Part shown: in pieces, positions 1 through 64,000 of the stretch
Layout: each line of letters starts with the position of its first letter
How positions within the stretch are numbered: the stretch's first letter is position 1
DNA from: Streptomyces aurantiacus
GTDB lineage: Bacteria > Actinomycetota > Actinomycetes > Streptomycetales > Streptomycetaceae
Length of the DNA: 64,000 nt
Direction of reading: 5' to 3'
NCBI RefSeq assembly: GCF_001418335.1
Contig: NZ_LIPP01000096.1
Span: 1-64,000, forward strand
Program-made: the position numbers and the translations under genes
Notes under the pieces: generated by a model
Seen by the model: only the letters and a program-made list of their open reading frames with translations
Database searches by the model: none
Told to the model about the DNA's origin: nothing

Positions 1-1126
1 GTGTCGGGTCGTGGGGCCGCTGCTCGCCGGGCAGGGAGGCCTGGGTGGGTGTGTACCCGTCGGACGTCACGGCATCCGGCGGTGCGGTGCCGGCTGCCGC
101 CGCGGCGCCGGGAGGCACGGTCGCGGCTCCCGCCGCGGGACCCGGCGGCGCGGTGTCAGCTCCCGCCGCGTCCCCGGAGTCCGGTCCGGGCTCCGTCTCG
201 GCCTGGTGCCGGGCGAGTTGCTCCCGGTGGGCGATGTCCGCCGCGATGGGCGCGGGCAGCCAGCCGGTGAAGTCCCGTAGCGGGCGCTCGCCCAACTCCT
301 GGCAGAGCTCGGCCAGTTCGGAGGGGGTGGGGCGGGCGGCCGGGTCGGCGGCCAACGTGCGTTCCAGGACGGTACGCAGCGGCTCGGGATACACGGTCAG
401 GTCCGGCGGGCGGAACTCCGTGTTGGCGATCTTGGTGGCCAGGGTGATGGCTCCGGCATCGCCGTAGGGGTGGCGGCCGGTCGCGGCGACGGCGGCGATC
501 AGGCCGAGCGAGAAGACGTCGGTCGCCGGGGTGAGGTCCTGGCCGCCCGCGTGCTCCGGCGACATGAACTGGGGCGTGCCGATGAGCCCGCCGCTGCGGG
601 TGAGCTGGGTGGCGTCGGTGGCCCGGGCGATGCCGAAGTCGATGATCCAGGGACCTTCGGAGCCGATGAGGATGTTGCTCGGCTTCATGTCTCGGTGGAT
701 CACGCCGGCCTTGTGCACGGCGTGCAGCGCCTCCGCCGCGCAGCCGGTCAGCTGCAGCACCGCGGGCAGCGGGAGCGTCCCGTGCTCGATGAGGATCTGG
801 TCCAGGGCGAGGCCGGGGACGTAGGTGGTGGCCAGCCAGGGCTGCGGGCCAGTGGTGTCGTGGTCGACGACGGGGACGATGTGGTAGCCCTGCACCCGGC
901 GGGCGGCGGTCGCCTCCTGCTCGAAGCGGCGGCGGAACTCCTCGTCCTGGGCGTATTCGCGGCGGATCACCTTCAGGGCGACCGGCTGGTTGCCGCGCGT
1001 ACGGGAGAGGTAGACGGAACCCATGCCACCCTCGCCGATCCGGGCGAGCAGGCGGTAACCGGCCACTTCTCGCGGGTCGTCGGGGCCCAGTGGGCTCAAC
1101 CGACTGCCGGTTCCGGCACTGTTCAA
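1..1126 (-). CDS. Serine/threonine protein kinase (C-terminus outside window)
   Basis: Hanks-type Ser/Thr kinase, 375 codons visible, running off the left edge. Seen: glycine loop IGEGGMGSVYL, the VALKVI lysine, the HRDMKPSN catalytic loop, IIDFGIA for DFG, and GTPQFMSPEH for the APE region. After the kinase domain a Pro/Ala/Gly-rich linker begins, usual in Streptomyces kinases before a transmembrane or sensor part that is not visible here. I chose the TTG at 1126 because AGAGGG lies 8 nt upstream; a GTG 45 nt further upstream (1171) is an alternative without a clear ribosome binding site. It is divergent from the FHA-domain gene, and FHA domains bind phosphothreonine, so a kinase-substrate or kinase-reader pair is plausible (inference). 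Confidence 0.9.
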   Translation of the reverse strand, partial: MNSAGTGSRLSPLGPDDPREVAGYRLLARIGEGGMGSVYLSRTRGNQPVALKVIRREYAQDEEFRRRFEQEATAARRVQGYHIVPVVDHDTTGPQPWLATTYVPGLALDQILIEHGTLPLPAVLQLTGCAAEALHAVHKAGVIHRDMKPSNILIGSEGPWIIDFGIARATDATQLTRSGGLIGTPQFMSPEHAGGQDLTPATDVFSLGLIAAVAATGRHPYGDAGAITLATKIANTEFRPPDLTVYPEPLRTVLERTLAADPAARPTPSELAELCQELGERPLRDFTGWLPAPIAADIAHREQLARHQAETEPGPDSGDAAGADTAPPGPAAGAATVPPGAAAAAGTAPPDAVTSDGYTPTQASLPGEQRPHDPT

Positions 1127-1281
1127 GGATTCGCCCTCTCTGTCGCTGGCGTGATCGTAGCGGGGCCACACCGCCGGTGGTAGGCATCTGAGGAGATCGA
1201 AAGAACGGCGAAGCTCGTGAGGAATCACGGGAGTTGATGGAATTCATTCTGATGGGTGGGTGCCTGTGGGTGGCCGGTACA

Positions 1282-2277
1282 GTGACACCTCTGCCGTCGG
1301 ACAGCGAGGCGTCCGTGGAACATCATCTGGCCGCGTCGGCGGAGCGGGCCGACTATCTCGTGGAACTCTCCAACGTCGTACGCGACACCTCCATCGGCCT
1401 ACGCGGCCCGCGCTCCCTGCGCCGCCTCGGGCTGGTCCTGCGAGCCCTGATGGAACTCACCGGGGATCCCGATGTCTCCGTCCATCTGGTCGCCGACCGG
1501 AGCCTGCTGGGCGGGCACCGGGAGTTCGGCGATCAGGCCGAGGTCCGGCGGCTGCGCGGCTGGGTGGCCGCCGGGCTGGTCGAGGAGGTCGACGACGCCG
1601 ACGAGCGTGTCCTCGAACTGGCCCGGATGACCGCGACCCCGGTCATCACCGGTGACCAGTACGTCGACCACCGCGTCGAACACCCGTGGCTCCAGGGCAA
1701 CACCTGGCAGTTCCTCAGACCCAAGCCGCGCCCCGACGGGTCCGTCGCCCTCGTGGCGATGGACATGGGTGTGCGCTCGGCGGCCGAGATCTCCCACAAG
1801 ATGGAACTGTCCGCGCTGAAGAAGCAGGGGCTCCTCGGCCCTTCCCGGACCCCGCTGAGCGATGTGATCATGCGGGCCTGGCGCTGCCCGGAATCGCGCT
1901 GTTCCCTCTACGACATCCGCCGCGGCGGCCGGATACTGCTGCCCCGCATGCGGCGCGGCGTGCCCACCTGCGAGCTCCACGGCTCGCCCCTGGAGGACGA
2001 CGGCCCGCGCCTGGGCACCGCCCAGCTCAAGGTTGTCATCGGCGGTGCCTGCGTGGCCCGGTACACCCTCGACGAGGGGTCCGAAGCGTACGTCGGCCGA
2101 CTGCCGGGGCCGGCGGGCATCGCCCTGCACAGCCTGCTGGCCCCGTCGGTCGCCCAGCAGGTCAGCCGCAGGCATGTGGCCGTCTCCGCCCGTCACGGAA
2201 CGGTCCTGATCCGTGACATCACCACCTACGGCACCCGGATGCGCCGCGGCGGCAAGCGCGGCGGTTTCGGCCCCTGA
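1282..2277 (+). CDS. NYN/PIN-like plus FHA domain protein, ended by in-frame TGA
   Basis: The N-terminal half resembles a PIN/NYN-type nuclease fold: acidic residues around VHLVADRS, EEVDDADERVLELA and VITGDQYVDHR. A Cys pair region (RCPESRCSLYD and VPTCELHG) follows, then a C-terminal FHA domain with YVGRLPG, VSRRHVAVS and YGTRMRR. The frame stops at TGA 2275-2277 inside the FHA domain, but the same frame continues for 60 codons with FHA-like sequence (separate entry), so the product lacks its last beta strands unless the stop is read through. Start: GTG 1282 with GGTGG about 8 nt upstream; ATG 1237 is also open. Divergent from the kinase gene. The nuclease assignment is an inference from the pattern of acidic residues. 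Confidence 0.75.
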   Translation: MTPLPSDSEASVEHHLAASAERADYLVELSNVVRDTSIGLRGPRSLRRLGLVLRALMELTGDPDVSVHLVADRSLLGGHREFGDQAEVRRLRGWVAAGLVEEVDDADERVLELARMTATPVITGDQYVDHRVEHPWLQGNTWQFLRPKPRPDGSVALVAMDMGVRSAAEISHKMELSALKKQGLLGPSRTPLSDVIMRAWRCPESRCSLYDIRRGGRILLPRMRRGVPTCELHGSPLEDDGPRLGTAQLKVVIGGACVARYTLDEGSEAYVGRLPGPAGIALHSLLAPSVAQQVSRRHVAVSARHGTVLIRDITTYGTRMRRGGKRGGFGP

Positions 2278-2460
2278 GAGACACTGCCCCCGCGGACCGA
2301 CCGGCCCTTCCGCCCCGGCGGCGAGGTCGAACTCGCACCCGGGGTCGTCCTCACCCGCAGCGGCCGGCGCTTCCCCGCCGAACTCGCCGATGCCTGGCGG
2401 ACGGAAGCCGCCCGTGTACCGGTGTCCCCCAGCGCGGCAGCGCCCACTCGCCGGGCCTGA
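2278..2460 (+). other. In-frame continuation of the FHA domain after the TGA
   Basis: Directly after TGA 2275-2277 the same frame stays open for 60 codons to TGA 2458-2460. The translation includes RPFRPGGEVELAPGVVLTR, a typical last strand pair of an FHA domain, and ends in a basic Arg/Ala tail. TGG to TGA (Trp to stop) is the simplest explanation; readthrough is the alternative. Confidence 0.7.
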
Positions 2461-2701
2461 CCACCCGGGCAGCGGTTCGGCGCCGAACCGCCGGAGATTC
2501 CCGCGTCGCCCCGAGAAACGCCAGGCAGGTAGGGCCGCGATCGCGACTGCTGTCGCAACTGCTGTTCCCGTCGGGCCGCTTCGCCTGCCGAGCCGGCCGT
2601 CGTCGGTCCGCGCGAGAATGTGGCGACGCTTCGTAGCTTCGTGGTCTCGCTTCCTCCAGCACCGCGGTCGGCCTGCCGGGCGAGTCGCGGAACGTGACCG
2701 C

Positions 2702-3091
2702 CTACGGCCGGACCACGGCGGTCACCGCTTCGGCCGCGGGGGTGTCGCGCAGGCCGAGCCGCAGGTGTTCGACGTGGAAGAGGGCCTGCTCCAGGAGCTC
2801 GGCGACGTGGTTGTCGTAGAGGGCGTAGACGATGGAGCGGCCGCGGCGTTCTCCGGTGACGAGTCCGAGGTTGCGCAGCAGGCGGAGCTGGTGGGAGCAG
2901 GCGGAGGCTTCCATGCCCACGGCTTCGGCGAGGTCGCCGACCGGGCAGGGGCCTTCCTGGAGGCGGGCCAGGATGTACAGCCGCGAGGGGGTGGCCAGGG
3001 CCTGGAGGGTGGCGGCGACGTCGGTGGCCCCCGCCGCGTCCAGGCGCTCGCGGGGTGTGGCGTGGTGTGTGTCGTCGGCTCCGTGACCCAT
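2702..3091 (-). CDS. NmtR-like ArsR/SmtB metal-sensing repressor
   Basis: Winged-helix repressor of about 129 residues. The alpha-5 metal site DxHx10HxxH is complete (DNH, then HVEH), as in CzrA and NmtR sensors of Zn, Ni or Co. The recognition helix region reads ACSHQLRLLRNLGLV. I place the start at ATG 3091 rather than 3100 because the protein then begins MGHG, as in mycobacterial NmtR where the N-terminal Gly-His contributes Ni(II) ligands (from memory of the family), and because TAGGA then sits about 9 nt upstream. An extra His pair (THH) lies in the N-terminal arm. It is divergent from the P1B ATPase gene, with a 9-6-9 inverted repeat between them, so it probably represses both. The metal (Ni, Co or Zn) is inferred, not shown. 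Confidence 0.9.
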   Translation of the reverse strand: MGHGADDTHHATPRERLDAAGATDVAATLQALATPSRLYILARLQEGPCPVGDLAEAVGMEASACSHQLRLLRNLGLVTGERRGRSIVYALYDNHVAELLEQALFHVEHLRLGLRDTPAAEAVTAVVRP

Positions 3092-3110
3092 GGCGCCCAT
3101 CCTACCGACT

Positions 3111-3134
3111 ACACATGAAGACCTGTTCAGGTGT
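3111..3134. promoter_or_regulatory. Inverted repeat, predicted ArsR operator
   Basis: Left arm ACACATGAA and right arm TTCAGGTGT are complementary at 8 of 9 positions around a 6-nt spacer. TGAA-N6-TTCA is the core expected for SmtB/ArsR operators. It lies 20 nt before the repressor start and 52 nt before the ATPase start. Confidence 0.75.
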
Positions 3135-3186
3135 TCCTGTATGGTGGATGTGTTGCCTTGCTTCCGCCGTGAAGGGTTGTTCCGTC

Positions 3187-5256
3187 ATGTCGTCTGACCT
3201 GCTCCAGCGGCCCGAACGGGCAGCTGCGGCCGCCCCGGGTACGGCGCCCGGGCGGCGTACCCGGGTGTTCGCCCTGGCCGAGGCGCGCTGGGCCGCCGCG
3301 GCGCTGGCGCTGTTCCTGCTCGCGTTGCCGCTCCAGCTGACCGGTACGCCTGCCTGGGCGTGGGGCCCGCTGTATGCCGCCGCTTACGTCGCCGGCGGGT
3401 GGGAGCCGGCCTGGGCGGGGCTGATGGCGCTGCGGGAGAAGACTCTGGATGTGGACCTGCTGATGATCGTGGCCGCGATCGGCGCGGCCTCGATCGGGCA
3501 GGTGATGGACGGCGCGCTGCTGATCGTCATTTTCGCCACCTCCGGGGCTCTGGAGGCCCTGGCCACCGCCCGCACCCAGGATGCGGTGCGTGGTCTGCTC
3601 GACCTCGCGCCGGCCGTCGCCACCCGGCTGGCCGACGACGGGAGCGAGACGACGGTTCCGACGGAGGACCTGGGGGTCGGGGACACCGTCCTGGTCCGCC
3701 CCGGTGAGCGGGTCGGCGCGGACGGCCGCGTGCTGGCCGGGGCGAGCGAGGTGGACCAGGCCACCATCACCGGAGAGCCGCTGCCGGTGGCGAAGGAGGT
3801 CGGGGACGAGGTCTTCGCCGGCACCCTCAACGGCACCGGCGTCCTGCGGGTGAAGGTCGAGCGGGACGCCTCGGACTCGGTGATCGCCCGGATCGTCGCC
3901 ATGGTCGAGGAGGCTTCCGGGACCAAGGCGCCCACCCAGCTGTTCATCGAGAAGGTCGAGCAGCGCTACAGCGTGGGCATGGTCTTCGCGACCCTGGCGG
4001 TCTTCCTGATCCCCCTCGCGTTCGGCGCGGACCTGACCGGCTCGCTGTTGCGGGCGATGACTTTCATGATCGTGGCCTCGCCGTGCGCGGTGGTCCTGGC
4101 GACGATGCCGCCGCTGCTCTCCGCGATCGCCAATGCCGGACGGCACGGCGTCCTGGTGAAGTCCGCCGTGGTGATGGAGCGGCTCGGGCAGGTCGACGCG
4201 GTCGCACTCGACAAGACCGGCACGCTGACCGAGGGCACCCCCCGCGTCACCGACGTCCGCCCGCTGCCCGGCTCCGGGCTGACCGAGGACGCCCTGCTGG
4301 CGCTGGCGGCCGCCGCCGAGCACCCCAGCGAACACCCCCTGGCCCGCGCCGTCGTCGCCGCCGCCCGCACTCGCGGCCTGTCCATCGCCGACACGCGCAC
4401 CTTCACGTCCGCTCCCGGCGTCGGGGTCACCGCCACCGTCGACGGCCGCGCGGTCACGGTCGGCGCTCCCGCCCGCCTCCTCGACGGCGGCGACGGTCAC
4501 GGTCATGGCGGCCACGGCCACGGCGGCGATGGTGGCGGCAGCGACGGCAGCAGCGGTGGCGATGGCGGTGATGGCGGCGGCGTGGCCCGTGCCGCCGAGG
4601 TCGCGGTGGACCTGGAGGGCGGCGGCCGGACAGCCGTCCTGGTCCTGCGTGACGGCGTCCCGGTCGGGCTGCTGGGCATCGCCGACCGGCTGCGTTCCGA
4701 TGCCGCCGCGACCGTCGCCGCCCTGACCACGCTGACCGGCAGCACCCCGATGCTGGTGACGGGCGACAACCCGCGCGCCGCCGCCCGCCTGGCCGCCGAG
4801 GTCGGCATCCCCGGCGACGCGGTCCACGCCGGCCTCCTGCCCCGGGACAAGGTCGAGGCCGTACGGCGCCTGGAGGCTCAGGGACGCAAGGTGCTGGTCC
4901 TTGGTGACGGCGTCAACGACGCCCCCGCCCTGGCCGTCGCCCACACCGGCATCGCCATGGGCCGAGCCGGGTCCGACCTCGCTCTGGAGACCGCCGACGC
5001 CGTCATCGTCCGCGACGAACTCGCCACCGTTCCCCAGGTCGTCGCGCTCTCGCGGGCGGCCCGCCGCCTGGTGGTGCAGAACCTGGTCATCGCCGGGGTG
5101 TTCATCTCCGGCTTGGTCGTCTGGGACCTGGCGGGCCACCTGCCGCTGCCGCTCGGTGTGCTCGGCCACGAAGGCTCGACCGTCATCGTCGGTCTCAACG
5201 GGCTGCGACTGCTGCGCGACGCCGCCTGGAACCGCGCCGCGAAGGACATGCGGTGA
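3187..5256 (+). CDS. P1B-4-type heavy-metal-transporting ATPase
   Basis: Integral membrane P-type ATPase of 689 residues that exports a transition metal using ATP. Seen: actuator motif TITGEP, SPC in the transport helix (Cys about residue 300), phosphorylation motif DKTGTLT (Asp about 342), hinge GDGVNDAP, and HEGST near residue 661. SPC with HEG(S/G)T is the signature of the P1B-4 group (CtpD/CtpJ/CoaT-like; Co, Ni, Fe or Zn). There is no N-terminal CxxC domain. Unusual: a His/Gly/Asp-rich stretch at about residues 432-466 (bases 4484-4582) inside the ATP-binding domain. Start: ATG 3187 with AAGGG 10 nt upstream; a GTG at 3169 is in frame. Its stop overlaps the start of the 2Fe-2S gene. Regulation is probably by the divergent NmtR-like repressor. 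Confidence 0.93.
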   Translation: MSSDLLQRPERAAAAAPGTAPGRRTRVFALAEARWAAAALALFLLALPLQLTGTPAWAWGPLYAAAYVAGGWEPAWAGLMALREKTLDVDLLMIVAAIGAASIGQVMDGALLIVIFATSGALEALATARTQDAVRGLLDLAPAVATRLADDGSETTVPTEDLGVGDTVLVRPGERVGADGRVLAGASEVDQATITGEPLPVAKEVGDEVFAGTLNGTGVLRVKVERDASDSVIARIVAMVEEASGTKAPTQLFIEKVEQRYSVGMVFATLAVFLIPLAFGADLTGSLLRAMTFMIVASPCAVVLATMPPLLSAIANAGRHGVLVKSAVVMERLGQVDAVALDKTGTLTEGTPRVTDVRPLPGSGLTEDALLALAAAAEHPSEHPLARAVVAAARTRGLSIADTRTFTSAPGVGVTATVDGRAVTVGAPARLLDGGDGHGHGGHGHGGDGGGSDGSSGGDGGDGGGVARAAEVAVDLEGGGRTAVLVLRDGVPVGLLGIADRLRSDAAATVAALTTLTGSTPMLVTGDNPRAAARLAAEVGIPGDAVHAGLLPRDKVEAVRRLEAQGRKVLVLGDGVNDAPALAVAHTGIAMGRAGSDLALETADAVIVRDELATVPQVVALSRAARRLVVQNLVIAGVFISGLVVWDLAGHLPLPLGVLGHEGSTVIVGLNGLRLLRDAAWNRAAKDMR

Positions 5257-5669
5257 GCCGCCGCGCCGGCCGCGCCAAGAAGGCCGCCCCTGACGTGCGG
5301 GCGGCCCGGCCCACCGTCACCGTCTGCCGTGGCTGCTGCTGCGGCACCACGGCCGAAGTGCCGTACCTGGACCACGAAGCCCAGCTCACCGACCTGCGCA
5401 CCCAGCTGGCCGGTGTCGCGACGGTCCGGCGCACCGACTGCCTCGACGCGTGTGAGCGCGCCAACGTCATGGTCGTCCAGCCCTCCGCCGAAGGCCGCAA
5501 GGCCGGCGGGCGTCCGGTCTGGCTCGGGCAGGTCAACGATCCCGGCGCCGCTGCCGACATCACCGCCTGGGTCGACCAGGGCGGCCCCGGCCTCGCCGAT
5601 CCGCCCGACATCCTCGACCTGTACACGTTCAGCCCGTCCCGACGCGTCCGCCACGAACTCGACGACTGA
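5253..5669 (+). CDS. Thioredoxin-like (2Fe-2S) ferredoxin-type protein
   Basis: 138-residue soluble protein. Cys residues occur as VCRGCCCGT near the N-terminus and DCLDACERAN about 35 residues later, the layout of thioredoxin-fold 2Fe-2S ferredoxins. It starts with GTG overlapping the ATPase TGA (GTGA), so translation is coupled and the two products probably act in the same metal response. It could sense or buffer metal, or carry electrons; the sequence does not decide. The C-terminal PDILDLYTFSP segment is not part of the cluster site. Confidence 0.85.
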   Translation: MSRRAGRAKKAAPDVRAARPTVTVCRGCCCGTTAEVPYLDHEAQLTDLRTQLAGVATVRRTDCLDACERANVMVVQPSAEGRKAGGRPVWLGQVNDPGAAADITAWVDQGGPGLADPPDILDLYTFSPSRRVRHELDD

Positions 5670-5689
5670 CCGGCCCCGGCTGAGGCCCG

Positions 5690-5711
5690 CGGCATGCGGC
5701 ATGCGGCATGC
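5690..5711. repeat. Short tandem GGCATGC repeat
   Basis: Three tandem copies of the 7-mer GGCATGC lie between the 2Fe-2S gene and the convergent MFS gene. No function is evident. Confidence 0.6.
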
Positions 5712-5806
5712 GACCGTACGCGCGTTCCTCTTCGTCGTCGCGTGCCCGGTCGCTGTGGTGCCGGCCGGGCAGGGCTTCCGCTCGTCCTTCGGCCTCACCC
5801 CGTACC

Positions 5807-7210
5807 TCACCTCGTACCTGGGTCCTGCCGCGCCGGCGCCGACCGTGGGCGCGCCCGGAGCCGTAGCACCGCCGCCGGCCGGCCTGTTCGCAGCGACCGC
5901 GTGGCCACCGGCATGGCCACTCGCGTGGCACCGGTGAGGCGGGGACGTGCGTCGTGGAGGGCGACGTGCTCGTGCTCGACGCGCGCCGGCTCCCGCCCCG
6001 GCTCCCGTGCCGGCCACAGCCGTACCGCCAGCAGGGACGCGCCCAGTGCGATCCCGCCCAGTGAGACCACGGCCGCGCCCAGCCCGGCCTCGGCCCCCAG
6101 CCACCCCGCCAACGGATACGTCAGCAGCCAGCAGCTGTGCGACAACGAGAACTGCGCCGCGAACGCCCCCGTACGCGCCCTGGGCGGGGCCGAGCGGCGG
6201 ATGAGCCGTCCGGTCGGCGTGAGCACCATGGAGCAGGCGGCACCGAAGGCGGCCCAGACGGCCAGCAGCGCGGGCCATCGCCAACTCCCGCCCTGCGCGG
6301 CCGTGATGGCACCGAGTCCGGCGAAGACGACGGTGAGCAGCAGTGCGCCCCGCAGCATCACCGTCCGGTCCGGGACCTTGTCCAGCACACGGGGCAGGGC
6401 GAGCGCCATGACCATGGAACCCGCGCCGTAGGCGCCGAGCGCAAGGGCCACGGCACCCGCCGACAGCTCCAGGACGTCACGGACGTAGACGACGGAGTTG
6501 ACGGTGACCATCGCACTCGCGGCCGCGACCGCGAGGTTCAGGGCGAGCAGGGCGCGCAGTTGTGGGACGGCGAAGAAGAGACGGGCACCCGCCGTGGCCC
6601 CGGAACGGGCTCCACCGGCACGTGGCGCGGCGGAAGCGACCGGCTTCGGCAGGACGGCGGAGACGACGAGTGCCGCCGAGGCGAAAAAGCCCAGCATGGT
6701 GCCGGTGAACAGCCAGTTGTAGGTGATCACGGACAGCAGGGCCGCGGCCAGCGCGGGCGAGAAGAGACTCTCCAGGTCGTAGGCGAGTCGCGACATGGAC
6801 AGTGCCCGCGTGTAATCACGCTCCTCGGGCAGGACATCGGGGATGACGGACTGGAACGTCGGCGTGAAGACGGCCGAGGCGCACTGCAGCAGGAACACCA
6901 GGACGTACACCTGCCAGACCTGGTCCACGAAGGGCAGCAGCAGTGCGACCCCGGCGCGCGTCAGGTCGGCGGTCACCATGAGCGCCCGGCGTGGGATCCG
7001 GTCGGCGACCACGCCGACGGCCGGGGCGATCGCCACGTACGCCACCATCTTGATCGCCAGCGCGGTGCCGAGCACCGAGCCGGCCGCGGCGCCCGCGACG
7101 TCGTAAGCCAGCAGCCCGAGCGCCACCGTGGCCAGGCCGGTGCCGACGAGGGCGATGACCTGGGCGGCGAAAAGGCGGCGGTAGGCGCGGTTGCGCAGGA
7201 CGACGAGCAT
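5807..7210 (-). CDS. MFS transporter, ArsR-controlled
   Basis: 467-residue major facilitator protein with about 12 hydrophobic segments and the loop-2/3-like ADRIPRR motif (VGVVADRIPRRALM). It resembles the exporters paired with ArsR regulators in actinomycetes. Start: ATG 7210 with AGGGAG 8 nt upstream is much better than the TTG at 7264, which has no ribosome binding site. The C-terminal about 50 residues are Arg/Ala-rich and look like sequence read in the wrong frame; another frame there gives a His/Gly-rich tail, so a late frameshift is possible. Divergent from the second ArsR gene across a perfect palindrome. Probable role: efflux of a metal or drug. Confidence 0.85.
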   Translation of the reverse strand: MLVVLRNRAYRRLFAAQVIALVGTGLATVALGLLAYDVAGAAAGSVLGTALAIKMVAYVAIAPAVGVVADRIPRRALMVTADLTRAGVALLLPFVDQVWQVYVLVFLLQCASAVFTPTFQSVIPDVLPEERDYTRALSMSRLAYDLESLFSPALAAALLSVITYNWLFTGTMLGFFASAALVVSAVLPKPVASAAPRAGGARSGATAGARLFFAVPQLRALLALNLAVAAASAMVTVNSVVYVRDVLELSAGAVALALGAYGAGSMVMALALPRVLDKVPDRTVMLRGALLLTVVFAGLGAITAAQGGSWRWPALLAVWAAFGAACSMVLTPTGRLIRRSAPPRARTGAFAAQFSLSHSCWLLTYPLAGWLGAEAGLGAAVVSLGGIALGASLLAVRLWPAREPGREPARVEHEHVALHDARPRLTGATRVAMPVATRSLRTGRPAAVLRLRARPRSAPARQDPGTR

Positions 7211-7268
7211 GCGGGCGGCTCCCTGGCCCCTGGGCAGAGTGAGTGATCCGGTCGGGTCCGACAAGTAT

Positions 7269-7302
7269 AGCCATCATGTGCGCATCTGCGCACATGATGG
7301 CT
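7269..7302. promoter_or_regulatory. Perfect 16-2-16 palindrome, ArsR operator
   Basis: Left arm AGCCATCATGTGCGCA and right arm TGCGCACATGATGGCT are exactly complementary around TC. Position and symmetry fit an operator controlling both the MFS gene (59 nt away) and the ArsR gene (59 nt away). Confidence 0.85.
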
Positions 7303-7360
7303 GGAAGTCGGCGGCTACGGTGCCCCGCCCGTCCGCGCCGGGTGGCTCTAGGCTGACCTC

Positions 7361-7720
7361 ATGCCTGAAAGCCACTCCGTCTCACCTGCGTCCACTGTGC
7401 ACCTGCGTGCTCCGGACAGTGCGCGGCTCGCGGAGGCGACCGGGGTGTTCGCGATGCTCTCCGACGCCACCCGACTGCATCTCCTGTGGCTGCTCGCGCA
7501 GGGCGAGTCGGACGTGGGATCGCTGGCCGAGCGGTGCGAGGCGTCGCGCACGGCGGTCAGCCAGCATCTGGCGAAGCTGCGGCTCGCCGGGCTCGTCGAC
7601 ACCCGTCGTGAGGGGCGGCACATCCACTACCGCCTCAGCGACGGCCACCTGCGACGCCTGGTCGTGGAGGCGCTCAGCCACGCGGACCACCGGGTGAGCG
7701 GGCAGGCCCCGCACGACTGA
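7361..7720 (+). CDS. ArsR/SmtB-family metalloregulator
   Basis: 119-residue winged-helix repressor. The recognition helix reads SRTAVSQHLAKLRLAGLV. The alpha-5 site DxHx10HxxH is complete (DGH, then HADH), so it probably senses Zn(II) or a similar ion. It differs from the NmtR-like gene at 2.7-3.1 kb: it lacks the MGHG N-terminus and has an unrelated operator. It faces the MFS exporter and probably represses it and itself. Confidence 0.9.
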   Translation: MPESHSVSPASTVHLRAPDSARLAEATGVFAMLSDATRLHLLWLLAQGESDVGSLAERCEASRTAVSQHLAKLRLAGLVDTRREGRHIHYRLSDGHLRRLVVEALSHADHRVSGQAPHD

Positions 7721-7787
7721 CCGTTACGCGGGAGGCGTCGGCGTCGGCTGTAGGAGACGCGGTGGCGTCGGTCCCGGAAGTGAACGC

Positions 7788-8696
7788 TCAATCAGTTGTG
7801 GTCCGGTGGAGGAGGTCTGTGCCGCACCAGTTCTGCTGGTGGAGGTGGTCGAGCATGGCCGTCTCCGCCGAACCCGGGTTGCGTCGTACGCCGACGAGGA
7901 CGGGCTCGGTCAGGGAGGGCTGTAGCGGGCAGGCCAGTTCTTCGAAGCCTTCGGGGATGGCCGAGGCCGGGACCACCGTGACACCCAGGCCCTGCGCCAC
8001 GAGCCGCACCGCGGTGGAGATCTGTGACGCCCGGGCCACCGTGTGCGGGCTGAGGCCCGCGTCGGCGAGCAGGCGGGCGAGGTAGTCGTCGAGCAGGCTG
8101 GCGCGCCGGAACCGGATCCATCCCTCCGACGCCAGGTCTTCCACGCGCAGCGCGGCGCGGTGCGAGAGGAGCGGGTGTCCCTTCGGCAGGACGGCGACGT
8201 AGGCCTCCTCGCCCAGCGTGTGCGTGTCGAAGGTGCACCCGGCGGGGAAGCGGTGCACGAGGATCATGTCGAGGGTTCCCTGGCGGACCAGTCGTTCCAT
8301 GTCCGTGGGATCGGGCTCCTCATGGAGGGTCACCTGCAGCTTGGGGTGGCGCTTGCGCAACTGCCCCAGTACTTGGGGCAGTTGGCGTGCCCCCAGGCCC
8401 ATGTGGACGGCGATGATGAGTTCGCCTGTCAGTTCCCCGTCGGCGGCGCGGGCGGCCGCGATGGCGCGCCGGGAGGCGGTCGTTGCGATCTTCGCCTCCG
8501 CAAGGAAGGCCCGCCCTGCCACCGTCACCGTCACCCCGCTGGGGGTGCGGGTGAACAGTTGCACCCCGAGGTGCTTCTCCAGGGCGCCGATCTGCTGCGA
8601 CAGAGAGGGCTGAGTGACCTGCAGACGTTCTGCTGCCGCTGTCATGGAGCCCTCGTCGGCGACGGCCAGGGCGTATTCGTACTGGCGCAGGTTCAT
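7788..8696 (-). CDS. LysR-family transcriptional regulator
   Basis: 302-residue LysR-type regulator with an N-terminal helix-turn-helix (SMTAAAERLQVTQPSLSQQI) and an effector-binding domain. I chose ATG 8696 (MNLRQYEYAL) because LysR proteins usually begin a few residues before the first helix and GGA lies 6 nt upstream; ATG 8717 adds seven residues without a ribosome binding site. Divergent from the SDR gene 187 nt away, which it likely controls. The effector is unknown. Confidence 0.88.
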   Translation of the reverse strand: MNLRQYEYALAVADEGSMTAAAERLQVTQPSLSQQIGALEKHLGVQLFTRTPSGVTVTVAGRAFLAEAKIATTASRRAIAAARAADGELTGELIIAVHMGLGARQLPQVLGQLRKRHPKLQVTLHEEPDPTDMERLVRQGTLDMILVHRFPAGCTFDTHTLGEEAYVAVLPKGHPLLSHRAALRVEDLASEGWIRFRRASLLDDYLARLLADAGLSPHTVARASQISTAVRLVAQGLGVTVVPASAIPEGFEELACPLQPSLTEPVLVGVRRNPGSAETAMLDHLHQQNWCGTDLLHRTTTD

Positions 8697-8882
8697 TCGA
8701 AATCCAACCTTCGACATGACATAGGAGATGTCAATGCAGAGTATACGTTGCCACTATTTGCCTCTATGTCAGGCCGGTCCTACCGTGGTGCACGTCCACC
8801 AGCGCAGCCATCGGGGCCGGAAAACTGCCGGCCCGATCTCGGCGCGCGCCGTCAGACATTTTTACTTTTCGAGGAGCACACA

Positions 8883-9629
8883 ATGGATTTCGAAGGCAAG
8901 AGCGTTCTGATTACGGGTGCGGGGTCGCGAGGAGGTATCGGCGCCGCGACGGCGCACGCGTTCGCACGCGACGGAGCGTCGGTAGTGATCACCGGCCGCA
9001 ACGCCGAGCGCGGGGCCGAGGTGGTGGACGACATCACCGCCGGCGGAGGAAAGGCCCGGTTCATCCTCGCTGATCTGAGTGATCTCGCCGACGTCGAGCG
9101 GTTGGCCGAGGAGGCGGGTGAGATCGACGTACTGGTCAACAACGCGGCGAGCTACCGGGCCAGCATCAAGCCGACCCTCGACCAGGACAGCGAAGCGAAC
9201 GCCGAGTCATGGGACACCAACGTGCGCGCCAACTTCGTCCTCAGCACACGACTCGTCCGGGGGATGATCGAGCGGGGCCACGGCAACATCATCCATATCA
9301 GCAGTATCGCCGCCGCGATCGCCATGCCGCACATGGCGACGTACGGAGCACAGAAGGCGGCCGTCGAATCCTTCACCCGCAGTTGGGCCGCGGAGTGGGG
9401 CCCGTACGGCATACGCGTCAACGCGGTGGCTCCTGGAAACGTGAACAGCGACCAGGTGGTGGAATTCATCGGCGCCGACCAGTTCACGACCTGGTCCGAG
9501 GGCAACCCCCTCAAGCGCAACGCCACGCCCGAGGAACTCGCCGAGGTCATCACGTTCGTGGCGAGCGAGCGCGCGAGCTTCGTCACCGGCCAGGTGATCG
9601 TGGCCGACGGCGGTCGCCTCGCCGTCTGA
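8883..9629 (+). CDS. SDR-family oxidoreductase
   Basis: 248-residue short-chain dehydrogenase/reductase. Seen: Rossmann start TGAGSRGGIG, NNAA motif, catalytic Ser in HISSIA, the YxxxK pair in YGAQKAA, and the conserved C-terminal VTGQVIVADGG. An Arg after the second strand (TGRN) suggests NADP(H). Start ATG 8883 has GAGGAG 7 nt upstream. Expression is likely under the divergent LysR regulator. The substrate is unknown. Confidence 0.9.
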   Translation: MDFEGKSVLITGAGSRGGIGAATAHAFARDGASVVITGRNAERGAEVVDDITAGGGKARFILADLSDLADVERLAEEAGEIDVLVNNAASYRASIKPTLDQDSEANAESWDTNVRANFVLSTRLVRGMIERGHGNIIHISSIAAAIAMPHMATYGAQKAAVESFTRSWAAEWGPYGIRVNAVAPGNVNSDQVVEFIGADQFTTWSEGNPLKRNATPEELAEVITFVASERASFVTGQVIVADGGRLAV

Positions 9630-9690
9630 ACGACGCGACGACCCCCGCCCCAGCGAAGGTCTCCGGCCCTCCGGCCGCCCGCCCGTCCGT

Positions 9691-9720
9691 GTGCGGCCGT
9701 GCGCGGCCGTGCGCGGCCGG
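9691..9720. repeat. Three-copy 10-nt tandem repeat
   Basis: Three units of the type GCGCGGCCGT follow each other 60 nt after the SDR stop codon. It may fold, but no terminator shape is convincing. Confidence 0.6.
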
Positions 9721-9779
9721 AGACCGAACCAGGTCACGACGCCGACCACCGGCCGGGCCGACGACGCACCCGCCTCAGC

Positions 9780-9955
9780 CTTTCCGGTGCATGGCCAGCA
9801 TCCTGGATCGACGGGGAGTCGATGACGGGGGCGACGGCTCCGGGCGCCTTGCCCGTCTCACGGCGGATCCGTTTACGGAGCCGGCCACGGCTCTCCGGTG
9901 TCCACGACATGGTGGAGCGCGTCCACGATCTCCCGGCGAGGGTGCTTCTCGGCAC
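9780..9955 (-). pseudogene. IS5-family transposase remnant
   Basis: Two pieces in different frames match an IS5-type transposase: HPRREIVDALHHVV, then RKRIRRETGKAPGAVAPVI followed by a degraded DSQS-like motif (DSPSIQ). A frameshift lies near 9880 and most of the gene is missing. This explains the otherwise empty stretch between the SDR and DUF427 genes. Confidence 0.6.
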
Positions 9956-10014
9956 GGCCGCCTGTCCTCCTTTCGCAGGCCGGTGTCGGTAGCCGTGGCT
10001 CGATCAGGGCCGGA

Positions 10015-10413
10015 ATGAGAATGTTGACGTCCAGTGAGAAGCGAATCCCTGGGCCGGACCACCCCATCGAGGTCGTCGAGCACTCCGGTCTGATCGGGGT
10101 GGTCACTCAGGACGGCGGGAAGGTCGTCGCCGAGACGACCTCTGCCGTCACCCTGACCGAGGTCGGCTGTCCGGCCGTTCATTACCTCCCCCTGGCCGAT
10201 GTCGACCAGGCACTTCTGGAGCGGACGGACTCCCGCACCTACTGCCCGTACAAGGGCGAGGCGTCCTACTACAGCCTCGTCACCCCCGAGAAGAAGATCG
10301 CGGACGCGGTGTGGTTCTACGAGGAGCCGTTCGAGGCCGTGGAGGCGATCGCCGGCCGCGTCGCCTTCTACCCCGAGCACGTTGAAATCCCCTTTGAGGC
10401 CGTCTCCGACTGA
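10015..10413 (+). CDS. DUF427 domain protein
   Basis: 132-residue protein with the DUF427 pattern: PLADVDQALLERTDS, TYCPYKGEASYYSL and VAFYPEHVEI. DUF427 proteins are small beta-rich proteins common in actinobacteria, without a firmly assigned role. Start: ATG 10015 with AGGG 5 nt upstream; ATG 10021 is possible. It lies 112 nt upstream of egtA on the same strand, but with no obvious coupling. Confidence 0.85.
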   Translation: MRMLTSSEKRIPGPDHPIEVVEHSGLIGVVTQDGGKVVAETTSAVTLTEVGCPAVHYLPLADVDQALLERTDSRTYCPYKGEASYYSLVTPEKKIADAVWFYEEPFEAVEAIAGRVAFYPEHVEIPFEAVSD

Positions 10414-10525
10414 CGGCCCCGCGTGGGGGCGGAGCGGTTTCCCCCTCGACACGCCGCTCCGCCTCTGCGCCCCCATCTCCGGGCCCCACCTGACCCGCAC
10501 CGGATCGTGCGAGAGGAGGACAGAA

Positions 10526-11773
10526 ATGACCGAACAACTGACCCTGAAAGCAGCGGAAGCGCATGTGCGCGGCGTGTGTTTCAAGACCGGTCCCCCTGAG
10601 CGGATCGGTGTGGAGACGGAGTGGCTGGTCCAGGACCGCCACAACCCTCGGCTGCCGATATCCGGCGACCGGCTGACCGCCGCCCTCGCTCCGGTCGAGG
10701 TGACCGGCGCCCTGCCCGGGGGCAGCAGGCTCACCCGTGAGCCGGGCGGCCAGCTGGAGCTGAGTTCCCCGCCGGCCCTCTCGCTCGGCGCGTGCGTCGA
10801 GATGATGGCCGCGGATCTTGCCGTACTGCGCACGGCGGTCGAGCAGGCCGACCTGGTACTCGTCGGCCGGGGCCTCGACCCTTATCGTGAACCGTCTCGC
10901 GTGCTCGACCACCCCCGCTACCGGGCCATGGAGAGCTTCTTCGACCGCGAGGGCCCCTGGGGCCGCGACATGATGCGCCGCACCGCATCCGTACAGATCA
11001 ACCTGGACTGCGGCGAGGACTCCCGCGGCGTCGGCGGCTACCGCTCCCGCTGGGAACTCGCCCACCGTATCGGTCCCGTGCTCGTCGCCGCCTTCGCCAA
11101 CTCCCCGATACAGGACGGGTGGCCCACCGGGTGGCTGTCCGGCCGGCAGGACATCTGGTCCCGGATGGATGCCGGTCGCACCCGCCCGCCCCGCTACCAC
11201 TCCGACCCACGTGTGGCCTGGACCCGCTATGCGCTCGACGCGCAGGTGATGTGCATACCGGGCGACCTCGACGGGGACTGGTCCGCGCCCTCCGGCCTGA
11301 CCTTCCGCGCCTGGCTGCGGGGCGTACCCGAGCTTCGGCCGCCGACCCTGACCGACCTGGACTACCACCTCAGCACCCTCTTCCCGCCGGTCAGGCCGCG
11401 CGGCCGGCTGGAGTTGCGGATGACCGACGCGCAGAACGGCGACGACTGGGCCGTGCCGACGGTGCTGGCCGCGACGCTCCTGAACGACCCGGTGGCGGCC
11501 GATGCCGCCTACGCGGCAACCGAGCCACTCTGCCCGGACCCGCAGCGGCCCGTCCCCTCCCACGACGTCTGGCTGCGGGCGGCCCGCACCGGCCTCGACG
11601 ACCAGGACCTCGCCAAGGCCGCCCGCGCCTGCTTCGCCGCAGCCGACAGCGCCCTCGCCGTTCCCGGCACCCCGGCGGCCCTGCGGCATGCTTTGACCGA
11701 TTTCGCCGAGCGCTACACAGAGCGCCGCCGTTCCCCCGCCCATGACCACCTGGACGCCCTCCGCCGCACCTGA
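10526..11773 (+). CDS. egtA: Glutamate-cysteine ligase, ergothioneine biosynthesis
   Basis: 415-residue ligase joining Glu and Cys to gamma-glutamylcysteine, the sulfur donor for ergothioneine. Seen: GVETEWLV near the N-terminus, GGQLELSSPP in the ATP-grasp-like core, RTASVQINLDCG, and GRLELRMTDAQ near residue 290. An ideal AGGAGG lies 7 nt upstream of ATG 10526. In many Streptomyces egtA is followed by egtB, egtC and egtD; here the next sequence is a broken YceI gene, so the cluster is either cut or located elsewhere. Confidence 0.88.
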   Translation: MTEQLTLKAAEAHVRGVCFKTGPPERIGVETEWLVQDRHNPRLPISGDRLTAALAPVEVTGALPGGSRLTREPGGQLELSSPPALSLGACVEMMAADLAVLRTAVEQADLVLVGRGLDPYREPSRVLDHPRYRAMESFFDREGPWGRDMMRRTASVQINLDCGEDSRGVGGYRSRWELAHRIGPVLVAAFANSPIQDGWPTGWLSGRQDIWSRMDAGRTRPPRYHSDPRVAWTRYALDAQVMCIPGDLDGDWSAPSGLTFRAWLRGVPELRPPTLTDLDYHLSTLFPPVRPRGRLELRMTDAQNGDDWAVPTVLAATLLNDPVAADAAYAATEPLCPDPQRPVPSHDVWLRAARTGLDDQDLAKAARACFAAADSALAVPGTPAALRHALTDFAERYTERRRSPAHDHLDALRRT

Positions 11774-11812
11774 CCGCACCAGCAACACCTCGTCGGCCGC
11801 TCCCGCCCTCGG

Positions 11813-12329
11813 TCAGCCGTCTTGGCCCTGCGGTCCGACGAACTGCATGTCCAGGTGAAGCTTGACGACATCGCCGAGGAGCCCGGTGCGAAGTCCAGTC
11901 CGAAGTCGAGGCGTCGGATCTCCCCCGCCGCCTCGAACCCGGCGTGCTTCCTCAGGTCCACGGGGTGGTCCACCACACCGCCGAACTCGACGGTGAGCGT
12001 GACCGGGCGGGTCACGTCCCCGATGGTCAGATCCCCGCCATCGTCCAGTCTTCGCCCTCTCCGGACACCCGTGTTGAGCGGAACGTCATCGTCGGCCGCT
12101 TCTCCACATCGAGCAGCTCGGCGGAGCGGGTGTGCGCGTCGCGATCGGAGTTGCCGGTGTCGATGGAGGCGAGAGCGATCTCGGCGGTCACCCGCACGTC
12201 GTCGAGGGCCTCACCGACGTACAGCCCGGTCTTGAACTCGGTGAACCGGCCGCGCACCTTGGCGATCCCGAGGTGGCGGATGGTGAAGTTGACCGCGGAG
12301 TGCAGGGGATCGAGTTCCCAATCACCGGC
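11813..12329 (-). pseudogene. YceI-family protein, truncated and frameshifted
   Basis: Typical YceI (lipocalin-like, polyisoprenoid-binding) sequence: WELDPLHSAVNFTIRHLG, VRGRFTEFKTGL, RPTMTFRSTRV, VTLTVEFGGVV. Two single-base losses break it: one in a G run near 12029 (GCGGGGATCTG) and one near 11887 (CACCGGGCTCC). The N-terminus before AGDWELD is missing; the sequence changes at about 12330 into a MarR fragment on the other strand. Confidence 0.85.
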
Positions 12330-12331
12330 AG

Positions 12332-12466
12332 GAGGAGCTGGCCGAGCTCGGGTTGGAGACGAAGGAGTTCTTCGTCCTGGCCGAGGTGGAGGCATCGCCG
12401 TACCCGGCCGAGATCGCGACTGCGCTGCTGCTGCCCAAGGCGAGCGTGACGGTCTACGTTCGCAAC
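12332..12466 (+). pseudogene. MarR-family regulator fragment
   Basis: 45 codons read ELGLETKEFFVLAEVE, then SPYPAEIATALLLPKASVTV, matching the first helices and recognition region of a MarR regulator. Both ends are missing: it starts at the YceI junction and turns into unrelated sequence after YVRN. Divergent marR/yceI pairs are common, so this looks like one deletion that removed the shared promoter and both starts. Confidence 0.7.
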
Positions 12467-12530
12467 TCAGGCAATGCGGGACCCGGCCGCCGACCTCCGG
12501 CAGCAACAACCGGTGACGCCCTGTGGCTGA

Positions 12531-12566
12531 GCGCTTCAGTTGGCCCTTCGGCGCTTGAGTTGGCCC
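12531..12566. repeat. Direct repeat GCGCTT(C/G)AGTTGGCCC
   Basis: A 16-mer occurs at 12531-12546 and 12551-12566 with one mismatch; a third TTGGCCC is at 12582-12588. Such closely spaced copies resemble subterminal repeats of a transposable element, but no transposase is attached. Confidence 0.5.
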
Positions 12567-12761
12567 CGCTGGGCATCGCGGTTGGCCCGACATGGTGGCG
12601 ATCATGCGCAATCGACGACGGTCGAGCCGACCTTGCTAGAGGGTGGACCTCGCGGTCCGCGGTTGCATCCCGTAGGTCTCCTGGACCGGTGATATCGCCG
12701 TAGGCGGCGCGTCACGGCATCGGGAGGAGCGCGTCCGTCCACACCGACGGCAAAAGGCAAA

Positions 12762-12787
12762 GGCAAGGAGGTTACTCACTCCTTGCC
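12762..12787. terminator. Hairpin GGCAAGGAG-8-CTCCTTGCC
   Basis: A perfect 9-bp stem with an 8-nt loop lies just upstream of the rox control region. It could end transcription entering from the left. No T tract follows. Confidence 0.45.
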
Positions 12788-12808
12788 ACTCTCAACTTAT
12801 AGCGCACC

Positions 12809-12829
12809 GGGGGCCTTGCGGCGAGACCC
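12809..12829 (+). promoter_or_regulatory. Possible rifamycin-associated element (RAE)
   Basis: The segment contains GGGGCCTTGCGGCGAGACCC at 12810-12829. It resembles, with one extra C, the 19-bp imperfect inverted repeat with a GGGGCTTGCGGC core that I recall upstream of rifamycin-inactivation genes in actinomycetes. It lies about 110 nt before the rox start. The match is from memory. Confidence 0.55.
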
Positions 12830-12908
12830 GGGTTGTGCTGCAAAATTTCCGGCCGAGGCCAGAACCTGCGGAAATCGTGGATTCACAAAGCACGTGTGTT
12901 TGTGCTGA

Positions 12909-14366
<1,458 letters not shown>

Positions 14367-14375
14367 GCGCTGAGT

Positions 14376-14396
14376 ACCAGGCACCAGGCACCAGGC
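14376..14396. repeat. Three tandem ACCAGGC units
   Basis: Three copies of ACCAGGC follow the rox stop codon within 10 nt. No function is evident. Confidence 0.6.
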
Positions 14397-14508
14397 CGGG
14401 ACAACCACAGCGCTCAGCGCGACCAACTCAAGTGCTGGAACGTCAACTGAATCCCTCAGTCACACGCTCACTCAGGGAACAAAAACACCTACTGAGCTTG
14501 TTCTTCAT

Positions 14509-15956
14509 CTACCAAGCTCTTCCGGGCTTGCCGATGGCCTTGAGGCTCTCGGGGCGTTTGACGGTCTTGCCGACGTCGTAGCGGGGTGCCGAGCGCTTGT
14601 TCTTGGAGCCGGGTGGCCTCCCGGGGCCAGCTCCTCGGGGTTTGGGAACACGGGCCGGGCAGGCGAGGTGAGCGCGGATGTTCCTGAACCCTCGGCGGAC
14701 CCGGGCCGGGGTGAGCCGGTCGGAGGTGGTGGGTTTCTCCCAGGGCCGGCGGAGGTCCGCGGCGAGGGGCCGGGTGAGCCGGAGCTGGGTGTGAGCAACG
14801 ATCAGGATCCAGGTCCAGCGGTCCGCGGCTTCGGGAGTGCGAAGTTTCGGGGTGGTCCATCCGAGAGTCTGCTTCACGAAGCGGAAGGTGTGCTCCAGGT
14901 CGAAACGGCGGAGAAACGCCTGCCAGAAGCGGTCCACGTCGTCCGGGGTGGCGCCGGTCTTGGAGGACCATGACCACACCGGCGGAGCATCCCGGTCCTT
15001 CGACAGATGCTCGACCTACAACCGCATCAACGTCCCCTCAGCCAGGGGAAGTTCACCATCATGGTCAAGCCATGAGGAACGGTGGGTGAGTCGGGGGTGG
15101 ACCCGGTCCCATGCCTGGGTCTCGGCCTTGCCGTAGTTGTTGGTGTCGGTGACCGTAGTGATCGCGGGCTCGGGCCAGGTCTCCGGCTTGGTCAACCGGA
15201 ATTCCGGGCCGTGCTTGGGCGGTCGGCCGTTGACGCCATGCATCCGCGGTGGATTCGGCAGCCGCATCACGCGGTCCGAGCGGACCCGGCCGACCAGCTC
15301 GACCGGCAGGTCGCGCAGGACCCGGGCCAGGCGGGTGACGTCGTCGCCGGCGTCGAAGACGATCACGATGGCCGGGTCCCCGGCCTGCCACTGGCCCGCG
15401 GCAGTGAGCCGCTCGACGACACCTCGTAGCTGGGCCGCGGTGACCGCGGTCGCGTCGTCCGCCGGGCCGAGCCGGACCGCGTCCAGGATCGCGGTCCAGG
15501 AGGTAGCGCCCGGCTCCAGCACGGCCACGAAGGAGTAGGGCCAGCCCGGAATGAACTGCGACGCAGTCTTCGCGCAACCGTAGACGTGGCAGAACAGGCG
15601 CTCTGCCGAGCACGGCGCGTCCGAGCGAAGCCATGGCGACACGTCGACCGCCAGGACCAGACGCCCACCGTCGGAACGCCGCAGCGGCAGGCCGGCCAGC
15701 ACCGTCCGCAGCCGGTCGACGTCGAGCCGGCCGTGGTTCAGGCCGCCGTACATCGCTCCGTGCCCACGCCGATGCTCGGGCACCAGCGTCAAGTCCACCG
15801 GGGACTTCACCGCCCGTCCGCACACAGCACCGGGTCTGCCAGCTCGAACAACTCGTCGCGCCGGGCGGTCAGACACTCGTAGAACTCCCCCCGGAAGCGT
15901 GACGCTTCCGCGAGCGCTTTCCTTCGGACAGCATCAGGCAGCAGACTCACCCTCAC
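14509..15956 (-). pseudogene. NF041680-like transposase, broken twice
   Basis: About 480 codons of a DDE-type transposase: N-terminal LLPDAVRRKALAEASRFRG, middle VDLTLVPEHRRGHGAMYGGL and LVLAVDVSPWLRSDA, then DLEHTFRFVKQTLGWTTPKL and a basic C-terminus. Two defects are seen. First, one base is lost near 15808, so the N-terminal segment ends at CADGR instead of running into VKSPVDL. Second, an in-frame TAG near 15016 stands where Lys (AAG) is expected in RLKVEHLSKD. Likely GTG starts are 15956 or 15950. Terminal inverted repeats were not found. Confidence 0.8.
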
Positions 15957-16116
15957 GGCCTTCGTCGTGGTCACGTGCACCTTGGTCGGAGCACATGATC
16001 AGACGAAGGCCGCCCCCACGTCCGGCGCTTCCCGCCTTGAGCGATCAAGTTCGAGTGACCATTCGAGAGCGAAGTCCCGATGCCGTTGCCGGGTATGGCC
16101 GCGCGAGAATCAGACT

Positions 16117-16458
16117 ATGGGGATTGACCTGCAGTTGCACGACAGCCGGCCGTACTGGCCCCGCCGACGCTCGAAGCGCAAGCCGAGCCTGATCCGCCAG
16201 TCCGGCGAGTACGGTGAAGCACTGGCTCAGCTGATCGCCAAGCTCCCGACAAACACCTCTGGAAAGCTCTGGACGGTCGACCCCTACAACGACACCGTCC
16301 TCAACGAGCAAGAGGCCGAAGCCGCACTTCGCGAGGCCCCAGACCTCCTGGACCGCTGTACTGACGACCTCCAAGCCAATGCGGTCCGCGAACTAGCCAC
16401 CTACCTGCAGGACTGTGCCACGACTCCCGGCAGCTACCTGGTCTTCGTCGGAGACTAG
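16117..16458 (+). CDS. Hypothetical protein, 113 residues
   Basis: Small soluble protein starting MGIDLQLHDS with a basic patch (RRRSKRK) followed by an acidic helical part (EQEAEAALREAPDLLD) and ending YLVFVGD. No domain recognised. Base composition and codon use look like a real gene. It stands alone between two insertion sequences. The ribosome binding site is weak. Confidence 0.6.
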   Translation: MGIDLQLHDSRPYWPRRRSKRKPSLIRQSGEYGEALAQLIAKLPTNTSGKLWTVDPYNDTVLNEQEAEAALREAPDLLDRCTDDLQANAVRELATYLQDCATTPGSYLVFVGD

Positions 16459-16531
16459 CCAGACCAGCAAGAGGTTAAAGAACAAGTTCAGAGCCTGTGT
16501 CTGATCCCCTCATATGGATCTTTGGCCGGGT

Positions 16532-17677
16532 CTAAGCGGCTTGGGTGAAGTTCTTTGCTGATCCTCGGATTCGGTTTCGTCGCTGGGTCATTGCCTGGTC
16601 GACGGCTTCGCCGAGGGAGTCGGTGCTGGTCTGGCTGCGTTGCGGACAGTCCTCGTACTTCGCCTGCCGCCGGACCAGCTCGATGTCGTTCAACTCCGGG
16701 CTGTATGGCGGCAGACGGAACAGTTCCACTCCGGTCTTCGCCAGTTGACGTCGGCGGCCCTTGAACGCGTTGGCCCTGTGGGCCGAGGCGTTGTCCAGTA
16801 CGACCGTGCATGGCCTGCGCCGTTCCCAGACCGGCATGATGTCGACGCCGAGGCCGTCGGCGGCCAGGTCCAGCACGGCCGCGCCACCGCCCAGGCCCGC
16901 CAGCCGCGCGCAGACGAAGTCCAGCAGTATCTCCGCGTCGATCTTCCCGCTGGTGCTCTGCCGGACCAGGTCCGGCTCGCTGCCGAGGACCTTCGCGCCG
17001 AGCACGTTGACCCGGCGATTGCGGGTGTCCTCCTTCGGCACCACAGCGCGCTGCCCGATCCTGGACCAGGTGTAGCCGGTGGGCATGGTGGGAGCGAACC
17101 CGGACTCGTCCAGGAAGATCAGATCGCGTTCGCCCGCGTGCGCGGCCTGCCGCAAGGCCGCAAGACCTCCAAATGGGCCCGGGGCGGACTACTGGAGGAC
17201 GGGGTCGGCCTTGTGCCGCAGGCTGTCGCGGGTACGTTTCCAGCGGAAACCCTCGCGCCGCAGCAGCTCGCCCGGCCAGTCCGAGGAGATCTCCACCTCG
17301 CGCTCGTCCCGCAGCCACTCACACAGGGCGGGGACAGTCCACGTGATCCCGGCCTGGGCAGAGTCGTCCAGAAGCCCGCCCAGCGCGGCTCGGTCCTCCG
17401 CCCCCAGCAGCCTCGCCGGCCTGCCCGGCCTGCCCGGCCGCGGGGCATCCGGCAGCCCCGCGATCCCACCCTTCTCGAAGCGGTGGACAGTAGCTCGGAC
17501 CGTGACCGGATGGCACTCCAGCACGCCCGCGACCTCAGCAACGGACCGGCCCTGGTCGAGGAACCGGACACACTCGGCGCGCTGCCGCGTGTACTGGGTC
17601 AGATCGCGGCGGGCCAGCAGCGCGTGCAGGTCACGGCGTTGCTCGTCGGTCAGCGCGACTCGGAGGATGTTCGGCAT
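16532..17677 (-). pseudogene. IS630-family transposase, interrupted
   Basis: Winged-helix N-terminus with CVRFLDQGRSVAEVAGVL and PVTVRATVHRFEKGG, then a DDE core with LIFLDESGFAP, VVLDNASAHRA and LPPYSPELNDIE, so all three catalytic acids are present. ATG 17677 has GGAGGG 6 nt upstream. A TAG at 17189-17191 stops the frame after ADPVLQ. Just downstream there is an apparent extra C and an 8-bp tandem duplication (TTGCGGCC then TTGCGGCA), which together keep the frame. The stop codon of the gene lies at the left end of the element. Confidence 0.8.
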
Positions 17678-17731
17678 GGCGTCCCTCCCCAAGGACGCCC
17701 ACCCAACGCAACCCACTTCACCAGCTCCGCT
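16535..17731. mobile_element. IS630-family insertion sequence, about 1.2 kb
   Basis: Ends are imperfect inverted repeats: AGCGGCTTGGGTGAAG on the left and the complement of CTTCACCAGCTCCGCT on the right. Each is flanked by TA (16533-16534 and 17732-17733), the target duplicated by IS630 elements. Removing the element and one TA restores GGGTCTAGTCGG. Confidence 0.75.
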
Positions 17732-17945
17732 TAGTCGGCCGCCGCGAGTCGTCTGAGGACTTCGACGGGCGTGAAACTCCATCCGACGAAACGGGGTCCG
17801 CTCCAGTTGATGCCGATCAGGAGTCCCTCGCTGGAGGCAGCAGGCAGGTCGCTGTCGCGCCAGGCATCCGGAGGCATGGATTCAACCCGTAGCCCATTTG
17901 CCCAGATCTTCGCCGCCCGCGCGGCGCGAGCGGTTGTCGACCGGT
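17731..17945 (-). pseudogene. Unrecognised C-terminal gene fragment
   Basis: About 70 codons read ARAAKIWANGLRVESMP, LLIGINWSGPRFVGWSF and PVEVLRRLAAAD before a stop that coincides with the IS630 insertion site. The protein looks genuine but not recognisable. Its upstream part is replaced at about 17950 by a fragment of an FG-GAP gene on the other strand. Confidence 0.5.
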
Positions 17946-17964
17946 AGGGAAGACTCCGGGTGCC

Positions 17965-18114
17965 GTCAGCCGCGACGCCGAGGCCGTACTGTGCTGGGTC
18001 CTCACCTGCGACGGCGGCCCCTCGCAGTGGTGGATCGTCGAGGCCCATTGCGACGGACGAGAAGGGCGTCATGACCTTCATGGACAAGAGGTTCACGCAC
18101 GCGTCCTTCGACTG
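17965..18114 (+). pseudogene. C-terminal fragment of an FG-GAP repeat protein
   Basis: DAEAVLCWVL and GGPSQWWIVE, then after a frameshift VMTFMDKRFTHASFD and a stop. This is a diverged copy of the last 50 residues of the intact FG-GAP lipoprotein 90 nt downstream (HAEAVLRWSL, GPSQWWIVED, FTDQPFTDASV). Confidence 0.75.
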
Positions 18115-18203
18115 ACCTGCACGTCGCCGCGCTGAGGCACGGCCTCATAACGAAGCACCCCATGTTCCTGACAGCGGTCGGGGACATGGGGTGTCGTCGT
18201 TCC

Positions 18204-19556
18204 ATGGAAGCCACGGGAGCACGACGGGCAGCGGCACTGGCGACGGGAGTGGCGCTGCTGTTCACCGGCGCCTGCGATACGGACAAGGGCGGCGGCAGGG
18301 CGGACGACAAGGCGCCGACGGCCACGCTGCCCGTCACCTCCCCCACCGCTACGGCGCCCGTCCCCCGCGGCAGGGGCAGCAAAGTCGCGGACGACGTGAA
18401 CGGCGACGGCTATCCCGACTTCGCGTACAGCGCGGAGTGCGGTGCCTACGAGCCGGCGAGGGCGTACCGAAAGAGCTGCCTCGTCGTCCTGTACGGCTCG
18501 GCCCACGGGCTCGATCCCGCCGTGCACACCCTCCTCGAACCCGGCGACGCAGCGCTGCCGAAGTACGTGGACGCGCATCCGACCTGGAACCCGAGCCTCG
18601 TTGACCTCGACGGCGACGGTTACGCGGACATCAAGTACGGCGCGTTCGTCGTCTGGGGAGGCCCCACCGGCCCGCGGCCCGACACCCCGGACTCGACCCT
18701 GCCTGACGGGACCACGGGGCCGGGCGACTTCGACGGCGACGGGCATCCGGACCTGGCCGCCGCGTCGGATCCGTTCCGGATCCTGTACGGGCCGTTCGAC
18801 CGGAAGGCCCGGCCGAGCCGCACCGACCCCGACGGCCTCGCTCCGATCACCGGTTCTTTTGCGGAGGGTGAGGGGGGACTGTCCGCAGGGGACGCCGACG
18901 GCGACGACAAGACCGACCTCGTCGCATCGGCGCGCGGTTACAACGGAGAGCCCACGCTCGTACTGCTGCACACGGGCCCGGCCGGATCCGATGCGCCGGC
19001 ACAGCGGCTCCGCAGCGGCAGTTCGTTGGCTTTCGGCGATTTCGACGGCGACGGCAAGGGGGACATCGCCGTCGGGCACAACGGCAACCGCAGCGACGAC
19101 GAAGACGATGTGGACGAGACCGAGGCGCCCGCGGTCCACGACACCCTCACCGTCTACCCGGGCGACGGCGGCACGCCTCATCAACTCAAGGATGTGCTCG
19201 GCTACTTCATTACGGGTGACCTGGACGGCGACGGCTGCGACGAACTGCTCGTGAACCCGCACACCGGCCCCGACATCACCGTGCTGCACGGCAGCCCGGG
19301 GGGCCTCGGGTCCCGTTCCATCCTGCGCCGCACGGGCCCCTCCCGGGTTCCCGGCACCAAGCGCGCCGTGGCGTCGTACAACCGGTACGCCATCGTCTCC
19401 ACCGTCCGTGACTTCGACGGCGACGGTCACGCCGAGGCCGTACTGCGCTGGTCCCTCCCTTCCGGCGACGGCCCCTCGCAGTGGTGGATCGTGGAGGACG
19501 GCAAGGACGTAAGGGCCTTCACGGACCAGCCGTTCACTGACGCGTCCGTCACATGA
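18204..19556 (+). CDS. FG-GAP/VCBS repeat lipoprotein
   Basis: 450-residue predicted lipoprotein: basic start, hydrophobic segment and lipobox-like LLFTGAC, then a low-complexity linker. At least six calcium-loop motifs DxDxDG follow (DVNGDGYPD, DLDGDGYAD, DFDGDGHPD, DADGDDKTD, DFDGDGKGD, DFDGDGHAE), as in integrin-like beta-propellers. ATG 18204 is chosen because it precedes the signal peptide; upstream in-frame codons would extend it without purpose. It probably sits on the outer face of the membrane and binds calcium. A fragment of a paralogue lies just upstream, so this family was once duplicated here. Confidence 0.85.
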   Translation: MEATGARRAAALATGVALLFTGACDTDKGGGRADDKAPTATLPVTSPTATAPVPRGRGSKVADDVNGDGYPDFAYSAECGAYEPARAYRKSCLVVLYGSAHGLDPAVHTLLEPGDAALPKYVDAHPTWNPSLVDLDGDGYADIKYGAFVVWGGPTGPRPDTPDSTLPDGTTGPGDFDGDGHPDLAAASDPFRILYGPFDRKARPSRTDPDGLAPITGSFAEGEGGLSAGDADGDDKTDLVASARGYNGEPTLVLLHTGPAGSDAPAQRLRSGSSLAFGDFDGDGKGDIAVGHNGNRSDDEDDVDETEAPAVHDTLTVYPGDGGTPHQLKDVLGYFITGDLDGDGCDELLVNPHTGPDITVLHGSPGGLGSRSILRRTGPSRVPGTKRAVASYNRYAIVSTVRDFDGDGHAEAVLRWSLPSGDGPSQWWIVEDGKDVRAFTDQPFTDASVT

Positions 19557-19815
19557 CGTCGGACAAGGGGGACTTCATGGGCGCAACCCTTCGAAGGCCT
19601 CAACAGGCCCTCCCCGGAACAGGACAGGCCAGGAAGCCCTGCCCCCAGGCCTGGGGAAGCGACGATATGGGGTTCGCGGAGTGACGGAGTGCGGTCTCAT
19701 CGTGTCCCGTCTCCAACGATCTGGCCCCGGCTGTCCGCTGTCATCCAATCGAGGCGCTTGACAGTGAACCCAGTCATTCGGGCTTCCCTGCCAGCGAACC
19801 TGGGCGTGTGAGGTG

Positions 19816-20090
19816 AACGCGCTGGGGGTGCTGCGGACCGTACCGGCCGGGATGGATGCTGCGGAGCTGTACTGGTCGACGACGACCGGGCAGCACGTCG
19901 GCTTCGCCGTCGTGGCCAGCACGACGGCGAGCGGGAACGTCGGCACGCCCCGGACTGCTTCGTGCGCCGCGCGGATGGCTCGGCGGTCGTCGTCGATGTC
20001 CGTGCGGACGAGCGGATCGAGCCGAAGGACGCCCCCGCGCATCCAAAGCCCGCCGCCATGCAGGTCATTGACCAGCCGAAGGGGCTTGCT
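19816..20090 (+). pseudogene. TnsA-like endonuclease remnant
   Basis: First frame: MDAAELYWSTTTGQHVGF. Second frame: HAPDCFVRRADGSAVVVDVR and ADERIEPKDA. Both match the N-terminal catalytic region of TnsA-like transposase endonucleases (AELYWSTT.., HAPDxFVRRADG, VVVDVR). The middle part is deleted and frameshifted. Its 3' end overlaps the tail of the convergent TetR gene. Confidence 0.65.
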
Positions 20091-20862
20091 CACGTGTATG
20101 GGTTTCCGTTGCCGCCATACCTGGTCCGGCGACAGGAATCCGGCTGTGGCTGTCCTTGAGCAGGTTCCGCATCGCCATGCGGAAGATCTCGGCCTGGTGG
20201 TCACCGAGGAAAGAGGTGTGCCCGAACACCTCCAGGACGACGAGGCCGAGCATGTGCCCCCACGCGCTCAGGAAGAGAGCGGTCGCGGGGGGCGGTAGAT
20301 TTCCCAGTCCGTCCGGTGGCAGCTGTTCCAGATGCGCCTGGAGCGAAGGCCAGAGCGTGGGGGTGTCGGCCTCGGCGAGTTGTTCCGCGGTGTACCCGTC
20401 GAACACCTCGCGCTCGAAGATGGCGCTCATCCGGCGCATCGCCTGGGTGGTTGGGCCGTCGGCGGGTGCCGCGTAGTACCGCAGCGGCGTTCCGTACAGG
20501 AGCTGGAATCGCCCGGGATGGGTGATGGCCCATCGGCGGTACCCCTCGGCCGCGACCACCAGGCGCGGCAGGGCCGAGTCGTCCGCCGCGGCGTCGACGG
20601 CAGCCTGCACGGCATCGGTCAAGTCGTCGTAGGCCTTGGCGATGAGCGCCGTGACGAGGTCGTCCCGGCTCGGAAAGTAGTGGTAGAGCGCCTGCACGGT
20701 CATCCCGAGGCTCCGGGCGACCGCGCGCAGGGACAGGGCCGAAGGACCGTGTTCGGTGATATGGCGCTCAGCGGCACCCAGGATCTCTTGGGTGGCGCTG
20801 CCCGACGCCGCTGGCGCAGGGAGGGCGGGGCGGCTACGTGTTCGTCTGCGGGCATGCGGCAA
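20065..20862 (-). CDS. TetR/AcrR-family regulator
   Basis: 265-residue repressor. N-terminal HTH: ALSLRAVARSLGMTVQALYH followed by YFPSRDDLVTALI. The C-terminal ligand domain has a long helix bundle with THPGRFQLLYG, of the TetR_C_13 or WHG type. A degenerate 30-residue tail (after MAMRNLLKDS) overlaps the TnsA remnant, so the natural C-terminus may have been replaced. Start ATG 20862. Targets are unknown; no intact neighbour is on the same strand. Confidence 0.85.
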   Translation of the reverse strand: MPHARRRTRSRPALPAPAASGSATQEILGAAERHITEHGPSALSLRAVARSLGMTVQALYHYFPSRDDLVTALIAKAYDDLTDAVQAAVDAAADDSALPRLVVAAEGYRRWAITHPGRFQLLYGTPLRYYAAPADGPTTQAMRRMSAIFEREVFDGYTAEQLAEADTPTLWPSLQAHLEQLPPDGLGNLPPPATALFLSAWGHMLGLVVLEVFGHTSFLGDHQAEIFRMAMRNLLKDSHSRIPVAGPGMAATETHTREQAPSAGQ

Positions 20863-21046
20863 CCGTACGACGGTGAACCCGACGGGACATCAAGAACCTT
20901 GGCACTGTTAAGAAAAACAAACACTGCCAAATCCTCTGCCGCCTCACTACTGACCTTGAATGCGTGATGTCGTCAAACGGCTAACACAATGAGGTGTATC
21001 GCTTCTGGTGGCCGTGCTTGGCAGGTCAGTTGCCGTTGTCCGGGCC

Positions 21047-21857
21047 ATGGGTACCTCGCCGTGGATCGTGGACGATAACTTGTGGGCACGGATCGAACCG
21101 TTGCTGCCGTCCTGGCCCGAGCGGTCTCCGGGGCCAAGGCCGGTGCCGGACCGGCTGTGTCTGCAGGGCATCCTGTAGGTCCTGCATCAGGATATTGCCT
21201 GGCAGCTGCTGCTCCCGGAGCTGGAGTTCGGTTCGAGGCAGACGTGCTGCTGGCGGCGCCTGTATCGCGGGCAGAAGGCTGGGTCTTCGACCGATTGCAC
21301 CGTTTTTTGCTCGCTGAGCTGCACGCGTCCGGCGAACTCGACTGGACTCGCGCGTGCGTGGACGGCTCCCACGTCCGCGCCAAAAAGAGGGAGCCGCGAC
21401 CGGTCTTCCGCCGGTCGACCGGCGGAAGACGGGCAGCAAGCACGATCTGATCTGCGACGGCAAGGGCACGCCACTCCACGTCATCGCGACCGTTGCCAAC
21501 GTCAACGACATCACGCAGACCCTCAACCTGGTCGATGGCATCCCGCCGGTGGCTGGGCGCCCAGGCCGTCCGCGGCGGCGCCCCGAGTGCGTCCTTGGCG
21601 ACAAGGCATACGACTCGAACGCCGTGCGGCACGAGCTGCGGCGCCGCAGGATCATGCCGGTGATCTCCCGCAAGGGCTCCCCGAACATCAAGGGCCTGCG
21701 CAAACTCCGCTACGTCGTCGAGCAGACCTTCGCCCTGCTCCACCAGTTCAAACGACTGGCCGTGCGCTGGGAACGACGACTCGAATTCCACGACGCCTCT
21801 GTCTCGTTGGCCTGCAGCCTCATCTGCTGGCGACGTCTCAGGAAGACCCAGCCATGA
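21047..21857 (+). pseudogene. IS5-family transposase, decayed
   Basis: Starts at ATG 21047 with SPWIVDDNLWARIEPLLPSW, stops at TAG 21177-21179 (GIL, stop, VLHQDIAWQ), then continues in other frames: VFDRLHRFLLAELHASGELD, ACVDGSHVRAKK, KTGSKHDLICDGKGTPLHVI, and KLRYVVEQTFALLHQFKRLA near the end. At least one stop and two frameshifts. The element ends were not located. Confidence 0.8.
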
Positions 21858-21984
21858 TCTCGTTACGAGCTCTGATGACGTAAGGCATCGAACACCTCTT
21901 TCAACGGCACCGGAGCCTCGTGCGTTCAGCCCTCGTCACCGTCACCCGATCAATGGCCACTCTGGCCGTTGCGCATTAATGTGG

Positions 21985-22018
21985 ATCAAAGTTGACCGAC
22001 GTACTCATCTACTTTGAT
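21985..22018. promoter_or_regulatory. Inverted repeat ATCAAAGT-18-ACTTTGAT
   Basis: An exact 8-bp inverted repeat lies 113 nt before the gene at 22131, in a stretch more A+T-rich than the rest. It may be an operator for that gene. Confidence 0.35.
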
Positions 22019-22130
22019 GGGAAAGTGACATCGCCTCCGTTGTGCCCAACTTCGCGTGCCTGTAGCGTTGCGGGACTCGCTGACGATCAATCAGCTATGT
22101 GATCTTGCGAAAGCGAGAGGGGCGGAAATC

Positions 22131-22631
22131 ATGGGCAAGTTCTTCGACAACCTCAAGAACGCGCTGAGGGATCAAGCAGTCGGATCGATGAAATATGGCG
22201 CGTCGACCTCGTACAGGCACAACCGCGCGGCCATCCTCGCAGCGAAGGCAGAGAGGGAGGAGCGGGAGCGCCGCCAAGGTCAGCACGCCGGGGGCATGGA
22301 GGAATCCGAGCACGGATTCATCGATGGCCACCCAGTCACTTTTGCCCTCGGCTGGGGCGATAAGGCCGGTCACACATATTTGGCCGATGGCCACATTACG
22401 CACGAGCAGTTTCGCGACAGCAAGAATCACGATCACTACGGTCCGGGAAGTGGTCCTCGCAACAATGGAACGCTCTCTATGGGGGATAGCACGAATGCTG
22501 CATTCAACATCGGTAGCGATCTCCAGCGTTGTGGCCGGCGCACTGGTTTCAGCAATTACTGGGCTCTTCCTAGGATCGACGCTCGAGTACCTCGCTGCAC
22601 GCACGATTGGGATCGTCTGGCGTGGAGGTGA
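22131..22631 (+). CDS. Hypothetical protein, charged N-terminus
   Basis: 166 codons from ATG 22131 (AGGGG about 8 nt upstream). The N-terminal 60 residues are basic and helical (NRAAILAAKAEREERERR). A middle part is rich in His and Gly (HGFIDGHPVTFALGWGDKAG, DGHITHEQFRDSKNHDHYG). The last 50 residues, after GTLSMGDS, look random and overlap the next gene in another frame, so the true end may be earlier or frameshifted. No known domain. A+T content here is higher than in the surroundings, suggesting acquisition. Confidence 0.55.
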   Translation: MGKFFDNLKNALRDQAVGSMKYGASTSYRHNRAAILAAKAEREERERRQGQHAGGMEESEHGFIDGHPVTFALGWGDKAGHTYLADGHITHEQFRDSKNHDHYGPGSGPRNNGTLSMGDSTNAAFNIGSDLQRCGRRTGFSNYWALPRIDARVPRCTHDWDRLAWR

Positions 22632-22842
22632 GTACGATGTGCGTGGGAGGTGGAAATCCACCTATAGCTATAGGAGCAGAGGTTCTTCCCATGTGGGAGA
22701 GCAAATCATGCTGTTTCATCAGGTAGGCCGAAGCGTCACAGCTAGGCAAAATTTGTCGATCAGCGTGAGACACCGCCGGTTGCCGTTCGGCGGCGCGTTG
22801 GGCATCTCTGCAACGGATCCACTGAGACAGCAGCAGCCCTGA
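22495..22842 (+). CDS. Small membrane-anchored protein, possible beta-barrel start
   Basis: 115 codons from ATG 22495, which has GGGGGA 8 nt upstream. One strong transmembrane segment (SVVAGALVSAITGLFLGSTL), then RGRWKSTYSYRSRGSSHVGE and QIMLFHQVGRSVTAR. The G-x-W start followed by alternating beta-type residues resembles small barrel domains such as the membrane-anchored effectors near Cap15, but this is only a pattern impression. It overlaps the previous gene by 137 nt. The C-terminus (after about residue 90) seems replaced at the junction with the NUDIX remnant, so the gene is probably truncated. Confidence 0.5.
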   Translation: MLHSTSVAISSVVAGALVSAITGLFLGSTLEYLAARTIGIVWRGGEYDVRGRWKSTYSYRSRGSSHVGEQIMLFHQVGRSVTARQNLSISVRHRRLPFGGALGISATDPLRQQQP

Positions 22843-22862
22843 GACAAGCGAACTGTTCCTAA

Positions 22863-23198
22863 CGGCGGCCACGTCGAGGCCGGTGAAACAGTCCTGGAAG
22901 CTCTCGCACGCGAGGTCGAGGAGGAAACGGTTGGCGCCTGACCCACGTGCGGCAGTTCCTCGGCACCACGGCCTGGACGGAGGATGACGGTGGTGGACTT
23001 CGTCACGAGGCCGACTATCTCGTCGAGGTCGACGGCGACTTGGACAACCCCACATTGGAATGGTCCAAGCGCTCCGCCCACGATTGGTTCTGCCCCGACA
23101 ACTCGCCCCGCCTCAAAGAGAACCGCAAGCCCGCAGAGTTCTTGATCCACGACTTCATCGCACGAGCCATCGAAGATCGACCGGACCAGTCCTGGTAG
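22863..23198 (+). pseudogene. NUDIX hydrolase, truncated and frameshifted
   Basis: The NUDIX box is present as GGHVEAGETVLEALAREVEE followed by ET, but one base is missing near 22935 so the frame stops after TVGA. The next frame continues LTHVRQFLGTTAWTEDDGG and ADYLVEVDGDL to a stop at 23198. The N-terminal strand and start are absent, replaced by the preceding membrane-protein fragment. Confidence 0.8.
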
Positions 23199-23367
23199 TG
23201 CCTGCGCGTCGGGTGCGCGGAGCCAGCCACGAGGGCCCCGCGCCGGCACCCCTACGCGATCACCCACGGCGAGGTCATGCCCGAGGACAGCGCGGCGGAC
23301 GGCACAGGGCCCGACCGTGAGCCCTGCCGGTCGCGCCCCCTCGGTCGCGACCGGCAGGATCGTCAAC

Positions 23368-23553
23368 TCAGTCGCACTGCACCTCGTACTTGGTCCACTT
23401 CCCGTCGACCAAGACCTCGATGTAGCACTTCTTGGCGGTGTCGGTGGCCGCGGACGCCGTCACGCCGCCGCCTACGGTCATCCCGATCACCGCGACGAGT
23501 ACGCCGATCGCGGAAGCCGTTCGCTGCTTGCGGGTGCGTGCACTGTGGGGCAT
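23368..23553 (-). CDS. Small secreted protein, 61 residues
   Basis: Basic start, hydrophobic core and an ASA-type cleavage site (signal peptide about 35 residues), leaving a mature peptide of about 26 residues with two Cys (KKCYIEVLVDGKWTKYEVQCD, Cys likely paired). ATG 23553 has AAAGGA about 9 nt upstream. Function unknown. Such short secreted two-Cys peptides can be inhibitors or signals; nothing here decides. Confidence 0.75.
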   Translation of the reverse strand: MPHSARTRKQRTASAIGVLVAVIGMTVGGGVTASAATDTAKKCYIEVLVDGKWTKYEVQCD

Positions 23554-23735
23554 GGTGCTCGTCCTTTCGACGGGGCGCCGCCGGGCCGGCCAGCGGCGCG
23601 GTCTGTGGCCCCGGTGACAGGGGCGCGGTACGAGGATGCAACGACCGTGATGCCCGAGGGAGGTCACACCATGCCCTGGCGGGATCACGCGGCGAGGCTC
23701 GTGCCTACTGGCAGGCGCCGAGATCGGCGACAAAG

Positions 23736-24581
23736 ATGCCTGGCATGGACACCTTCGACGCCCTACGAGAATTCCTCATCTCCCGCCGGGCCCGACTACG
23801 CCCCCAGGACGTGGGGTTACCCGACCACGGAGTCAGACGGGTGAGGGGACTGCGCCGCGAGGAGGTCGCCACGCTCGCGGCCGTCAGCGTCGAACACTAC
23901 ATACGGCTCGAACGCGGACAGGCGTCCCGGGTGTCGGACGCCGTGCTGGACGCCGTGGCCGAGGCGCTCCGGCTGAGCCCGGGCGAGCGTCGCTACCTGC
24001 GCAGTCTGGCGAGGCCGAGCACGGGCTCCGACCACGAGGGCTCCCGCGGTGTACGGCCCAGTGTGCAGCACATCCTCGACTCGATGGCTGGCACTCCCGC
24101 CTACCTCGTGGGCCGGGGAGGCTCGATACTCGCGTGGAACCGCCTGGCGGCGGCCGTCTTCGCCGACTTCGGCGGCATCCCCGCCGCACAGCGCACCGTC
24201 GGACGGCTCGTCTTCACTGATCCGCGCGCCCGGTGGCTGTACGTCGACTGGGAGGCGAAGGCCCGCGAGGCGGTGTCGTACCTACGGACCGAGACCGGCA
24301 AAAGGCCCCGGGACCCGGAGCTTATCCGGGAGATCGATGAACTCGCGTACCACAGCGAGGACTTCCGGCGGCTCTGGTCAGAACAGCACGTCTTGGAGAC
24401 CACGCACTCGACCGTCGTCCTACGCTGCCGCCCTCCCCACCAACTGCTGGAGTTCTCCTGGGAAGGGCTCCAACTGACCAGCGACCCGGACGAGATAGTG
24501 CTCGTGTACACGACCACCCCCGGGTCGCCGTCCGCCGCGGCCCTGCTGGAGATGTCCCGCGCGAGCCAGGGCGGTCGGTGA
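23736..24581 (+). CDS. XRE regulator with MmyB-like ligand domain
   Basis: 281 residues. Helix-turn-helix region: GLRREEVATLAAVSVEHYIR followed by LERGQASRVSD. The C-terminal MmyB-like part has AYLVGRGGSILAWNRLAAAV, LVFTDPRARWLYVDWEAKA and a conserved HSTVVLRCRPPHQLLEFSW. This family is very common in Streptomyces, usually next to the SDR or hydrolase gene it controls; no such neighbour remains here. ATG 23736 or 23745 are equally possible; neither has a good ribosome binding site. Confidence 0.88.
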   Translation: MPGMDTFDALREFLISRRARLRPQDVGLPDHGVRRVRGLRREEVATLAAVSVEHYIRLERGQASRVSDAVLDAVAEALRLSPGERRYLRSLARPSTGSDHEGSRGVRPSVQHILDSMAGTPAYLVGRGGSILAWNRLAAAVFADFGGIPAAQRTVGRLVFTDPRARWLYVDWEAKAREAVSYLRTETGKRPRDPELIREIDELAYHSEDFRRLWSEQHVLETTHSTVVLRCRPPHQLLEFSWEGLQLTSDPDEIVLVYTTTPGSPSAAALLEMSRASQGGR

Positions 24582-24639
24582 CCTTGTCGGCGGTGCCGGG
24601 CTGCTGCCGCGGTGCACAGGCCTCAGCAGGCGTCGCAGA

Positions 24640-24833
24640 CCGCTCAGCGGCAAGCCAAGCGTCTCCGGCTGCCAGGAGTTGCAGTTTTCCGTAGCTCGGT
24701 GAGCCGGACGTGGCGGAGAAGACCAGCAGTTCCTGGGCTTGATCGGGTCCACCAGTCGCCGGCAGAACAGCTCCACCTCGCCCAGCTGCCCGTGCCGGTA
24801 GCGCTTGAGGTCTTGAAGGTGGGTGACGCCCAC
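24640..24833 (-). pseudogene. Unrecognised gene fragment with frameshift
   Basis: VTHLQDLKRYRHGQLGEVEL and FCRRLVDPI, then in another frame AQELLVFSATSGSPSYGKLQ and LLAAGDAWLAAER. The two parts read like one protein broken near 24740. Family not recognised. Its start lies against a lone IS end at 24833. Confidence 0.45.
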
Positions 24834-24863
24834 CTAGGACTTGTCCGGCCGATCATGTTCGGA
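24833..24863. repeat. Solitary copy of the IS5-element end
   Basis: CCTAGGACTTGTCCGGCCGA followed by TCATGTTCGGAGC matches the end of the complete IS at 25464 nearly base for base. No transposase follows, so this is a leftover end or a one-ended event. Confidence 0.7.
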
Positions 24864-24940
24864 GCAGATGAAACCGGCCGGCCACGGGCAGGACCGGCAA
24901 CGGCGACTTCAGCATTTGTCCGGCCCCGGCCTGGACCGGG

Positions 24941-25372
24941 TCACCAGCACGACCGTGGGTCTTGTACGTGCTCTGGCGAGTGCCGGTCCTCTCCCCTGCC
25001 CAGGCCGGTTTGGACCAGGAAGCCGGGGTTCGCGTCGCGCGACCGGGCTGAGGTGTGCACCCGCTGGGTGCCGGGGATGCCCACCTCGACGAGGACCCCG
25101 CCGCGGAACATCCACAGACCGAACAGGTCGTCGTCCTCGTCGTGCAGCATGACCTGCACGCAGGCGGGATCGTTCCACGGCAGGAACTCCAGGTCCTTGA
25201 GCACGCCGCGGCGCCCGTTCCACCGCTCGAACTCGATGTGCCAGCCCCCTACGAACCAGGGAATCTGCACGAAGCAGCCGTGCCAGGTGCGGGCCTCGTC
25301 CGGCCGCGTCAGCGGCTCCATCACCTCGTCCTCGTACCGCGCCAACACGATGACCTGCGCCATTCTGCTCAT
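24941..25372 (-). CDS. Hypothetical protein between two IS ends
   Basis: About 143 residues: MAQVIVLARYEDEVMEPLTR, then CFVQIPWFVGGWHIEFERWN, VMLHDEDDDLFGLWMFRGGV. Acidic, Trp-rich, soluble; no known domain. The last 20 residues differ in style and may be fused sequence. Start uncertain (GTG 25378, ATG 25372 or ATG 25363). It is bracketed by a lone IS5 end and a full IS5 copy with the same end, like cargo. Confidence 0.55.
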   Translation of the reverse strand: MSRMAQVIVLARYEDEVMEPLTRPDEARTWHGCFVQIPWFVGGWHIEFERWNGRRGVLKDLEFLPWNDPACVQVMLHDEDDDLFGLWMFRGGVLVEVGIPGTQRVHTSARSRDANPGFLVQTGLGRGEDRHSPEHVQDPRSCW

Positions 25373-25413
25373 GCTCACATGTCACACCGCGCCGGGTACC
25401 AAGGGCAATCGTT

Positions 25414-26450
25414 TTAAGGACCCGGAGCCGTCGGGGCTCCTTCCGCATGCGGAGTCCGCCGCCTAGGACTTGTCCGATCGGTCATGTTCGGAGCCAGATG
25501 GTGAGGGGCTGCAGCGGTCGCGGTGCCGAGGTAGACATAACGGCGTTTGTCGTAGCGGGTGGCGACGGCTCGGTGCTGCTTGAGCCGGTTGATAGCCCGT
25601 TCGACGGTGTTGCGTTTCTTGTACCGGTCCTCGTCGAAGCCGGGTGGTCGTCCACCGCGTGAGCCTTTGCGCAGGCGGGCGGCCTGGCTGTCGGTCTTTT
25701 CCGGGATCGTGTGCCGGATGCCCCTGCGCCGCAGGTAGTCGCGGCAGGGGCCGTTGCTGTAAGCCTTGTCGGCCGCGACGCTGTCCGGCGTCTTGCGTTG
25801 CCTGCCCGGGCCGGACTTCGGGACGCGGATCTTCTCCAGAACAGGCTTGAACTGGGTGCAGTCCGCCCGCTGACCTGGGGTGACGAGCAAAGAGAGCGGG
25901 CGGCAGCGGCCATCCGCGCTCAGGTGAAGCTTGGTGGTGAACCCGCCCCGCGAGCGGCCCAAACCCTCACCTCCCGTACCACCTCCACCAGGCGGGCGTG
26001 CAGGCTCTGCCACGCGGTTTCGTCCTGGTGTTCTGGGACCTCCGCCCCCTTTGGGACGGGTGCCGACGGCGGGTCAGTGCGGGCGCCGGCCGCGTGCTGA
26101 TGCGCCCGCACGATGGTGGAGTCGACAGAGATGTCCCAGTCGATCTCACCCGCCGCCTCGGCCTCGGCCTGGACCTGCTGGAGCAGACGCTCCCAAGTCC
26201 CGTCGCCCGACCACAGTCGGTGCCGTTCGTAGACGGTCTTCCACGGCCCGAACCGTTCGGGCAGGTCACGCCACTGAACGCCGGTCCGCACCCGGTGCAA
26301 AATTCCGTCGATCACCTGCCGGTGGTCCCGCCATCTGCCACAACGCCCGTTGCTGACCGGCAGGAACGGCCGTAGCCGTTCCCACTCGGCATCACTCAGA
26401 TCACCCCGCCCCATGCCGGCATCAACGACCCGGACACGAAGTAGTCGCAT
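25414..26450 (-). CDS. IS5-family transposase, two overlapping frames
   Basis: First frame (26450 to 25920): DLSDAEWERLRPFLPVSNGR, HRQVIDGILHRVRTGVQWRD and IDWDISVDSTIVRAHQHAAG. Second frame (26013 to 25414): GLGRSRGGFTTKLHLSADGR, AYSNGPCRDYLRRRGIRHTI and RNTVERAINRLKQHRAVATR. They overlap by about 90 nt, the arrangement used by IS5 elements that join the two halves by a -1 frameshift. Near the end an extra C in GCAGCCCCTCACC moves the frame off the expected end LTIWLRT, so the last residues run through the terminal repeat into flanking DNA. It may still be active. Confidence 0.75.
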
Positions 26451-26471
26451 GATCGGCCGGACAAGTCCTAG
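25464..26471. mobile_element. IS5-family insertion sequence, about 1.0 kb
   Basis: Inverted terminal repeats: TAGGACTTGTCCGATCGGTC at the left and the complement of GATCGGCCGGACAAGTCCTA at the right, differing at three positions. CTAG occurs at both edges, so the target was probably a short CTAG or TNA-type site. It contains a two-frame transposase. Confidence 0.8.
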
Positions 26472-26490
26472 GGCCTGTGTGAGGTTGTGA

Positions 26491-26600
26491 TCAGTCGGCA
26501 ACCTTCAGGAGGTCGTCGATCCAGATCATTGCGGCGCGGAGATGGAGGCCGGCGAGGTAGCACTCGGGCGACTTGTCGTATCGGGTGGTACGGTGCCGGG
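26491..26600 (-). pseudogene. C-terminal fragment of another IS5-type transposase
   Basis: TRYDKSPECYLAGLHLRAAM followed by IWIDDLLKVAD and a stop matches the conserved end of IS5-type transposases (ATRYDK..., YLAGLHL). Only about 35 codons remain, directly beside the complete IS. Confidence 0.65.
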
Positions 26601-26712
26601 CAGCCGACGGCGATCTGGTGCTCACCCTTCACACATTCGGCGAACGGGCCGCTGGACGCAGTTCGAGGTGGCAGTTGGGGCCGATGTAGCCGCAGGCCGG
26701 TCGACCGTCGCG

Positions 26713-27426
26713 TCAGACCACCCGCTGGTCGACCATGAGGAATGCCGTCACCAGGAGCGTGTCGACGGCGCGCGGCCCCGGTTGGCCGTGCAGTACTTCG
26801 GTGCTGACCGCGTGAACCCGGTCTCGTCGAGGAGTTGCCTCCACACGTGCTCCTGGAGCACCCAGCGGTGCATGTGTGCTGCCTCGCCGTCCGGTGTCTT
26901 CGCACTCATGTCGGTGTGCTGCACGTCGGGGATGTGCGGGTGCGCCGCCGAGGTGGTGGGCGAGGGTGGAGAACACCAGTCGCCCGCCGGGTCGCAGTGC
27001 TGTTGCTGCTGCGGGCAGCAGTTCGTGCGGTTCGGTGAAGTCGATGGCTCCGAAGACGCTGTAGAGCACGTCGTAGGTGTGGGCGCTGGTCCGCAGGTGC
27101 GGCAGCACGCCGCACCGAGTGAGGCGCAGCCGTGGGGCAAGGTGGCCGTACAGGTCGCTGGCCATGGCGTGCTGGGCGGGCGAGGCGTCGACAGCGGTGA
27201 TGTGGGCGGGCTGGTGGTGGACGGCCAGGTGGGCGGCGTGCCGGGCAGTGCCGGCGCCGAGGTCTCCGACGCACCGGCCGGTGACGTCGCCGAGCGCTTC
27301 AGCTCCGGGCCCGCTGTCCTGGCCCCAGTTCCAGAAGAAGCGGTCGGGCACGGGGGGATCGGTGGTGTGCCGGGTGCGGCCGTAGTGGTGCCAGAGGTCT
27401 GCGGTGTGAGTCGTCACCCGGCCCAT
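26713..27426 (-). pseudogene. SAM-dependent methyltransferase with two frameshifts
   Basis: Class I methyltransferase. SAM motif I is CVGDLGAGTARHAAHLA, with ITAVDASPAQHAMA for motif II and ALRPGGRLVFSTLAHHLGG for the later strands. The frame leaves the protein after GGAPAHP, where another frame reads DVQHTDMSAKTPDGEAAHMH and HVWRQLLDETGFTR, and then returns with VSTEVLHGQPGPRAVDTLL. So two opposite single-base shifts about 150 nt apart are needed. The open frame is continuous, but its middle part would be nonsense. Start ATG 27426 or GTG 27417. Substrate unknown. Confidence 0.75.
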
Positions 27427-27599
27427 CCTGACGGGAACCGCCGACAGGATGGACACGTTCAGGTGGATCTCACCTATGTGTGACCGCCGGACCCCGGCCA
27501 TCCCCCAGTTCTAGTGGCCGTCGCAACACCCCGCCTCAAGGGGTGCGATGGACTCCGAGATCCAGCAGGTCCGGGAGCACCACACTCGTGAGGTGCTGG

Positions 27600-27953
27600 T
27601 CAGTGGGAGTCGCTGCCCGGGTGGCAGGGGGCGCACTTGGCGGCGTCCGTCCACAGCGGCCAGTCGGCCTCCCAGCCGTCGGCGTCGATCAGGTCCGCCG
27701 TGCGCAGCACCGAGCCGTCGTCCTTGGTGTCGACCTCGGGTACGTGGTGCAGAAAATGACCGCCATTGAAGCGCTCGCACAGCTGCAGGTAGGTGACGGT
27801 GTCGAGGATGACCGTGTGGACGCTGATGTCGACCAGCGTGCTCGGGGCGAGCCCGAGACGCTCGCCCCGGTGGCGCATCGCAGTCAGCAAGTACGCGTAG
27901 CCCTGGTCGAGGACCACGGTTGCCATGACCGAGTCGTAGGGATAGTCCCGCAT
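27600..27953 (-). CDS. Hypothetical protein, 117 residues
   Basis: MRDYPYDSVMATVVLDQGYA, then LDTVTYLQLCERFNGGHFLH and WEADWPLWTDAAKCAPCHPG. Mildly acidic, soluble, with a C-terminal CxxCH that could bind metal (as haem-type CxxCH it would need export, and no signal peptide is seen). The frame is open upstream to about 28000 (ALWDKQVQLL), so the true start may lie further upstream. Not recognised. Confidence 0.5.
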   Translation of the reverse strand: MRDYPYDSVMATVVLDQGYAYLLTAMRHRGERLGLAPSTLVDISVHTVILDTVTYLQLCERFNGGHFLHHVPEVDTKDDGSVLRTADLIDADGWEADWPLWTDAAKCAPCHPGSDSH

Positions 27954-28156
27954 CAGGAGTTGGACCTGCTTGTCCCACAGGGCCGCCGGTACAACCGTCC
28001 CGGGCCTGGCGGGCCGTGCCGGTCGTCGGGACGACGGCCAAGGGGGATGCGGCGGTTGTCCCGGTTTCAGGATGACCAGGCCGATGTCGTCCGATGACGG
28101 GAGGGTAGGCTTCTGTCCTGTGAAGCGGCAGACCCTTGACGAGTGCCGACAGATCT

Positions 28157-28858
28157 TCAGTACACGGTGAGGCCGAAGTTCGACAGGACCTCCGCGACGG
28201 GCTGGTGGTAGGAGACCCCGCCGGAGGTGCAGTTGCCACTGGCTCCGACCAGAAAGCCGACGGCCAGGGTGCCGGAGTACGCCGGGGCCCCCGTGTCACC
28301 GGCCTCCGAACACGTGGTGGACCGGACCAGGCCATGGACGGCGCCCTCGGAGTAGTTGACTGTGGCATTGACCGCGGTCACCCTCCCGCAGTGGACCCCG
28401 CTGGTGCGACCGGCGTGGCAGAGCGACTGCCCGACCGCCGGGCTCGCCATCCCGGTGATGTCCTGGTAGACGCCCCCGCCCAGCGCGATGTCACCGGGCA
28501 GGTTCAGCGTGTTCGAGGTGTACCGGACCACCCCGTAGTCGTCGATGGGGAAAGATGCGCCGGCGGTGACCCCGACCTGCACGGTGCGGGCGGCGTCGGC
28601 GTACCAGGTGGTGGTGTGGGTGCCCGAGCAGTGGCCGACCATCACGCCGTAGAAGACGCCGTTGCCCGTCGCGTTGAAGCCGACGACGCATTGTGCGCCG
28701 GTGGCCGCGTAGAGCATGGTGCCGCCCCGGATCGTCGTCAGTTGCAGGGCGGCGGCGGACGCAACGGTGCCGAAGAGCAGGCTGACCACGGCCGTCACGG
28801 CTGTGGTCAGCATCGCCAGGCAAGTGCGCAGACGTCTCACGGCCCCTCCCAGGGTCAT
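28157..28858 (-). CDS. S1-family (streptogrisin-like) peptidase with Thr at the nucleophile
   Basis: 233 residues from ATG 28858: signal peptide (LAMLTTAVTAVVSLLFGTVA then SA), then a chymotrypsin-fold domain. His: GVMVGHCSG. Asp: PIDDYGVVRYT. The nucleophile region reads CSEAGDTGAPAYSG, where the family has GDSG: codon ACG (Thr) replaces Ser. Cys residues that pair in the family are kept. A Thr nucleophile is usually inactive in this fold, so this may be a binding pseudo-protease, a weakly active enzyme or a point mutant. ATG 28888 is an alternative start. No regulator is adjacent. Confidence 0.85.
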   Translation of the reverse strand: MTLGGAVRRLRTCLAMLTTAVTAVVSLLFGTVASAAALQLTTIRGGTMLYAATGAQCVVGFNATGNGVFYGVMVGHCSGTHTTTWYADAARTVQVGVTAGASFPIDDYGVVRYTSNTLNLPGDIALGGGVYQDITGMASPAVGQSLCHAGRTSGVHCGRVTAVNATVNYSEGAVHGLVRSTTCSEAGDTGAPAYSGTLAVGFLVGASGNCTSGGVSYHQPVAEVLSNFGLTVY

Positions 28859-29059
28859 CGGTGGTCCGGTACCGGACAGCTCCTTCATGGTGGAGGTACG
28901 GCGGGCGCGGCGACAGACGTACTCCGGCCGTCCCGCAACCCGCCGGGCTGAGAATCTCGTGGCGCTGCTCGCCAGCAGTGCCACCCAGCGCGCCCGGGAA
29001 GTCCCACGGCTTGATCAATCCGAAGACGGCGGTCAGCGTCTTCGCCCTCCTCCCGGGCA

Positions 29060-29190
29060 GACACGGCCGGATCAATACCGACGTGCTCGGTGTCATGACC
29101 CGTGACGCCGAAGAAGAGCAGCCCGCCGCGAGTGTCGGCCATGGCAACGACATCCTTGGCCAGCTCGTTCCACCCGCCGCCCTCGGGTGA
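29060..29190 (-). pseudogene. AlbA_2 (Schlafen-type) domain fragment
   Basis: GGGWNELAKDVVAMADTRGG followed by LLFFGVTGHDTEHVGIDP matches the start of AlbA_2/AAA_4 DNA-binding domains (LAKDVxAMANTRGG, FGV). Only about 45 codons remain; both ends are lost. Confidence 0.6.
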
Positions 29191-29211
29191 CCGGGGCAGA
29201 AACTACTTGGG

Positions 29212-29360
29212 CGCGGCTCTGTCTGAGTGAGTTCCCGCGTCAGGCTTGAAGTGCGTATATGTGCTGGCCGGGTGAGGGATGGAGTCGTTCGTGCTCTTGC
29301 TGCGTGTGGAAGATCCAGCAGTCGGGGAAGTCGCCGTTGCTGATGACGGTGCGGAGGTGA
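29212..29360 (-). pseudogene. ISKra4-type transposase tail, copy 1
   Basis: Minus-strand sequence equals the end of the fragment at 30.3-30.6 kb over about 147 nt (around 90% identical by eye): LRTVISNGDFPDCWIFHT-type sequence with changes. A direct repeat brackets the secreted-protein gene between the two copies. Confidence 0.65.
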
Positions 29361-29642
29361 GGCCGGCTTCGCGCCGTGAGGACCACCTGACGATGCCCCG
29401 AAAGCACGTCGAGCACGTGGACGGGCAGAGATCGAACTCGGCGGCCACCGCGACAACACCCGCCGCCGGGCGGCCAGGCTCACACCCCAACGCCGCGCAG
29501 ACTGCGACCCGCTCGGCATGCGCTGGTGGACGACCGCCGAAGAACGTTGATGTTCCCGGCTGGGGTCGGGCGGCCGGTGAAAGGCCCGGCGCTCCGTCCC
29601 TTGACCACGGTCCCGACCACCGCAGGTCAGGGTGGGTTGGTC

Positions 29643-30038
29643 TCAGATTGCCCGGAGGAGGTAACTGGTGCTGAGTCCGCTGGTGGAGCAGACGATGGTG
29701 CTCGAAGTCGCGGTGTAAGTGAAGCCCCGTGGGACGGTGCAGGCCCACAGGCCTGTCCTGGGCTGCACTACGTTATAGAGCGGGGCAAAGCCGCTGGTGG
29801 AGCAGGTCGTGGTGTTCGTGACCGAGGTGTACGTGTAGCCGGACGGAACCGTACAGGACAAGTAGGCGGCGGACACGTCCGACGAAGGCGAAGCCGGCAC
29901 TTCAGCCGCCGTAGTCGGTGCCTGGGCGGTGCCCGCGGCGCCAGCGACCCCTGCCATACAGACTTGGAGCACGAGCCCGCAGACCAGAGCGACAACCGCC
30001 ACCATGGCCCCGCGCAGCCGGGTTATCTGTAGCCTCAT
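29643..30038 (-). CDS. Secreted protein with two Cys-containing repeats
   Basis: 131 residues. A signal peptide ends about VAGAAGTA. After a Thr/Pro linker come two related units: CTVPSGYTYTSVTNTTTCST and CTVPRGFTYTATSSTIVCST, each with two Cys and a following SG. ATG 30038 has GGGAGG about 7 nt upstream. The repeats suggest a small disulfide-stabilised binding module. Function unknown. Both flanks carry ISKra4 fragments. Confidence 0.7.
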   Translation of the reverse strand: MRLQITRLRGAMVAVVALVCGLVLQVCMAGVAGAAGTAQAPTTAAEVPASPSSDVSAAYLSCTVPSGYTYTSVTNTTTCSTSGFAPLYNVVQPRTGLWACTVPRGFTYTATSSTIVCSTSGLSTSYLLRAI

Positions 30039-30291
30039 CTGTTCTCCCTCCCGATGGCCGTCTCCGTGGTGGACGGCTACTAGGGAGAGCCTCCTTCACA
30101 GCAGATACTCATGTCTTCGTCATTTCCAGTGAAAACCCCGTTCCACGGGTATGCCATTTCACCCATGTTGACAAAAGGAGTCAGATCGCGGTGGGTAGAC
30201 GGAGACGCCCGGAGCCCCGCCGACGCGCGAGCCCCCGGCACTCGATCCCCTGAGGTGCGCCCGTACGCCCGCCCCGCCCCTTCCTCTTCGG

Positions 30292-30592
30292 GCGCGGCTC
30301 TGTCTGAGTGAGTTCCCGGGCCAGTTGGAAGTGCGTATATGTGCTGGTCGGGTGAAGGATGGAGTCGTTCGTGCTCTTTCCGCGTGTGGAAGATCCAGCA
30401 GTCGGGGAAGTCACCGTTGCTGATGACGGTGCGGAGGGTGAGGACGGCTTCGGCGCCGGGGACGGTCCACCGGCTGCCGGTGATGTCGAGTCTGTCGGCG
30501 ACCGGATGGCGTGCTGCTCCTTCGACGGCGCCGCCGGCAATCGGCCAGCCCGCTAACAGGCCATGGTCGTAGGTGGCCTCTGTCCGGCCCAC
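30292..30592 (-). pseudogene. ISKra4-family transposase C-terminal fragment
   Basis: YDHGLLAGWPIAGGAVEGAA, DRLDITGSRWTVPGAEAVLT and LRTVISNGDFPDCWIFHTRK are close to the conserved end of ISKra4 transposases (GWPIATGVIEGACRH, RLDITGARWG, ALRSNGDFDAYW). The N-terminal two thirds are absent. Confidence 0.75.
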
Positions 30593-30824
30593 GGCCCATG
30601 GGACAGCTCAGCGAAACGAATTTCTGGTCCTGTCGCATCCGAGTTGGCGGTTTCTCACGGAGTCTCAGACGATGTGTCGGATTCTCAGTGCATCGCGGCC
30701 GGAGCGGAGGTTCTGCCTCCGAACGTGGGATTTGGTCTCACTTTGCTGGCCTCATTCTCACTGCACCTGTCGCGGTAGGTATGCGGCGCACCGTGGCTCG
30801 CTGAAGAAGAGACAAGGAAGACAC

Positions 30825-31249
30825 ATGGACCTGCACGGACATCTGGTGCTGTGGTGCGGGGTGTTCGGCATCGTAGCCTTGGTCGGCTACGCCCGATCGC
30901 CGGCCGGAATGCCCCGGGCTCAGCGGGCGGTGAGGGTCATGGGGCGGATCGAGGAGGTCCGCGAACCCAGGCACGGAAGCTCCCAGAAGGACTGGATACC
31001 CGTGGTCGTCTTCTTCCGGGACGTGTCCACCGGGCGGAGTTCACCGTGACGAACGACCGTGACCACGGTGAGAGGATCACGGTGGTCCGGGCGGGCGGCC
31101 GGGAGATCGGCGCCCGCTATCCGCGCGGGAGGCCTCATGCCTACATCTTCGTCGGCGTCCTCCGGGCAGGCCGACGCGGGCTCGGGTGGCCGAACCTCGC
31201 GGTCTTCCTGACCTACGCAGGTCTGGTGGTCTTCGCCACGATCGACTGA
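30825..31249 (+). pseudogene. DUF3592-like membrane protein, frameshifted
   Basis: ATG 30825 (AGGAAG upstream) begins MDLHGHLVLWCGVFGIVALV (membrane segment) and PAGMPRAQRAVRVMGRIEEV, with WIPVVVFFRDVSTGR. One base is missing near 31035; the next frame continues EFTVTNDRDHGERITVVRAG and ends in a second membrane segment AVFLTYAGLVVFATID. Two membrane helices around an extracellular beta domain fit DUF3592. Confidence 0.65.
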
Positions 31250-31291
31250 GGCCGGCCGTGGGCACTGATCGGCTTCGGCGGGCGCTGGACC

Positions 31292-31699
31292 ATGTCCGGT
31301 ACGTGCTACCTGCCGCCGAGCGTACGCGCGGTGAACCGTCGTATCGACGCGCTGAGCTCCCGACCCCCTGTTCAGGACCGTGTCATCGCCGTGCTCACGG
31401 ACACCAGCACCGACGAGGACGGCTACACCTCCACCAGCCACACACCGGTCATCGCCTTCAGCACCCACGAGGGCACGAGCGTCACCGCCTACTGCGCCGA
31501 CGAGCTGCCCGACCCGACGAACGCCTACGGCCGGGGCGCCACGATCCACTACACGCCCAACGACCCGCCGTGTTCACCCCCAACCTCGCGGCACAACACC
31601 GTTCCCGCGCACCGTTCCCGCGCACTCGACATCGCCTTCGGCGTCGTGGCGCTCCTGCTCGGCGTGGCGGCGGTCGTCGTCGGAGCGGTGCTGCTGTGA
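31292..31699 (+). CDS. DUF3592-like protein with internal 13-bp duplication
   Basis: 135 codons. RVIAVLTDTSTDEDGYTSTS, TPVIAFSTHEGTSVTAYCAD, ATIHYTPND and a C-terminal membrane segment (ALDIAFGVVALLLGVAAVVV) fit DUF3592. Between bases 31568 and 31624 the frame is wrong for about 19 residues. One base is missing near 31568, and a 13-bp tandem duplication (CACCGTTCCCGCG twice) brings it back. The first membrane helix and a good start are also lacking, so it may be a degraded copy of the preceding gene's family. Confidence 0.6.
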   Translation: MSGTCYLPPSVRAVNRRIDALSSRPPVQDRVIAVLTDTSTDEDGYTSTSHTPVIAFSTHEGTSVTAYCADELPDPTNAYGRGATIHYTPNDPPCSPPTSRHNTVPAHRSRALDIAFGVVALLLGVAAVVVGAVLL

Positions 31700-31737
31700 C
31701 GCCCGACGAGCGCTGTGTACGGAGGTATCGTCACCGC

Positions 31738-32070
31738 ATGGAACCACTCACGTTCGACTACGAGGACCTGCATGTGCGCGTGGACCGGGGGGTGTTCGAG
31801 CTGTTTCCGCTGAGGGGCAGCGACATGCCGCACACACTCCGGGTTCCGCTGCACCGGCTCGGGGTGCTGGTGCACTACAAGAAGCCGAACAAGCCGGGCG
31901 ATTTGATCTTCGGTGTCGTTGGTGACCCGAAGGCCGCCCTCTACGGTACCGACTTGGCGGCCTTCGGGTACAGCTCCACGACGGCGGCCCGGGTGCCGCG
32001 CAGCGACGAGCCGTTGTTCCGGGCGTACTTCACCGAAGTGGCCGCGCTCGCCGACCGACGGGCGGTGTGA
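31738..32070 (+). CDS. Hypothetical protein, paralogue A of a tandem pair
   Basis: 110 residues from ATG 31738: FDYEDLHVRVDRGVFELFPL, VPLHRLGVLVHYKKPNKPGD, LIFGVVGDP, and a C-terminal PRSDEPLFRAYFTEVAALAD. No known domain. The layout (beta-rich, then a short helix) is shared with the next gene, whose GTG starts one nt after this stop, so they are translated together and arose by duplication. Confidence 0.7.
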   Translation: MEPLTFDYEDLHVRVDRGVFELFPLRGSDMPHTLRVPLHRLGVLVHYKKPNKPGDLIFGVVGDPKAALYGTDLAAFGYSSTTAARVPRSDEPLFRAYFTEVAALADRRAV

Positions 32071-32071
32071 G

Positions 32072-32392
32072 GTGGAGCCGGTGGTCTTCGAGCACGGCAT
32101 TGTGCACATGCGGGTCGACCACGGCATCTTCGAACTGTTCCGGCGCAACCACACCATCGGCCCCTACCGGGCTCCGCTGAGCTGGGTCAAGGTGTGCGCC
32201 GAGGCCCGCAGGCGTGATGTCACCCGGCTGTACTTCGGTTACGTCGAGCAGCTCGACGAGCCGATCTACGCGAGCTCGGCGGCGTCCGGCCCCGTGCTCG
32301 CCAACGTCGAGATCCCGGCCACGGACGAGCCCCTGTATCGCGCCTACTTCACCCGGCTCGCCCACCTGTCCGACCGCCCGATCGCGCCGTAG
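32072..32392 (+). CDS. Hypothetical protein, paralogue B of a tandem pair
   Basis: 106 residues from GTG 32072: FEHGIVHMRVDHGIFELFRR, YRAPLSWVKVCAEARRRDVT, LYFGYVEQLDEPIYASSA, ATDEPLYRAYFTRLAHLSD. It aligns along its length with the preceding protein (HVRVD.GxFELF, DEPLxRAYFTxxAxLxDR). The conserved DEPLxRAYFT end may be an interaction segment. Not recognised as a known family. Confidence 0.7.
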   Translation: MEPVVFEHGIVHMRVDHGIFELFRRNHTIGPYRAPLSWVKVCAEARRRDVTRLYFGYVEQLDEPIYASSAASGPVLANVEIPATDEPLYRAYFTRLAHLSDRPIAP

Positions 32393-32642
32393 CCCCAAGG
32401 CTGGTCGCCCAGTGGCCTCCTGTTCCTCGCCCCGGCCACCGGGCGCGAGGACCGCGATCCTCTGGGCCGAGGCGCCCGTCGCTCCGTCGTGTCGCACTGT
32501 GTCATTCCAGCAGGTCGAGGGGATGAGACCAACCCTGTTCGGCAGCACCGTTGCAGAGGCCGTCCGGCCGGCGAGAAGTGCTTCGACCGACGGTGGCAGG
32601 GGCAGGTGTACAAGTCGGTGGCAGGCTGAACGGCGGTAAGGG

Positions 32643-32897
32643 ATGCCCGCGAGGGCACGGCTCTTCTGTCGTCGTATGCACCCGGAACCTCATCTGGACG
32701 CGAGCCGACGTCGTCCCGACCGCCTTGGGGCTACTCGCCCGACGGGAAGATCTACCCACTGGTCCTCCACGATGCGCGAACATGCTGTCTACGAGTCACG
32801 GCTTGGGCTGACGCGCCTGCTCCACGTCGGCTTCGACCAGGACGTTACGGCGGTCTTCGCCCAGCCGTTCCTGCGCGAGCGTGCGCGTCAGCCGTAG
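32643..32897 (+). pseudogene. TnsA-like endonuclease N-terminal fragment
   Basis: GRSTHWSSTMREHAVYESRL followed by GLTRLLHVGFDQDVTAVFAQ and PFL matches the N-terminal part of TnsA-like proteins (WSSTM..HVVYESRLEL, LLLADFD, AQPF). It is cut after about 25 codons past this and joined to the 3' end of the convergent gene. It is a second TnsA-like remnant, independent of the one at 19.8 kb. Confidence 0.6.
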
Positions 32898-33688
32898 AGG
32901 TTCGAGGCGACGGTCAGGAAGACGAGGAGGTTCGGCACGGTCTCGACCTTGGCGAGCGCCCAGGCTGTGGGCTGTCCGTGCTGCCGGACGGCCACGAAAC
33001 CGCCGCCGACATCGATCGTCGCGACGGCCGACCAGGGCAGGACCCCTTCGTGTCCGGTGGAGATACCGGTGGCGTCCACGCTGAACGGGCCGTGGCTCAC
33101 CTTCTGCCCCTCCCGGACCGCCTCCCACACCTTCTGGGCCTGGGCGCGGGCGATGGCCTCGGAGATCAGGGGAAGCCAGCTCCCGAAGTCGGCGAAGCGG
33201 GACGAAATCACCGCTCTGGTGCCGTTGGGCGCTACCAGGGTGGAGGTGTGCGTGGTGTTGAAAGGGGTCTTCGTGCCCTTGTAGATGATCACTTCCTGGA
33301 CGGTTTCCTGGTAATGGACCGCCTGGTCCCAGCGGACCGCGAACAACTGCCCGGCGCCCATGTCCACGAGCAGACCCCGCTCGAAGAGGTGCAGGCGTTG
33401 GCTGCCGAGTTTCTTCCGGAAGTTGGGGCTGTTGAGTAGGGCACCGATGGCCAGTGCGCTGCAGAGCAGCGGGTACATCCCGAGCACCCAGGTCACGAAG
33501 ACCCACAACAGGATGCCTCCGGTCGCCAGGCCGGCGATGCCGGTCAGGGAAGCGGCGATGAACAGTCCCCGGTACTTCTCCTGGACGTTGACCTCCTTAC
33601 TCGGCAGGAAGGTGTGTTCGAGTCGGCCGAAGCCTCTACGGGAAGCCAGTTGCGTGACTTCAGGGGACGGGGAACCCGGCACGCTCAT
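32888..33688 (-). CDS. DUF6585-like membrane protein
   Basis: 266 residues from ATG 33688 (GAGG 7 nt upstream). Two adjacent membrane segments near the N-terminus (AASLTGIAGLATGGILLWVF and VLGMYPLLCSALAIGALL), then a cytoplasmic PH-like beta domain: RLHLFERGLLVDM, IIYKGTKTPFNTTHTST, VISSRFADFGSWLPLISEAI and GVLPWSAVATIDV. This fits DUF6585. Role unknown. Confidence 0.75.
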   Translation of the reverse strand: MSVPGSPSPEVTQLASRRGFGRLEHTFLPSKEVNVQEKYRGLFIAASLTGIAGLATGGILLWVFVTWVLGMYPLLCSALAIGALLNSPNFRKKLGSQRLHLFERGLLVDMGAGQLFAVRWDQAVHYQETVQEVIIYKGTKTPFNTTHTSTLVAPNGTRAVISSRFADFGSWLPLISEAIARAQAQKVWEAVREGQKVSHGPFSVDATGISTGHEGVLPWSAVATIDVGGGFVAVRQHGQPTAWALAKVETVPNLLVFLTVASNLYG

Positions 33689-33734
33689 ACAGGGGCCTCG
33701 GTCTCGTTTCGGAGCGACACTCGTCAAGGCCGCT

Positions 33735-34871
33735 TCAGCTGGTCGCGTGGTCAATGAGCCGAGCGAGCAGACGGGTGCGGGGCACCATCTGGGCGATCTC
33801 GACGTACTCGGTGTCCGCGTGCGCGCCACCGCCCACGGCGCCCAGGCCGTCCAGCGTCGGACAGCCCGCCCCCGCGGTGTAGTTGCCGTCCGAGGCACCG
33901 CCGACGCCGAGCCCCCGCAGCGGTTCCTGGCCCAGTTCCGCGGCGATTCGGGAGGCGAGGGCGAACAGTTCGGCGGAGGACTCCGGTTCCATCGGCGGCC
34001 TTCTCCTGCCGCCCAGTACCTCCAGTCGGGCTCCGGGCAGCCGGGCGACGAGCCCCCGCATGCACTTGTCTATCCGGTCCTGCGCCGCCAGGGTCGGCAC
34101 GCGCACATCCACCGACACCTTCGCCAGCGCGGGCACTGTGTTGAGGGTGGTGCCGGCCGCCAGCAGGGTGGGCGTGATCGTCGGCGCTCCCAGGACGGGG
34201 CAGGTGGCACCGGTAGTGCCCATTGAGCCTGCGAGGTCGGCGACGGCCAGGACCTGGTGAGCGGCCTCGATCACGGCGTTGACCCCCTTCTGCGGTTCCA
34301 GGCCCGCGTGTGCGGCACGGCCGTGCACTACGACCTCATACCGCGAAGTGCCCTTACGGGCGATCTTGAGCGCGCCTTCCTCGTCCGCGGACGCCTCCAT
34401 CACCAAGGCGGCTGCGCACCCCCGCGCGGATTCCTCGATCAGCTGCCGGGAGGTCGGTGAGCCGACCTCCTCGTCCCCGTTGACCAGTACACACACCCCG
34501 TCCAGGGAGGGCAGGGAGGACAGCGCGTGGAACATCTGCACCAGGCCCGCCTTCATGTCCAGGACCCCGGGTCCACGGGCGACCCCGTCGACCACCGACC
34601 AGGGATGGTTCCGGAGCGAGCCCATGGACCACACCGTGTCGTGGTGTCCCACCAGCAGGACCCGCGGAGTGCCGAAGCTCCACCGCAGATGGGTCACACC
34701 GTCGATCACGAACACCTCCGGCCCGGCCCCCAACAGCCTGGCCCCCAGGGCGCCGACCACCTCGGCGCTGCGCGCCACCGCCGCGTGGTCCGCCGAGAAG
34801 GACTCGCAGAGTACGAGGTCCTCCAGATCGGCCAGCATCGCCGGCAACGCGAGCGCGGCCCCGCGGGTCAT
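33735..34871 (-). CDS. M20-family metallopeptidase (CPG2-like)
   Basis: 378 residues. Zn-binding pattern of the M20 family: LLVGHHDTVW (His, Asp), GPGVLDMKAG (bridging Asp), NGDEEVGS (Glu pair), MEASADEE (Glu/Asp) and GGGAHADTEYV (last His). The lid domain has GRAAHAGLEPQKGVNAV. It resembles carboxypeptidase G2-type enzymes that remove C-terminal Glu from folates or peptides; the actual substrate is open. Start ATG 34871. Divergent from a LysR gene 233 nt away, with regularly spaced TGCAT sites between them. Confidence 0.88.
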   Translation of the reverse strand: MTRGAALALPAMLADLEDLVLCESFSADHAAVARSAEVVGALGARLLGAGPEVFVIDGVTHLRWSFGTPRVLLVGHHDTVWSMGSLRNHPWSVVDGVARGPGVLDMKAGLVQMFHALSSLPSLDGVCVLVNGDEEVGSPTSRQLIEESARGCAAALVMEASADEEGALKIARKGTSRYEVVVHGRAAHAGLEPQKGVNAVIEAAHQVLAVADLAGSMGTTGATCPVLGAPTITPTLLAAGTTLNTVPALAKVSVDVRVPTLAAQDRIDKCMRGLVARLPGARLEVLGGRRRPPMEPESSAELFALASRIAAELGQEPLRGLGVGGASDGNYTAGAGCPTLDGLGAVGGGAHADTEYVEIAQMVPRTRLLARLIDHATS

Positions 34872-35022
34872 CGGTCCCGACCCATCTCAACTCCTTTTCG
34901 TAGAAACACACTTCCCCCTCGGATCTCGTGGGCCATTGGAGAGCGGCGGCGCTTGTCCCCCTCAAAGCACCGCCGCGTGAACGACGTTAGGGCGGGGCAA
35001 GGCATTCCACCAGCGACTGGAT

Positions 35023-35054
35023 TGCATGGGATCTATGCATCTGAGGAATGCATT
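35023..35054. promoter_or_regulatory. Three TGCAT sites at 13-nt spacing
   Basis: TGCAT at 35023, 35036 and 35049. The first pairs with ATGCA at 35035-35039 as TGCAT-N7-ATGCA, a T-N11-A type LysR box. Equal spacing suggests a LysR tetramer binding array about 60 nt before the LysR start. Confidence 0.6.
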
Positions 35055-35104
35055 GGGGCAAGATGGTGAGGGCCGGAGGAGAGGACCTCGGACGAGGGAG
35101 GAAC

Positions 35105-35989
35105 GTGTTCGAGATCGACGCGCTGCGGCTGCTCGTGGCCGTGGCCGAGACCGGATCGTTCACGAAAGCGGCGGCCCGGCTCAACTACACGCAGTCCGCG
35201 GTGTCCCGGCGGATCGCTGCGCTGGAACAGCGGGCGGGTGGGCCGCTGTTGGAACGGCTCCCTCGGGGCGTACGGCTGAATCCCGCAGGCCGTGCCCTGC
35301 AGCGGCACGCCATGGAGGTGCTCGACCGGCTGTCGCGGGCGGAGCGGGAACTGGCCGTGCTGCACGCGGGCCACGGCGGGCTGCTGCACATCGGCGCATT
35401 CGCCACCGCCAACATCTCGCTGGTTCCCACCGCCCTGCGGGCACTCCAGGACGCCAGGCCGGATGTCGAGGTCGTCGCGGTCGAGGGCCCGACCGACACG
35501 CTGATGGCCCGCCTCGCGGACGGGGCGCTGGACCTCGCCGTCGTCAGCGACTACCCGTCCGGTCTGCCGTCTGCCGACGGCGTCACGACGACCGTGTTGT
35601 GCGAGGACGAGCTGTTCGTCGCTCTCCCGCGGGGGCACCGCCTGGCCGGAGCCAGGACGATCGACCTGCGTGAACTGCGCGACGAAGCCTGGCTCCAGAA
35701 CGCGTACGGCGACCGTCCCACCATGCTCGCCGACGCCTTCGCCAGGGCGGCCTTCACCCCCAGGAAGATCATCCGGATCGCGGAGTGGTCCGGGAAGTTC
35801 GGCTACGTGGCCGCCGGGCTGGGGGTGGCGCTGGTCCCCTCGCTGGCCGCCTGGGCAGTCCCCGACGAACTCGTCCTGTGCAGCCTCACCGACCCAGCCC
35901 TGCGCCGGACCGTACATGTGGCGCTGCCTGCCGCCCCACTACCGGCGGCGCTGAAACTGCGAGATCTGCTGCGCGACGCCGTTGACTGA
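35105..35989 (+). CDS. LysR-family transcriptional regulator
   Basis: 294 residues from GTG 35105 with GGGAGG just upstream. HTH: GSFTKAAARLNYTQSAVSRR. Effector domain with HIGAFATANISLVPTALRAL, LDLAVVSDYPSG and GYVAAGLGVALVPSLAAW. Likely controls the divergent M20 peptidase and itself. Confidence 0.9.
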   Translation: MFEIDALRLLVAVAETGSFTKAAARLNYTQSAVSRRIAALEQRAGGPLLERLPRGVRLNPAGRALQRHAMEVLDRLSRAERELAVLHAGHGGLLHIGAFATANISLVPTALRALQDARPDVEVVAVEGPTDTLMARLADGALDLAVVSDYPSGLPSADGVTTTVLCEDELFVALPRGHRLAGARTIDLRELRDEAWLQNAYGDRPTMLADAFARAAFTPRKIIRIAEWSGKFGYVAAGLGVALVPSLAAWAVPDELVLCSLTDPALRRTVHVALPAAPLPAALKLRDLLRDAVD

Positions 35990-36444
35990 ACCGTCCTCGG
36001 AGCGATCAGCCGGTATACAAGGTCGCAGACGTGGCCGGTGCGCTGCCCCTGGCCCTGCGCGGTTCGACGCAGTCGGAACAGGTTGCGGTGGCGGCGCGGG
36101 GCCACGACCGGTCCCCGGTGCTGGTCGCGGTCCCGCCAGCGTGAAGGCTAGTTACGTGCGTTCAGCAGCAGCGGCCGGAGAAGGACGCGGCAGCCCCGCA
36201 TCGGCGCAGACCCCTGGTTCCAGGGACGACGGCCTTCAGCCCGGGCGCACCGTGCCGTCCTGCTTCACAATGGTCACGATCCCGGCTCTGCCCACGATGT
36301 TCCGGCATCATCGCGGCCGACAAGACAACCTGCTTCAGCAGCCCGCCCTGGAAGTTGCCGATCTGCAGGCAGGACGAGACCAGAAGCGTGCGTCCGTCGC
36401 GTCCGCTTCCGTCTCCTTGCGGGGCGGCTCCCTGGTCCGGGCGG
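35990..36444. other. 455-nt stretch without an intact gene
   Basis: The left half shows nothing. In the right half the minus strand reads SCLQIGNFQGGLLKQVVLSA and, in another frame, NIVGRAGIVTIVKQDGTVRP and a stop, which looks like the broken end of a protein I cannot name. Confidence 0.4.
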
Positions 36445-37350
36445 TCACGCGACGGGCGGGTTGAACCGGGAGTATTCCTGGAGTTCCCATCGCAGCGGGC
36501 TGGCGTTGTCGATCTCCACCACGGTGTCGACGGCGAACTCCACGACGCGCAGGGCCCCGGGGTACGCCGCGGCGCTGCGGGGGTCCCAGTCGATCCGGCC
36601 CGTGCCGGTGAGTTGCAGGGTGTGACCGTGCTCCCAGTCGAGAAACAGCAGGCCGCACGCGGGGTCTAGGTGCAGATTGCCCAGCGTCATGTAGAACTGG
36701 TTGCCGGTGTAGTCGGGCCAGCGCAGCGTGCGTGGCCCGACGACGGTGACGAAGCCGGGCATACCGCCGCGGTGTGACGAGTCAGCGCCGTACTCGGGGG
36801 CGCGGCTGGCGATGAAGAAGGTGTCTGCCTGCTCGATCCAGTGCCGCTGGTCGTCGGTGAGTTCATTGCCGGTGCTCGCCTTCCCGGCCGGCGCGGCATC
36901 CGTCGGGGCGGTGATGACGCGGTGCTGTAGATACTTCGGGCAGTTGCCGAGCACTTGCTCGGTGCGCATCCGCAGGCCATCGCCGTCGCGTCTGGCCACG
37001 CCGTTCGCCCGGATACGGCGCCGGGTCTGCGGGTGCAGGGCGAGCACGCCGATGGCGCGTTCCACGTCGAAGACATGGCGGAGCGGATCCCCGGGTGCGG
37101 GCAGCCCGTGGATGTCGAGGGTCCGGTCGTCCACCGGCTGGGCGAAGCCGGGAGGCCCCGCCACGATCGTCGACCAGACGGCGCCGGCGTCGTCGGCGGC
37201 TCCGATGATCAGCATCTGCTGGGCGCGGATGAACGGGTAGAACCCGTGCGGGATCTCCGGGCCGAACATCGGCGATCCCCATCCGGGGCCGCCCTCGTGA
37301 GCCTTCTGTTGAACCGCGTGCTCACCGGGATGATCTACGGGCTGCGCCAT
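36445..37350 (-). CDS. Pyridoxamine-5'-phosphate oxidase-like flavin-binding protein
   Basis: 301 residues in two PNPOx-like split-barrel halves: AQQMLIIGAADDAGAVWSTI, LHPQTRRRIRANGV, then IEQADTFFIASRAPEYGADS, RTLRWPDYTGNQFYMTLGNL and LQLTGTGRIDW. Proteins like this bind FMN or F420 and often act as oxidoreductases in stress responses. The TetR gene ends 15 nt upstream on the same strand, so they form an operon and the TetR probably controls it. Start ATG 37350. Confidence 0.85.
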   Translation of the reverse strand: MAQPVDHPGEHAVQQKAHEGGPGWGSPMFGPEIPHGFYPFIRAQQMLIIGAADDAGAVWSTIVAGPPGFAQPVDDRTLDIHGLPAPGDPLRHVFDVERAIGVLALHPQTRRRIRANGVARRDGDGLRMRTEQVLGNCPKYLQHRVITAPTDAAPAGKASTGNELTDDQRHWIEQADTFFIASRAPEYGADSSHRGGMPGFVTVVGPRTLRWPDYTGNQFYMTLGNLHLDPACGLLFLDWEHGHTLQLTGTGRIDWDPRSAAAYPGALRVVEFAVDTVVEIDNASPLRWELQEYSRFNPPVA

Positions 37351-37365
37351 GAGGTAGCTCCTTGA

Positions 37366-37923
37366 TCAGCTTGCGAGCAGGTCGGGCAACTCGCCGAGGA
37401 CCTGCTCGAACACGGAAGAGTCGTCCAGGACTCGGGCCACCACCAGGGCACCCTCGATACGGACGAGCGCGGCGCGGGCCCGCCTCTGCGCGTCCTGTTC
37501 GCTCGCGCCGGCCCTGGCGGCGGCATCGCTCATGGCCTGGAGCCATGTCCGGGCAAGCCGGGTGGCCTGGTCTCTGATGCCCTGCGGCGCCCCGCTCAGC
37601 GTCATCGTGTCGAGGACACAGGCCATGAGGCCGTCTTTGTAGACGAGCGCCATCCGCCGCGCCATCTCGGCGACGCCTTCGGCGACGTCCGGTTCCGAGG
37701 CGAGCGGCTGGAGGATGTCGCCGAACTGGGTCTCCATGCTCGTGAGCACGGCGGCCGCCATGGCGGGCTTGCCGTCCGGGAAGCGGTGGTAGAGGCTCGC
37801 GCGTTGCAGTCCTACCGCCCGCGACAGGTCGGAGAGCGAGGCTCCTGCGTACCCGCTGGCCCGGAAGACCGCGGCGAGCCGGGCGTGGATCAGTTCATCG
37901 TCGACACTCGCAGTCCGCCCCAT
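37366..37923 (-). CDS. TetR-family regulator
   Basis: 185 residues. HTH: GASLSDLSRAVGLQRASLYH followed by RFPDGKPAMAAAV. The C-terminal half has ACVLDTMTLSGAPQGI, as in the YxaF/LmrA-like group that often responds to hydrophobic compounds or flavonoids. First gene of the operon with the flavin-binding protein. A 12-bp palindrome lies 12 nt before its start. Confidence 0.88.
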   Translation of the reverse strand: MGRTASVDDELIHARLAAVFRASGYAGASLSDLSRAVGLQRASLYHRFPDGKPAMAAAVLTSMETQFGDILQPLASEPDVAEGVAEMARRMALVYKDGLMACVLDTMTLSGAPQGIRDQATRLARTWLQAMSDAAARAGASEQDAQRRARAALVRIEGALVVARVLDDSSVFEQVLGELPDLLAS

Positions 37924-37935
37924 ACCGATACTTTA

Positions 37936-37947
37936 CCGAACGTTCGG
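37936..37947. promoter_or_regulatory. Palindrome CCGAACGTTCGG, TetR operator
   Basis: Perfect 12-bp palindrome close to the TetR start; part of TACCGAACGTTCGGGA, typical of TetR autoregulation. Confidence 0.7.
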
Positions 37948-38036
37948 GAAAATTGGAAATCTCGAAGCGTGAGGAGAGGGGCCGCCGCTCCACTGTGGCG
38001 GTAAGGGCGCCGGCGGCAGGACCCCTCCCTCATGGC

Positions 38037-38052
38037 GGTAACAGCTGTTACC
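38037..38052. promoter_or_regulatory. Palindrome GGTAACAGCTGTTACC, TA operator
   Basis: Perfect 16-bp palindrome ending 8 nt before the antitoxin ATG. Ribbon-helix-helix antitoxins bind such sites in their own promoters. Confidence 0.75.
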
Positions 38053-38060
38053 ATGCTGGC

Positions 38061-38300
38061 ATGGCGAAGACACAGCTGGGCGCGCGCGTGAATGAGGATG
38101 TCGCTGAACTCGCGAAGAAGCGCGCTGCCGACCTCGGGTTGAGCATCGGGGACTACTTGGCCAGGCTGGTGGAGGACGATGCCAGCGGCCTGCGCACCCG
38201 AGCCGTGGGCGCGGCGACCCGCTTTCTGGCCGAACACCAGGCGGTCTTCGACCAAGCCGAACAGGCCCAGCAGACGTCCCGGGGAGCACACGCGGCCTGA
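38061..38300 (+). CDS. Ribbon-helix-helix antitoxin-like protein
   Basis: 79 residues: KTQLGARVNEDVAELAKKRA and DLGLSIGDYLARLVEDD form the strand-helix-helix core, with a C-terminal helical tail (AATRFLAEHQAVFDQAEQAQ) that would contact the toxin. Its TGA overlaps the toxin ATG by one base. There is no Shine-Dalgarno next to ATG 38061; the gene may be leaderless or poorly translated, with the palindrome covering the promoter. Confidence 0.85.
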   Translation: MAKTQLGARVNEDVAELAKKRAADLGLSIGDYLARLVEDDASGLRTRAVGAATRFLAEHQAVFDQAEQAQQTSRGAHAA

Positions 38301-38677
38301 TGGACCTGCACATCGACGTTCCCTGGATCCTCCAGGTCGCGGAGGCCGCCGGAGCGGACGATCCGGCTCCCGACGACTACGGGGTCCCCGTCTCGGCAGT
38401 CGCCCGCCACCGGGCCGAGCTGTTCGAGCAGTCCGTCTACGACGGCCCCTACGCCAAGGCCGCCGCCCTGGCGCACACGCTGGGCCGGTGCCGTTGGCTG
38501 GAGCGCTCCAACCTCGCCGTCGCCGCCGCTTCTGGCGTCATGTACCTGGAAGCGGCGGGTATTGCCGTCAAGCCCGCCCGCGAGGATGCCGTCGCCCTCA
38601 AGGACCTGCTCCTCGACCCCACCTGCACAGCTGGGAAGATCGCCGCGCTGCTGCGGACCTGGCCCACCGCCACCTGA
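38300..38677 (+). CDS. Fic-family toxin-like protein lacking the Fic motif
   Basis: 125 residues: LHIDVPWILQVAEAAG, YGVPVSAVARHRAELFEQSV and KAAALAHTLGRCRWLERSNL, then VAAASGVMYLEAAGIAV. It matches the Streptomyces group annotated as Fic-type TA toxin (DV-PWLL, RSN near the middle). The HPFxxGNGR active motif is reduced to LERSNLAVAAASG, without the His, so AMP- or phospho-transfer is doubtful. Translation is coupled to the antitoxin. It could have a different activity or be dead. Confidence 0.75.
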   Translation: MDLHIDVPWILQVAEAAGADDPAPDDYGVPVSAVARHRAELFEQSVYDGPYAKAAALAHTLGRCRWLERSNLAVAAASGVMYLEAAGIAVKPAREDAVALKDLLLDPTCTAGKIAALLRTWPTAT

Positions 38678-38809
38678 CGCCCGCAGGCCGAGGCGTCCTC
38701 CGGAGGAACCGTGCGTGGGTTTTCGCGTCTCTGCCGCCTCGGGCCCGCTACCACCAGGTTTCGGATGCCCTCGTCTCGCCTGCGGCGTTGAAGGCGCTGG
38801 ACAGCCGGC

Positions 38810-38930
38810 CGTCCGGCGGCAGAAGGCATCGATCACGGCGTGCCGGCCGAGGCTTGCCGCGACGATCCCGTCCACCAGGGCCTCGGGATACGGCGGTCGG
38901 GCGCGGTCGTAGCCTGCTTCGGGGCGGACC
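38810..38930 (-). pseudogene. Methyltransferase N-terminal fragment
   Basis: YDRARPPYPEALVDGIVAAS resembles the start of class I methyltransferases (ELYDRARPGYPxAL). The rest, beginning with the glycine-rich SAM loop, is missing. It points away from the TetR fragment at 38939, and both lack their starts, so one deletion fits. Confidence 0.5.
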
Positions 38931-38938
38931 CGACGCGT

Positions 38939-39449
38939 TGACCAGCCGGCGGTCACCGAGGAGGCGAACTGCGCCAAGGGAGTGCTGCACCGGCACTTCA
39001 CCGACTTCGACGCTTTCCTGGCGGAACTGATCCTCGACCGCGTCCGCGGCATCGAGGACCGGACCACGACTCTGCGCGCGGCCGCCGGCACCGGGAGCGT
39101 GGTGGACAACCTCGTCGACGCACTGCAGGACTTGTTCGGGCCGGTCACGGTGGCGATCGTCGCGCTCATCACCTTCCGCGACGGCCTTCGCGCCCGGCTG
39201 CGCGAGGCCGGCCTGACCGGCATCCCACTGGCCATGCAGGGCACCGCCATGATCGCCGCATACCTCACCGCCGAGCGGAAGTTGGGGCGTCTGGCCGGTG
39301 ACGCCGACATCGACACACTCGCCCCCACCCTCGTCGGGGCCGGGCACCTGCTGTTCGCCGACCGGACAATCGCCCCACCGCAGACCGCCGCCGTCCGCAA
39401 GATGGTGACCACCGTCATCGCCGGCGCCTTGCGACCACCCCCATCGTGA
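38939..39449 (+). pseudogene. TetR-family regulator lacking its N-terminus
   Basis: The frame enters in the DNA-binding domain: VTEEANCAKGVLHRHFTDFD, then FLAELILDRV and the ligand domain with PVTVAIVALITFRDGLRARL. Helices 1 and 2 and the start are gone. A GTG at 38982 could start a 155-residue protein without a DNA-binding domain. Confidence 0.75.
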
Positions 39450-39701
39450 CCTGAGCACCCAGGCCACCCGTCGCCGCCCGCCCCTGTCCCCAGATCTGGT
39501 ACGCCTCCGCAGCGAACTCTGTCCGCAGGCTAAGCGGTCGGCTCCGGAAGCGTTTCGGGGTTGACCGAGGTAGGGGCGGGCTGTCCCCCAGCAGACAAAC
39601 AGGCCCTCCCGTCTGGCGGCTCTGTGATCATGTGCCAGGGGAAAGGGCTGGTCGGAATGATGATCGTTCTGATGGCCTTCGGTCGGCCGTGATCCAGTCC
39701 A

Positions 39702-39748
39702 AGGAGGTGAGACCCATGGCCGCAGTACTCGTATGGGTCCTCCCTCCT
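39702..39748 (+). promoter_or_regulatory. Hairpin sequestering the leader ORF ribosome site
   Basis: AGGAGG (39702-39707) and GACCC (39711-39715) can pair with CCTCCT (39743-39748) and GGGTC (39735-39739), with a 3x3 internal loop and a 19-nt loop carrying the ATG. Six plus five base pairs would hide the Shine-Dalgarno. Confidence 0.6.
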
Positions 39749-39775
39749 GCCGCCACGGTCGGGCGATCTGCGTAA
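39716..39775 (+). CDS. 19-residue leader peptide
   Basis: MAAVLVWVLPPAATVGRSA. The AAGGAGG 8 nt upstream is among the strongest ribosome binding sites in the window. It ends 51 nt before the hydrolase start. The coding part supplies the pairing partner of its own Shine-Dalgarno, so translation of the peptide would melt the hairpin. Small size means the call rests on that site and on the pairing. Confidence 0.55.
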   Translation: MAAVLVWVLPPAATVGRSA

Positions 39776-39826
39776 GCGTTGCCGGGAGCGCCTCGAAACT
39801 CAGACACTCCCGAAAGGCAACATGCC

Positions 39827-40591
39827 GTGAACACTCTGCACTTCACCGCCGAAGCGACCTCCAACGGCATCGTCGAGCGGGACTTCACCGTAAACGGCGT
39901 CCCCGGTGTCCTCCGGTCCCCCGAACCTGGTGTGGAACGTGCGCCTTTGGTCCTGATGGGCCACGGCGGCGGCAACCACAAGAAGCACCCTGCGATGGCA
40001 GGCCGCGCTCGCTTGCTCGTGAACGGTTGCGGCTTCCACGTCGCGGTCATCGACGCGCCCGGTCACGGTGACCGGCCGCGCACGGAGCATGACGAGGCGG
40101 AGATCGCCGCGCTGTTCGCGGCGCGGGCGGCCGACGAACCGGAAGGCCCGATCGCCGTCCGCTACAACGACCACCTGGCGAAGCTCGCCGTGCCCGAGTA
40201 CCGGGCGCTCCTGGACACCCTCCAGGAGCGCCCGGCGGTCGGCATCGACGACCCGGTCGGATTCTGGGGCATCAACATGGGTACCGCGATCGGCGTGCCG
40301 TTCGTGGCGGCGGAACCCAGGATCACGGCTGCGGTCTTCGGCCAGCACTGGCCCGATCTCCTGGCCGAGAAGGCGAAGCAGATCACCGTCCCGATCGAGT
40401 TCGACCTGCAGTGGGACGACGAGCACATCTCTCGTGAGGAAGGTCTCGCGCTGTTCGATGCCTTCGCCTCCAAGGAGAAGCCCCTGCATGTGAACTCGGG
40501 CAAGCACAGGGAACTGCCCCGGTTCGAGGCCGACAGCGCGATCCGGTTCTTCGCCCGGCACCTCGGCAGCGCGGTCACCTCGCCGGCCTGA
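39827..40591 (+). CDS. Alpha/beta hydrolase-like protein, Ser nucleophile replaced by Asn
   Basis: 254 residues from GTG 39827. Seen: ERAPLVLMGHGGGNHKKHP (oxyanion-type loop), VIDAPGHGDRP, and the nucleophile elbow GFWGINMGTAIG, where relatives have GxSxG. Codon AAC (Asn) replaces AGC, a one-base change. The acid and His could be DLQWDD and SGKHRELP. Without Ser it is unlikely to be an esterase; it could bind ligand or be a mutant. A hairpin-gated leader ORF is just upstream and a strong terminator just downstream, so it forms its own unit. Confidence 0.82.
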   Translation: MNTLHFTAEATSNGIVERDFTVNGVPGVLRSPEPGVERAPLVLMGHGGGNHKKHPAMAGRARLLVNGCGFHVAVIDAPGHGDRPRTEHDEAEIAALFAARAADEPEGPIAVRYNDHLAKLAVPEYRALLDTLQERPAVGIDDPVGFWGINMGTAIGVPFVAAEPRITAAVFGQHWPDLLAEKAKQITVPIEFDLQWDDEHISREEGLALFDAFASKEKPLHVNSGKHRELPRFEADSAIRFFARHLGSAVTSPA

Positions 40592-40602
40592 CGCGAATGG
40601 CT

Positions 40603-40632
40603 GCGGTGTCTGGCCGGCCAGCCGGACACCGC
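40603..40632 (+). terminator. Strong terminator hairpin
   Basis: GCGGTGTCTGGC and GCCGGACACCGC form a 12-bp stem (one G-T pair) around a 6-nt loop, 12 nt after the hydrolase stop. No T run, as usual in high-GC genomes. Confidence 0.75.
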
Positions 40633-40759
40633 GACCGGCTCAGGTTGAAGCTGACCGCGCCGATCATGACTCCGCCCATACTGCGTCGCGGCTCTCGGAG
40701 GGCTGTCGCCGCGCGCGCCCATCCCTCTTCCCGGCATGACGTGGGTCACATCAACCCCA

Positions 40760-40787
40760 TGTCACGAACGGAAGGGCAGCTTGCGTC
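40760..40787 (+). promoter_or_regulatory. Candidate ECF41-type promoter
   Basis: TGTCAC (40760-40765) and CGTC (40784-40787) are 18 nt apart, near the TGTCACA-N16-CGTC motif I recall for ECF41 sigma factors (one base longer). It lies 48 nt before the flavoprotein gene that is coupled to the sigma gene. Confidence 0.45.
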
Positions 40788-40835
40788 TGGTGGTCGTCCG
40801 CACGGCGGGAACGACCGACACGAAAGAGATGGACG

Positions 40836-42029
40836 ATGAACGCGACAGCAGTGCAGCAGCACGAAGTCCTGGTCCTGGGCGCCGGCTACGCCGGGCTCTC
40901 CGCCGCGATCCAGCTCGCGGCCCGCACCAGGAAGCGCGGGAACCTGCGAGTGACGCTGGTCAGCCCGTACGACACCTTCACCGAGCGGCTCCGACTGCAC
41001 ATGACCGCCACCGGCCAGGAAACGACCGAGATGAACGTCCCGGAGCTGCTCGACGGCACCGGCGCCGCATTCGTCCGCGGCTGGGTCACCGCCGTCGACA
41101 CCGAGGCCAAGACCGTCCGGATCGACGACGACCGCATCCTGCGCTACGACACCCTGGTCTATGGCCTGGGCAGCGTCGCGGACACCGCCGCAGTCCCCGG
41201 CGCGGACGACCACGCCTACACCCTCAACAGCCCGGAGGACGCCACCCTCCTCGCCGACCGGCTGGCCCGGCCGGGCGGCGGGACCGTCGTGGTCGGCGGC
41301 GCCGGCCTCACCGGCATCGAGGCCGCCGCGGAGATCGCCGAGCGGCACCCGAAGCTCCAGGTGGTGCTGCTGGGCCGGCAGGAGCCGGGCGCGAGCCTGC
41401 ACCCGAAGGCCAAGACCCACCTGGACGCGGCGCTCGCCCGGCTCGGCGTGCAGGTGCGCGGAGGCGTCGAGGTGGTCAAGGTGCTGCCGGACAGCGTCGA
41501 GCTCACGGACGGCTCCAGCATCCCCGCGGCCGCGGTGCTGTGGACCAGCGGCACCCGTGTCTCGCCGCTGGCCCGCGCCGCGGGCCTCACCGTCGACGAG
41601 CGCGGCCGGGTGGTCACCGACAGCGCGCTGCGCTCGGTCTCCCACCCGGACGTCTACGCGGTGGGGGACGCGGCGGCGATCCCCCAAGGCTACGGCGTGA
41701 TGCACGGGACCTGCCAGGGCGGCATGCCCACCGGCGTGCACGCGGCCCTGGCGATCCTGCGGGTACTGGCCGGCAAGGAGCCCAAGCCCTTCCGCTTCGG
41801 CTACTACCACACGCCCGTCAGCCTGGGACGCGGCGACGCCGTCGTGCAGTTCACCCGTCCCGACGACAGCCCGCGCCGGATCGTGCTGACCGGCAAGCGG
41901 GCCGCCAGGTACAAGGAGACGGTCTCCGCCGCGCCGTGGGCGACCTTCGCCCGCATGAAGAAGATGCCCGCCTCGGGCGCCCTCTGGCCGCACGGCGGCC
42001 GCTACACCCGGATCAGGAGCGCCAAGTGA
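40836..42029 (+). CDS. FAD-dependent NAD(P)H dehydrogenase-like oxidoreductase
   Basis: 397 residues, NDH-2-like class II pyridine nucleotide-disulfide reductase. Seen: first FAD motif VLVLGAGYAGLSAAIQLAAR, YDTLVYGLGSVADT, NAD motif GGTVVVGGAGLTGIEAAAEI, and the second FAD motif HPDVYAVGDAAAIPQGYG. No redox Cys pair. ATG 40836 has AGATGG upstream. The TGA overlaps the GTG of the ECF41 sigma gene. In ECF41 systems an oxidoreductase of this kind (COE partner) is encoded next to the sigma factor and its promoter is the sigma target; that fits here. Confidence 0.88.
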   Translation: MNATAVQQHEVLVLGAGYAGLSAAIQLAARTRKRGNLRVTLVSPYDTFTERLRLHMTATGQETTEMNVPELLDGTGAAFVRGWVTAVDTEAKTVRIDDDRILRYDTLVYGLGSVADTAAVPGADDHAYTLNSPEDATLLADRLARPGGGTVVVGGAGLTGIEAAAEIAERHPKLQVVLLGRQEPGASLHPKAKTHLDAALARLGVQVRGGVEVVKVLPDSVELTDGSSIPAAAVLWTSGTRVSPLARAAGLTVDERGRVVTDSALRSVSHPDVYAVGDAAAIPQGYGVMHGTCQGGMPTGVHAALAILRVLAGKEPKPFRFGYYHTPVSLGRGDAVVQFTRPDDSPRRIVLTGKRAARYKETVSAAPWATFARMKKMPASGALWPHGGRYTRIRSAK

Positions 42030-42943
42030 CCCAGCCGCAACCGGCCGGCCCCGACCAGCTCGCCTTCCAGCAGTACCGCACCCTGCTCTTCTCCGTCGGC
42101 TACCGCATCCTCGGCTCGGCCGCCGACGCCGAGGACGCGGTCCAAGACGCCTGGCTCAAGTGGTCGGCGGCCGACCGTTCCCAGGTCGCCGACCCCAAGG
42201 CCTATCTGACCCGGATCATCTCCAACCTGGCAATGGAGCGGCTGCGTTCGACTCGCCACCAGCGCGAGACATACGTCGGGCCGTGGCTGCCCGAGCCGAT
42301 CCTCACCGGCCCGGACACCGCCGACGACGTCGCCGCGGCGGACTCGGTCTCCATGGCCCTGCTGGTCGTCCTGGAGACACTGAGCCCCTTGGAGCGGGCG
42401 GTCTTCGTCCTGAAGGAGGTCTTCGCCTTCAGCTACGCGGAGATCGCCCAGGCGGTGGAACGCTCGGAGCCGGCGGTGCGGCAGGCCGCGCACCGTGCCC
42501 GCGAACACGTCCAGGCCCGCCGGCCCCGCTTCAGCGCGGACCGCGGCCGGCAACGCGACGTCACCGAGCGGTTCTTCGCGGCGGCGAAGGGCGGCGACAT
42601 CAACACCCTGATGGAACTGCTCTCCCCGGACGTGACGCTGTGGACCGACGGCGGCGGCAAGGTCCGCCAGGCCCTCAAGCCGGTCGTGGGCCTGGAGACC
42701 GTGGCCGGATGGTTCGCCGCGCTCGGCACCGCGACCTACCAGGGCGTCGAGCCCGGGCAGATGCGGGCCGAACTGACCTCTATCAACGGCGGCCCGGGCC
42801 TGGTCTTCCGCGGCCCGGACCACGTGGTCGCCACGATGACCTTCGACTTCGACCCGGAAGGACGCATCTCGGCCATCCACAACGTGGCCAACCCCGACAA
42901 GCTGCACGCCGTCGCCGACGGCACTCGGCACGAACTCACCTGA
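42026..42943 (+). CDS. sigJ: ECF41-family RNA polymerase sigma factor
   Basis: 305 residues starting with GTG 42026 (AGGAG 6 nt upstream) overlapping the previous stop. Sigma-2: YRILGSAADAEDAVQDAWLK; sigma-4: LSPLERAVFVLKEVFAFSYA and VERSEPAVRQAAHRAREHV. The C-terminal SnoaL-like extension carries the ECF41 marks WLPEP in the linker, DGGGKVRQAL, and NPDKL near the end. In this group the extension regulates the sigma factor in place of a separate anti-sigma. The coupled oxidoreductase is the probable target and partner. Confidence 0.9.
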   Translation: MTQPQPAGPDQLAFQQYRTLLFSVGYRILGSAADAEDAVQDAWLKWSAADRSQVADPKAYLTRIISNLAMERLRSTRHQRETYVGPWLPEPILTGPDTADDVAAADSVSMALLVVLETLSPLERAVFVLKEVFAFSYAEIAQAVERSEPAVRQAAHRAREHVQARRPRFSADRGRQRDVTERFFAAAKGGDINTLMELLSPDVTLWTDGGGKVRQALKPVVGLETVAGWFAALGTATYQGVEPGQMRAELTSINGGPGLVFRGPDHVVATMTFDFDPEGRISAIHNVANPDKLHAVADGTRHELT

Positions 42944-43000
42944 ACCACACCGTCGTTGTGGACCCCTTCCGAAATCCTTGGCACGACCGTGAGGACTGCT

Positions 43001-44418
43001 GTGAGCGAGCCGATCATTGTCGTAGGTGCGGGCCCCGTGGGGCTGACGGCCGCGTTGGAGCCGGCCAGGCATGGGGTGCCGGTGCGGATCGTGGACCGGT
43101 CGCCCGAGCCGACCACCGAGTCGCGCGCCATCATCGTGCACGCTCGCAGCCTGGAGATGTTCGAGCGGCTGGGATGGACCATCGCGCAGACCGAGACCGA
43201 GCGCATTCTCACCAAGGCGCTCGCCGAATACAGCGTCACCGTCGAGCGCGGGGTGACCCTCGCCGGCCTGACGCAGCACGAGTACGGTGTCCGGGTGGTG
43301 CTAAAGCACGCCGACGAGACCCACGAGTCCGCCCGAACCGGCTGGTTGGTGGGCGCCGACGGCGGGCACAGCCGGACACGTCAGATGGTGGGCAGCGCAC
43401 TGGCCGGGAAGTTCAAGGGCGAGAAGTTCCTGATGGGCGACGTGAACGCCGCCCACCACCTCGACCCGCACACCATGTACACCTTCTTCTCGCCGCACGA
43501 CGGACCGCTGCTGGTCTCCCCCATGCAAGGTGACCGGCTGCGGCTGATCGCGAACACATCCACCGACGAGCAACGCACCGCCACCCAAGAGTGGCTGCAG
43601 CAGGTGGTGGACGAGCGCGCCGAGCACCCGATCCGGATCCGCGACGCGCGCTGGCTCACCGTCTGCGAGGTGCACCACGCCCAGGTGCCCGAGTACCGGG
43701 CCGGCCGGGTCGTGCTGGCCGGCGACGCGGCGCACGTGCACAGCCCCGCCGGCGGCCAGGGCATGAACACCGGCATCAAGGACGCCCACACAACCTCGCC
43801 TGGAAGCTCACCCTGGTCAGTACCGGCCAGGCCCGCCCGGCCATGCTGGACAGCCACCACGCGGAGCGCCACCCGGTCGGCGCCCAGGTGATCCGGTTCG
43901 CCAGCACACTGACCCGGGTCGGCACCCTCGCCGAGCCGGTCGCGCAGAAACTCCGCAACAAAGGGATGCACCTGCTCACCGGCCTCGCCCCGGTCCGCCA
44001 GGCGATGGCCGACCGCACGGAGGAGACCGCCGTCTCGTACCGGAAGAGCCCGATCGTGGTCCACGACCGGGGCCGCGGCGACCTGCACGCCGGCGACCAC
44101 CTCCCCGCAGCCGGCCCGGAGCTGCGCGCGGCGCTCGCCGAAGCACACGAGCACGTGCTGCTCACCGTGATCGTCAACGGCCCCGCACCGGCACCGGTGG
44201 GCATCGTGACGGCACGTCAGCTACTGGTCGGCGCGACCGCAGCGGCCCCGTCCGGTTACGACGCCGTGTTCCAGGACCCAGACGGCGTGACGGCCGCCCG
44301 CTACGGCCTGCCGAACGGCGGTCGGATCATGGTCCGTCCGGACGGCTACGTCGCCGCGATCGCCCCGCTGGACGAGGACGAGCCCCTGCACAGGTACCAA
44401 GCGCTGCTGCAGGCATAA
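43001..44418 (+). pseudogene. FAD-dependent monooxygenase, internal deletion and frameshift
   Basis: Class A flavoprotein hydroxylase: PIIVVGAGPVGLTAALEPAR, LVGADGGHSRTRQMVG and AGDAAHVHSPAGGQGMNTGI. Two faults. First, FERLGW runs directly into TIAQTETERILTKAL, so about 35-40 residues of the substrate-domain loop usually found here are missing. Second, an extra CA near 43790 (CACACAACC) shifts the frame; the other frame continues NLAWKLTLVSTGQARPAMLD to a normal end at 44418. GTG 43001 has GAGGA upstream. Read without the CA the product would be about 470 residues. Substrate class: aromatic polyketide or phenol (inference). Confidence 0.82.
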
Positions 44419-44620
44419 CACCACTACCCCGGTCTACGACGCCGTCGCACACCACCGACGACTCGCGCCGACAGCGGGGTCCAGCACCCTACGGCCGCTC
44501 CGCCGCGCACGGCACGGCTGCCGGCCGATCTCACTGATGCCACCGGGCTCATCACCGCCGCGCACTCCACCGTGCTCAGGCCGTTCCGGCCACGCGGGAC
44601 CGGACACTGGCGGGGCGGCT

Positions 44621-45196
44621 TCACCGTGGTCTTGCCAACGGCGTCGCAGGATGCGCTGCTCGCAGTCGATCCAGCCCGGCAATCTGTTGGGACGTACTCT
44701 TCGCGATGGCCGCGGCGAGTCCCGTCGCCTCGTCGGCCCGGCCTTGGTTCTGCTCTCCGGCACAGAGCGTCCGGGACTGGGTGACATGGGCGCGCAGCGC
44801 GTCGGTGAGGATCCGGTCGAACGGCGGGCCCTTCGTGGCGGCCGCTTCGTCGAGGGTGTCGAGGCTGACCATGCCCGGCATGTCGTGCCCCTCGTGGGGG
44901 CGCGTGTCCGGTACACCGGACAGCTCCAGTGCGGCGCGCAGACGGCGCAGGTCCTCGCGCAGTGTCGAGCCGGTCTTCGCCGCCAGCATGGCCACGGCCG
45001 GGTCCGCCGAGCGGGACGGAGCCAGGTCGGTCAGCTGCCGGGCACGCTCGGCCATGGGAATCATCAGCAGGATCCAGGCGGTGTCGGTCGCGTTGAAGGC
45101 CGATGTCCGCGGCGCGGCGGCTCCCGGCGGCGTACCGCCGGTTGTCGGCTGCGCGGTGCAGCCGACAACCAGCAGCGCCAGAGCCGCGGCGCACAC
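44621..45196 (-). CDS. DUF305-like lipoprotein
   Basis: 191 residues from GTG 45196: short signal with lipobox LLVVGC, then FNATDTAWILLMIPMAERAR, PHEGHDMPGM and AHVTQSRTLCAGEQNQGRAD. The fold pattern is DUF305 (copper-linked CopM/DUF305 family), but the usual His pair after the first helix (MIxHHxQA) is replaced by PMAERAR; only HEGHDM remains. It begins 12 nt after the DUF1996 stop on the same strand, so they are co-transcribed. The altered metal site makes a copper role uncertain. Confidence 0.75.
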   Translation of the reverse strand: MCAAALALLVVGCTAQPTTGGTPPGAAAPRTSAFNATDTAWILLMIPMAERARQLTDLAPSRSADPAVAMLAAKTGSTLREDLRRLRAALELSGVPDTRPHEGHDMPGMVSLDTLDEAAATKGPPFDRILTDALRAHVTQSRTLCAGEQNQGRADEATGLAAAIAKSTSQQIAGLDRLRAAHPATPLARPR

Positions 45197-45207
45197 CGAC
45201 CACAGGG

Positions 45208-46578
45208 TCAGAACGTGCCGGCGGAGTTGCACTTGGCCTTCTGGGTGATGCAGTCCTTCACACGGTGTCCGAGAGCGGCGTTGTCCCAGGCGTTGAAGAA
45301 GTCGCCGTGGATGGACGACGCCATGCCCGAGGCCAGCCGGAAGCCCGCGCTGCTGCCGCTGGTCGGGTAGCTGACGACGAAGGAGAGGTTGGGGATGGCG
45401 ACGGGGTAGGCGCCGCTGCACCTGCCGTCGTAGGTGAACGCCACGTGCGACTTGTGGTCGGGACTGTCGATGTTCTTGCCGTCCCAGCAGTCGGGGAAGA
45501 CGAGCTGGTGGGTGAGGTGGGCTTTGGGGGCACAGACCGGCCAGTTGCCGTCAGCGCTGCGGCCGGTCTCACCGCCCTCGCCGGAGCACCAGTACTGACC
45601 GGTCGATCCCGCCGGGGTGGGCGTCTGCACCTTCGCGTCACCCGCGATCATGCGGAAGCCCTCCGGGAAGGGCACGGTCGCCGAGGGGTCGGGGAGCCGG
45701 GAACCGTAGTAGACGATCATGCCCTCGGCCTCGATGGCCCGGTCGCCCTCGTAGAGGCTGGGGATCCAGTACGCCGAGAAATCGTCGGCCGGGGTGCAAC
45801 TGGTCGGCCTGTTGGCCAGCAGCGACTGGGCCGTGGAGAAGGCGTCCGTGCTCTTGTTGCCGAAGAAGCTGTGCATGTGGGACGCGCCGGGAAGGCCCGG
45901 CAGGACGATGGGGTCGTCCTGCTTGGAGTGACTGTAGGTGCAGGTGGCGTTGAACTCCGGAACCCGGACCACTCCGCCGGGCACCGCGGCCGGTGTCATC
46001 GCACGGAACTGGCTCAGCTGGGCGTCCCACTTGGCCTGGTCGACGGGAACCCAGCCGGGCGCCGCGCCGCCGCCCTCTGTGACGAAGGAGAACCAGTTGA
46101 TGTTCACGAAGTCACCGGACCCCGTGCCGCGCACCACGGCGAACACCGTCTGGGCACCGGTGGGGTGGCTGGAGGTCTCGGTCTCCCGGGTCGCCCAGTT
46201 CTGCCAACCGCCGGTCGGGGAGACCGAGACGACCGCGAGCAGCGGTCCGGTGAGGCTGCCGGTACGCAGCTCGACCGTGCCCGAGCCGACGGCGGAGGCG
46301 ATCCGCGCCGACACCGTCAGCCAGCCGGCCGTACCGAGGTCGACGTTGTCGAATCGCATCCAGTCGCCGTCGGCGAGGAACGCGGCGTTCTGCCCGCCGC
46401 CCAGGTCCGCGGTCGCCTCCAGCGCGACGCCCGACTGGGCCGCGTAGGACTCGGCCTGGACGGTGACCGTAGCGGCCTGCGCCCGTTGGGTCGAGACGGT
46501 CAGGCCCAGGGCGGCGGCCAGTACGACCACCAGGGCGTTCACCAAGAGTGTGTACAGAGGGACGCGATATCTGCGCAT
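45208..46578 (-). CDS. Secreted CBM6-DUF1996 protein
   Basis: 456 residues. Signal peptide to about AQAAT. CBM6-like carbohydrate-binding domain at about 38-165 (TVQAESYAAQSGVALEATAD, DWMRFDNVDLGTAG, INWFSF). DUF1996 at about 200-450: FNATCTYSHSKQDDPIVLPG, HMHSFFGNKSTDAFS, YWIPSLYEGDRAIE, FPDCWDGKNIDSPDHKSHVA. DUF1996 is common in fungal and actinobacterial secreted proteins; a conserved His/Asp-rich centre suggests catalysis or metal binding, not proven. ATG 46578 with GAGGAAG upstream. It follows GH16 on the same strand, but a strong hairpin lies between them. Confidence 0.85.
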   Translation of the reverse strand: MRRYRVPLYTLLVNALVVVLAAALGLTVSTQRAQAATVTVQAESYAAQSGVALEATADLGGGQNAAFLADGDWMRFDNVDLGTAGWLTVSARIASAVGSGTVELRTGSLTGPLLAVVSVSPTGGWQNWATRETETSSHPTGAQTVFAVVRGTGSGDFVNINWFSFVTEGGGAAPGWVPVDQAKWDAQLSQFRAMTPAAVPGGVVRVPEFNATCTYSHSKQDDPIVLPGLPGASHMHSFFGNKSTDAFSTAQSLLANRPTSCTPADDFSAYWIPSLYEGDRAIEAEGMIVYYGSRLPDPSATVPFPEGFRMIAGDAKVQTPTPAGSTGQYWCSGEGGETGRSADGNWPVCAPKAHLTHQLVFPDCWDGKNIDSPDHKSHVAFTYDGRCSGAYPVAIPNLSFVVSYPTSGSSAGFRLASGMASSIHGDFFNAWDNAALGHRVKDCITQKAKCNSAGTF

Positions 46579-46643
46579 CTCACTTCCTCACGAACATCGG
46601 GGGGGTGAAGGGACTGGGCAGAGGAGCTGCTTCCTGCCGGAGA

Positions 46644-46674
46644 GCCGCTCCGCCCGAGGGACGGGCGGAGCGGC
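46644..46674 (-). terminator. Perfect 13-bp hairpin after GH16
   Basis: GCCGCTCCGCCCG and CGGGCGGAGCGGC pair exactly around AGGGA. It separates the GH16 gene from the DUF1996 gene. Confidence 0.8.
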
Positions 46675-46729
46675 CCGCGAGCGACCGCCGCGGTGGCCGG
46701 GGCTCGGTCGTCGGCCGGGGAACCGAGGA

Positions 46730-48448
46730 CTACTGATAGACCCGTACGAAGTCGACGAGCATCTTGGACGGGAAGGGAGTGCCGACGTCCGTCGGGCCCG
46801 GCCAGTCACCGCCGACCGCGAGATTGAGGATCATGTAGTGCGGGTGGTCGAAGATCCACGGCCCGCGAGTCTGCTCCACCTGGTCCTTGTCGAGGGAGAA
46901 GACGGTCCGGCCGTCCAGGCTGTAGGTGATGCCCTTGCTGTTCCAGTCGGCGGCCCAGGTGTGGAAATCGTCGGAGAAGTCGGCGTTCCCCGGCAGGGTG
47001 TACGGCGAACCGATTCCGCCTCCGCCGTTGTAGGCGGGCGCGTGGACGGTCGAGTACGCGGTCTTCACGTCCTTGCCGAGGACCTCCACGATGTCGATCT
47101 CGCCGTTGTACGGCCACGGCCGGCCCGTCAGGAAGTCGGCGCCCATCATCCAGAACGCGGGCCACAGGCCGTTGCCCTTGGGCACCTTGATACGTGCTTC
47201 GACGCGCCCGTAGGTGAACTGGAACGTCGCGCCGGTGTTCATCCGCGCCGAGGTGTACTGGCAGGTGGTGCTGCCGCTCAACGGGTCACGCGGGCACGAC
47301 GATCCGGCGGTGGCCTCCTTGCGGGCCTCCATCACCAGGTGTCCCGACCCGTCCAGCGAGGCGTTGCGTTGATCGGTGTAGTACTCCAGCTCGTTGTTCG
47401 GCCCGGTGCCCGGGTCGGCCCGCCACTTCGAGGCGTCGGGCTTGCCGCCCGCGCCGCCGTCGAACTCGTCGCTCCACACCAGCCGCGGCGGGTTCGCGGG
47501 GTCGCTCGGCAGGGGCGGGGGCGTGATCGGGTCCCCGCCGGTGCCGTACACCTGGAACTCCCACAGCGAGTAGCCGTAGGGGGTAGCACGTTCCGTGCCG
47601 TACATGCGCACATAGCGGCCGGAGCCGGAGACGGTCAGTGTCTGCTTGAAGCCCGTACCGGACGTCGTCGAGTAGATCGGCGTCCAGTCGGTGCCGTTCG
47701 GTGAGACCTGGATCTGGAAGGACTTGGCGTAGGCGGGATCCCATTGCAGGACGACCTTGTCGATCTGTGCCGTCGCGCCGAGGTCGAGGGAGATCCAGCC
47801 CGGGTCGGTCCATCCGGTGGTGGAGCTGGTGGCCCAGCGGGAGGCCGGGTCCCGGTCGAACGCCCTGGCCGGTGTGCACTCCCAGCAGTTCCCGTCGCTC
47901 TGGGAGGAGGAGGCCGCGCCCGGCCTGCCGTAGGACAGCAGTCGGCCCGGCTCTCCGCCGGAACCGCCGGCGGTGCCGTACACCTGGAACTCCCACAGCG
48001 AGTAGCCGTAGGGGGTAGCACGTTCCGTGCCGTACATGCGCACATAGCGGCCGGTCCCGGAGACGGCCAGGTTCTGGGTGCCGCCCGTGCCCGTGGCCGT
48101 CTGGTGGACGGTGGTCCATCTCTGCGCGTCGCTCGACACCTCGATTCTGAACGCCCTGCCGTACGCGGCTTCCCAGTTGAGGACGACCCGGGTGATCTCG
48201 GCACTTGCCCCGAGGTCGATCTGGATCCACTGCGGATCGGCGAAGGCGCTGGACCACCGGGTCCCGGGATCCGAGTCGACGGCGCTCCGAGCGTTGAAGT
48301 CCCCCTCGGTACTTGAGGCGGTGGCCGTCTTTCCCTGCGAGAGCAGGAACTCCGCAGCCTGTGCGGAAGGGGCGGGGAGAGCGATGAAAGTGAGTAGTGA
48401 GGCCGCGAGTGTCAGAAATAAGGCGAAACGACGCAGCAGTGCGCGCAT
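46730..48448 (-). CDS. Glycoside hydrolase family 16 with two CBM32 domains
   Basis: 572 residues: signal peptide to about AQAAE, two F5/8 type C (CBM32) domains (about 35-158 and 170-300), a Pro linker, then GH16 at about 325-572. The catalytic GEIDIVEVLG matches ExDxxE of GH16 retaining enzymes (laminarinases, beta-1,3-glucanases). WPAFWMMG and PHYMILNLAVGG are the usual flanks. It probably cleaves beta-1,3 or mixed-linked glucans outside the cell. ATG 48448 has GAGGAG 7 nt upstream. Two CebR-like palindromes lie between it and the divergent LacI gene, so induction by glucan oligosaccharides is likely. Confidence 0.92.
   Translation of the reverse strand: MRALLRRFALFLTLAASLLTFIALPAPSAQAAEFLLSQGKTATASSTEGDFNARSAVDSDPGTRWSSAFADPQWIQIDLGASAEITRVVLNWEAAYGRAFRIEVSSDAQRWTTVHQTATGTGGTQNLAVSGTGRYVRMYGTERATPYGYSLWEFQVYGTAGGSGGEPGRLLSYGRPGAASSSQSDGNCWECTPARAFDRDPASRWATSSTTGWTDPGWISLDLGATAQIDKVVLQWDPAYAKSFQIQVSPNGTDWTPIYSTTSGTGFKQTLTVSGSGRYVRMYGTERATPYGYSLWEFQVYGTGGDPITPPPLPSDPANPPRLVWSDEFDGGAGGKPDASKWRADPGTGPNNELEYYTDQRNASLDGSGHLVMEARKEATAGSSCPRDPLSGSTTCQYTSARMNTGATFQFTYGRVEARIKVPKGNGLWPAFWMMGADFLTGRPWPYNGEIDIVEVLGKDVKTAYSTVHAPAYNGGGGIGSPYTLPGNADFSDDFHTWAADWNSKGITYSLDGRTVFSLDKDQVEQTRGPWIFDHPHYMILNLAVGGDWPGPTDVGTPFPSKMLVDFVRVYQ
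47539..48054. repeat. 84-bp identical segments in the two CBM32 domains
   Basis: Bases 47539-47622 and 47971-48054 are identical, 432 nt (144 codons) apart, while the rest of the two domains differs clearly. They encode RYVRMYGTERATPYGYSLWE and FQVYGT. This indicates recent gene conversion. Confidence 0.85.
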
Positions 48449-48475
48449 GGGCGACTCCTCAAGTGGGGGCGAGTG

Positions 48476-48489
48476 AGGGAGCGCTCCCT
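48476..48489. promoter_or_regulatory. CebR-like palindrome AGGGAGCGCTCCCT
   Basis: Exact 14-bp palindrome, 28 nt before the GH16 start. The core GGGAGCGCTCCC equals the centre of the CebR box TGGGAGCGCTCCCA as I remember it. Confidence 0.8.
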
Positions 48490-48574
48490 GAAGGGGAGAA
48501 TGGAGGCGTGCGTGAAGGCTGTCAAGGGCAGTTTCACCTTGGAAAAATAGTGGTGTAACGCGTACGACTTTTCC

Positions 48575-48588
48575 AGGGAGCGGTCCCT
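48575..48588. promoter_or_regulatory. Second CebR-like site AGGGAGCGGTCCCT
   Basis: One mismatch from the first palindrome, 99 nt away. It may help loop DNA or control the LacI gene. Confidence 0.65.
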
Positions 48589-48775
48589 CACGACGCCCGC
48601 TCCGCGCTGTCGGTCCGAGGACGGCGCAGGTGGCGAGGGGCTCTTGGACATGCTCATGACGCCCCGGCCTGCGGATACGCTGCTTGCAACGTCATGACGC
48701 TGAGCCGGAGGTCGCCCTGATGAGAAAACCCGCCCCGCGCACGAGCCCGGGCGGCGCCACAGGGGACGGACGGGT

Positions 48776-49768
48776 ATGAAACGCCCCACTCTGGAAGTGG
48801 TCGCCGCCCGGGCGGGCGTGTCCAAATCGAGCGTCTCCCGCGTCATCAACGGCGAGACGACGGTCGCCCCGGAGATCCGAGACGTCGTCATGCGCGCGGT
48901 GCACGAACTGGGTTACGTACCCAACGGGGCGGCCCGCAACCTCGTCACCCGCCGCACCGACACCCTCGCCGTGGTGGTCTCCGACCCACCACAGGGAGTC
49001 GTCTCCGACGACCCCCTCTTCTCCGCTGTGGTCCGCGCCGTCAGCAGAGAGCTGGAGAAGGCGGGCAAACGGCTCGTGCTCATGCTCGCGGAATCGGACC
49101 AGAGCCGGACCCGGGTGGTGCAGTACATCGCCGGCGGACACGTGGACGGCGTGCTCCTTGTCGCCCTGCACGGTACGGATTCCCTGCCGGCCGCGCTCGC
49201 CCGGCAGGGTTTGCCCGTCGTGTCCTTCAACCGCACCTCCGCACAGGACGTCCCGTACGTGGCGCTGGACAACGCCGGCGGAGCGGCACTGGCCGTACGT
49301 CATCTTCTGGAGCGCGACCGGCGCCGGATCGCCACCATCACCGGACCGCTCGAACTCTACGAGGCGCGTGAGCGCCTCGCCGGCTACCGGCAGACACTGC
49401 GAGACACCGGCCGTCGCTCGATCGTGGCACTGGGCGACTTCACGAGAGTCTCCGGCGCCGAAGCCATGCGCCAACTCCTGGAGGACGATCCCGACCTCGA
49501 CGCAGTGTTCGCGTCCAACGATCTGATGGCGATCGGAGCCCTGCGCACCCTCCAGAAGGCGGGCCGACGCGTTCCCGAGGACGTGGCGGTGATCGGCTTC
49601 GACGACATCGAGGCCGCGTCCTACACGAGCCCCGCACTCACCTCGGTACGCAGCCCGATGGCGGACCAGGCGACCGCGGCCGTCCACCTGCTCCTCAGTT
49701 TGATAGACGGCGGGCCCACAGACCCGGTGATCATGCCGAATGAACTCGTGGTACGCGAATCGACCTGA
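48776..49768 (+). CDS. LacI-family regulator
   Basis: 330 residues. HTH at the N-terminus: TLEVVAARAGVSKSSVSRVI. Sugar-binding periplasmic-type domain: HVDGVLLVALHGTDSL, ASNDLMAIGALRTLQKAGRR and PEDVAVIGFDDIEAASYTSP. The leucine in helix 4 (NGAARNLVTRRT region) is as in repressors of this family. Divergent from GH16; two palindromes between them are its likely operators. Effector probably a beta-glucan oligosaccharide (inference from the GH16 neighbour). Confidence 0.9.
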   Translation: MKRPTLEVVAARAGVSKSSVSRVINGETTVAPEIRDVVMRAVHELGYVPNGAARNLVTRRTDTLAVVVSDPPQGVVSDDPLFSAVVRAVSRELEKAGKRLVLMLAESDQSRTRVVQYIAGGHVDGVLLVALHGTDSLPAALARQGLPVVSFNRTSAQDVPYVALDNAGGAALAVRHLLERDRRRIATITGPLELYEARERLAGYRQTLRDTGRRSIVALGDFTRVSGAEAMRQLLEDDPDLDAVFASNDLMAIGALRTLQKAGRRVPEDVAVIGFDDIEAASYTSPALTSVRSPMADQATAAVHLLLSLIDGGPTDPVIMPNELVVREST

Positions 49769-50475
49769 TCGCGCGACTGATCCCGAAACCCCCTGCAGCG
49801 TGCCCATTTCGAGCAACAACCCCCTGGCAGGGTTCGGTTCCACCACCTCTGCGAAACCGCACGCCGCCCAGATCCCGCGGACTGGAGCCGAACCCGCTAC
49901 GCCCCGGCTCCAGTCCGCCCGCCGTCTTCACCGGCCGGTCCGAGACCGGAGGGCGCCCCCTGGCCGACACACCATGCGCTTTCCACAAGGCCCGGCGTAC
50001 CCCGCGCGCAAGCAGCAGCGGGGGTACCCAACGCGCTCAGGCCCTGCGCAAGCACCAGGCCGGCAGGAGTCTCTTCAGTTGTGACGGGAGCGGGCACACG
50101 CCTCGAACGACCGTGGGCGTCATGCCACACGGTTCAGTGTCGCCTGCACGCACACCTTGACGTTGCCCCCCCCACGAATCAGATACCTCTCCACACTCGA
50201 CCGACGCGCGAGGGCGAGGGGTTGGCGCCCCCGACACCGGAGTCCTCCATGGCGGGCAGCAGGTCCTCGATCCGCTGTTGCTGGGACTCCTCGCGGAGTA
50301 GTAGCGGACCACCGCCGCCGCGGCGAGCGCGTCCAGCACGCGAGGCGAGTGGGTGGGGTGGCTGCCGCCTCGTCGGCGACGTGGGTCAGCAGGGCGAAGG
50401 CCGCCGCGTGGTTCGGGCGCAGGGTCATGAGCTGCCCGGTGGCCAGCGGGGCCCTGCCGATCAGGGCCGGGTCGT
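49769..50475. other. Gene-poor stretch
   Basis: No gene is supported. On the minus strand pieces such as LRPNHAAAFALLTHVADEAA, VLDALAAAAVVRYYS and QQRIEDLLPAMEDSGVGGAN appear in different frames, suggesting the worn end of the same broken gene as the LuxR-like fragment. Confidence 0.45.
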
Positions 50476-50690
50476 CGGAGGTGAGAACGGCCAGGCCGAC
50501 GAGCATGCCATCGGGGGTCTCTGTGCATTCGTCCAGCCCCGGGACGGTCCGGAGCGCGGAGCGCTGCCGTGGCGGCAGGCTGTCCAGCTCACCATGCACC
50601 GGGCGGAGCATCTGAGGAAGGCCGGCGAAGCCAAGGTGCGCCTCGGACTCGCTGCCGACCGCTCGCAGCACCCGTCCGCCCTCTCTCCGC
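50476..50690 (-). pseudogene. LuxR-type ATPase regulator fragment
   Basis: HLGFAGLPQMLRPVHGELDS, LPPRQRSALRTVPGLDE and GMLVGLAVL match the region just after the Walker A part of LuxR regulators with an AAA domain (LAFAGLHQLLRPVLD..LPPRQRxALR). Everything else of the about 900-residue protein is gone. Confidence 0.6.
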
Positions 50691-50784
50691 GTGCGGTCGG
50701 CCGTGGAATCGAGCGCGTTCGTGGCATTGGCAAGCGGGCCAGGTGGGCGAGGGCTGCCGCGCGAGCCGAGGGTGCGGGATCTGT

Positions 50785-50930
50785 CCGTGATCACCATCTC
50801 CCCCGGCCCCGGCACACCACCCCGCACCTCCACCACCACAGACCGGCACACCACAGGATCCGCACGCAACCAGCCCTGCAGCGAACGCAACTCCCCCGCA
50901 CCCAGCCCAACCTGCAGCTCCAACCGCACT
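50785..50930 (-). pseudogene. EACC1-like domain fragment
   Basis: VRLELQVGLGAGELRSLQGW, LRADPVVCRSVVVEVRGGVP and GPGEM resemble the effector-associated constant component 1 of predicted conflict systems (ELRSLRxWL, then PRPGEMG). The transmembrane second half and any effector gene are missing. Confidence 0.5.
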
Positions 50931-51429
50931 CCGGACCAGGCAAAGCCCCATGAGCAGCACAAACACCCGGCGATCAGCATCGGTACCGGGCCGCGCATGG
51001 CGTCCGGTGGACACATGGCCCTGCTGAACCGCCCGGAGGAGGTCGCGTCCGCCCTGCTGGAGTTGCTCTGACGTCGCGCCACGGGAACCGGGACGCGGGC
51101 CGTCCCCCGCACGGCGATACGGTCGGCCACCGCCTTTGCCGTGGAAGCCGCAAACCGCGTCTGCCGACGGCGGAGGCGTCGCCGAGCGGGTGGGAGCGAG
51201 AGTTCCGTCGGTCTACGGCCGTCGGTCTACGGGCAACGCGAGCGCCGCCGCGCGGTCTCGGAGCGAAGAGCAAGTTGATCGTGCTCGCGCTCGTGGCCGG
51301 TGACGGCGGTTGTGCCCCGCCCGTTCGGCACGGGGTGGTCCATCGGTCCGCCCGTGGCCCACACCGTGTCTCAGCGGGTTCTTCGCCGTGATCCAGATCC
51401 AGGAGAGGTGGGTGGCGGTACCCCTGTGG

Positions 51430-52233
51430 TTACTCGCGGCCCACCACCCCCGCCAGAAGCTGTGCCGTGCCCTCGGGCGACTCCACCTGGAAGTGGTGGC
51501 TGCCCAGGTCGACGAGGGTGATGTCGAAACGGTCCCCGTAGCGGTCGATCGCTTCCTGGTCTGTCAGTTCTCGTACCGCGAACACGGTGATCGGCTGCTT
51601 CGTCTCACGCAGCGCCGCGTCCATGTCCCAGTGCACCAGCCCCTCGATGGCCCGGAGGCCGGCGGGCTGCCGTACGGCGACCATCTTCTCGAAGTAGGTG
51701 TCCTTGAGGGCTTGGTCGGTCCCGGCGGGCGAGCCTCCCTCGACCAGGCCCCGCACCGTTTCGGCGAAGTCCTCGCGGAACATGTGCTTCATCGCCTCGG
51801 TCTGCTCATCGCTCTGCGCCGGGAACAGGCTCAGGTAGTGCAGCGCGTCGAGGGCGACCACGTGCGAGACCGTGTCCGGGAGCTGTCGGCCGGCTTCGAC
51901 GGCGACCGCCCCGCCGAGGGAGTGCCCGGCCACGACCGCCGTGTCCACCGATTCGGCTTCCAGCACGGCGGCCACGTCGCGAGCGAATTCCTCGATCGTC
52001 CAGACGTCCCGCGTCGACCGCGACTCGCCGTGCTCAGCGAGGTCGATCGCGAGAACGCGGTAGGTGTCGGGCAGATGATCGGTGACCGCGTCGAAGTCGT
52101 TCCGGCTGCATCCCCATCCGTGGATGAGCGCGAGGACCGGCCCCGTGGCCGGGCCACTGACCGTGTACCGGATGGTCGTGTGGTCCCCCCGCTGCACCTC
52201 AAGGTTCTGCCTGGTCCTGTGTGCGGTAGTCAC
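51430..52233 (-). CDS. Alpha/beta hydrolase
   Basis: 267 residues from GTG 52233 (AAGGAG 6 nt upstream). Oxyanion HGW in LALIHGWGCSRNDF, VLAIDLAEHGES, nucleophile elbow VVAGHSLGGAVAV (Ser intact) and the terminal His in LGSHHFQVESPEG. Last gene of the leftward island. Similar enzymes act as esterases or C-C hydrolases; the substrate is unknown. 64 nt separate it from the MFS gene upstream. Confidence 0.88.
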   Translation of the reverse strand: MTTAHRTRQNLEVQRGDHTTIRYTVSGPATGPVLALIHGWGCSRNDFDAVTDHLPDTYRVLAIDLAEHGESRSTRDVWTIEEFARDVAAVLEAESVDTAVVAGHSLGGAVAVEAGRQLPDTVSHVVALDALHYLSLFPAQSDEQTEAMKHMFREDFAETVRGLVEGGSPAGTDQALKDTYFEKMVAVRQPAGLRAIEGLVHWDMDAALRETKQPITVFAVRELTDQEAIDRYGDRFDITLVDLGSHHFQVESPEGTAQLLAGVVGRE

Positions 52234-52297
52234 AATGTCTCCTTTTTGAGAATAGCGAAGAAACCTACGGGCTGGTGCGGTGACGCTGTTCGGCACC

Positions 52298-53599
52298 TCA
52301 GTTGCACGGGACGCTCCGCGGGACCATGACCGCGTGGCGCTTCACCCGTACCTGGTTCAGGCGCAGCACGAAGGCGGACGAAGCGATCACCACGATGGCC
52401 AGCGCGGAGATCTCGGCGGCCGGCCTCAGACCGATGTTGGTGACGGCGATTCCCCCGAGTACGGAAGGCACGCTGTTTCCCAGGTAGTTGATGACGTTCG
52501 CCATGGCGAACACGGCTCCGCGCTCATGCGGCTCGGCTACGCGGGCCAAGGTGCCGAAGGTCGCCAGCACCGACGCGCCGAAGCCGATACCCGAAACGAC
52601 GGTGCCGACGGCGGCCAGCCAGGCGAGGTCCTGCGTCACTCCGGCGAGCGATGTCAGGGTGCCGAGCGCGAGCAGTGCGGACGAGGGGGCCAGCAGCGAG
52701 GACGCCGGCCGGGAGCGGAGCAGGCTGATCGCGACCGCTCCGGTGCCCGCCAGGAGGGTCACGACGACACCGCCGATCAGGTGGCTGTCCAGTCCCAGCA
52801 GTTGGGCCGCGACGGACGGGCCGAGCGAGAGGTATATCCCGGCGAGTGCCCAGGCGGCGATCCCCGCCGGCACCAGTGGGACAAGGTCCGCTCGCAGGTG
52901 CGCGGGCATCGCGACCCGAGGGCGCAGGGAGGCGACGGCGCCCGGCCGACGGGATGACGTCTCGGGGGTGAGGGCGACGATCACCGCTGCCGCCGCCATT
53001 CCGGCCAGCAGCAGTGCGTAGACCAGCCGGGTCGGGGACGGGGCGAACTGCACCAGCGCGCCACTGCCCAGAGCACCGAGTGCGAGTCCGCTCAGGGGCG
53101 CTATGGAGGTGACGACGCCTGCCCGCCCGCGCGAGGGTTCGAGATCGACGAGCATGGCGCTCAGGGTGGTGGTCGCCGCCCCGGTCGCGATGCCCTGCAG
53201 GATCCGTGCGGCGGACAGGACGAACACGTTCCCGGCGACCAGGAACAGGACCAGTGCGACCACCTCCAGTGCGATCGCGGCAGCGAGTACCGGCCGGCGG
53301 CCGAGGTGGTCCGACAGTCCTCCCACGGTGAGCAACGTGGCCAGCAGACCGAACACGTACAGGGCGAAGACGACGGTCAGCGCCCACGCCGCGAAATGCC
53401 ACTGCTGCTGGTAGATCACGTAGAGCGGCGACGGCGCGCTGGAAGCGGCCAGGAAGAGCATGAAGACGGCGGCTACAGCGAGGAAGGCACCCTTCCCCGG
53501 ACCGCGGGCCGAACCGCGCGCCGCTGGTACGTGCTGTGTCCTCGTGCCGTACGCTCTGCCGGCCTTACGGTCCCCGGCAGCGCGGCGTGTGATTGTCAT
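52298..53599 (-). CDS. MFS transporter
   Basis: 433 residues with 12 predicted membrane segments. Loop motif LSDHLGRRPVLAAAI (motif A) is clear. MTITRRAAGDRK-type basic N-terminus. It lies in the leftward island between the old yellow enzyme and the hydrolase genes (38 nt from the former). Probably imports the island's substrate or exports a product. Confidence 0.9.
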   Translation of the reverse strand: MTITRRAAGDRKAGRAYGTRTQHVPAARGSARGPGKGAFLAVAAVFMLFLAASSAPSPLYVIYQQQWHFAAWALTVVFALYVFGLLATLLTVGGLSDHLGRRPVLAAAIALEVVALVLFLVAGNVFVLSAARILQGIATGAATTTLSAMLVDLEPSRGRAGVVTSIAPLSGLALGALGSGALVQFAPSPTRLVYALLLAGMAAAAVIVALTPETSSRRPGAVASLRPRVAMPAHLRADLVPLVPAGIAAWALAGIYLSLGPSVAAQLLGLDSHLIGGVVVTLLAGTGAVAISLLRSRPASSLLAPSSALLALGTLTSLAGVTQDLAWLAAVGTVVSGIGFGASVLATFGTLARVAEPHERGAVFAMANVINYLGNSVPSVLGGIAVTNIGLRPAAEISALAIVVIASSAFVLRLNQVRVKRHAVMVPRSVPCN

Positions 53600-53637
53600 C
53601 AGATTTTCCCCTCATATCTCCGGTTGCGACTCTGATC

Positions 53638-54726
53638 TCACAGGGCGCGGTAGTACTGGTTCGGCCAGGACGAGGGGTCGTCGCGCCGGTGGCGCAGGAC
53701 GAGGTAGGGATCGCGCAGCCAAGCACGTCCCATCAGCACCGCGTCCGCCTGGCCGCTCGCCACGACCTCGCCCGCCAGCGACAGGTCGCCGATCTGCCCG
53801 ACCGGGGCGACCGGGAGCCCCGAGGCCTGCTTGAGCGTCTCCGCGAACTCGACGTGAACCCCTTCACGCACCGGCGGCCGGGCCTGCGCGTCCTGCACCA
53901 GCACCCCGGAGGTGACGTCGAGGAAGTCGATGCCCACGGCGGCCAGTTCCTTGGCGAATGCCGCCGCCTCCTCGATGGAGACGCCGCCCTCGACCCAGTC
54001 CGTGGCCGTGATGCGGACGAAGACGGGCTTCTCCGCCGGGAAGGCCTGCCGAACGGCTCGGGCCACGCGCAGCGGGAAGCGCATCCGGTTCTGCAGGCTT
54101 CCGCCGAACTCGTCCGTCCGGTGGTTGGACAGGGGAGAGAGGAACGCGTGGAGGATGTATCCGTGCGACGCCTGGATCTCGGCCACCTGGTATCCCGCCA
54201 GGTGAGCCATCTCGGCCGCGTGGGCGAAGTCCGCGACGACCTCGTCGATGTCGGCGTGGCTCGCCTCCTGCGGAAGGCTCAGGTTCCCGAAGGGAACTGT
54301 CGACGGCGCGACCGTCTCCCAACCGCCGTCAGCCACGCTCACCGGGTCGTTCTGGCCCAGCCCGACCCAGGGCAGCTGGTGCGACCCCTTACGGCCCGCG
54401 GCCTGCAGCTGGATAGCGGGAACCGCACCCTGCTCGGAGATGAACGAGGCCAGACGCCGGTGCGCGGCGGCCTGCTCTTCGTTCCAGATTCCGAGGTCCG
54501 CCGTCGTGCACCGGTGAGCCGGCCCGACGGCTGTGGCCTCGATCATGACCAGCCCGGCTCCGCCGACCGCTCGCGCCCCGTAGTGCACGAGGTGCCAGTC
54601 GGTCGGCTTGCCGTCCGCCGCCGCGGAATACTGGGCCATCGGGGACATCCACACACGGTTGGCGACCGTGACGTCCCGCAGGTGCAGGGGACTCATCTCG
54701 GGGCCCGTGAAAGCTGTACTGGACAC
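53638..54726 (-). CDS. Old yellow enzyme-family NADH:flavin oxidoreductase
   Basis: 362 residues from GTG 54726, YqjM-like ene-reductase. Seen: VANRVWMSPMAQYS, GAGLVMIEATAVGP, AIQLQAAGRKG, ASHGYILHAFLSPLSNHRTD with EFGGSLQNR (active-site and FMN residues), and GRAWLRDPYL. It reduces activated C=C bonds with FMN and NAD(P)H. GTG 54738 is an alternative start. The upstream gene ends 175 nt away. Confidence 0.9.
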   Translation of the reverse strand: MSSTAFTGPEMSPLHLRDVTVANRVWMSPMAQYSAAADGKPTDWHLVHYGARAVGGAGLVMIEATAVGPAHRCTTADLGIWNEEQAAAHRRLASFISEQGAVPAIQLQAAGRKGSHQLPWVGLGQNDPVSVADGGWETVAPSTVPFGNLSLPQEASHADIDEVVADFAHAAEMAHLAGYQVAEIQASHGYILHAFLSPLSNHRTDEFGGSLQNRMRFPLRVARAVRQAFPAEKPVFVRITATDWVEGGVSIEEAAAFAKELAAVGIDFLDVTSGVLVQDAQARPPVREGVHVEFAETLKQASGLPVAPVGQIGDLSLAGEVVASGQADAVLMGRAWLRDPYLVLRHRRDDPSSWPNQYYRAL

Positions 54727-54900
54727 AGGGGAACTCACTTCCTGAGACACACAGGACTCGCAGTGGTCGTTGCATTGGGCAAGCCAGGTCCCGCGGCACA
54801 ACACCCCAGGTCGGGAGTAGGCCTGCGGTCTGCACCCCGGACACAGTCGCTCGTGGGAGCGCCAGGCCGAGATGATGACCCGCTTGAGGTGGTGGTGCGG

Positions 54901-55821
54901 TTACCGGGTCAGGTCGACGCCGGTCGCCTTCGCCAGGTGGCGGGCGATCTCCGACTGATCGGGGTTCTCCTCGCCGAGGTCGGCGAGCGCTGTCCGACAG
55001 AACTGGACACAGGCCTGCGACACCGTTGGCGACAGGCCCAGCGATGTCGACAGGTCCAGGGCGTTGGTGATGTCCTTGACCGTCAGGGGGAGGGAGAACC
55101 CGACCTGGAAACGTCCGTCCAGCACCTCCGGTCCGATCTTGACCTCGGTCGACTGGTTACGGCCCGTGGACCGGTTGATGACGTCGAGCATGGTCCGGGG
55201 GTCCAAACCGAACTTGGCTCCCGTGGTGAGCACTTCGAGCGCCCCGACCAGGCCGATGGCCGACAGCAGGTTGTTGAGGGCCTTCAACGCGTGTGCGGAC
55301 CCGGTCGGGCCGACATGGGTCACCGACGTGCCCATCGCGCGCAGCAGGGGAAGGGCCCGCTCGTAGTCCGCGACCGGCCCACCGGCCATGATCGTCAGCT
55401 CCGCGGTGGCGGCCTTGCGCGGGCCGCCGGAGACCGGTGCGTCGATCATCGCCACCTGGCGCTCCCGGAGCCGATCGGCCAGCTCCTGTGTCGCCCGGGG
55501 CGCCGAGGAACCCATGTCGATGACGAGCGTGCCCGGCCGCACATGGGAGGCGAGGCTTCCGGGGGTTCCCGGATCACCGAGCACGCGCTCGACGACCGCG
55601 CTGTTCGGCAGCATGAGGATCACGGTGTCGGCACCGGCTCCGGCACCGGCTCCGGCTCCGTCGACGGGGCTCGCCAACGCCGTCACACCGTCGTTCCTGG
55701 CGGCGGCGGCGATCGCATCGGGGTCGGCATCGTAGACCGCCACCGGCACGGATCGCGCGAGGTTGCGGACCATGGGCTGCCCCATCGTGCCCAGTCCGAT
55801 GAAGGTGACTGTGTCCGGCAT
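54901..55821 (-). CDS. 3-hydroxyisobutyrate dehydrogenase-like oxidoreductase
   Basis: 306 residues of the beta-hydroxyacid dehydrogenase family. NAD(P)-binding FIGLGTMGQPMVRNLA; substrate loop DAPVSGGPRKAATAEL; catalytic Lys in GSAHALKALNNLLSAI. A Gly/Ala tandem (VDGAGAGAGAGAD) sits in the coenzyme domain, coded by a 12-nt repeat. Member of the leftward island. Confidence 0.9.
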   Translation of the reverse strand: MPDTVTFIGLGTMGQPMVRNLARSVPVAVYDADPDAIAAAARNDGVTALASPVDGAGAGAGAGADTVILMLPNSAVVERVLGDPGTPGSLASHVRPGTLVIDMGSSAPRATQELADRLRERQVAMIDAPVSGGPRKAATAELTIMAGGPVADYERALPLLRAMGTSVTHVGPTGSAHALKALNNLLSAIGLVGALEVLTTGAKFGLDPRTMLDVINRSTGRNQSTEVKIGPEVLDGRFQVGFSLPLTVKDITNALDLSTSLGLSPTVSQACVQFCRTALADLGEENPDQSEIARHLAKATGVDLTR

Positions 55822-56058
55822 GACTGTCCTACTCTCCTTGTCGGTTTCGGGGCGGCCTGGGAGCCGGCCGCCCCGACACTTGCTGACGGCCCGGCCGCCG
55901 GAAGGGATTCACGACGCTGATCACCGGCGAACGCGTTCATGCCCGGACAGACGGGGCCATGGTGACGCGACCGTGCCGGATCCGTGGGCGGGCCGGCGAG
56001 GACGGCCTAGTCACCACGGCGTGGTGACTGACGCGGGCGGCTCCGGGGCGCCGGGATG

Positions 56059-56481
56059 TCAGGCGCCGGCACCTGACCCTCCCTGGAAGGCCTGCACGGT
56101 CGGTTCCAGGCCGTCGGCGCCGACGACCTCGCGCCAGGCGTCGAAGCCGGCCTGGAAGGCGACGACACCGGCCTCGGGCAGGCTGATCTCGATCGCTTCG
56201 AGTATTTCCTGCGCGGTGACCCCCAGGTCGAGAGCGACCCTGATGTGGCTCTGGATGTGCCCCTTCGAAGCCCGCATCACCGTGAGGCTCACGATGAAGA
56301 TGAGCTCCTTCGTCTTGCGGTCCAGCGCCCTCTGGTCGAGGTAGGCGGCACCGACGAGGTCGTTGGCGGCCTGCAGCACGCCGAAATCATGCTTGGCCAT
56401 CACCTTGTGGTAGTCGAGGACATAGCCTCTCGTGCGCGCCATGTCGTCGATGTAGCTCTGCGGTTCCTTGACAGTGCTCAT
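56059..56481 (-). CDS. Carboxymuconolactone decarboxylase-family protein
   Basis: 140 residues from ATG 56481 (AAGGAG 12 nt upstream; ATG 56505 also open). KTKELIFIVSLTVMRASKGH and IQSHIRVALDLGVTAQEIL match the CMD/AhpD fold, but the CxxC of AhpD is not present, so it is of the decarboxylase-like type. Part of the leftward island. A role in ring-cleavage product handling is possible. Confidence 0.85.
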   Translation of the reverse strand: MSTVKEPQSYIDDMARTRGYVLDYHKVMAKHDFGVLQAANDLVGAAYLDQRALDRKTKELIFIVSLTVMRASKGHIQSHIRVALDLGVTAQEILEAIEISLPEAGVVAFQAGFDAWREVVGADGLEPTVQAFQGGSGAGA

Positions 56482-56589
56482 GGGCAGGGGCGCTCCTTCG
56501 GTCATTGATGACGAATACAGCAATACTGTGATATAGGGCGTGTCAGGCGAGTTCGCCCGCCTTCTCCATCGCCAGGGTGACCTCTCCGG

Positions 56590-57771
56590 TCAGTTCCCTG
56601 ACGCCGCGTCAGTCTCGGTGGACCTCTTCAGCAGGCGCGTGCGGACGGGCTCGGACCGTGCGACGTCCGCGAACGTGAGCGCCATGGCCAGACCGGCGTC
56701 GCGGACGAACCGGTCGCCCTCCGGGCCGCCCGCGGCGGCCGCGAACGCGGCGGTGTGGTTCCCGGCCTCGGGCGGGAGATCGAACGACAGCATGGGGTGG
56801 ATCCCGGGAATCCGCAGTGACACGTTGCCCATGTCGGTCGAGCCGAACATCTTGTCCGGGTAGTCCGGAAACGTCCGTCCGACCGCTTCGGCGTTCTTCT
56901 GGAAGAGGGGAGCCAGGTCCGGGTCGTGGCGGAACTCGCGGTAGACGGACGGCAGCGAGACGTACTCCACGCCGGTTCCGGTGGCGACGGCTCCGGCATC
57001 GAAGCACGGCCGCACCCGCTCCCAGACCTCGTCGACTTCGGCGATCGTGTCGCAGCGGATCATGCAGTCGACCACGGCGTGGTCCGGGATGACGTTGACG
57101 GCCGCCCCCGCCTCCCGCACCACGTGGTGCACCCTGATGCCGTCACGCAACTGCTGCCGAAGCAGCCCGACAGCGGTCTGGGCGAGGACCGTCGCGTCGG
57201 CGGCATTGAGTGCGCTCCACGGCCGCGACGCGTGCCCCCCTCGACCTGTGTAGGTGATCCGCCAGGAGCGCGAAGCGCGCAGTACCGGGGTGACGACGTC
57301 CTTGAGCGTCGGGTGAACCATCATGGCCGCGTGTGTCCCGTCGAAGACACCGCGGTTCACCATGATCTCCTTGCCGGTTCCGCTCTCTTCGGCAGGTGTG
57401 CCGAAGACCCGTACCGTCAGACCCAGTTCGTCGGCGAACGGAGCCAGTGCCAGGGCGGCGCCCACAGCCGCCGCGGCGATGACGTTGTGACCGCAGCCGT
57501 GACCGATGCCGGGGAGCGCGTCCATCTCCGCGCAGATCCCGAGGACCAGGTCACCGGAGCCCGCCGACGCCACGAACGCCGTCGGCAGGTCGGCCACCCC
57601 CTTCACCACCGTGAACGCGCCGTCGTGCTCCAGAGCCGCGACGATCGACGCCGACGTCTCGTGCTCCTCGAAGGCAAGCTCGGGGTTGCTATTGATCCTG
57701 TGCGAGAGTTCGGTGACCGAGTCCAGCCTCTTGTCGAACTCGCGCTTGACGCGCTCGTTGATGTCAGTCAT
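56590..57771 (-). CDS. M20-family amidohydrolase (AbgB/peptidase-like)
   Basis: 393 residues from ATG 57771 (AGAGG 7 nt upstream). Zn-site pattern: GHGCGHNVIAAAAVGAAL, TPAEESGTGKEIMV, and IVNG-type lid with GRGGHASRPWSALNAADATV. GSTDMGNVSLRIPGIHPMLS near the C-terminus is shared with AbgB-like p-aminobenzoyl-glutamate hydrolases and carboxypeptidases. Probably removes an acyl or amino-acid group from the island's substrate. Its ATG overlaps the stop of an amidohydrolase fragment. Confidence 0.88.
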   Translation of the reverse strand: MTDINERVKREFDKRLDSVTELSHRINSNPELAFEEHETSASIVAALEHDGAFTVVKGVADLPTAFVASAGSGDLVLGICAEMDALPGIGHGCGHNVIAAAAVGAALALAPFADELGLTVRVFGTPAEESGTGKEIMVNRGVFDGTHAAMMVHPTLKDVVTPVLRASRSWRITYTGRGGHASRPWSALNAADATVLAQTAVGLLRQQLRDGIRVHHVVREAGAAVNVIPDHAVVDCMIRCDTIAEVDEVWERVRPCFDAGAVATGTGVEYVSLPSVYREFRHDPDLAPLFQKNAEAVGRTFPDYPDKMFGSTDMGNVSLRIPGIHPMLSFDLPPEAGNHTAAFAAAAGGPEGDRFVRDAGLAMALTFADVARSEPVRTRLLKRSTETDAASGN

Positions 57772-57880
57772 CGCCATACCTCTTTCAGCAGTCGAAGGAT
57801 GTTGCCGCCCAGCACGGCTTCGAAGTCGCGTCCCCCGGTCAGACGGCGGAGGGCCTGGCGACAGGACCGGGCAGCATCGG
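57768..57880 (-). pseudogene. Amidohydrolase C-terminal fragment
   Basis: ALRRLTGGRDFEAVLGGNIL followed by RLLKEVWR and TGA. The VLGGNxLRL pattern is typical of the last helix of TIM-barrel amidohydrolases and dipeptidases. TGA 57768-57770 overlaps ATG 57771 of the next gene, so a complete gene was once coupled here. Confidence 0.6.
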
Positions 57881-57906
57881 GAACGCCCCTTCTCGGCCCG
57901 GGTGAG

Positions 57907-59022
57907 TCACCGCGCCCGCACAGACCCGTCGGCGTCGACCACGACGGACGGGTCCAGTTCCCTCGACTCCTTCGCGAACCGAGCGAGAATCGAGCGCGCC
58001 ACCTCCGGCCGGGGCATGACCGGCTGGCTGTCCGAGTCGAGTTCGATGGGCTCGACGCGAAGCTCGGGCCCACCCGCCTCACCCAGCCGCACGCGGAACA
58101 CCGCGCTCTCGTACCACGGGCCCCGCAACAGCGCCGGCTGATAGGGCGCGGCCGGGTGCGCGTCCTCCCGCACGACCATCGAGTCCGGGCTCCACCCGTC
58201 GCACCAGTCGAAGACGAAGTTGCCCGTCGAGTAGAGAATCAGCCCGTTCCCGTAGAACTCGACGGGATGAAGGCAGTGCGGGTGACTACCGATGATGAGG
58301 TCCGCTCCCGCGTCGACCAGCCGCCGCGCCAACGGCTGCTGGTACTGCGCGAGCGGCCCCTGGGCCGCCGGCAGGTAGCAGAACGGCACGCCCCAGTGCA
58401 GCGCGACGACCACGACATCGTTGCGTTCCTTGGCCTCACGGATCAGGGTCTCGGCCGCGCGAACATCCGGCTCGTGTGCCGTGGAGTGCACGAAGGGCGG
58501 TGTGCCGGGCGTCTCGTCCAGGAAACGGCTGTCGAACTCGAAGTTCTGGCGCACCCGGATCGCGCCGATTCCCGCCCGGTCGGCGGTCGCGTTGTAGCCC
58601 AGCGGAAGGGCGGAGCAGAAGCTGAAGAAGGCCAGGGTCCTCTCGCCGACAGACACCACCCGGGGGCCGGTCGCCTCGGTGACCGATTCTCCGAATCCGG
58701 CGTGCAGGACTCCGGCGGCGTCCAGCGCACGCACCGTGTCGCGCATGCCGTCGGCCCCGTAGTCCATGGCGTGGTTCATGGCCAGCGACACCAGGTCGAA
58801 GCCGAGTTCCGCCAGTTCCGCCGCGCCTGAGGCCGGTGCCCGCATCGCGACCAGCTTCTCGGCACGCTCCCCGGACTCCGTGAGCGGCACTTCCAGGTTG
58901 CCGATCGTCAGGTCGCCTCCGCGCAGAAGGCCGAACGCCGATTCCCCGGGGCGGGCCGGCTCCACCGTCCGACGCCGCGGCAGTCCCGATACGACTACGT
59001 CCCCCACGATGGTCAGGTCCAT
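57907..59022 (-). CDS. CapA-family protein (PGA synthesis-type metallophosphatase)
   Basis: 371 residues from ATG 59022 (AGAGGA about 10 nt upstream). Seen: DLTIVGDVVVSG, IGNLEVPLTESGERAEK, LVSLAMNHAMDYGADGMRDT, VVALHWGVPFCYLP, DLIIGSHPHCLHPVEFYGNG. These are the metal-binding motifs of CapA/calcineurin-like proteins, GNLE, NNH-type (MNH), HWG and GSHPH. Substrate unknown; in this island it may act on a phosphorylated or poly-gamma-glutamyl compound. First gene of the leftward series, divergent from IclR. Confidence 0.88.
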   Translation of the reverse strand: MDLTIVGDVVVSGLPRRRTVEPARPGESAFGLLRGGDLTIGNLEVPLTESGERAEKLVAMRAPASGAAELAELGFDLVSLAMNHAMDYGADGMRDTVRALDAAGVLHAGFGESVTEATGPRVVSVGERTLAFFSFCSALPLGYNATADRAGIGAIRVRQNFEFDSRFLDETPGTPPFVHSTAHEPDVRAAETLIREAKERNDVVVVALHWGVPFCYLPAAQGPLAQYQQPLARRLVDAGADLIIGSHPHCLHPVEFYGNGLILYSTGNFVFDWCDGWSPDSMVVREDAHPAAPYQPALLRGPWYESAVFRVRLGEAGGPELRVEPIELDSDSQPVMPRPEVARSILARFAKESRELDPSVVVDADGSVRAR

Positions 59023-59040
59023 AACACTCGTTCCTCTATG

Positions 59041-59055
59041 CGATACGCCGTGCCA
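59041..59055. promoter_or_regulatory. CGATACGCCGTGCCA, predicted IclR operator
   Basis: The 15-mer recurs with one change at 63558 in the deacetylase/transporter gap. CCGTGCCACAATG and CCGTGCCACGATG also repeat at 59048 and 59092 within this same gap. Confidence 0.65.
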
Positions 59056-59172
59056 CAATGTAGCTCACCCCGCCCCCTGCGGCAAGAGTTTCCGTGCCAC
59101 GATGCGAGATGGCTGTGCTGAGGGTGGTACGCTCCTTGCCCGACGCGCGGCGAGCCGGAAGGCGGCAGAGAC

Positions 59173-59958
59173 GTGACCGAGCAGGACAGACCGAGTAGCA
59201 GCGTTCGGTCGATGAACAGCGTTCTCAGCACACTGCGCGTCCTCGAAGAAGTCGCCATGCGACAGCCGATCGGCGTGTCGGAACTGGCGCGCGTGACGCA
59301 GATCCCGAAGAGCTCGGTCCAGCGGTGCCTGGTCACACTCCAGCAGGCCGGCTGGCTGAGGATCGTCGACCGTGCGCACGCGCGGTGGGGCGTGACGATG
59401 AAGGTCCTCGCCATCGGGCTCCGGGGTGCCGGCGAACAGGACCTGCGAGACCTGGCGGTGCCGGTCATCAAACGCCTCGCCGCCGAGACCGACGAGACGG
59501 TCCAGCTCGGCCTGCGTGACGGAGCGGACTACGTCATCGTCGCGACGCAGGACAGCACTCAAGTGGTCCGCGTGTTCCTGGAGGTAGGAACACGGGTGCC
59601 GCTCCGGGCCACTTCGGCGGGCGCTGCGATCATGTCGCGCCTTGAGCCCGCCGAGGTCGATGAACTGCTGGAGCACGACCTCAAGGAGTTCGCGCAGTCC
59701 CCCGTGCCGAGTTCCGACGAACTCCGGGAGGAGATCGCCCGGAGCGCCCGGCGCGGGTACGCGCTCAACGTGTCCGGGTGGTTCCGTCCGCACGTCGCCT
59801 CGATCGCCTCGGCCATCACGGATCCCTCCGGTCGGCCCATCGCAGGACTCACCCTGTCCGTACCGCAGATGCGCTACGACGAGGCGCGGGAAGAGGCCTT
59901 GGCGCAGCTCGTCGTCACGGCCGCGGACGAGATCGGCAAGCTGATCTCGTCCGCCTGA
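59173..59958 (+). CDS. IclR-family regulator
   Basis: 261 residues from GTG 59173. HTH: IGVSELARVTQIPKSSVQRC followed by LVTLQQAGWL. Effector domain: DETVQLGLRDGADYVIVATQ, VGTRVPLRATSAGAAIMSRL. Divergent from CapA and the leftward operon. The repeated motif in its upstream gap and in the gap at 63.5 kb makes it the likely regulator of the whole island. Confidence 0.9.
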   Translation: MTEQDRPSSSVRSMNSVLSTLRVLEEVAMRQPIGVSELARVTQIPKSSVQRCLVTLQQAGWLRIVDRAHARWGVTMKVLAIGLRGAGEQDLRDLAVPVIKRLAAETDETVQLGLRDGADYVIVATQDSTQVVRVFLEVGTRVPLRATSAGAAIMSRLEPAEVDELLEHDLKEFAQSPVPSSDELREEIARSARRGYALNVSGWFRPHVASIASAITDPSGRPIAGLTLSVPQMRYDEAREEALAQLVVTAADEIGKLISSA

Positions 59959-59972
59959 GCGGATCCCGCTCA
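59956..59972. terminator. Hairpin overlapping the IclR stop
   Basis: TGAGCGG and CCGCTCA pair exactly around ATC; the stop codon lies in the left arm. A weak terminator candidate. Confidence 0.45.
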
Positions 59973-60120
59973 CCGGACCCGAGGCGTGCGCCCACCCCTA
60001 CGCCGAGGGTTGCGCCGTTCTACGACGCGCCTCCGCGAGGCCACCTGGCCGAGCCGGGCCTGAATCGCGCCCCTCCCGCACGGGCACGGATGTCAGGCCT
60101 GGCGGCGGTACCAGGGACGC

Positions 60121-60160
60121 CGGGGCACCGGGGCACCGGGGCACCGGGGCACCGGGGCAC
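60121..60160. repeat. Five tandem CGGGGCAC units
   Basis: The 8-nt unit is repeated five times without change, 30 nt before the PAS gene start. Slipped-strand variation is likely. Confidence 0.85.
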
Positions 60161-60190
60161 CGGGCCGGGATACCGGGACGTAATGGTGGC

Positions 60191-60745
60191 ATGGGCAAAA
60201 GGTCCTCGGATCATGACGCTCACGACCACGATCTCGATATCGGCCGGGAGGCCCTGGAGACGTTGCTCAGTGCCTCACCGGTGAGTCTCTACGTCTTCGA
60301 TGACGACCTGCGGCTGGTGCGGTACAGCCTCGCCACCGGCGACCTGCTGGGCGTGCCGTCGGACGCACTGCTGGGGTGGCCCTTCGCCGGGGTGGCGCCC
60401 GGATTCGACGCCCGCGCGATCGAGCGGGAGCTGATCCCCATCCGGGACACCGGCGAGGCGGTGGTCGAGCGGGAGGTCAGAGGCCGTCTGCTGGACAACC
60501 GCGACCACGAGCACGTGATGTCCTACTCGGCCTTCAGGATGAACCGCGCGTCGGGCCGGCTTGGGAGTGGTGGCGCCGGCCCCACGACGTGACGGGCCGG
60601 GTCCGGGTGCGCGCCCGTCTGGAGCTGAGGAGCGCCGCGCACGAGCGGGTCGGCACCACACCGGACCTCACCCGCACCTCCGACGAACTGGCCGAGGGCG
60701 CGGTACCGGGACTGGCCGACGGGGCCGCGATCGATCACCGAGTGC
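60191..60745 (+). pseudogene. PAS-type regulator/phosphatase, truncated
   Basis: ATG 60191 opens 133 codons of a PAS domain (SPVSLYVFDDDLRLVRYSLA, VVEREVRGRLLDNRD, MSYSAFRMNRASGRLG). Then the frame is lost; another frame continues RARLELRSAAHERVGTTPDL and LADGAAID, which match the start of the GAF part of PAS-GAF-SpoIIE phosphatases. Nothing of the phosphatase remains after 60745. Confidence 0.7.
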
Positions 60746-60945
60746 TGGGGCACTCGCTACACCCCCGACGGCAAGACCATCTGGGCCGGGCTCCAGGAAT
60801 CCGGGTAACCGCGCGACGCGGCTGCGCCGATCGCGCGTACCGCACCGGACCCGCCGCTCACCGCCGCGCACGACCACCGCTGCTGTGAAACCCCTCGTCC
60901 GCGCCCTCCGCCGCGGACCTGCCCACCTCCAGCGTCGTCCCGAAC

Positions 60946-61827
60946 TCATCGACGGCTGGGACACGGGGGCGAACCGTTTGACGGCTCCTGGTCGCGAACC
61001 TCGACCTGGATCTCCACCGGGGCGTCGAGGGGCAGCACGGCTACCCCGACCGCGGAGCGGGCGTGCACACCCTTGTCGCCCAGCACATCCCCGAGCAGCT
61101 CACTCGCGCCGTCGACCACGCCCGGCTGGCCGGTGAAGTCCGGCGTGGAGGCGACGAAGCCGACGACCTTCACCACCCGCACGATCCTGTCGAGGTCACC
61201 GACGACGGACTTCACAGCGGCGAGCGCGTTGAGTGCGCTCACCGCCGCGAGTTCCTTCGCCCGCTCCGCACCCACCTCCGTCCCGACCTTGCCGGTGACC
61301 GGCATCACGCCGTCCACCATGGGCAACTGGCCGGAGGTGACGACATACCGACCGGAGCGCACGGCGGGTTGGTACGTGGCCAGCGGCGGCACGACCTCGG
61401 GCAGCCTCAAGCCCAGTGCCGCGATCCTCTTCTCCACCGTACCCATGCCCCAGTACGTACTGACCTCCACGAGGTTGGCGTCAGGGTCACGAACGTAGAC
61501 GCTGGTGATGGGTCCGCTCGCCCCTGTTCGCCGGAGCGGCCCTTCCTCGACGTCCACGCCCAGTCGCCCGAGTTCGGTCACGACGTCGTCGATCGGCTGG
61601 TTCACGATCAGGCAGACATCGGTACTGCCGGGCGTGGGCCGGTGGGCCCCGGGCTCGAATTCCCTCCCCGCCTGATGCAGGTTGATTTTGCTGGAGCCGA
61701 AGACCAGCGCCCGCCGCCCGCCGCCGAACGTCACGGACTCCATACCGAGGACGCGGGTGTAGAAGTCGGTCGTCACATCAAGGTCACGAACAACGAGCAC
61801 GATGTGGTCGAAGTGGTCCACACGCAT
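60946..61827 (-). CDS. VOC-RidA fusion protein
   Basis: 293 residues. The N-terminal about 125 form a VOC/glyoxalase domain: FDHIVLVVRDLDVTTDFYTR, KINLHQAGREFEPG and VYVRDPDANLVEVST, with metal ligands expected at His8, His51 and Glu121. From Met128 (61446-61444) a RidA/YjgF-like domain starts: MGTVEKRIAALGL, PAVRSGRYVVTSGQLPM, VKSVVGDLDRIVRVVKVVGF, and an end VAVLPLDAPVEIQVEV. RidA proteins hydrolyse reactive imines and enamines. The link VSTYWGMG suggests two genes joined by loss of a stop (TGA to TGG). Divergent from the GntR fragment. Confidence 0.85.
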   Translation of the reverse strand: MRVDHFDHIVLVVRDLDVTTDFYTRVLGMESVTFGGGRRALVFGSSKINLHQAGREFEPGAHRPTPGSTDVCLIVNQPIDDVVTELGRLGVDVEEGPLRRTGASGPITSVYVRDPDANLVEVSTYWGMGTVEKRIAALGLRLPEVVPPLATYQPAVRSGRYVVTSGQLPMVDGVMPVTGKVGTEVGAERAKELAAVSALNALAAVKSVVGDLDRIVRVVKVVGFVASTPDFTGQPGVVDGASELLGDVLGDKGVHARSAVGVAVLPLDAPVEIQVEVRDQEPSNGSPPCPSRR

Positions 61828-61860
61828 AAATGAGTACTCCTCAAAGCAAACTGTCTTCTG

Positions 61861-62145
61861 TTGATCCGCTCACGGTTCACGGCGCGCATTGAGCAGTCGG
61901 TGGCACTGCTCTACGCGCGGTACGAGGTCTCCCGGACGGTTGTCCGTGAGGTCCGGCGGCAGTTGGAGTCCGAGGGCCTGGTGACGACGGTGCCCAGTCA
62001 TGGTCCGGTCGTCACCGAGCTGACGGTCCTGGACGCCAAGGCGCTCCTGGAGGCGCCATCCGCGCTGGAGGGCCTGGCCGGTGCCCTGTTCGCCGAGCGT
62101 GCCACCGCCGGGCAGCGTGAACACGAGGACTCCTCAGCCGGCTGA
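61861..62145 (+). pseudogene. GntR-family regulator fragment
   Basis: RYEVSRTVVREVRRQLESEG followed by LVTTVPSHGPVVTELTVLDA and SALEGLAGALFAERAT is the HTH and first part of the FCD domain. The first helix is degraded and the frame ends after about 94 codons (about 230 expected). A TTG at 61861 opens it. Confidence 0.75.
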
Positions 62146-62149
62146 ACCG

Positions 62150-62299
62150 ATCGGGGTCCTGGGTGATACCGATGGCCGGCCTCCTCTGCGCGACCGGCAG
62201 ACGCGCGTCCGTTTCCGCGCGGGGGCCGGACGCGAGCTCGCCGTATCCCGCCGATCCCACGAACGCCGTCAGCAGGATGTGCTCGCTGATGTCGGTCAC
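62150..62299 (-). pseudogene. N-terminal fragment of an unknown gene coupled to the deacetylase
   Basis: GTG 62299 overlaps the deacetylase TGA (GTGA). VTDISEHILLTAFVGSAGYG and ELASGPRAETDARLPVAQRR look like a real N-terminus, then the sequence runs into the antisense of the GntR fragment. Family not recognised. Confidence 0.55.
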
Positions 62300-63195
62300 C
62301 GCGACAGGTCCTTTCCGGTGCGTACGTGGTCGGCGATCTGGGCGTGCGTGGCGAACCAGACGTCCTCGTGCGAGGCGATGTGCTCAAGAAGCTCGGCGAG
62401 TATGGAGATGCGGGAGCGATGTCCGATGCAGTGGGGGTGCAGCGTGAGTTGGAAAACCCCGCCGTCGGCGTACGCGCCGTCGAACTCCTCGCGCCAGATC
62501 GTCAGCACTCCGCGTGGTGTTGTGTGGGGCCGCAGCGTGGTGAAGCGGTCCATGGTGAAGTAGGGCGTGTCATCGCGGATCCATTCGGTGGGCACTTCCA
62601 CGATGCCGGTCGGTTCGCCGTCGGCGACGATTTCGTAGCAGTCGTCGTCCGCCATCAACGAGGAGTCGTACGCCAGCCCCAGCTCGCGGATGATCCGCAA
62701 CGAGTGCGGGGAGAAGTCCCATGACGGGGTGCGGATGCCGACCGGCCGCGTCCCGGCGAGAGATTCGAGGGTGTCGGCGGCCCGGAAGGTCAGGTCGCGT
62801 TCGGCCTCGGGAGGCAGTTGGGTGTTGCGCTCGTGGATCCAGCCGTGCAGAGCGATCTCGTGTCCGGCGTCCACGTAGGACTTGACCTCGCCCTCGTGCA
62901 GCAGGGCGGACACGGCCGGCACGAAGAACGTCGACGGCGCCCCGAAGCGTTCCAGCAGTCGCAGAATCCGCGGCACGCCGACGCGAGCGCCGTACTCCCC
63001 CTGCGACAGCTTGCCCGGCAGCACTTCGCCGTCGCGCAGCGGAATCGTCTCGTGATCGGAATCGAACGACAGCGCCACGGCGACCTTCGCGCCACCGGGC
63101 CAGGACTCCGGTCGCAGCGGGCGTCCCGCGCGCACGTGTCCAACGTGCTCACGCCAGGTCGGCTCTTCCCACTGCCACGGCTGCTGCTCGGTCAT
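62296..63195 (-). CDS. Polysaccharide deacetylase-like enzyme
   Basis: 299 residues from ATG 63195 (GGAG 6 nt upstream). NodB fold: VAVALSFDSDHETIPLRDG (metal Asp), APSTFFVPAVSALL, HEIALHGWIHERNTQLPPEA (His pair region), GIRTPSWDFSPHSLRIIREL and FQLTLHPHCIGHRSRISI. It resembles the PuuE/HpPgdA-type group, some of which open cyclic imides or ureides rather than deacetylate sugars; with RidA and amidohydrolases nearby that is plausible. Its stop is coupled to a broken gene. Divergent from the transporter at 63840. Confidence 0.88.
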   Translation of the reverse strand: MTEQQPWQWEEPTWREHVGHVRAGRPLRPESWPGGAKVAVALSFDSDHETIPLRDGEVLPGKLSQGEYGARVGVPRILRLLERFGAPSTFFVPAVSALLHEGEVKSYVDAGHEIALHGWIHERNTQLPPEAERDLTFRAADTLESLAGTRPVGIRTPSWDFSPHSLRIIRELGLAYDSSLMADDDCYEIVADGEPTGIVEVPTEWIRDDTPYFTMDRFTTLRPHTTPRGVLTIWREEFDGAYADGGVFQLTLHPHCIGHRSRISILAELLEHIASHEDVWFATHAQIADHVRTGKDLSR

Positions 63196-63839
63196 GCCTA
63201 CTCCAGTGTGATGTGGTGGTCCGCAAGGACGGGTGCTCAGGGCGGGGCGCGTTCGGCAGCGCGGCCGCCGGCGCCGCGACAACGGGGTGCGCCTGCCGGG
63301 GCCCGGTGGCCCTGCTCAGCGCCCGGGTGGTAGTGGATCGGCCGGACCACCGGAACCGCCGAGCCGCCGGGCTGTCGGACTGCCGGTGCCGCCGGACTGC
63401 CAGGCCGCCGGACGTCCCGATTCCCCGATGGCGATAGCAGGATCGGAACGAAAACACCGTATTGCGGTACTCCGATTCACAGCCCCCTTCACCACCCCCC
63501 ATCTCCCTCGCGCCCATGACGGCGGTATCGGCCATTGACAGCCCGCGTACCGCAACACGATACTCCGTGCCAACGAGCGGTCCAAGGTGGGAGGAAGGCT
63601 CGTACCGATTCGAGCGTGGCTCTCCGCCACGACGGAGACACAGCGCCTGCAGCGGGCCACACGGGCGGCCCCATAGATGACCCCGTGGACGGCATGCCGT
63701 GGCGCCGAGATCACCATCACCGGCTCCGTCGAGTGCGCTCGTCGCCTCGACGCCGCGTCCGCGCCTCAGGTCCGCGCGTCAACCGGCCCGGTCCCGGCCT
63801 CACGGGACTCTCTTACCGCTCCGAGTCGAAGGAGAAGTC
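63196..63839. promoter_or_regulatory. 644-nt divergent control region with 13-bp inverted repeat
   Basis: No gene. CGTATTGCGGTAC (63458-63470) and GTACCGCAACACG (63547-63559) are complementary at 12 of 13 positions, 76 nt apart. A related AATACAGCAATAC lies at 56514 before the CMD gene. The region also contains the predicted IclR motif at 63558. Confidence 0.55.
63558..63572. promoter_or_regulatory. CGATACTCCGTGCCA, second copy of the IclR motif
   Basis: 14 of 15 bases equal the site at 59041. It lies about 268 nt before the transporter start and 362 nt before the deacetylase start. Confidence 0.6.
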
Positions 63840-64000
63840 GTGTCAGCACAAGAGCACACCGTCGCGGTCGGTCACGCAGCCAGTGATGTGCCGGCGGCCA
63901 CGATGACCCGTAAACAGAAGAAGGCGGTCCTCGCCGGCGTTCTCGGTAATGCGATCGAGTACCTGGACTGGGGGATCTACGCGTCCCTGGCCCCGGTCTT
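63840..64000 (+). CDS. MFS transporter, MHS-type (cut by window end)
   Basis: 53 codons visible from GTG 63840, with AAGGAG 6 nt upstream: MTRKQKKAVLAGVLGNAIEY then LDWGIYASLAPV. The pattern AGxLGNxxEWxDWGxYA is the first membrane segment of metabolite:H+ symporters. It is divergent from the deacetylase and probably imports the island's substrate. Confidence 0.8.
   Translation, partial: MSAQEHTVAVGHAASDVPAATMTRKQKKAVLAGVLGNAIEYLDWGIYASLAPV

Follow-up and report, generated by a model that had tools for sequence, protein, structure and literature searches.

The leader upstream of the alpha/beta hydrolase gene in the window (the whole 64,000-nt stretch of Streptomyces aurantiacus DNA analysed here) is one piece of a larger family. 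It is almost certain that a widespread actinomycete RNA leader family of this kind exists, and it appears to be undescribed. We propose that its members are cis-acting, ribosome-mediated translational attenuators, which would sense a ribosome stalled at the start of a leader ORF and then permit translation of a gene for stress or repair, in one subfamily an extra copy of IF-1; we put the probability of this reading at roughly 0.58. The earlier note on this DNA had suggested a translation-gated switch. It seems to have named the right class, but the hairpin it described is only one half of a two-hairpin attenuator. The hydrolase Shine-Dalgarno sequence lies under the other half, a second hairpin, and the two have an alternative pairing partner in common. 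The outer stem P1, the second hairpin (39778-39821) and the alternative pairing between the hairpins were absent from that description.

Architecture of the window leader

The sequence elements AGGAGG (39702-39707), GACCC (39711-39715), GGGTC (39735-39739) and CCTCCT (39743-39748) were all present as first noted, and so was a 19-codon ORF ending 51 nt 5′ of the hydrolase GTG at 39827. The leader's own Shine-Dalgarno is, as proposed, hidden by pairing with its own coding sequence, and the start codon takes part in this pairing too. The parts of the leader are collected in Table 1.

Table 1. Predicted parts of the leader and the regulated gene; positions are those of the window.
Feature	Position	Strand	Remarks
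WblC/WhiB7-type box and -35 (GAAA-GGGC-TGGTCG)	39641-39654	+	-10 poor in window copy
P1 outer stem, 5′ arm CCGUG	39687-39691	+	partner 39754-39758
Segment 1: perfect Shine-Dalgarno AGGAGGUGA (39702-39710), GACCC (39711-39715), leader AUG (39716-39718)	39702-39718	+	
Putative leader ORF, 19 codons (MAAVLVWVLPPAATVGRSA) and TAA (39773-39775)	39716-39775	+	ATG at 39716
Segment 2, window GGGUCCUCCC, family consensus GGGUGCUCCC	39735-39744	+	inside leader ORF
P1 outer stem, 3′ arm CACGG	39754-39758	+	encloses first hairpin with 5′ arm
Lower stem of hairpin 3:4, 5′ arm GUUGCC	39778-39783	+	partner GGCAAC 39816-39821
Segment 3, CGGGAGCGCC	39783-39792	+	just past leader stop; pairs with segment 2 or 4
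Segment 4 (ACUCCCG), main Shine-Dalgarno GAAAGG (39812-39817), lower stem 3′ arm	39806-39821	+	
Regulated gene: alpha/beta hydrolase, GTG start, 254 aa	39827-40591	+	51 nt past leader stop

The GGAGGTG of segment 1, which is complementary to 16S, and the CCC that follows were invariant in all 42 aligned leaders. The second hairpin, GUUGCC-GGGAG...CUCCC-GAAA-GGCAAC, contains and hides the GAAAGG of the hydrolase. The first hairpin folded at -26.5 kcal/mol (z = -2.3), and 8 of 200 shuffles were equally good, so the single-sequence fold is only moderately unusual. We consider this hairpin real because of the comparison across genomes: dozens of them retain the region, often without the hydrolase, with hardly any variation in the ORF, the Shine-Dalgarno or the pairing segments. 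No terminator-like U run or terminator-like site was found in the window leader, and a Rho-independent terminator past the uORF, of the wblC/whiB7 type, is absent from it.

The closest solved structure to the hydrolase was the esterase 4ao6 (E 3.6e-31). Its matches to Pfam hydrolase families were weak, and its homologues share the same start position. Elsewhere in the window, we observed a TetR-like ORF (38982-39449) with no Pfam match, whose DNA-binding start is seemingly missing, and two short adjoining plus-strand ORFs (37953-38677) that are antitoxin-like and Fic/Doc-like by eye. An ORF for a FAD-binding monooxygenase (42956-44418) stops early, with the C-terminal half (HNLAWKLTLVSTG...) in another plus-strand frame and an apparent frameshift near 43785.

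Distribution of the family

A covariance model, R1, built from 42 leaders, matched 128 of 150 genomes of the genus Streptomyces and 113 of 395 genomes of the class, the latter spread over 42 of 137 genera; in a phylum-wide sample it matched 15 of 396 genomes. Among 60 relatives searched at the DNA level, the leader was conserved independently of the hydrolase. A pattern scan of GTDB genomes returned at least 119 records; among the matches listed, 80 of 80 were actinomycetes or actinomycetote MAGs. These records covered at least 27 named genera, including Streptomyces, Nocardia, Micromonospora, Amycolatopsis, Arthrobacter, Rhodococcus, Mycolicibacterium and Kribbella. The genome that holds the window also carries a second strong copy, 5′ of a rifampin monooxygenase gene (L062, G000:C27:69998-70140), and a weak copy 5′ of a PrmC-like gene (L064, G000:C152:27615-27744).

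The absence of a tie to known riboswitches, as claimed earlier, agreed with our searches of Rfam 15, which gave nothing relevant at gathering and relaxed thresholds and no match for the window leader at E up to 10. We found no description of the leader family in searches that reached the open literature and a minority of subscription papers.

Pairing of the four segments

Pairing was counted by column in 71 dissimilar leaders, the alignments having been fitted to a model with P1, 1:2 and 3:4 but no 2:3. The outer stem P1 was paired in 90.4% of cells, with 30 cells changed on both sides (0/500 shuffles), and in many members G-U pairs are among the changes. Within fixed windows, permutation of the P1 arms had the wrong sign, which probably stems from variable loops in the windows. 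Hairpin 3:4 was paired in 92.5% of cells, of which 5 were changed on both sides (0/500 shuffles). In its lower stem, matched arms beat permuted ones, with 0 of 2000 permutations as good, and 74 of 5000 in a small dissimilar subset. Arm covariation had been named earlier as the check on the proposed hairpin: it is clear in the outer stem, but the arms named at that time are mostly too invariant for testing (4-bp core). Permutation of arms favoured the true partners, a result that relatedness could account for.

The alternative pairing 2:3 was formed in 97.7% of cells, compared to 43-69% when the segments were slid against each other. It varies hardly at all, so its covariation is weak and too slight for a convincing test. 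The case for it comes from two conserved positions. C144 of segment 3 (A4 column) pairs with G64 of segment 2 in 66 of 68 leaders in the 2:3 arrangement, and is paired in only 13 of 61 in 3:4; G64 is bulged in 1:2 and paired in 2:3. The conservation of C144 and G64 is left unexplained by the other pairings. Consistent changes were also seen in single members (GGGCGC with GCGCC, GGGUGC with GCACC, CUCUC with GAGAG). As predicted from the sequences, 2:3 is mutually exclusive with both 1:2 and 3:4.

In segment 2 of the window copy, a C replaces the conserved G. This substitution breaks one pair of 2:3 (about -14.7 vs -20 kcal/mol) and strengthens 1:2. With its poor -10 as well, the window copy looks weakened; its inducibility may be lower than that of its relatives, or it may be in decay.

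The leader ORF

An in-frame stop codon, 20-46 nt past segment 2, was found in 186 of 188 AUG/GUG leaders, compared to 0 and 30 of 188 in the other two frames. A divergent subfamily of 27 leaders, formed by the PrmC class and four hydrolases, has NUY start codons instead (AUU in 18, AUC in 6, GUU in 2 and GUC in 1). The in-frame stop was kept in 26 of these 27, with 3 and 0 in the other frames, which brings the leaders with the stop in the expected place to 212 of 215. NUY starts with a conserved frame were noted in L261, L263, L265, L266, L270 and the PrmC class (L064, L269-L289). Retention of the stop behind such starts suggests that the leader frame is probably translated, and the short ORF with its own Shine-Dalgarno would be a translated one throughout the family. 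The argument for initiation at AUU, AUC, GUU and GUC is strong but indirect, drawn as it is from comparison of sequences.

Segment 2 (core GGGUGCUCC) starts 18, 19 or 20 nt past the start codon in 196 of 215 leaders. It is read in all three frames, as WVLP, GCS or GAP. With the stop and the spacing kept and the core read in three frames, it is the RNA and the length of the ORF that are conserved, and not the peptide over the core. The changing frame of the core motif led us to reject a conserved arrest peptide, and a drug-dependent arrest peptide of the erm type is likewise at odds with a segment 2 that is read in three frames. Amino-acid attenuation was also rejected, since no run of a single amino acid is kept and the targets are not biosynthetic.

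Target genes and promoters

Almost all distinct leaders (213 of 215) sit 5′ of a few gene types. These are alpha/beta hydrolase (113), rifampin monooxygenase (44), PrmC-like N5-glutamine methyltransferase (23; TIGR03704), GNAT (20, L291 included), patatin (11) and the IF-1 paralogue alone (2; L033 and L034). The monooxygenase representative scored 830 bits with NF033145, for which the cut-off is 800. The RimI-like GNAT gene is followed by the IF-1 paralogue at each of the 20 GNAT loci; the loci with this second IF-1 gene include L032, L044, L046, L047, L059, L068, L138 and others. The paralogue was additional to the housekeeping IF-1 in 5 of 5 such genomes tested. The window genome, which is without the GNAT class, has one IF-1. 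Members of the family precede five unrelated transcription units, namely hydrolase, monooxygenase, GNAT with the IF-1 paralogue, PrmC-like and patatin.

A tree of 124 leaders, many of whose branches are weak, required a minimum of 17 changes of gene class and placed L033 (IF-1) among the GNAT leaders with starred support. Both observations point to a probable exchange of the leader between genes. At the monooxygenase genes, a rifamycin-associated DNA element is also a candidate.

We searched for WblC-type promoters as GAAA-N4/5-TKG, a 15-19 nt spacer and TANNNT, following the published consensus (PMC7157823). The pattern was present in 92 of 187 AUG/GUG leaders, in none of the shuffles and in 0 of 27 NUY leaders, and its -10 ends about 6 nt 5′ of P1. 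The window copy has the WblC-type box and no TANNNT -10. The WblC/WhiB7 regulon of S. coelicolor comprises 288 activated genes and has been described as transcriptional (PMC7157823); half of the AUG/GUG leaders have a promoter of its GAAA-N-TKG-TANNNT form. Translation inhibitors elicit the WblC/WhiB7 response, and the uORF of WblC/WhiB7 itself acts as an attenuator of transcription (PMC11550727, PMC10727445). Further modulation of the regulon at the translational level has only been suggested (PMC12421871), and the leader family is a candidate for such a layer.

Proposed mechanism and alternative explanations

By default, 1:2 and 3:4 would form and the main gene would be off. A ribosome translating through the ORF would end at a stop 35-42 nt past segment 2, over the base of 3:4; hairpin 1:2 could close behind it and 3:4 would form on its release, keeping the gene off. 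If a ribosome is instead parked on the leader start codon, for example by drugs that block the first elongation steps, it would cover segment 1. Segment 2, just beyond the front edge of the parked ribosome, could then pair with segment 3 as the latter leaves the polymerase, segment 4 would stay free and the main gene would be translated. In this scheme, the leader would read the position of the ribosome and not the identity of the peptide, and in many members the attenuator would be layered over WblC/WhiB7 transcriptional control. Lincosamides, streptogramin A and pleuromutilins bring about start-codon stalling on published Streptomyces uORFs; such stalling was shown for are5scL1 and tiaAL (PMC12421871).

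State modelling of 209 leaders with ViennaRNA gave 1:2 (11.6 bp) and 3:4 (8.6 bp) in nearly all free RNAs. With the start codon occupied and the nascent RNA ending past segment 3, 2:3 formed with a mean of 7.4 bp. At full length with the start occupied, 2:3 prevailed over 3:4 in the NUY leaders (6.6 vs 2.3 bp), whereas 3:4 prevailed over 2:3 at equilibrium in the AUG/GUG leaders (8.4 vs 0.75 bp); for the latter class, release would therefore need to be kinetic. The sensing step is inferred, and equilibrium folding agrees with it only for nascent RNA and for the AUU-type subfamily. An erm-like mechanism is plausible as a co-transcriptional switch.

In the equilibrium model, the main Shine-Dalgarno of the AUG/GUG class stayed closed when the ribosome was stalled at the start. 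Such a ribosome lowered the mean cost of opening the main Shine-Dalgarno by only 0.25 kcal/mol. With the ribosome near the leader stop, which lies a few to about 15 nt ahead of segment 3, the drop was 2-3 kcal/mol. This is the best argument for translational coupling, in which a ribosome reaching the stop would melt the base of 3:4 and the main gene would be initiated, with 1:2 limiting the frequency. The leader would then be a gate for translation capacity, on when translation is healthy. We regard coupling as unlikely: it leaves the conserved 2:3 complementarity and the fixed start-to-segment-2 spacing in three frames without a reason, the distance of about 45-60 nt from leader stop to main start is long for reinitiation, and a WblC stress promoter is a better fit to a gene switched on under inhibition.

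It is quite improbable that the perfect Shine-Dalgarno serves mainly as a landing site for 30S, whereby a sensor of small subunits or initiation factors would set the balance of 1:2 and 2:3, whether or not initiation follows. The invariant GGAGGTG, the NUY starts in 27 leaders and, in one subfamily, an operon that includes the IF-1 paralogue would suit such a site, yet the in-frame stop is kept even behind the NUY starts. A metabolite riboswitch, or a protein-bound 5′ UTR with an incidental ORF, would account for a conserved, structured leader with a covarying P1. We find it very hard to reconcile with the lack of an Rfam match to the window leader, the conservation of ORF and stop, and unrelated targets without an obvious common metabolite. 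Finally, inverted repeats near the promoter and TetR-like ORFs nearby could point to a DNA operator for a repressor such as the neighbouring TetR, but this is scarcely credible given that the G-U pairs in P1 are tolerated by RNA and not favoured by a DNA palindrome, that the repeats lie downstream of the predicted transcription start, and that the leader precedes unrelated genes.

The preferred reading, the attenuator that senses a start-stalled ribosome, resembles the erm/cat attenuators (ermC, ermB) in its leader ORF, its four segments with 1:2 and 3:4 opposed to 2:3, its hidden main Shine-Dalgarno and the lack of a terminator. It differs from them in that the peptide is not conserved over segment 2 and the spacing points to a start-codon stall, and also in the unrelated targets, the NUY starts of one subfamily and the outer stem P1. 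The wblC/whiB7 and are5sc/tiaA attenuators of Streptomyces likewise employ a uORF in the same translation-stress network; they are described as working by terminator and anti-terminator in transcription, each for its own gene, whereas here no terminator was seen in the window leader and one RNA family stands before several unrelated transcription units. An AUU start codon is found in infC, a regulated translation gene. The NUY leaders have AUU in common with infC, but here the odd codon begins the leader ORF and the set includes AUC, GUU and GUC.

Implications

We tentatively suggest, as a possibility we rate below even odds, that the family is a peptide-independent sensor of initiation-arrested ribosomes, a cassette moved among unrelated actinomycete genes, with a NUY branch and a GNAT/alternative IF-1 branch. 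If so, the NUY branch would respond to start-codon selection, which is the domain of IF3 and IF1, while another branch would place a RimI-like acetyltransferase and an alternative IF-1 jointly under its control. The leaders with AUU, AUC, GUU and GUC starts would form a natural set for the study of start-codon selection, and the second IF-1, the PrmC-like methyltransferase and the rifampin monooxygenase would be given testable roles. A direct translational checkpoint would be added to the WblC/WhiB7 translation-stress response of actinomycetes, which could explain differing drug responses among parts of the regulon.
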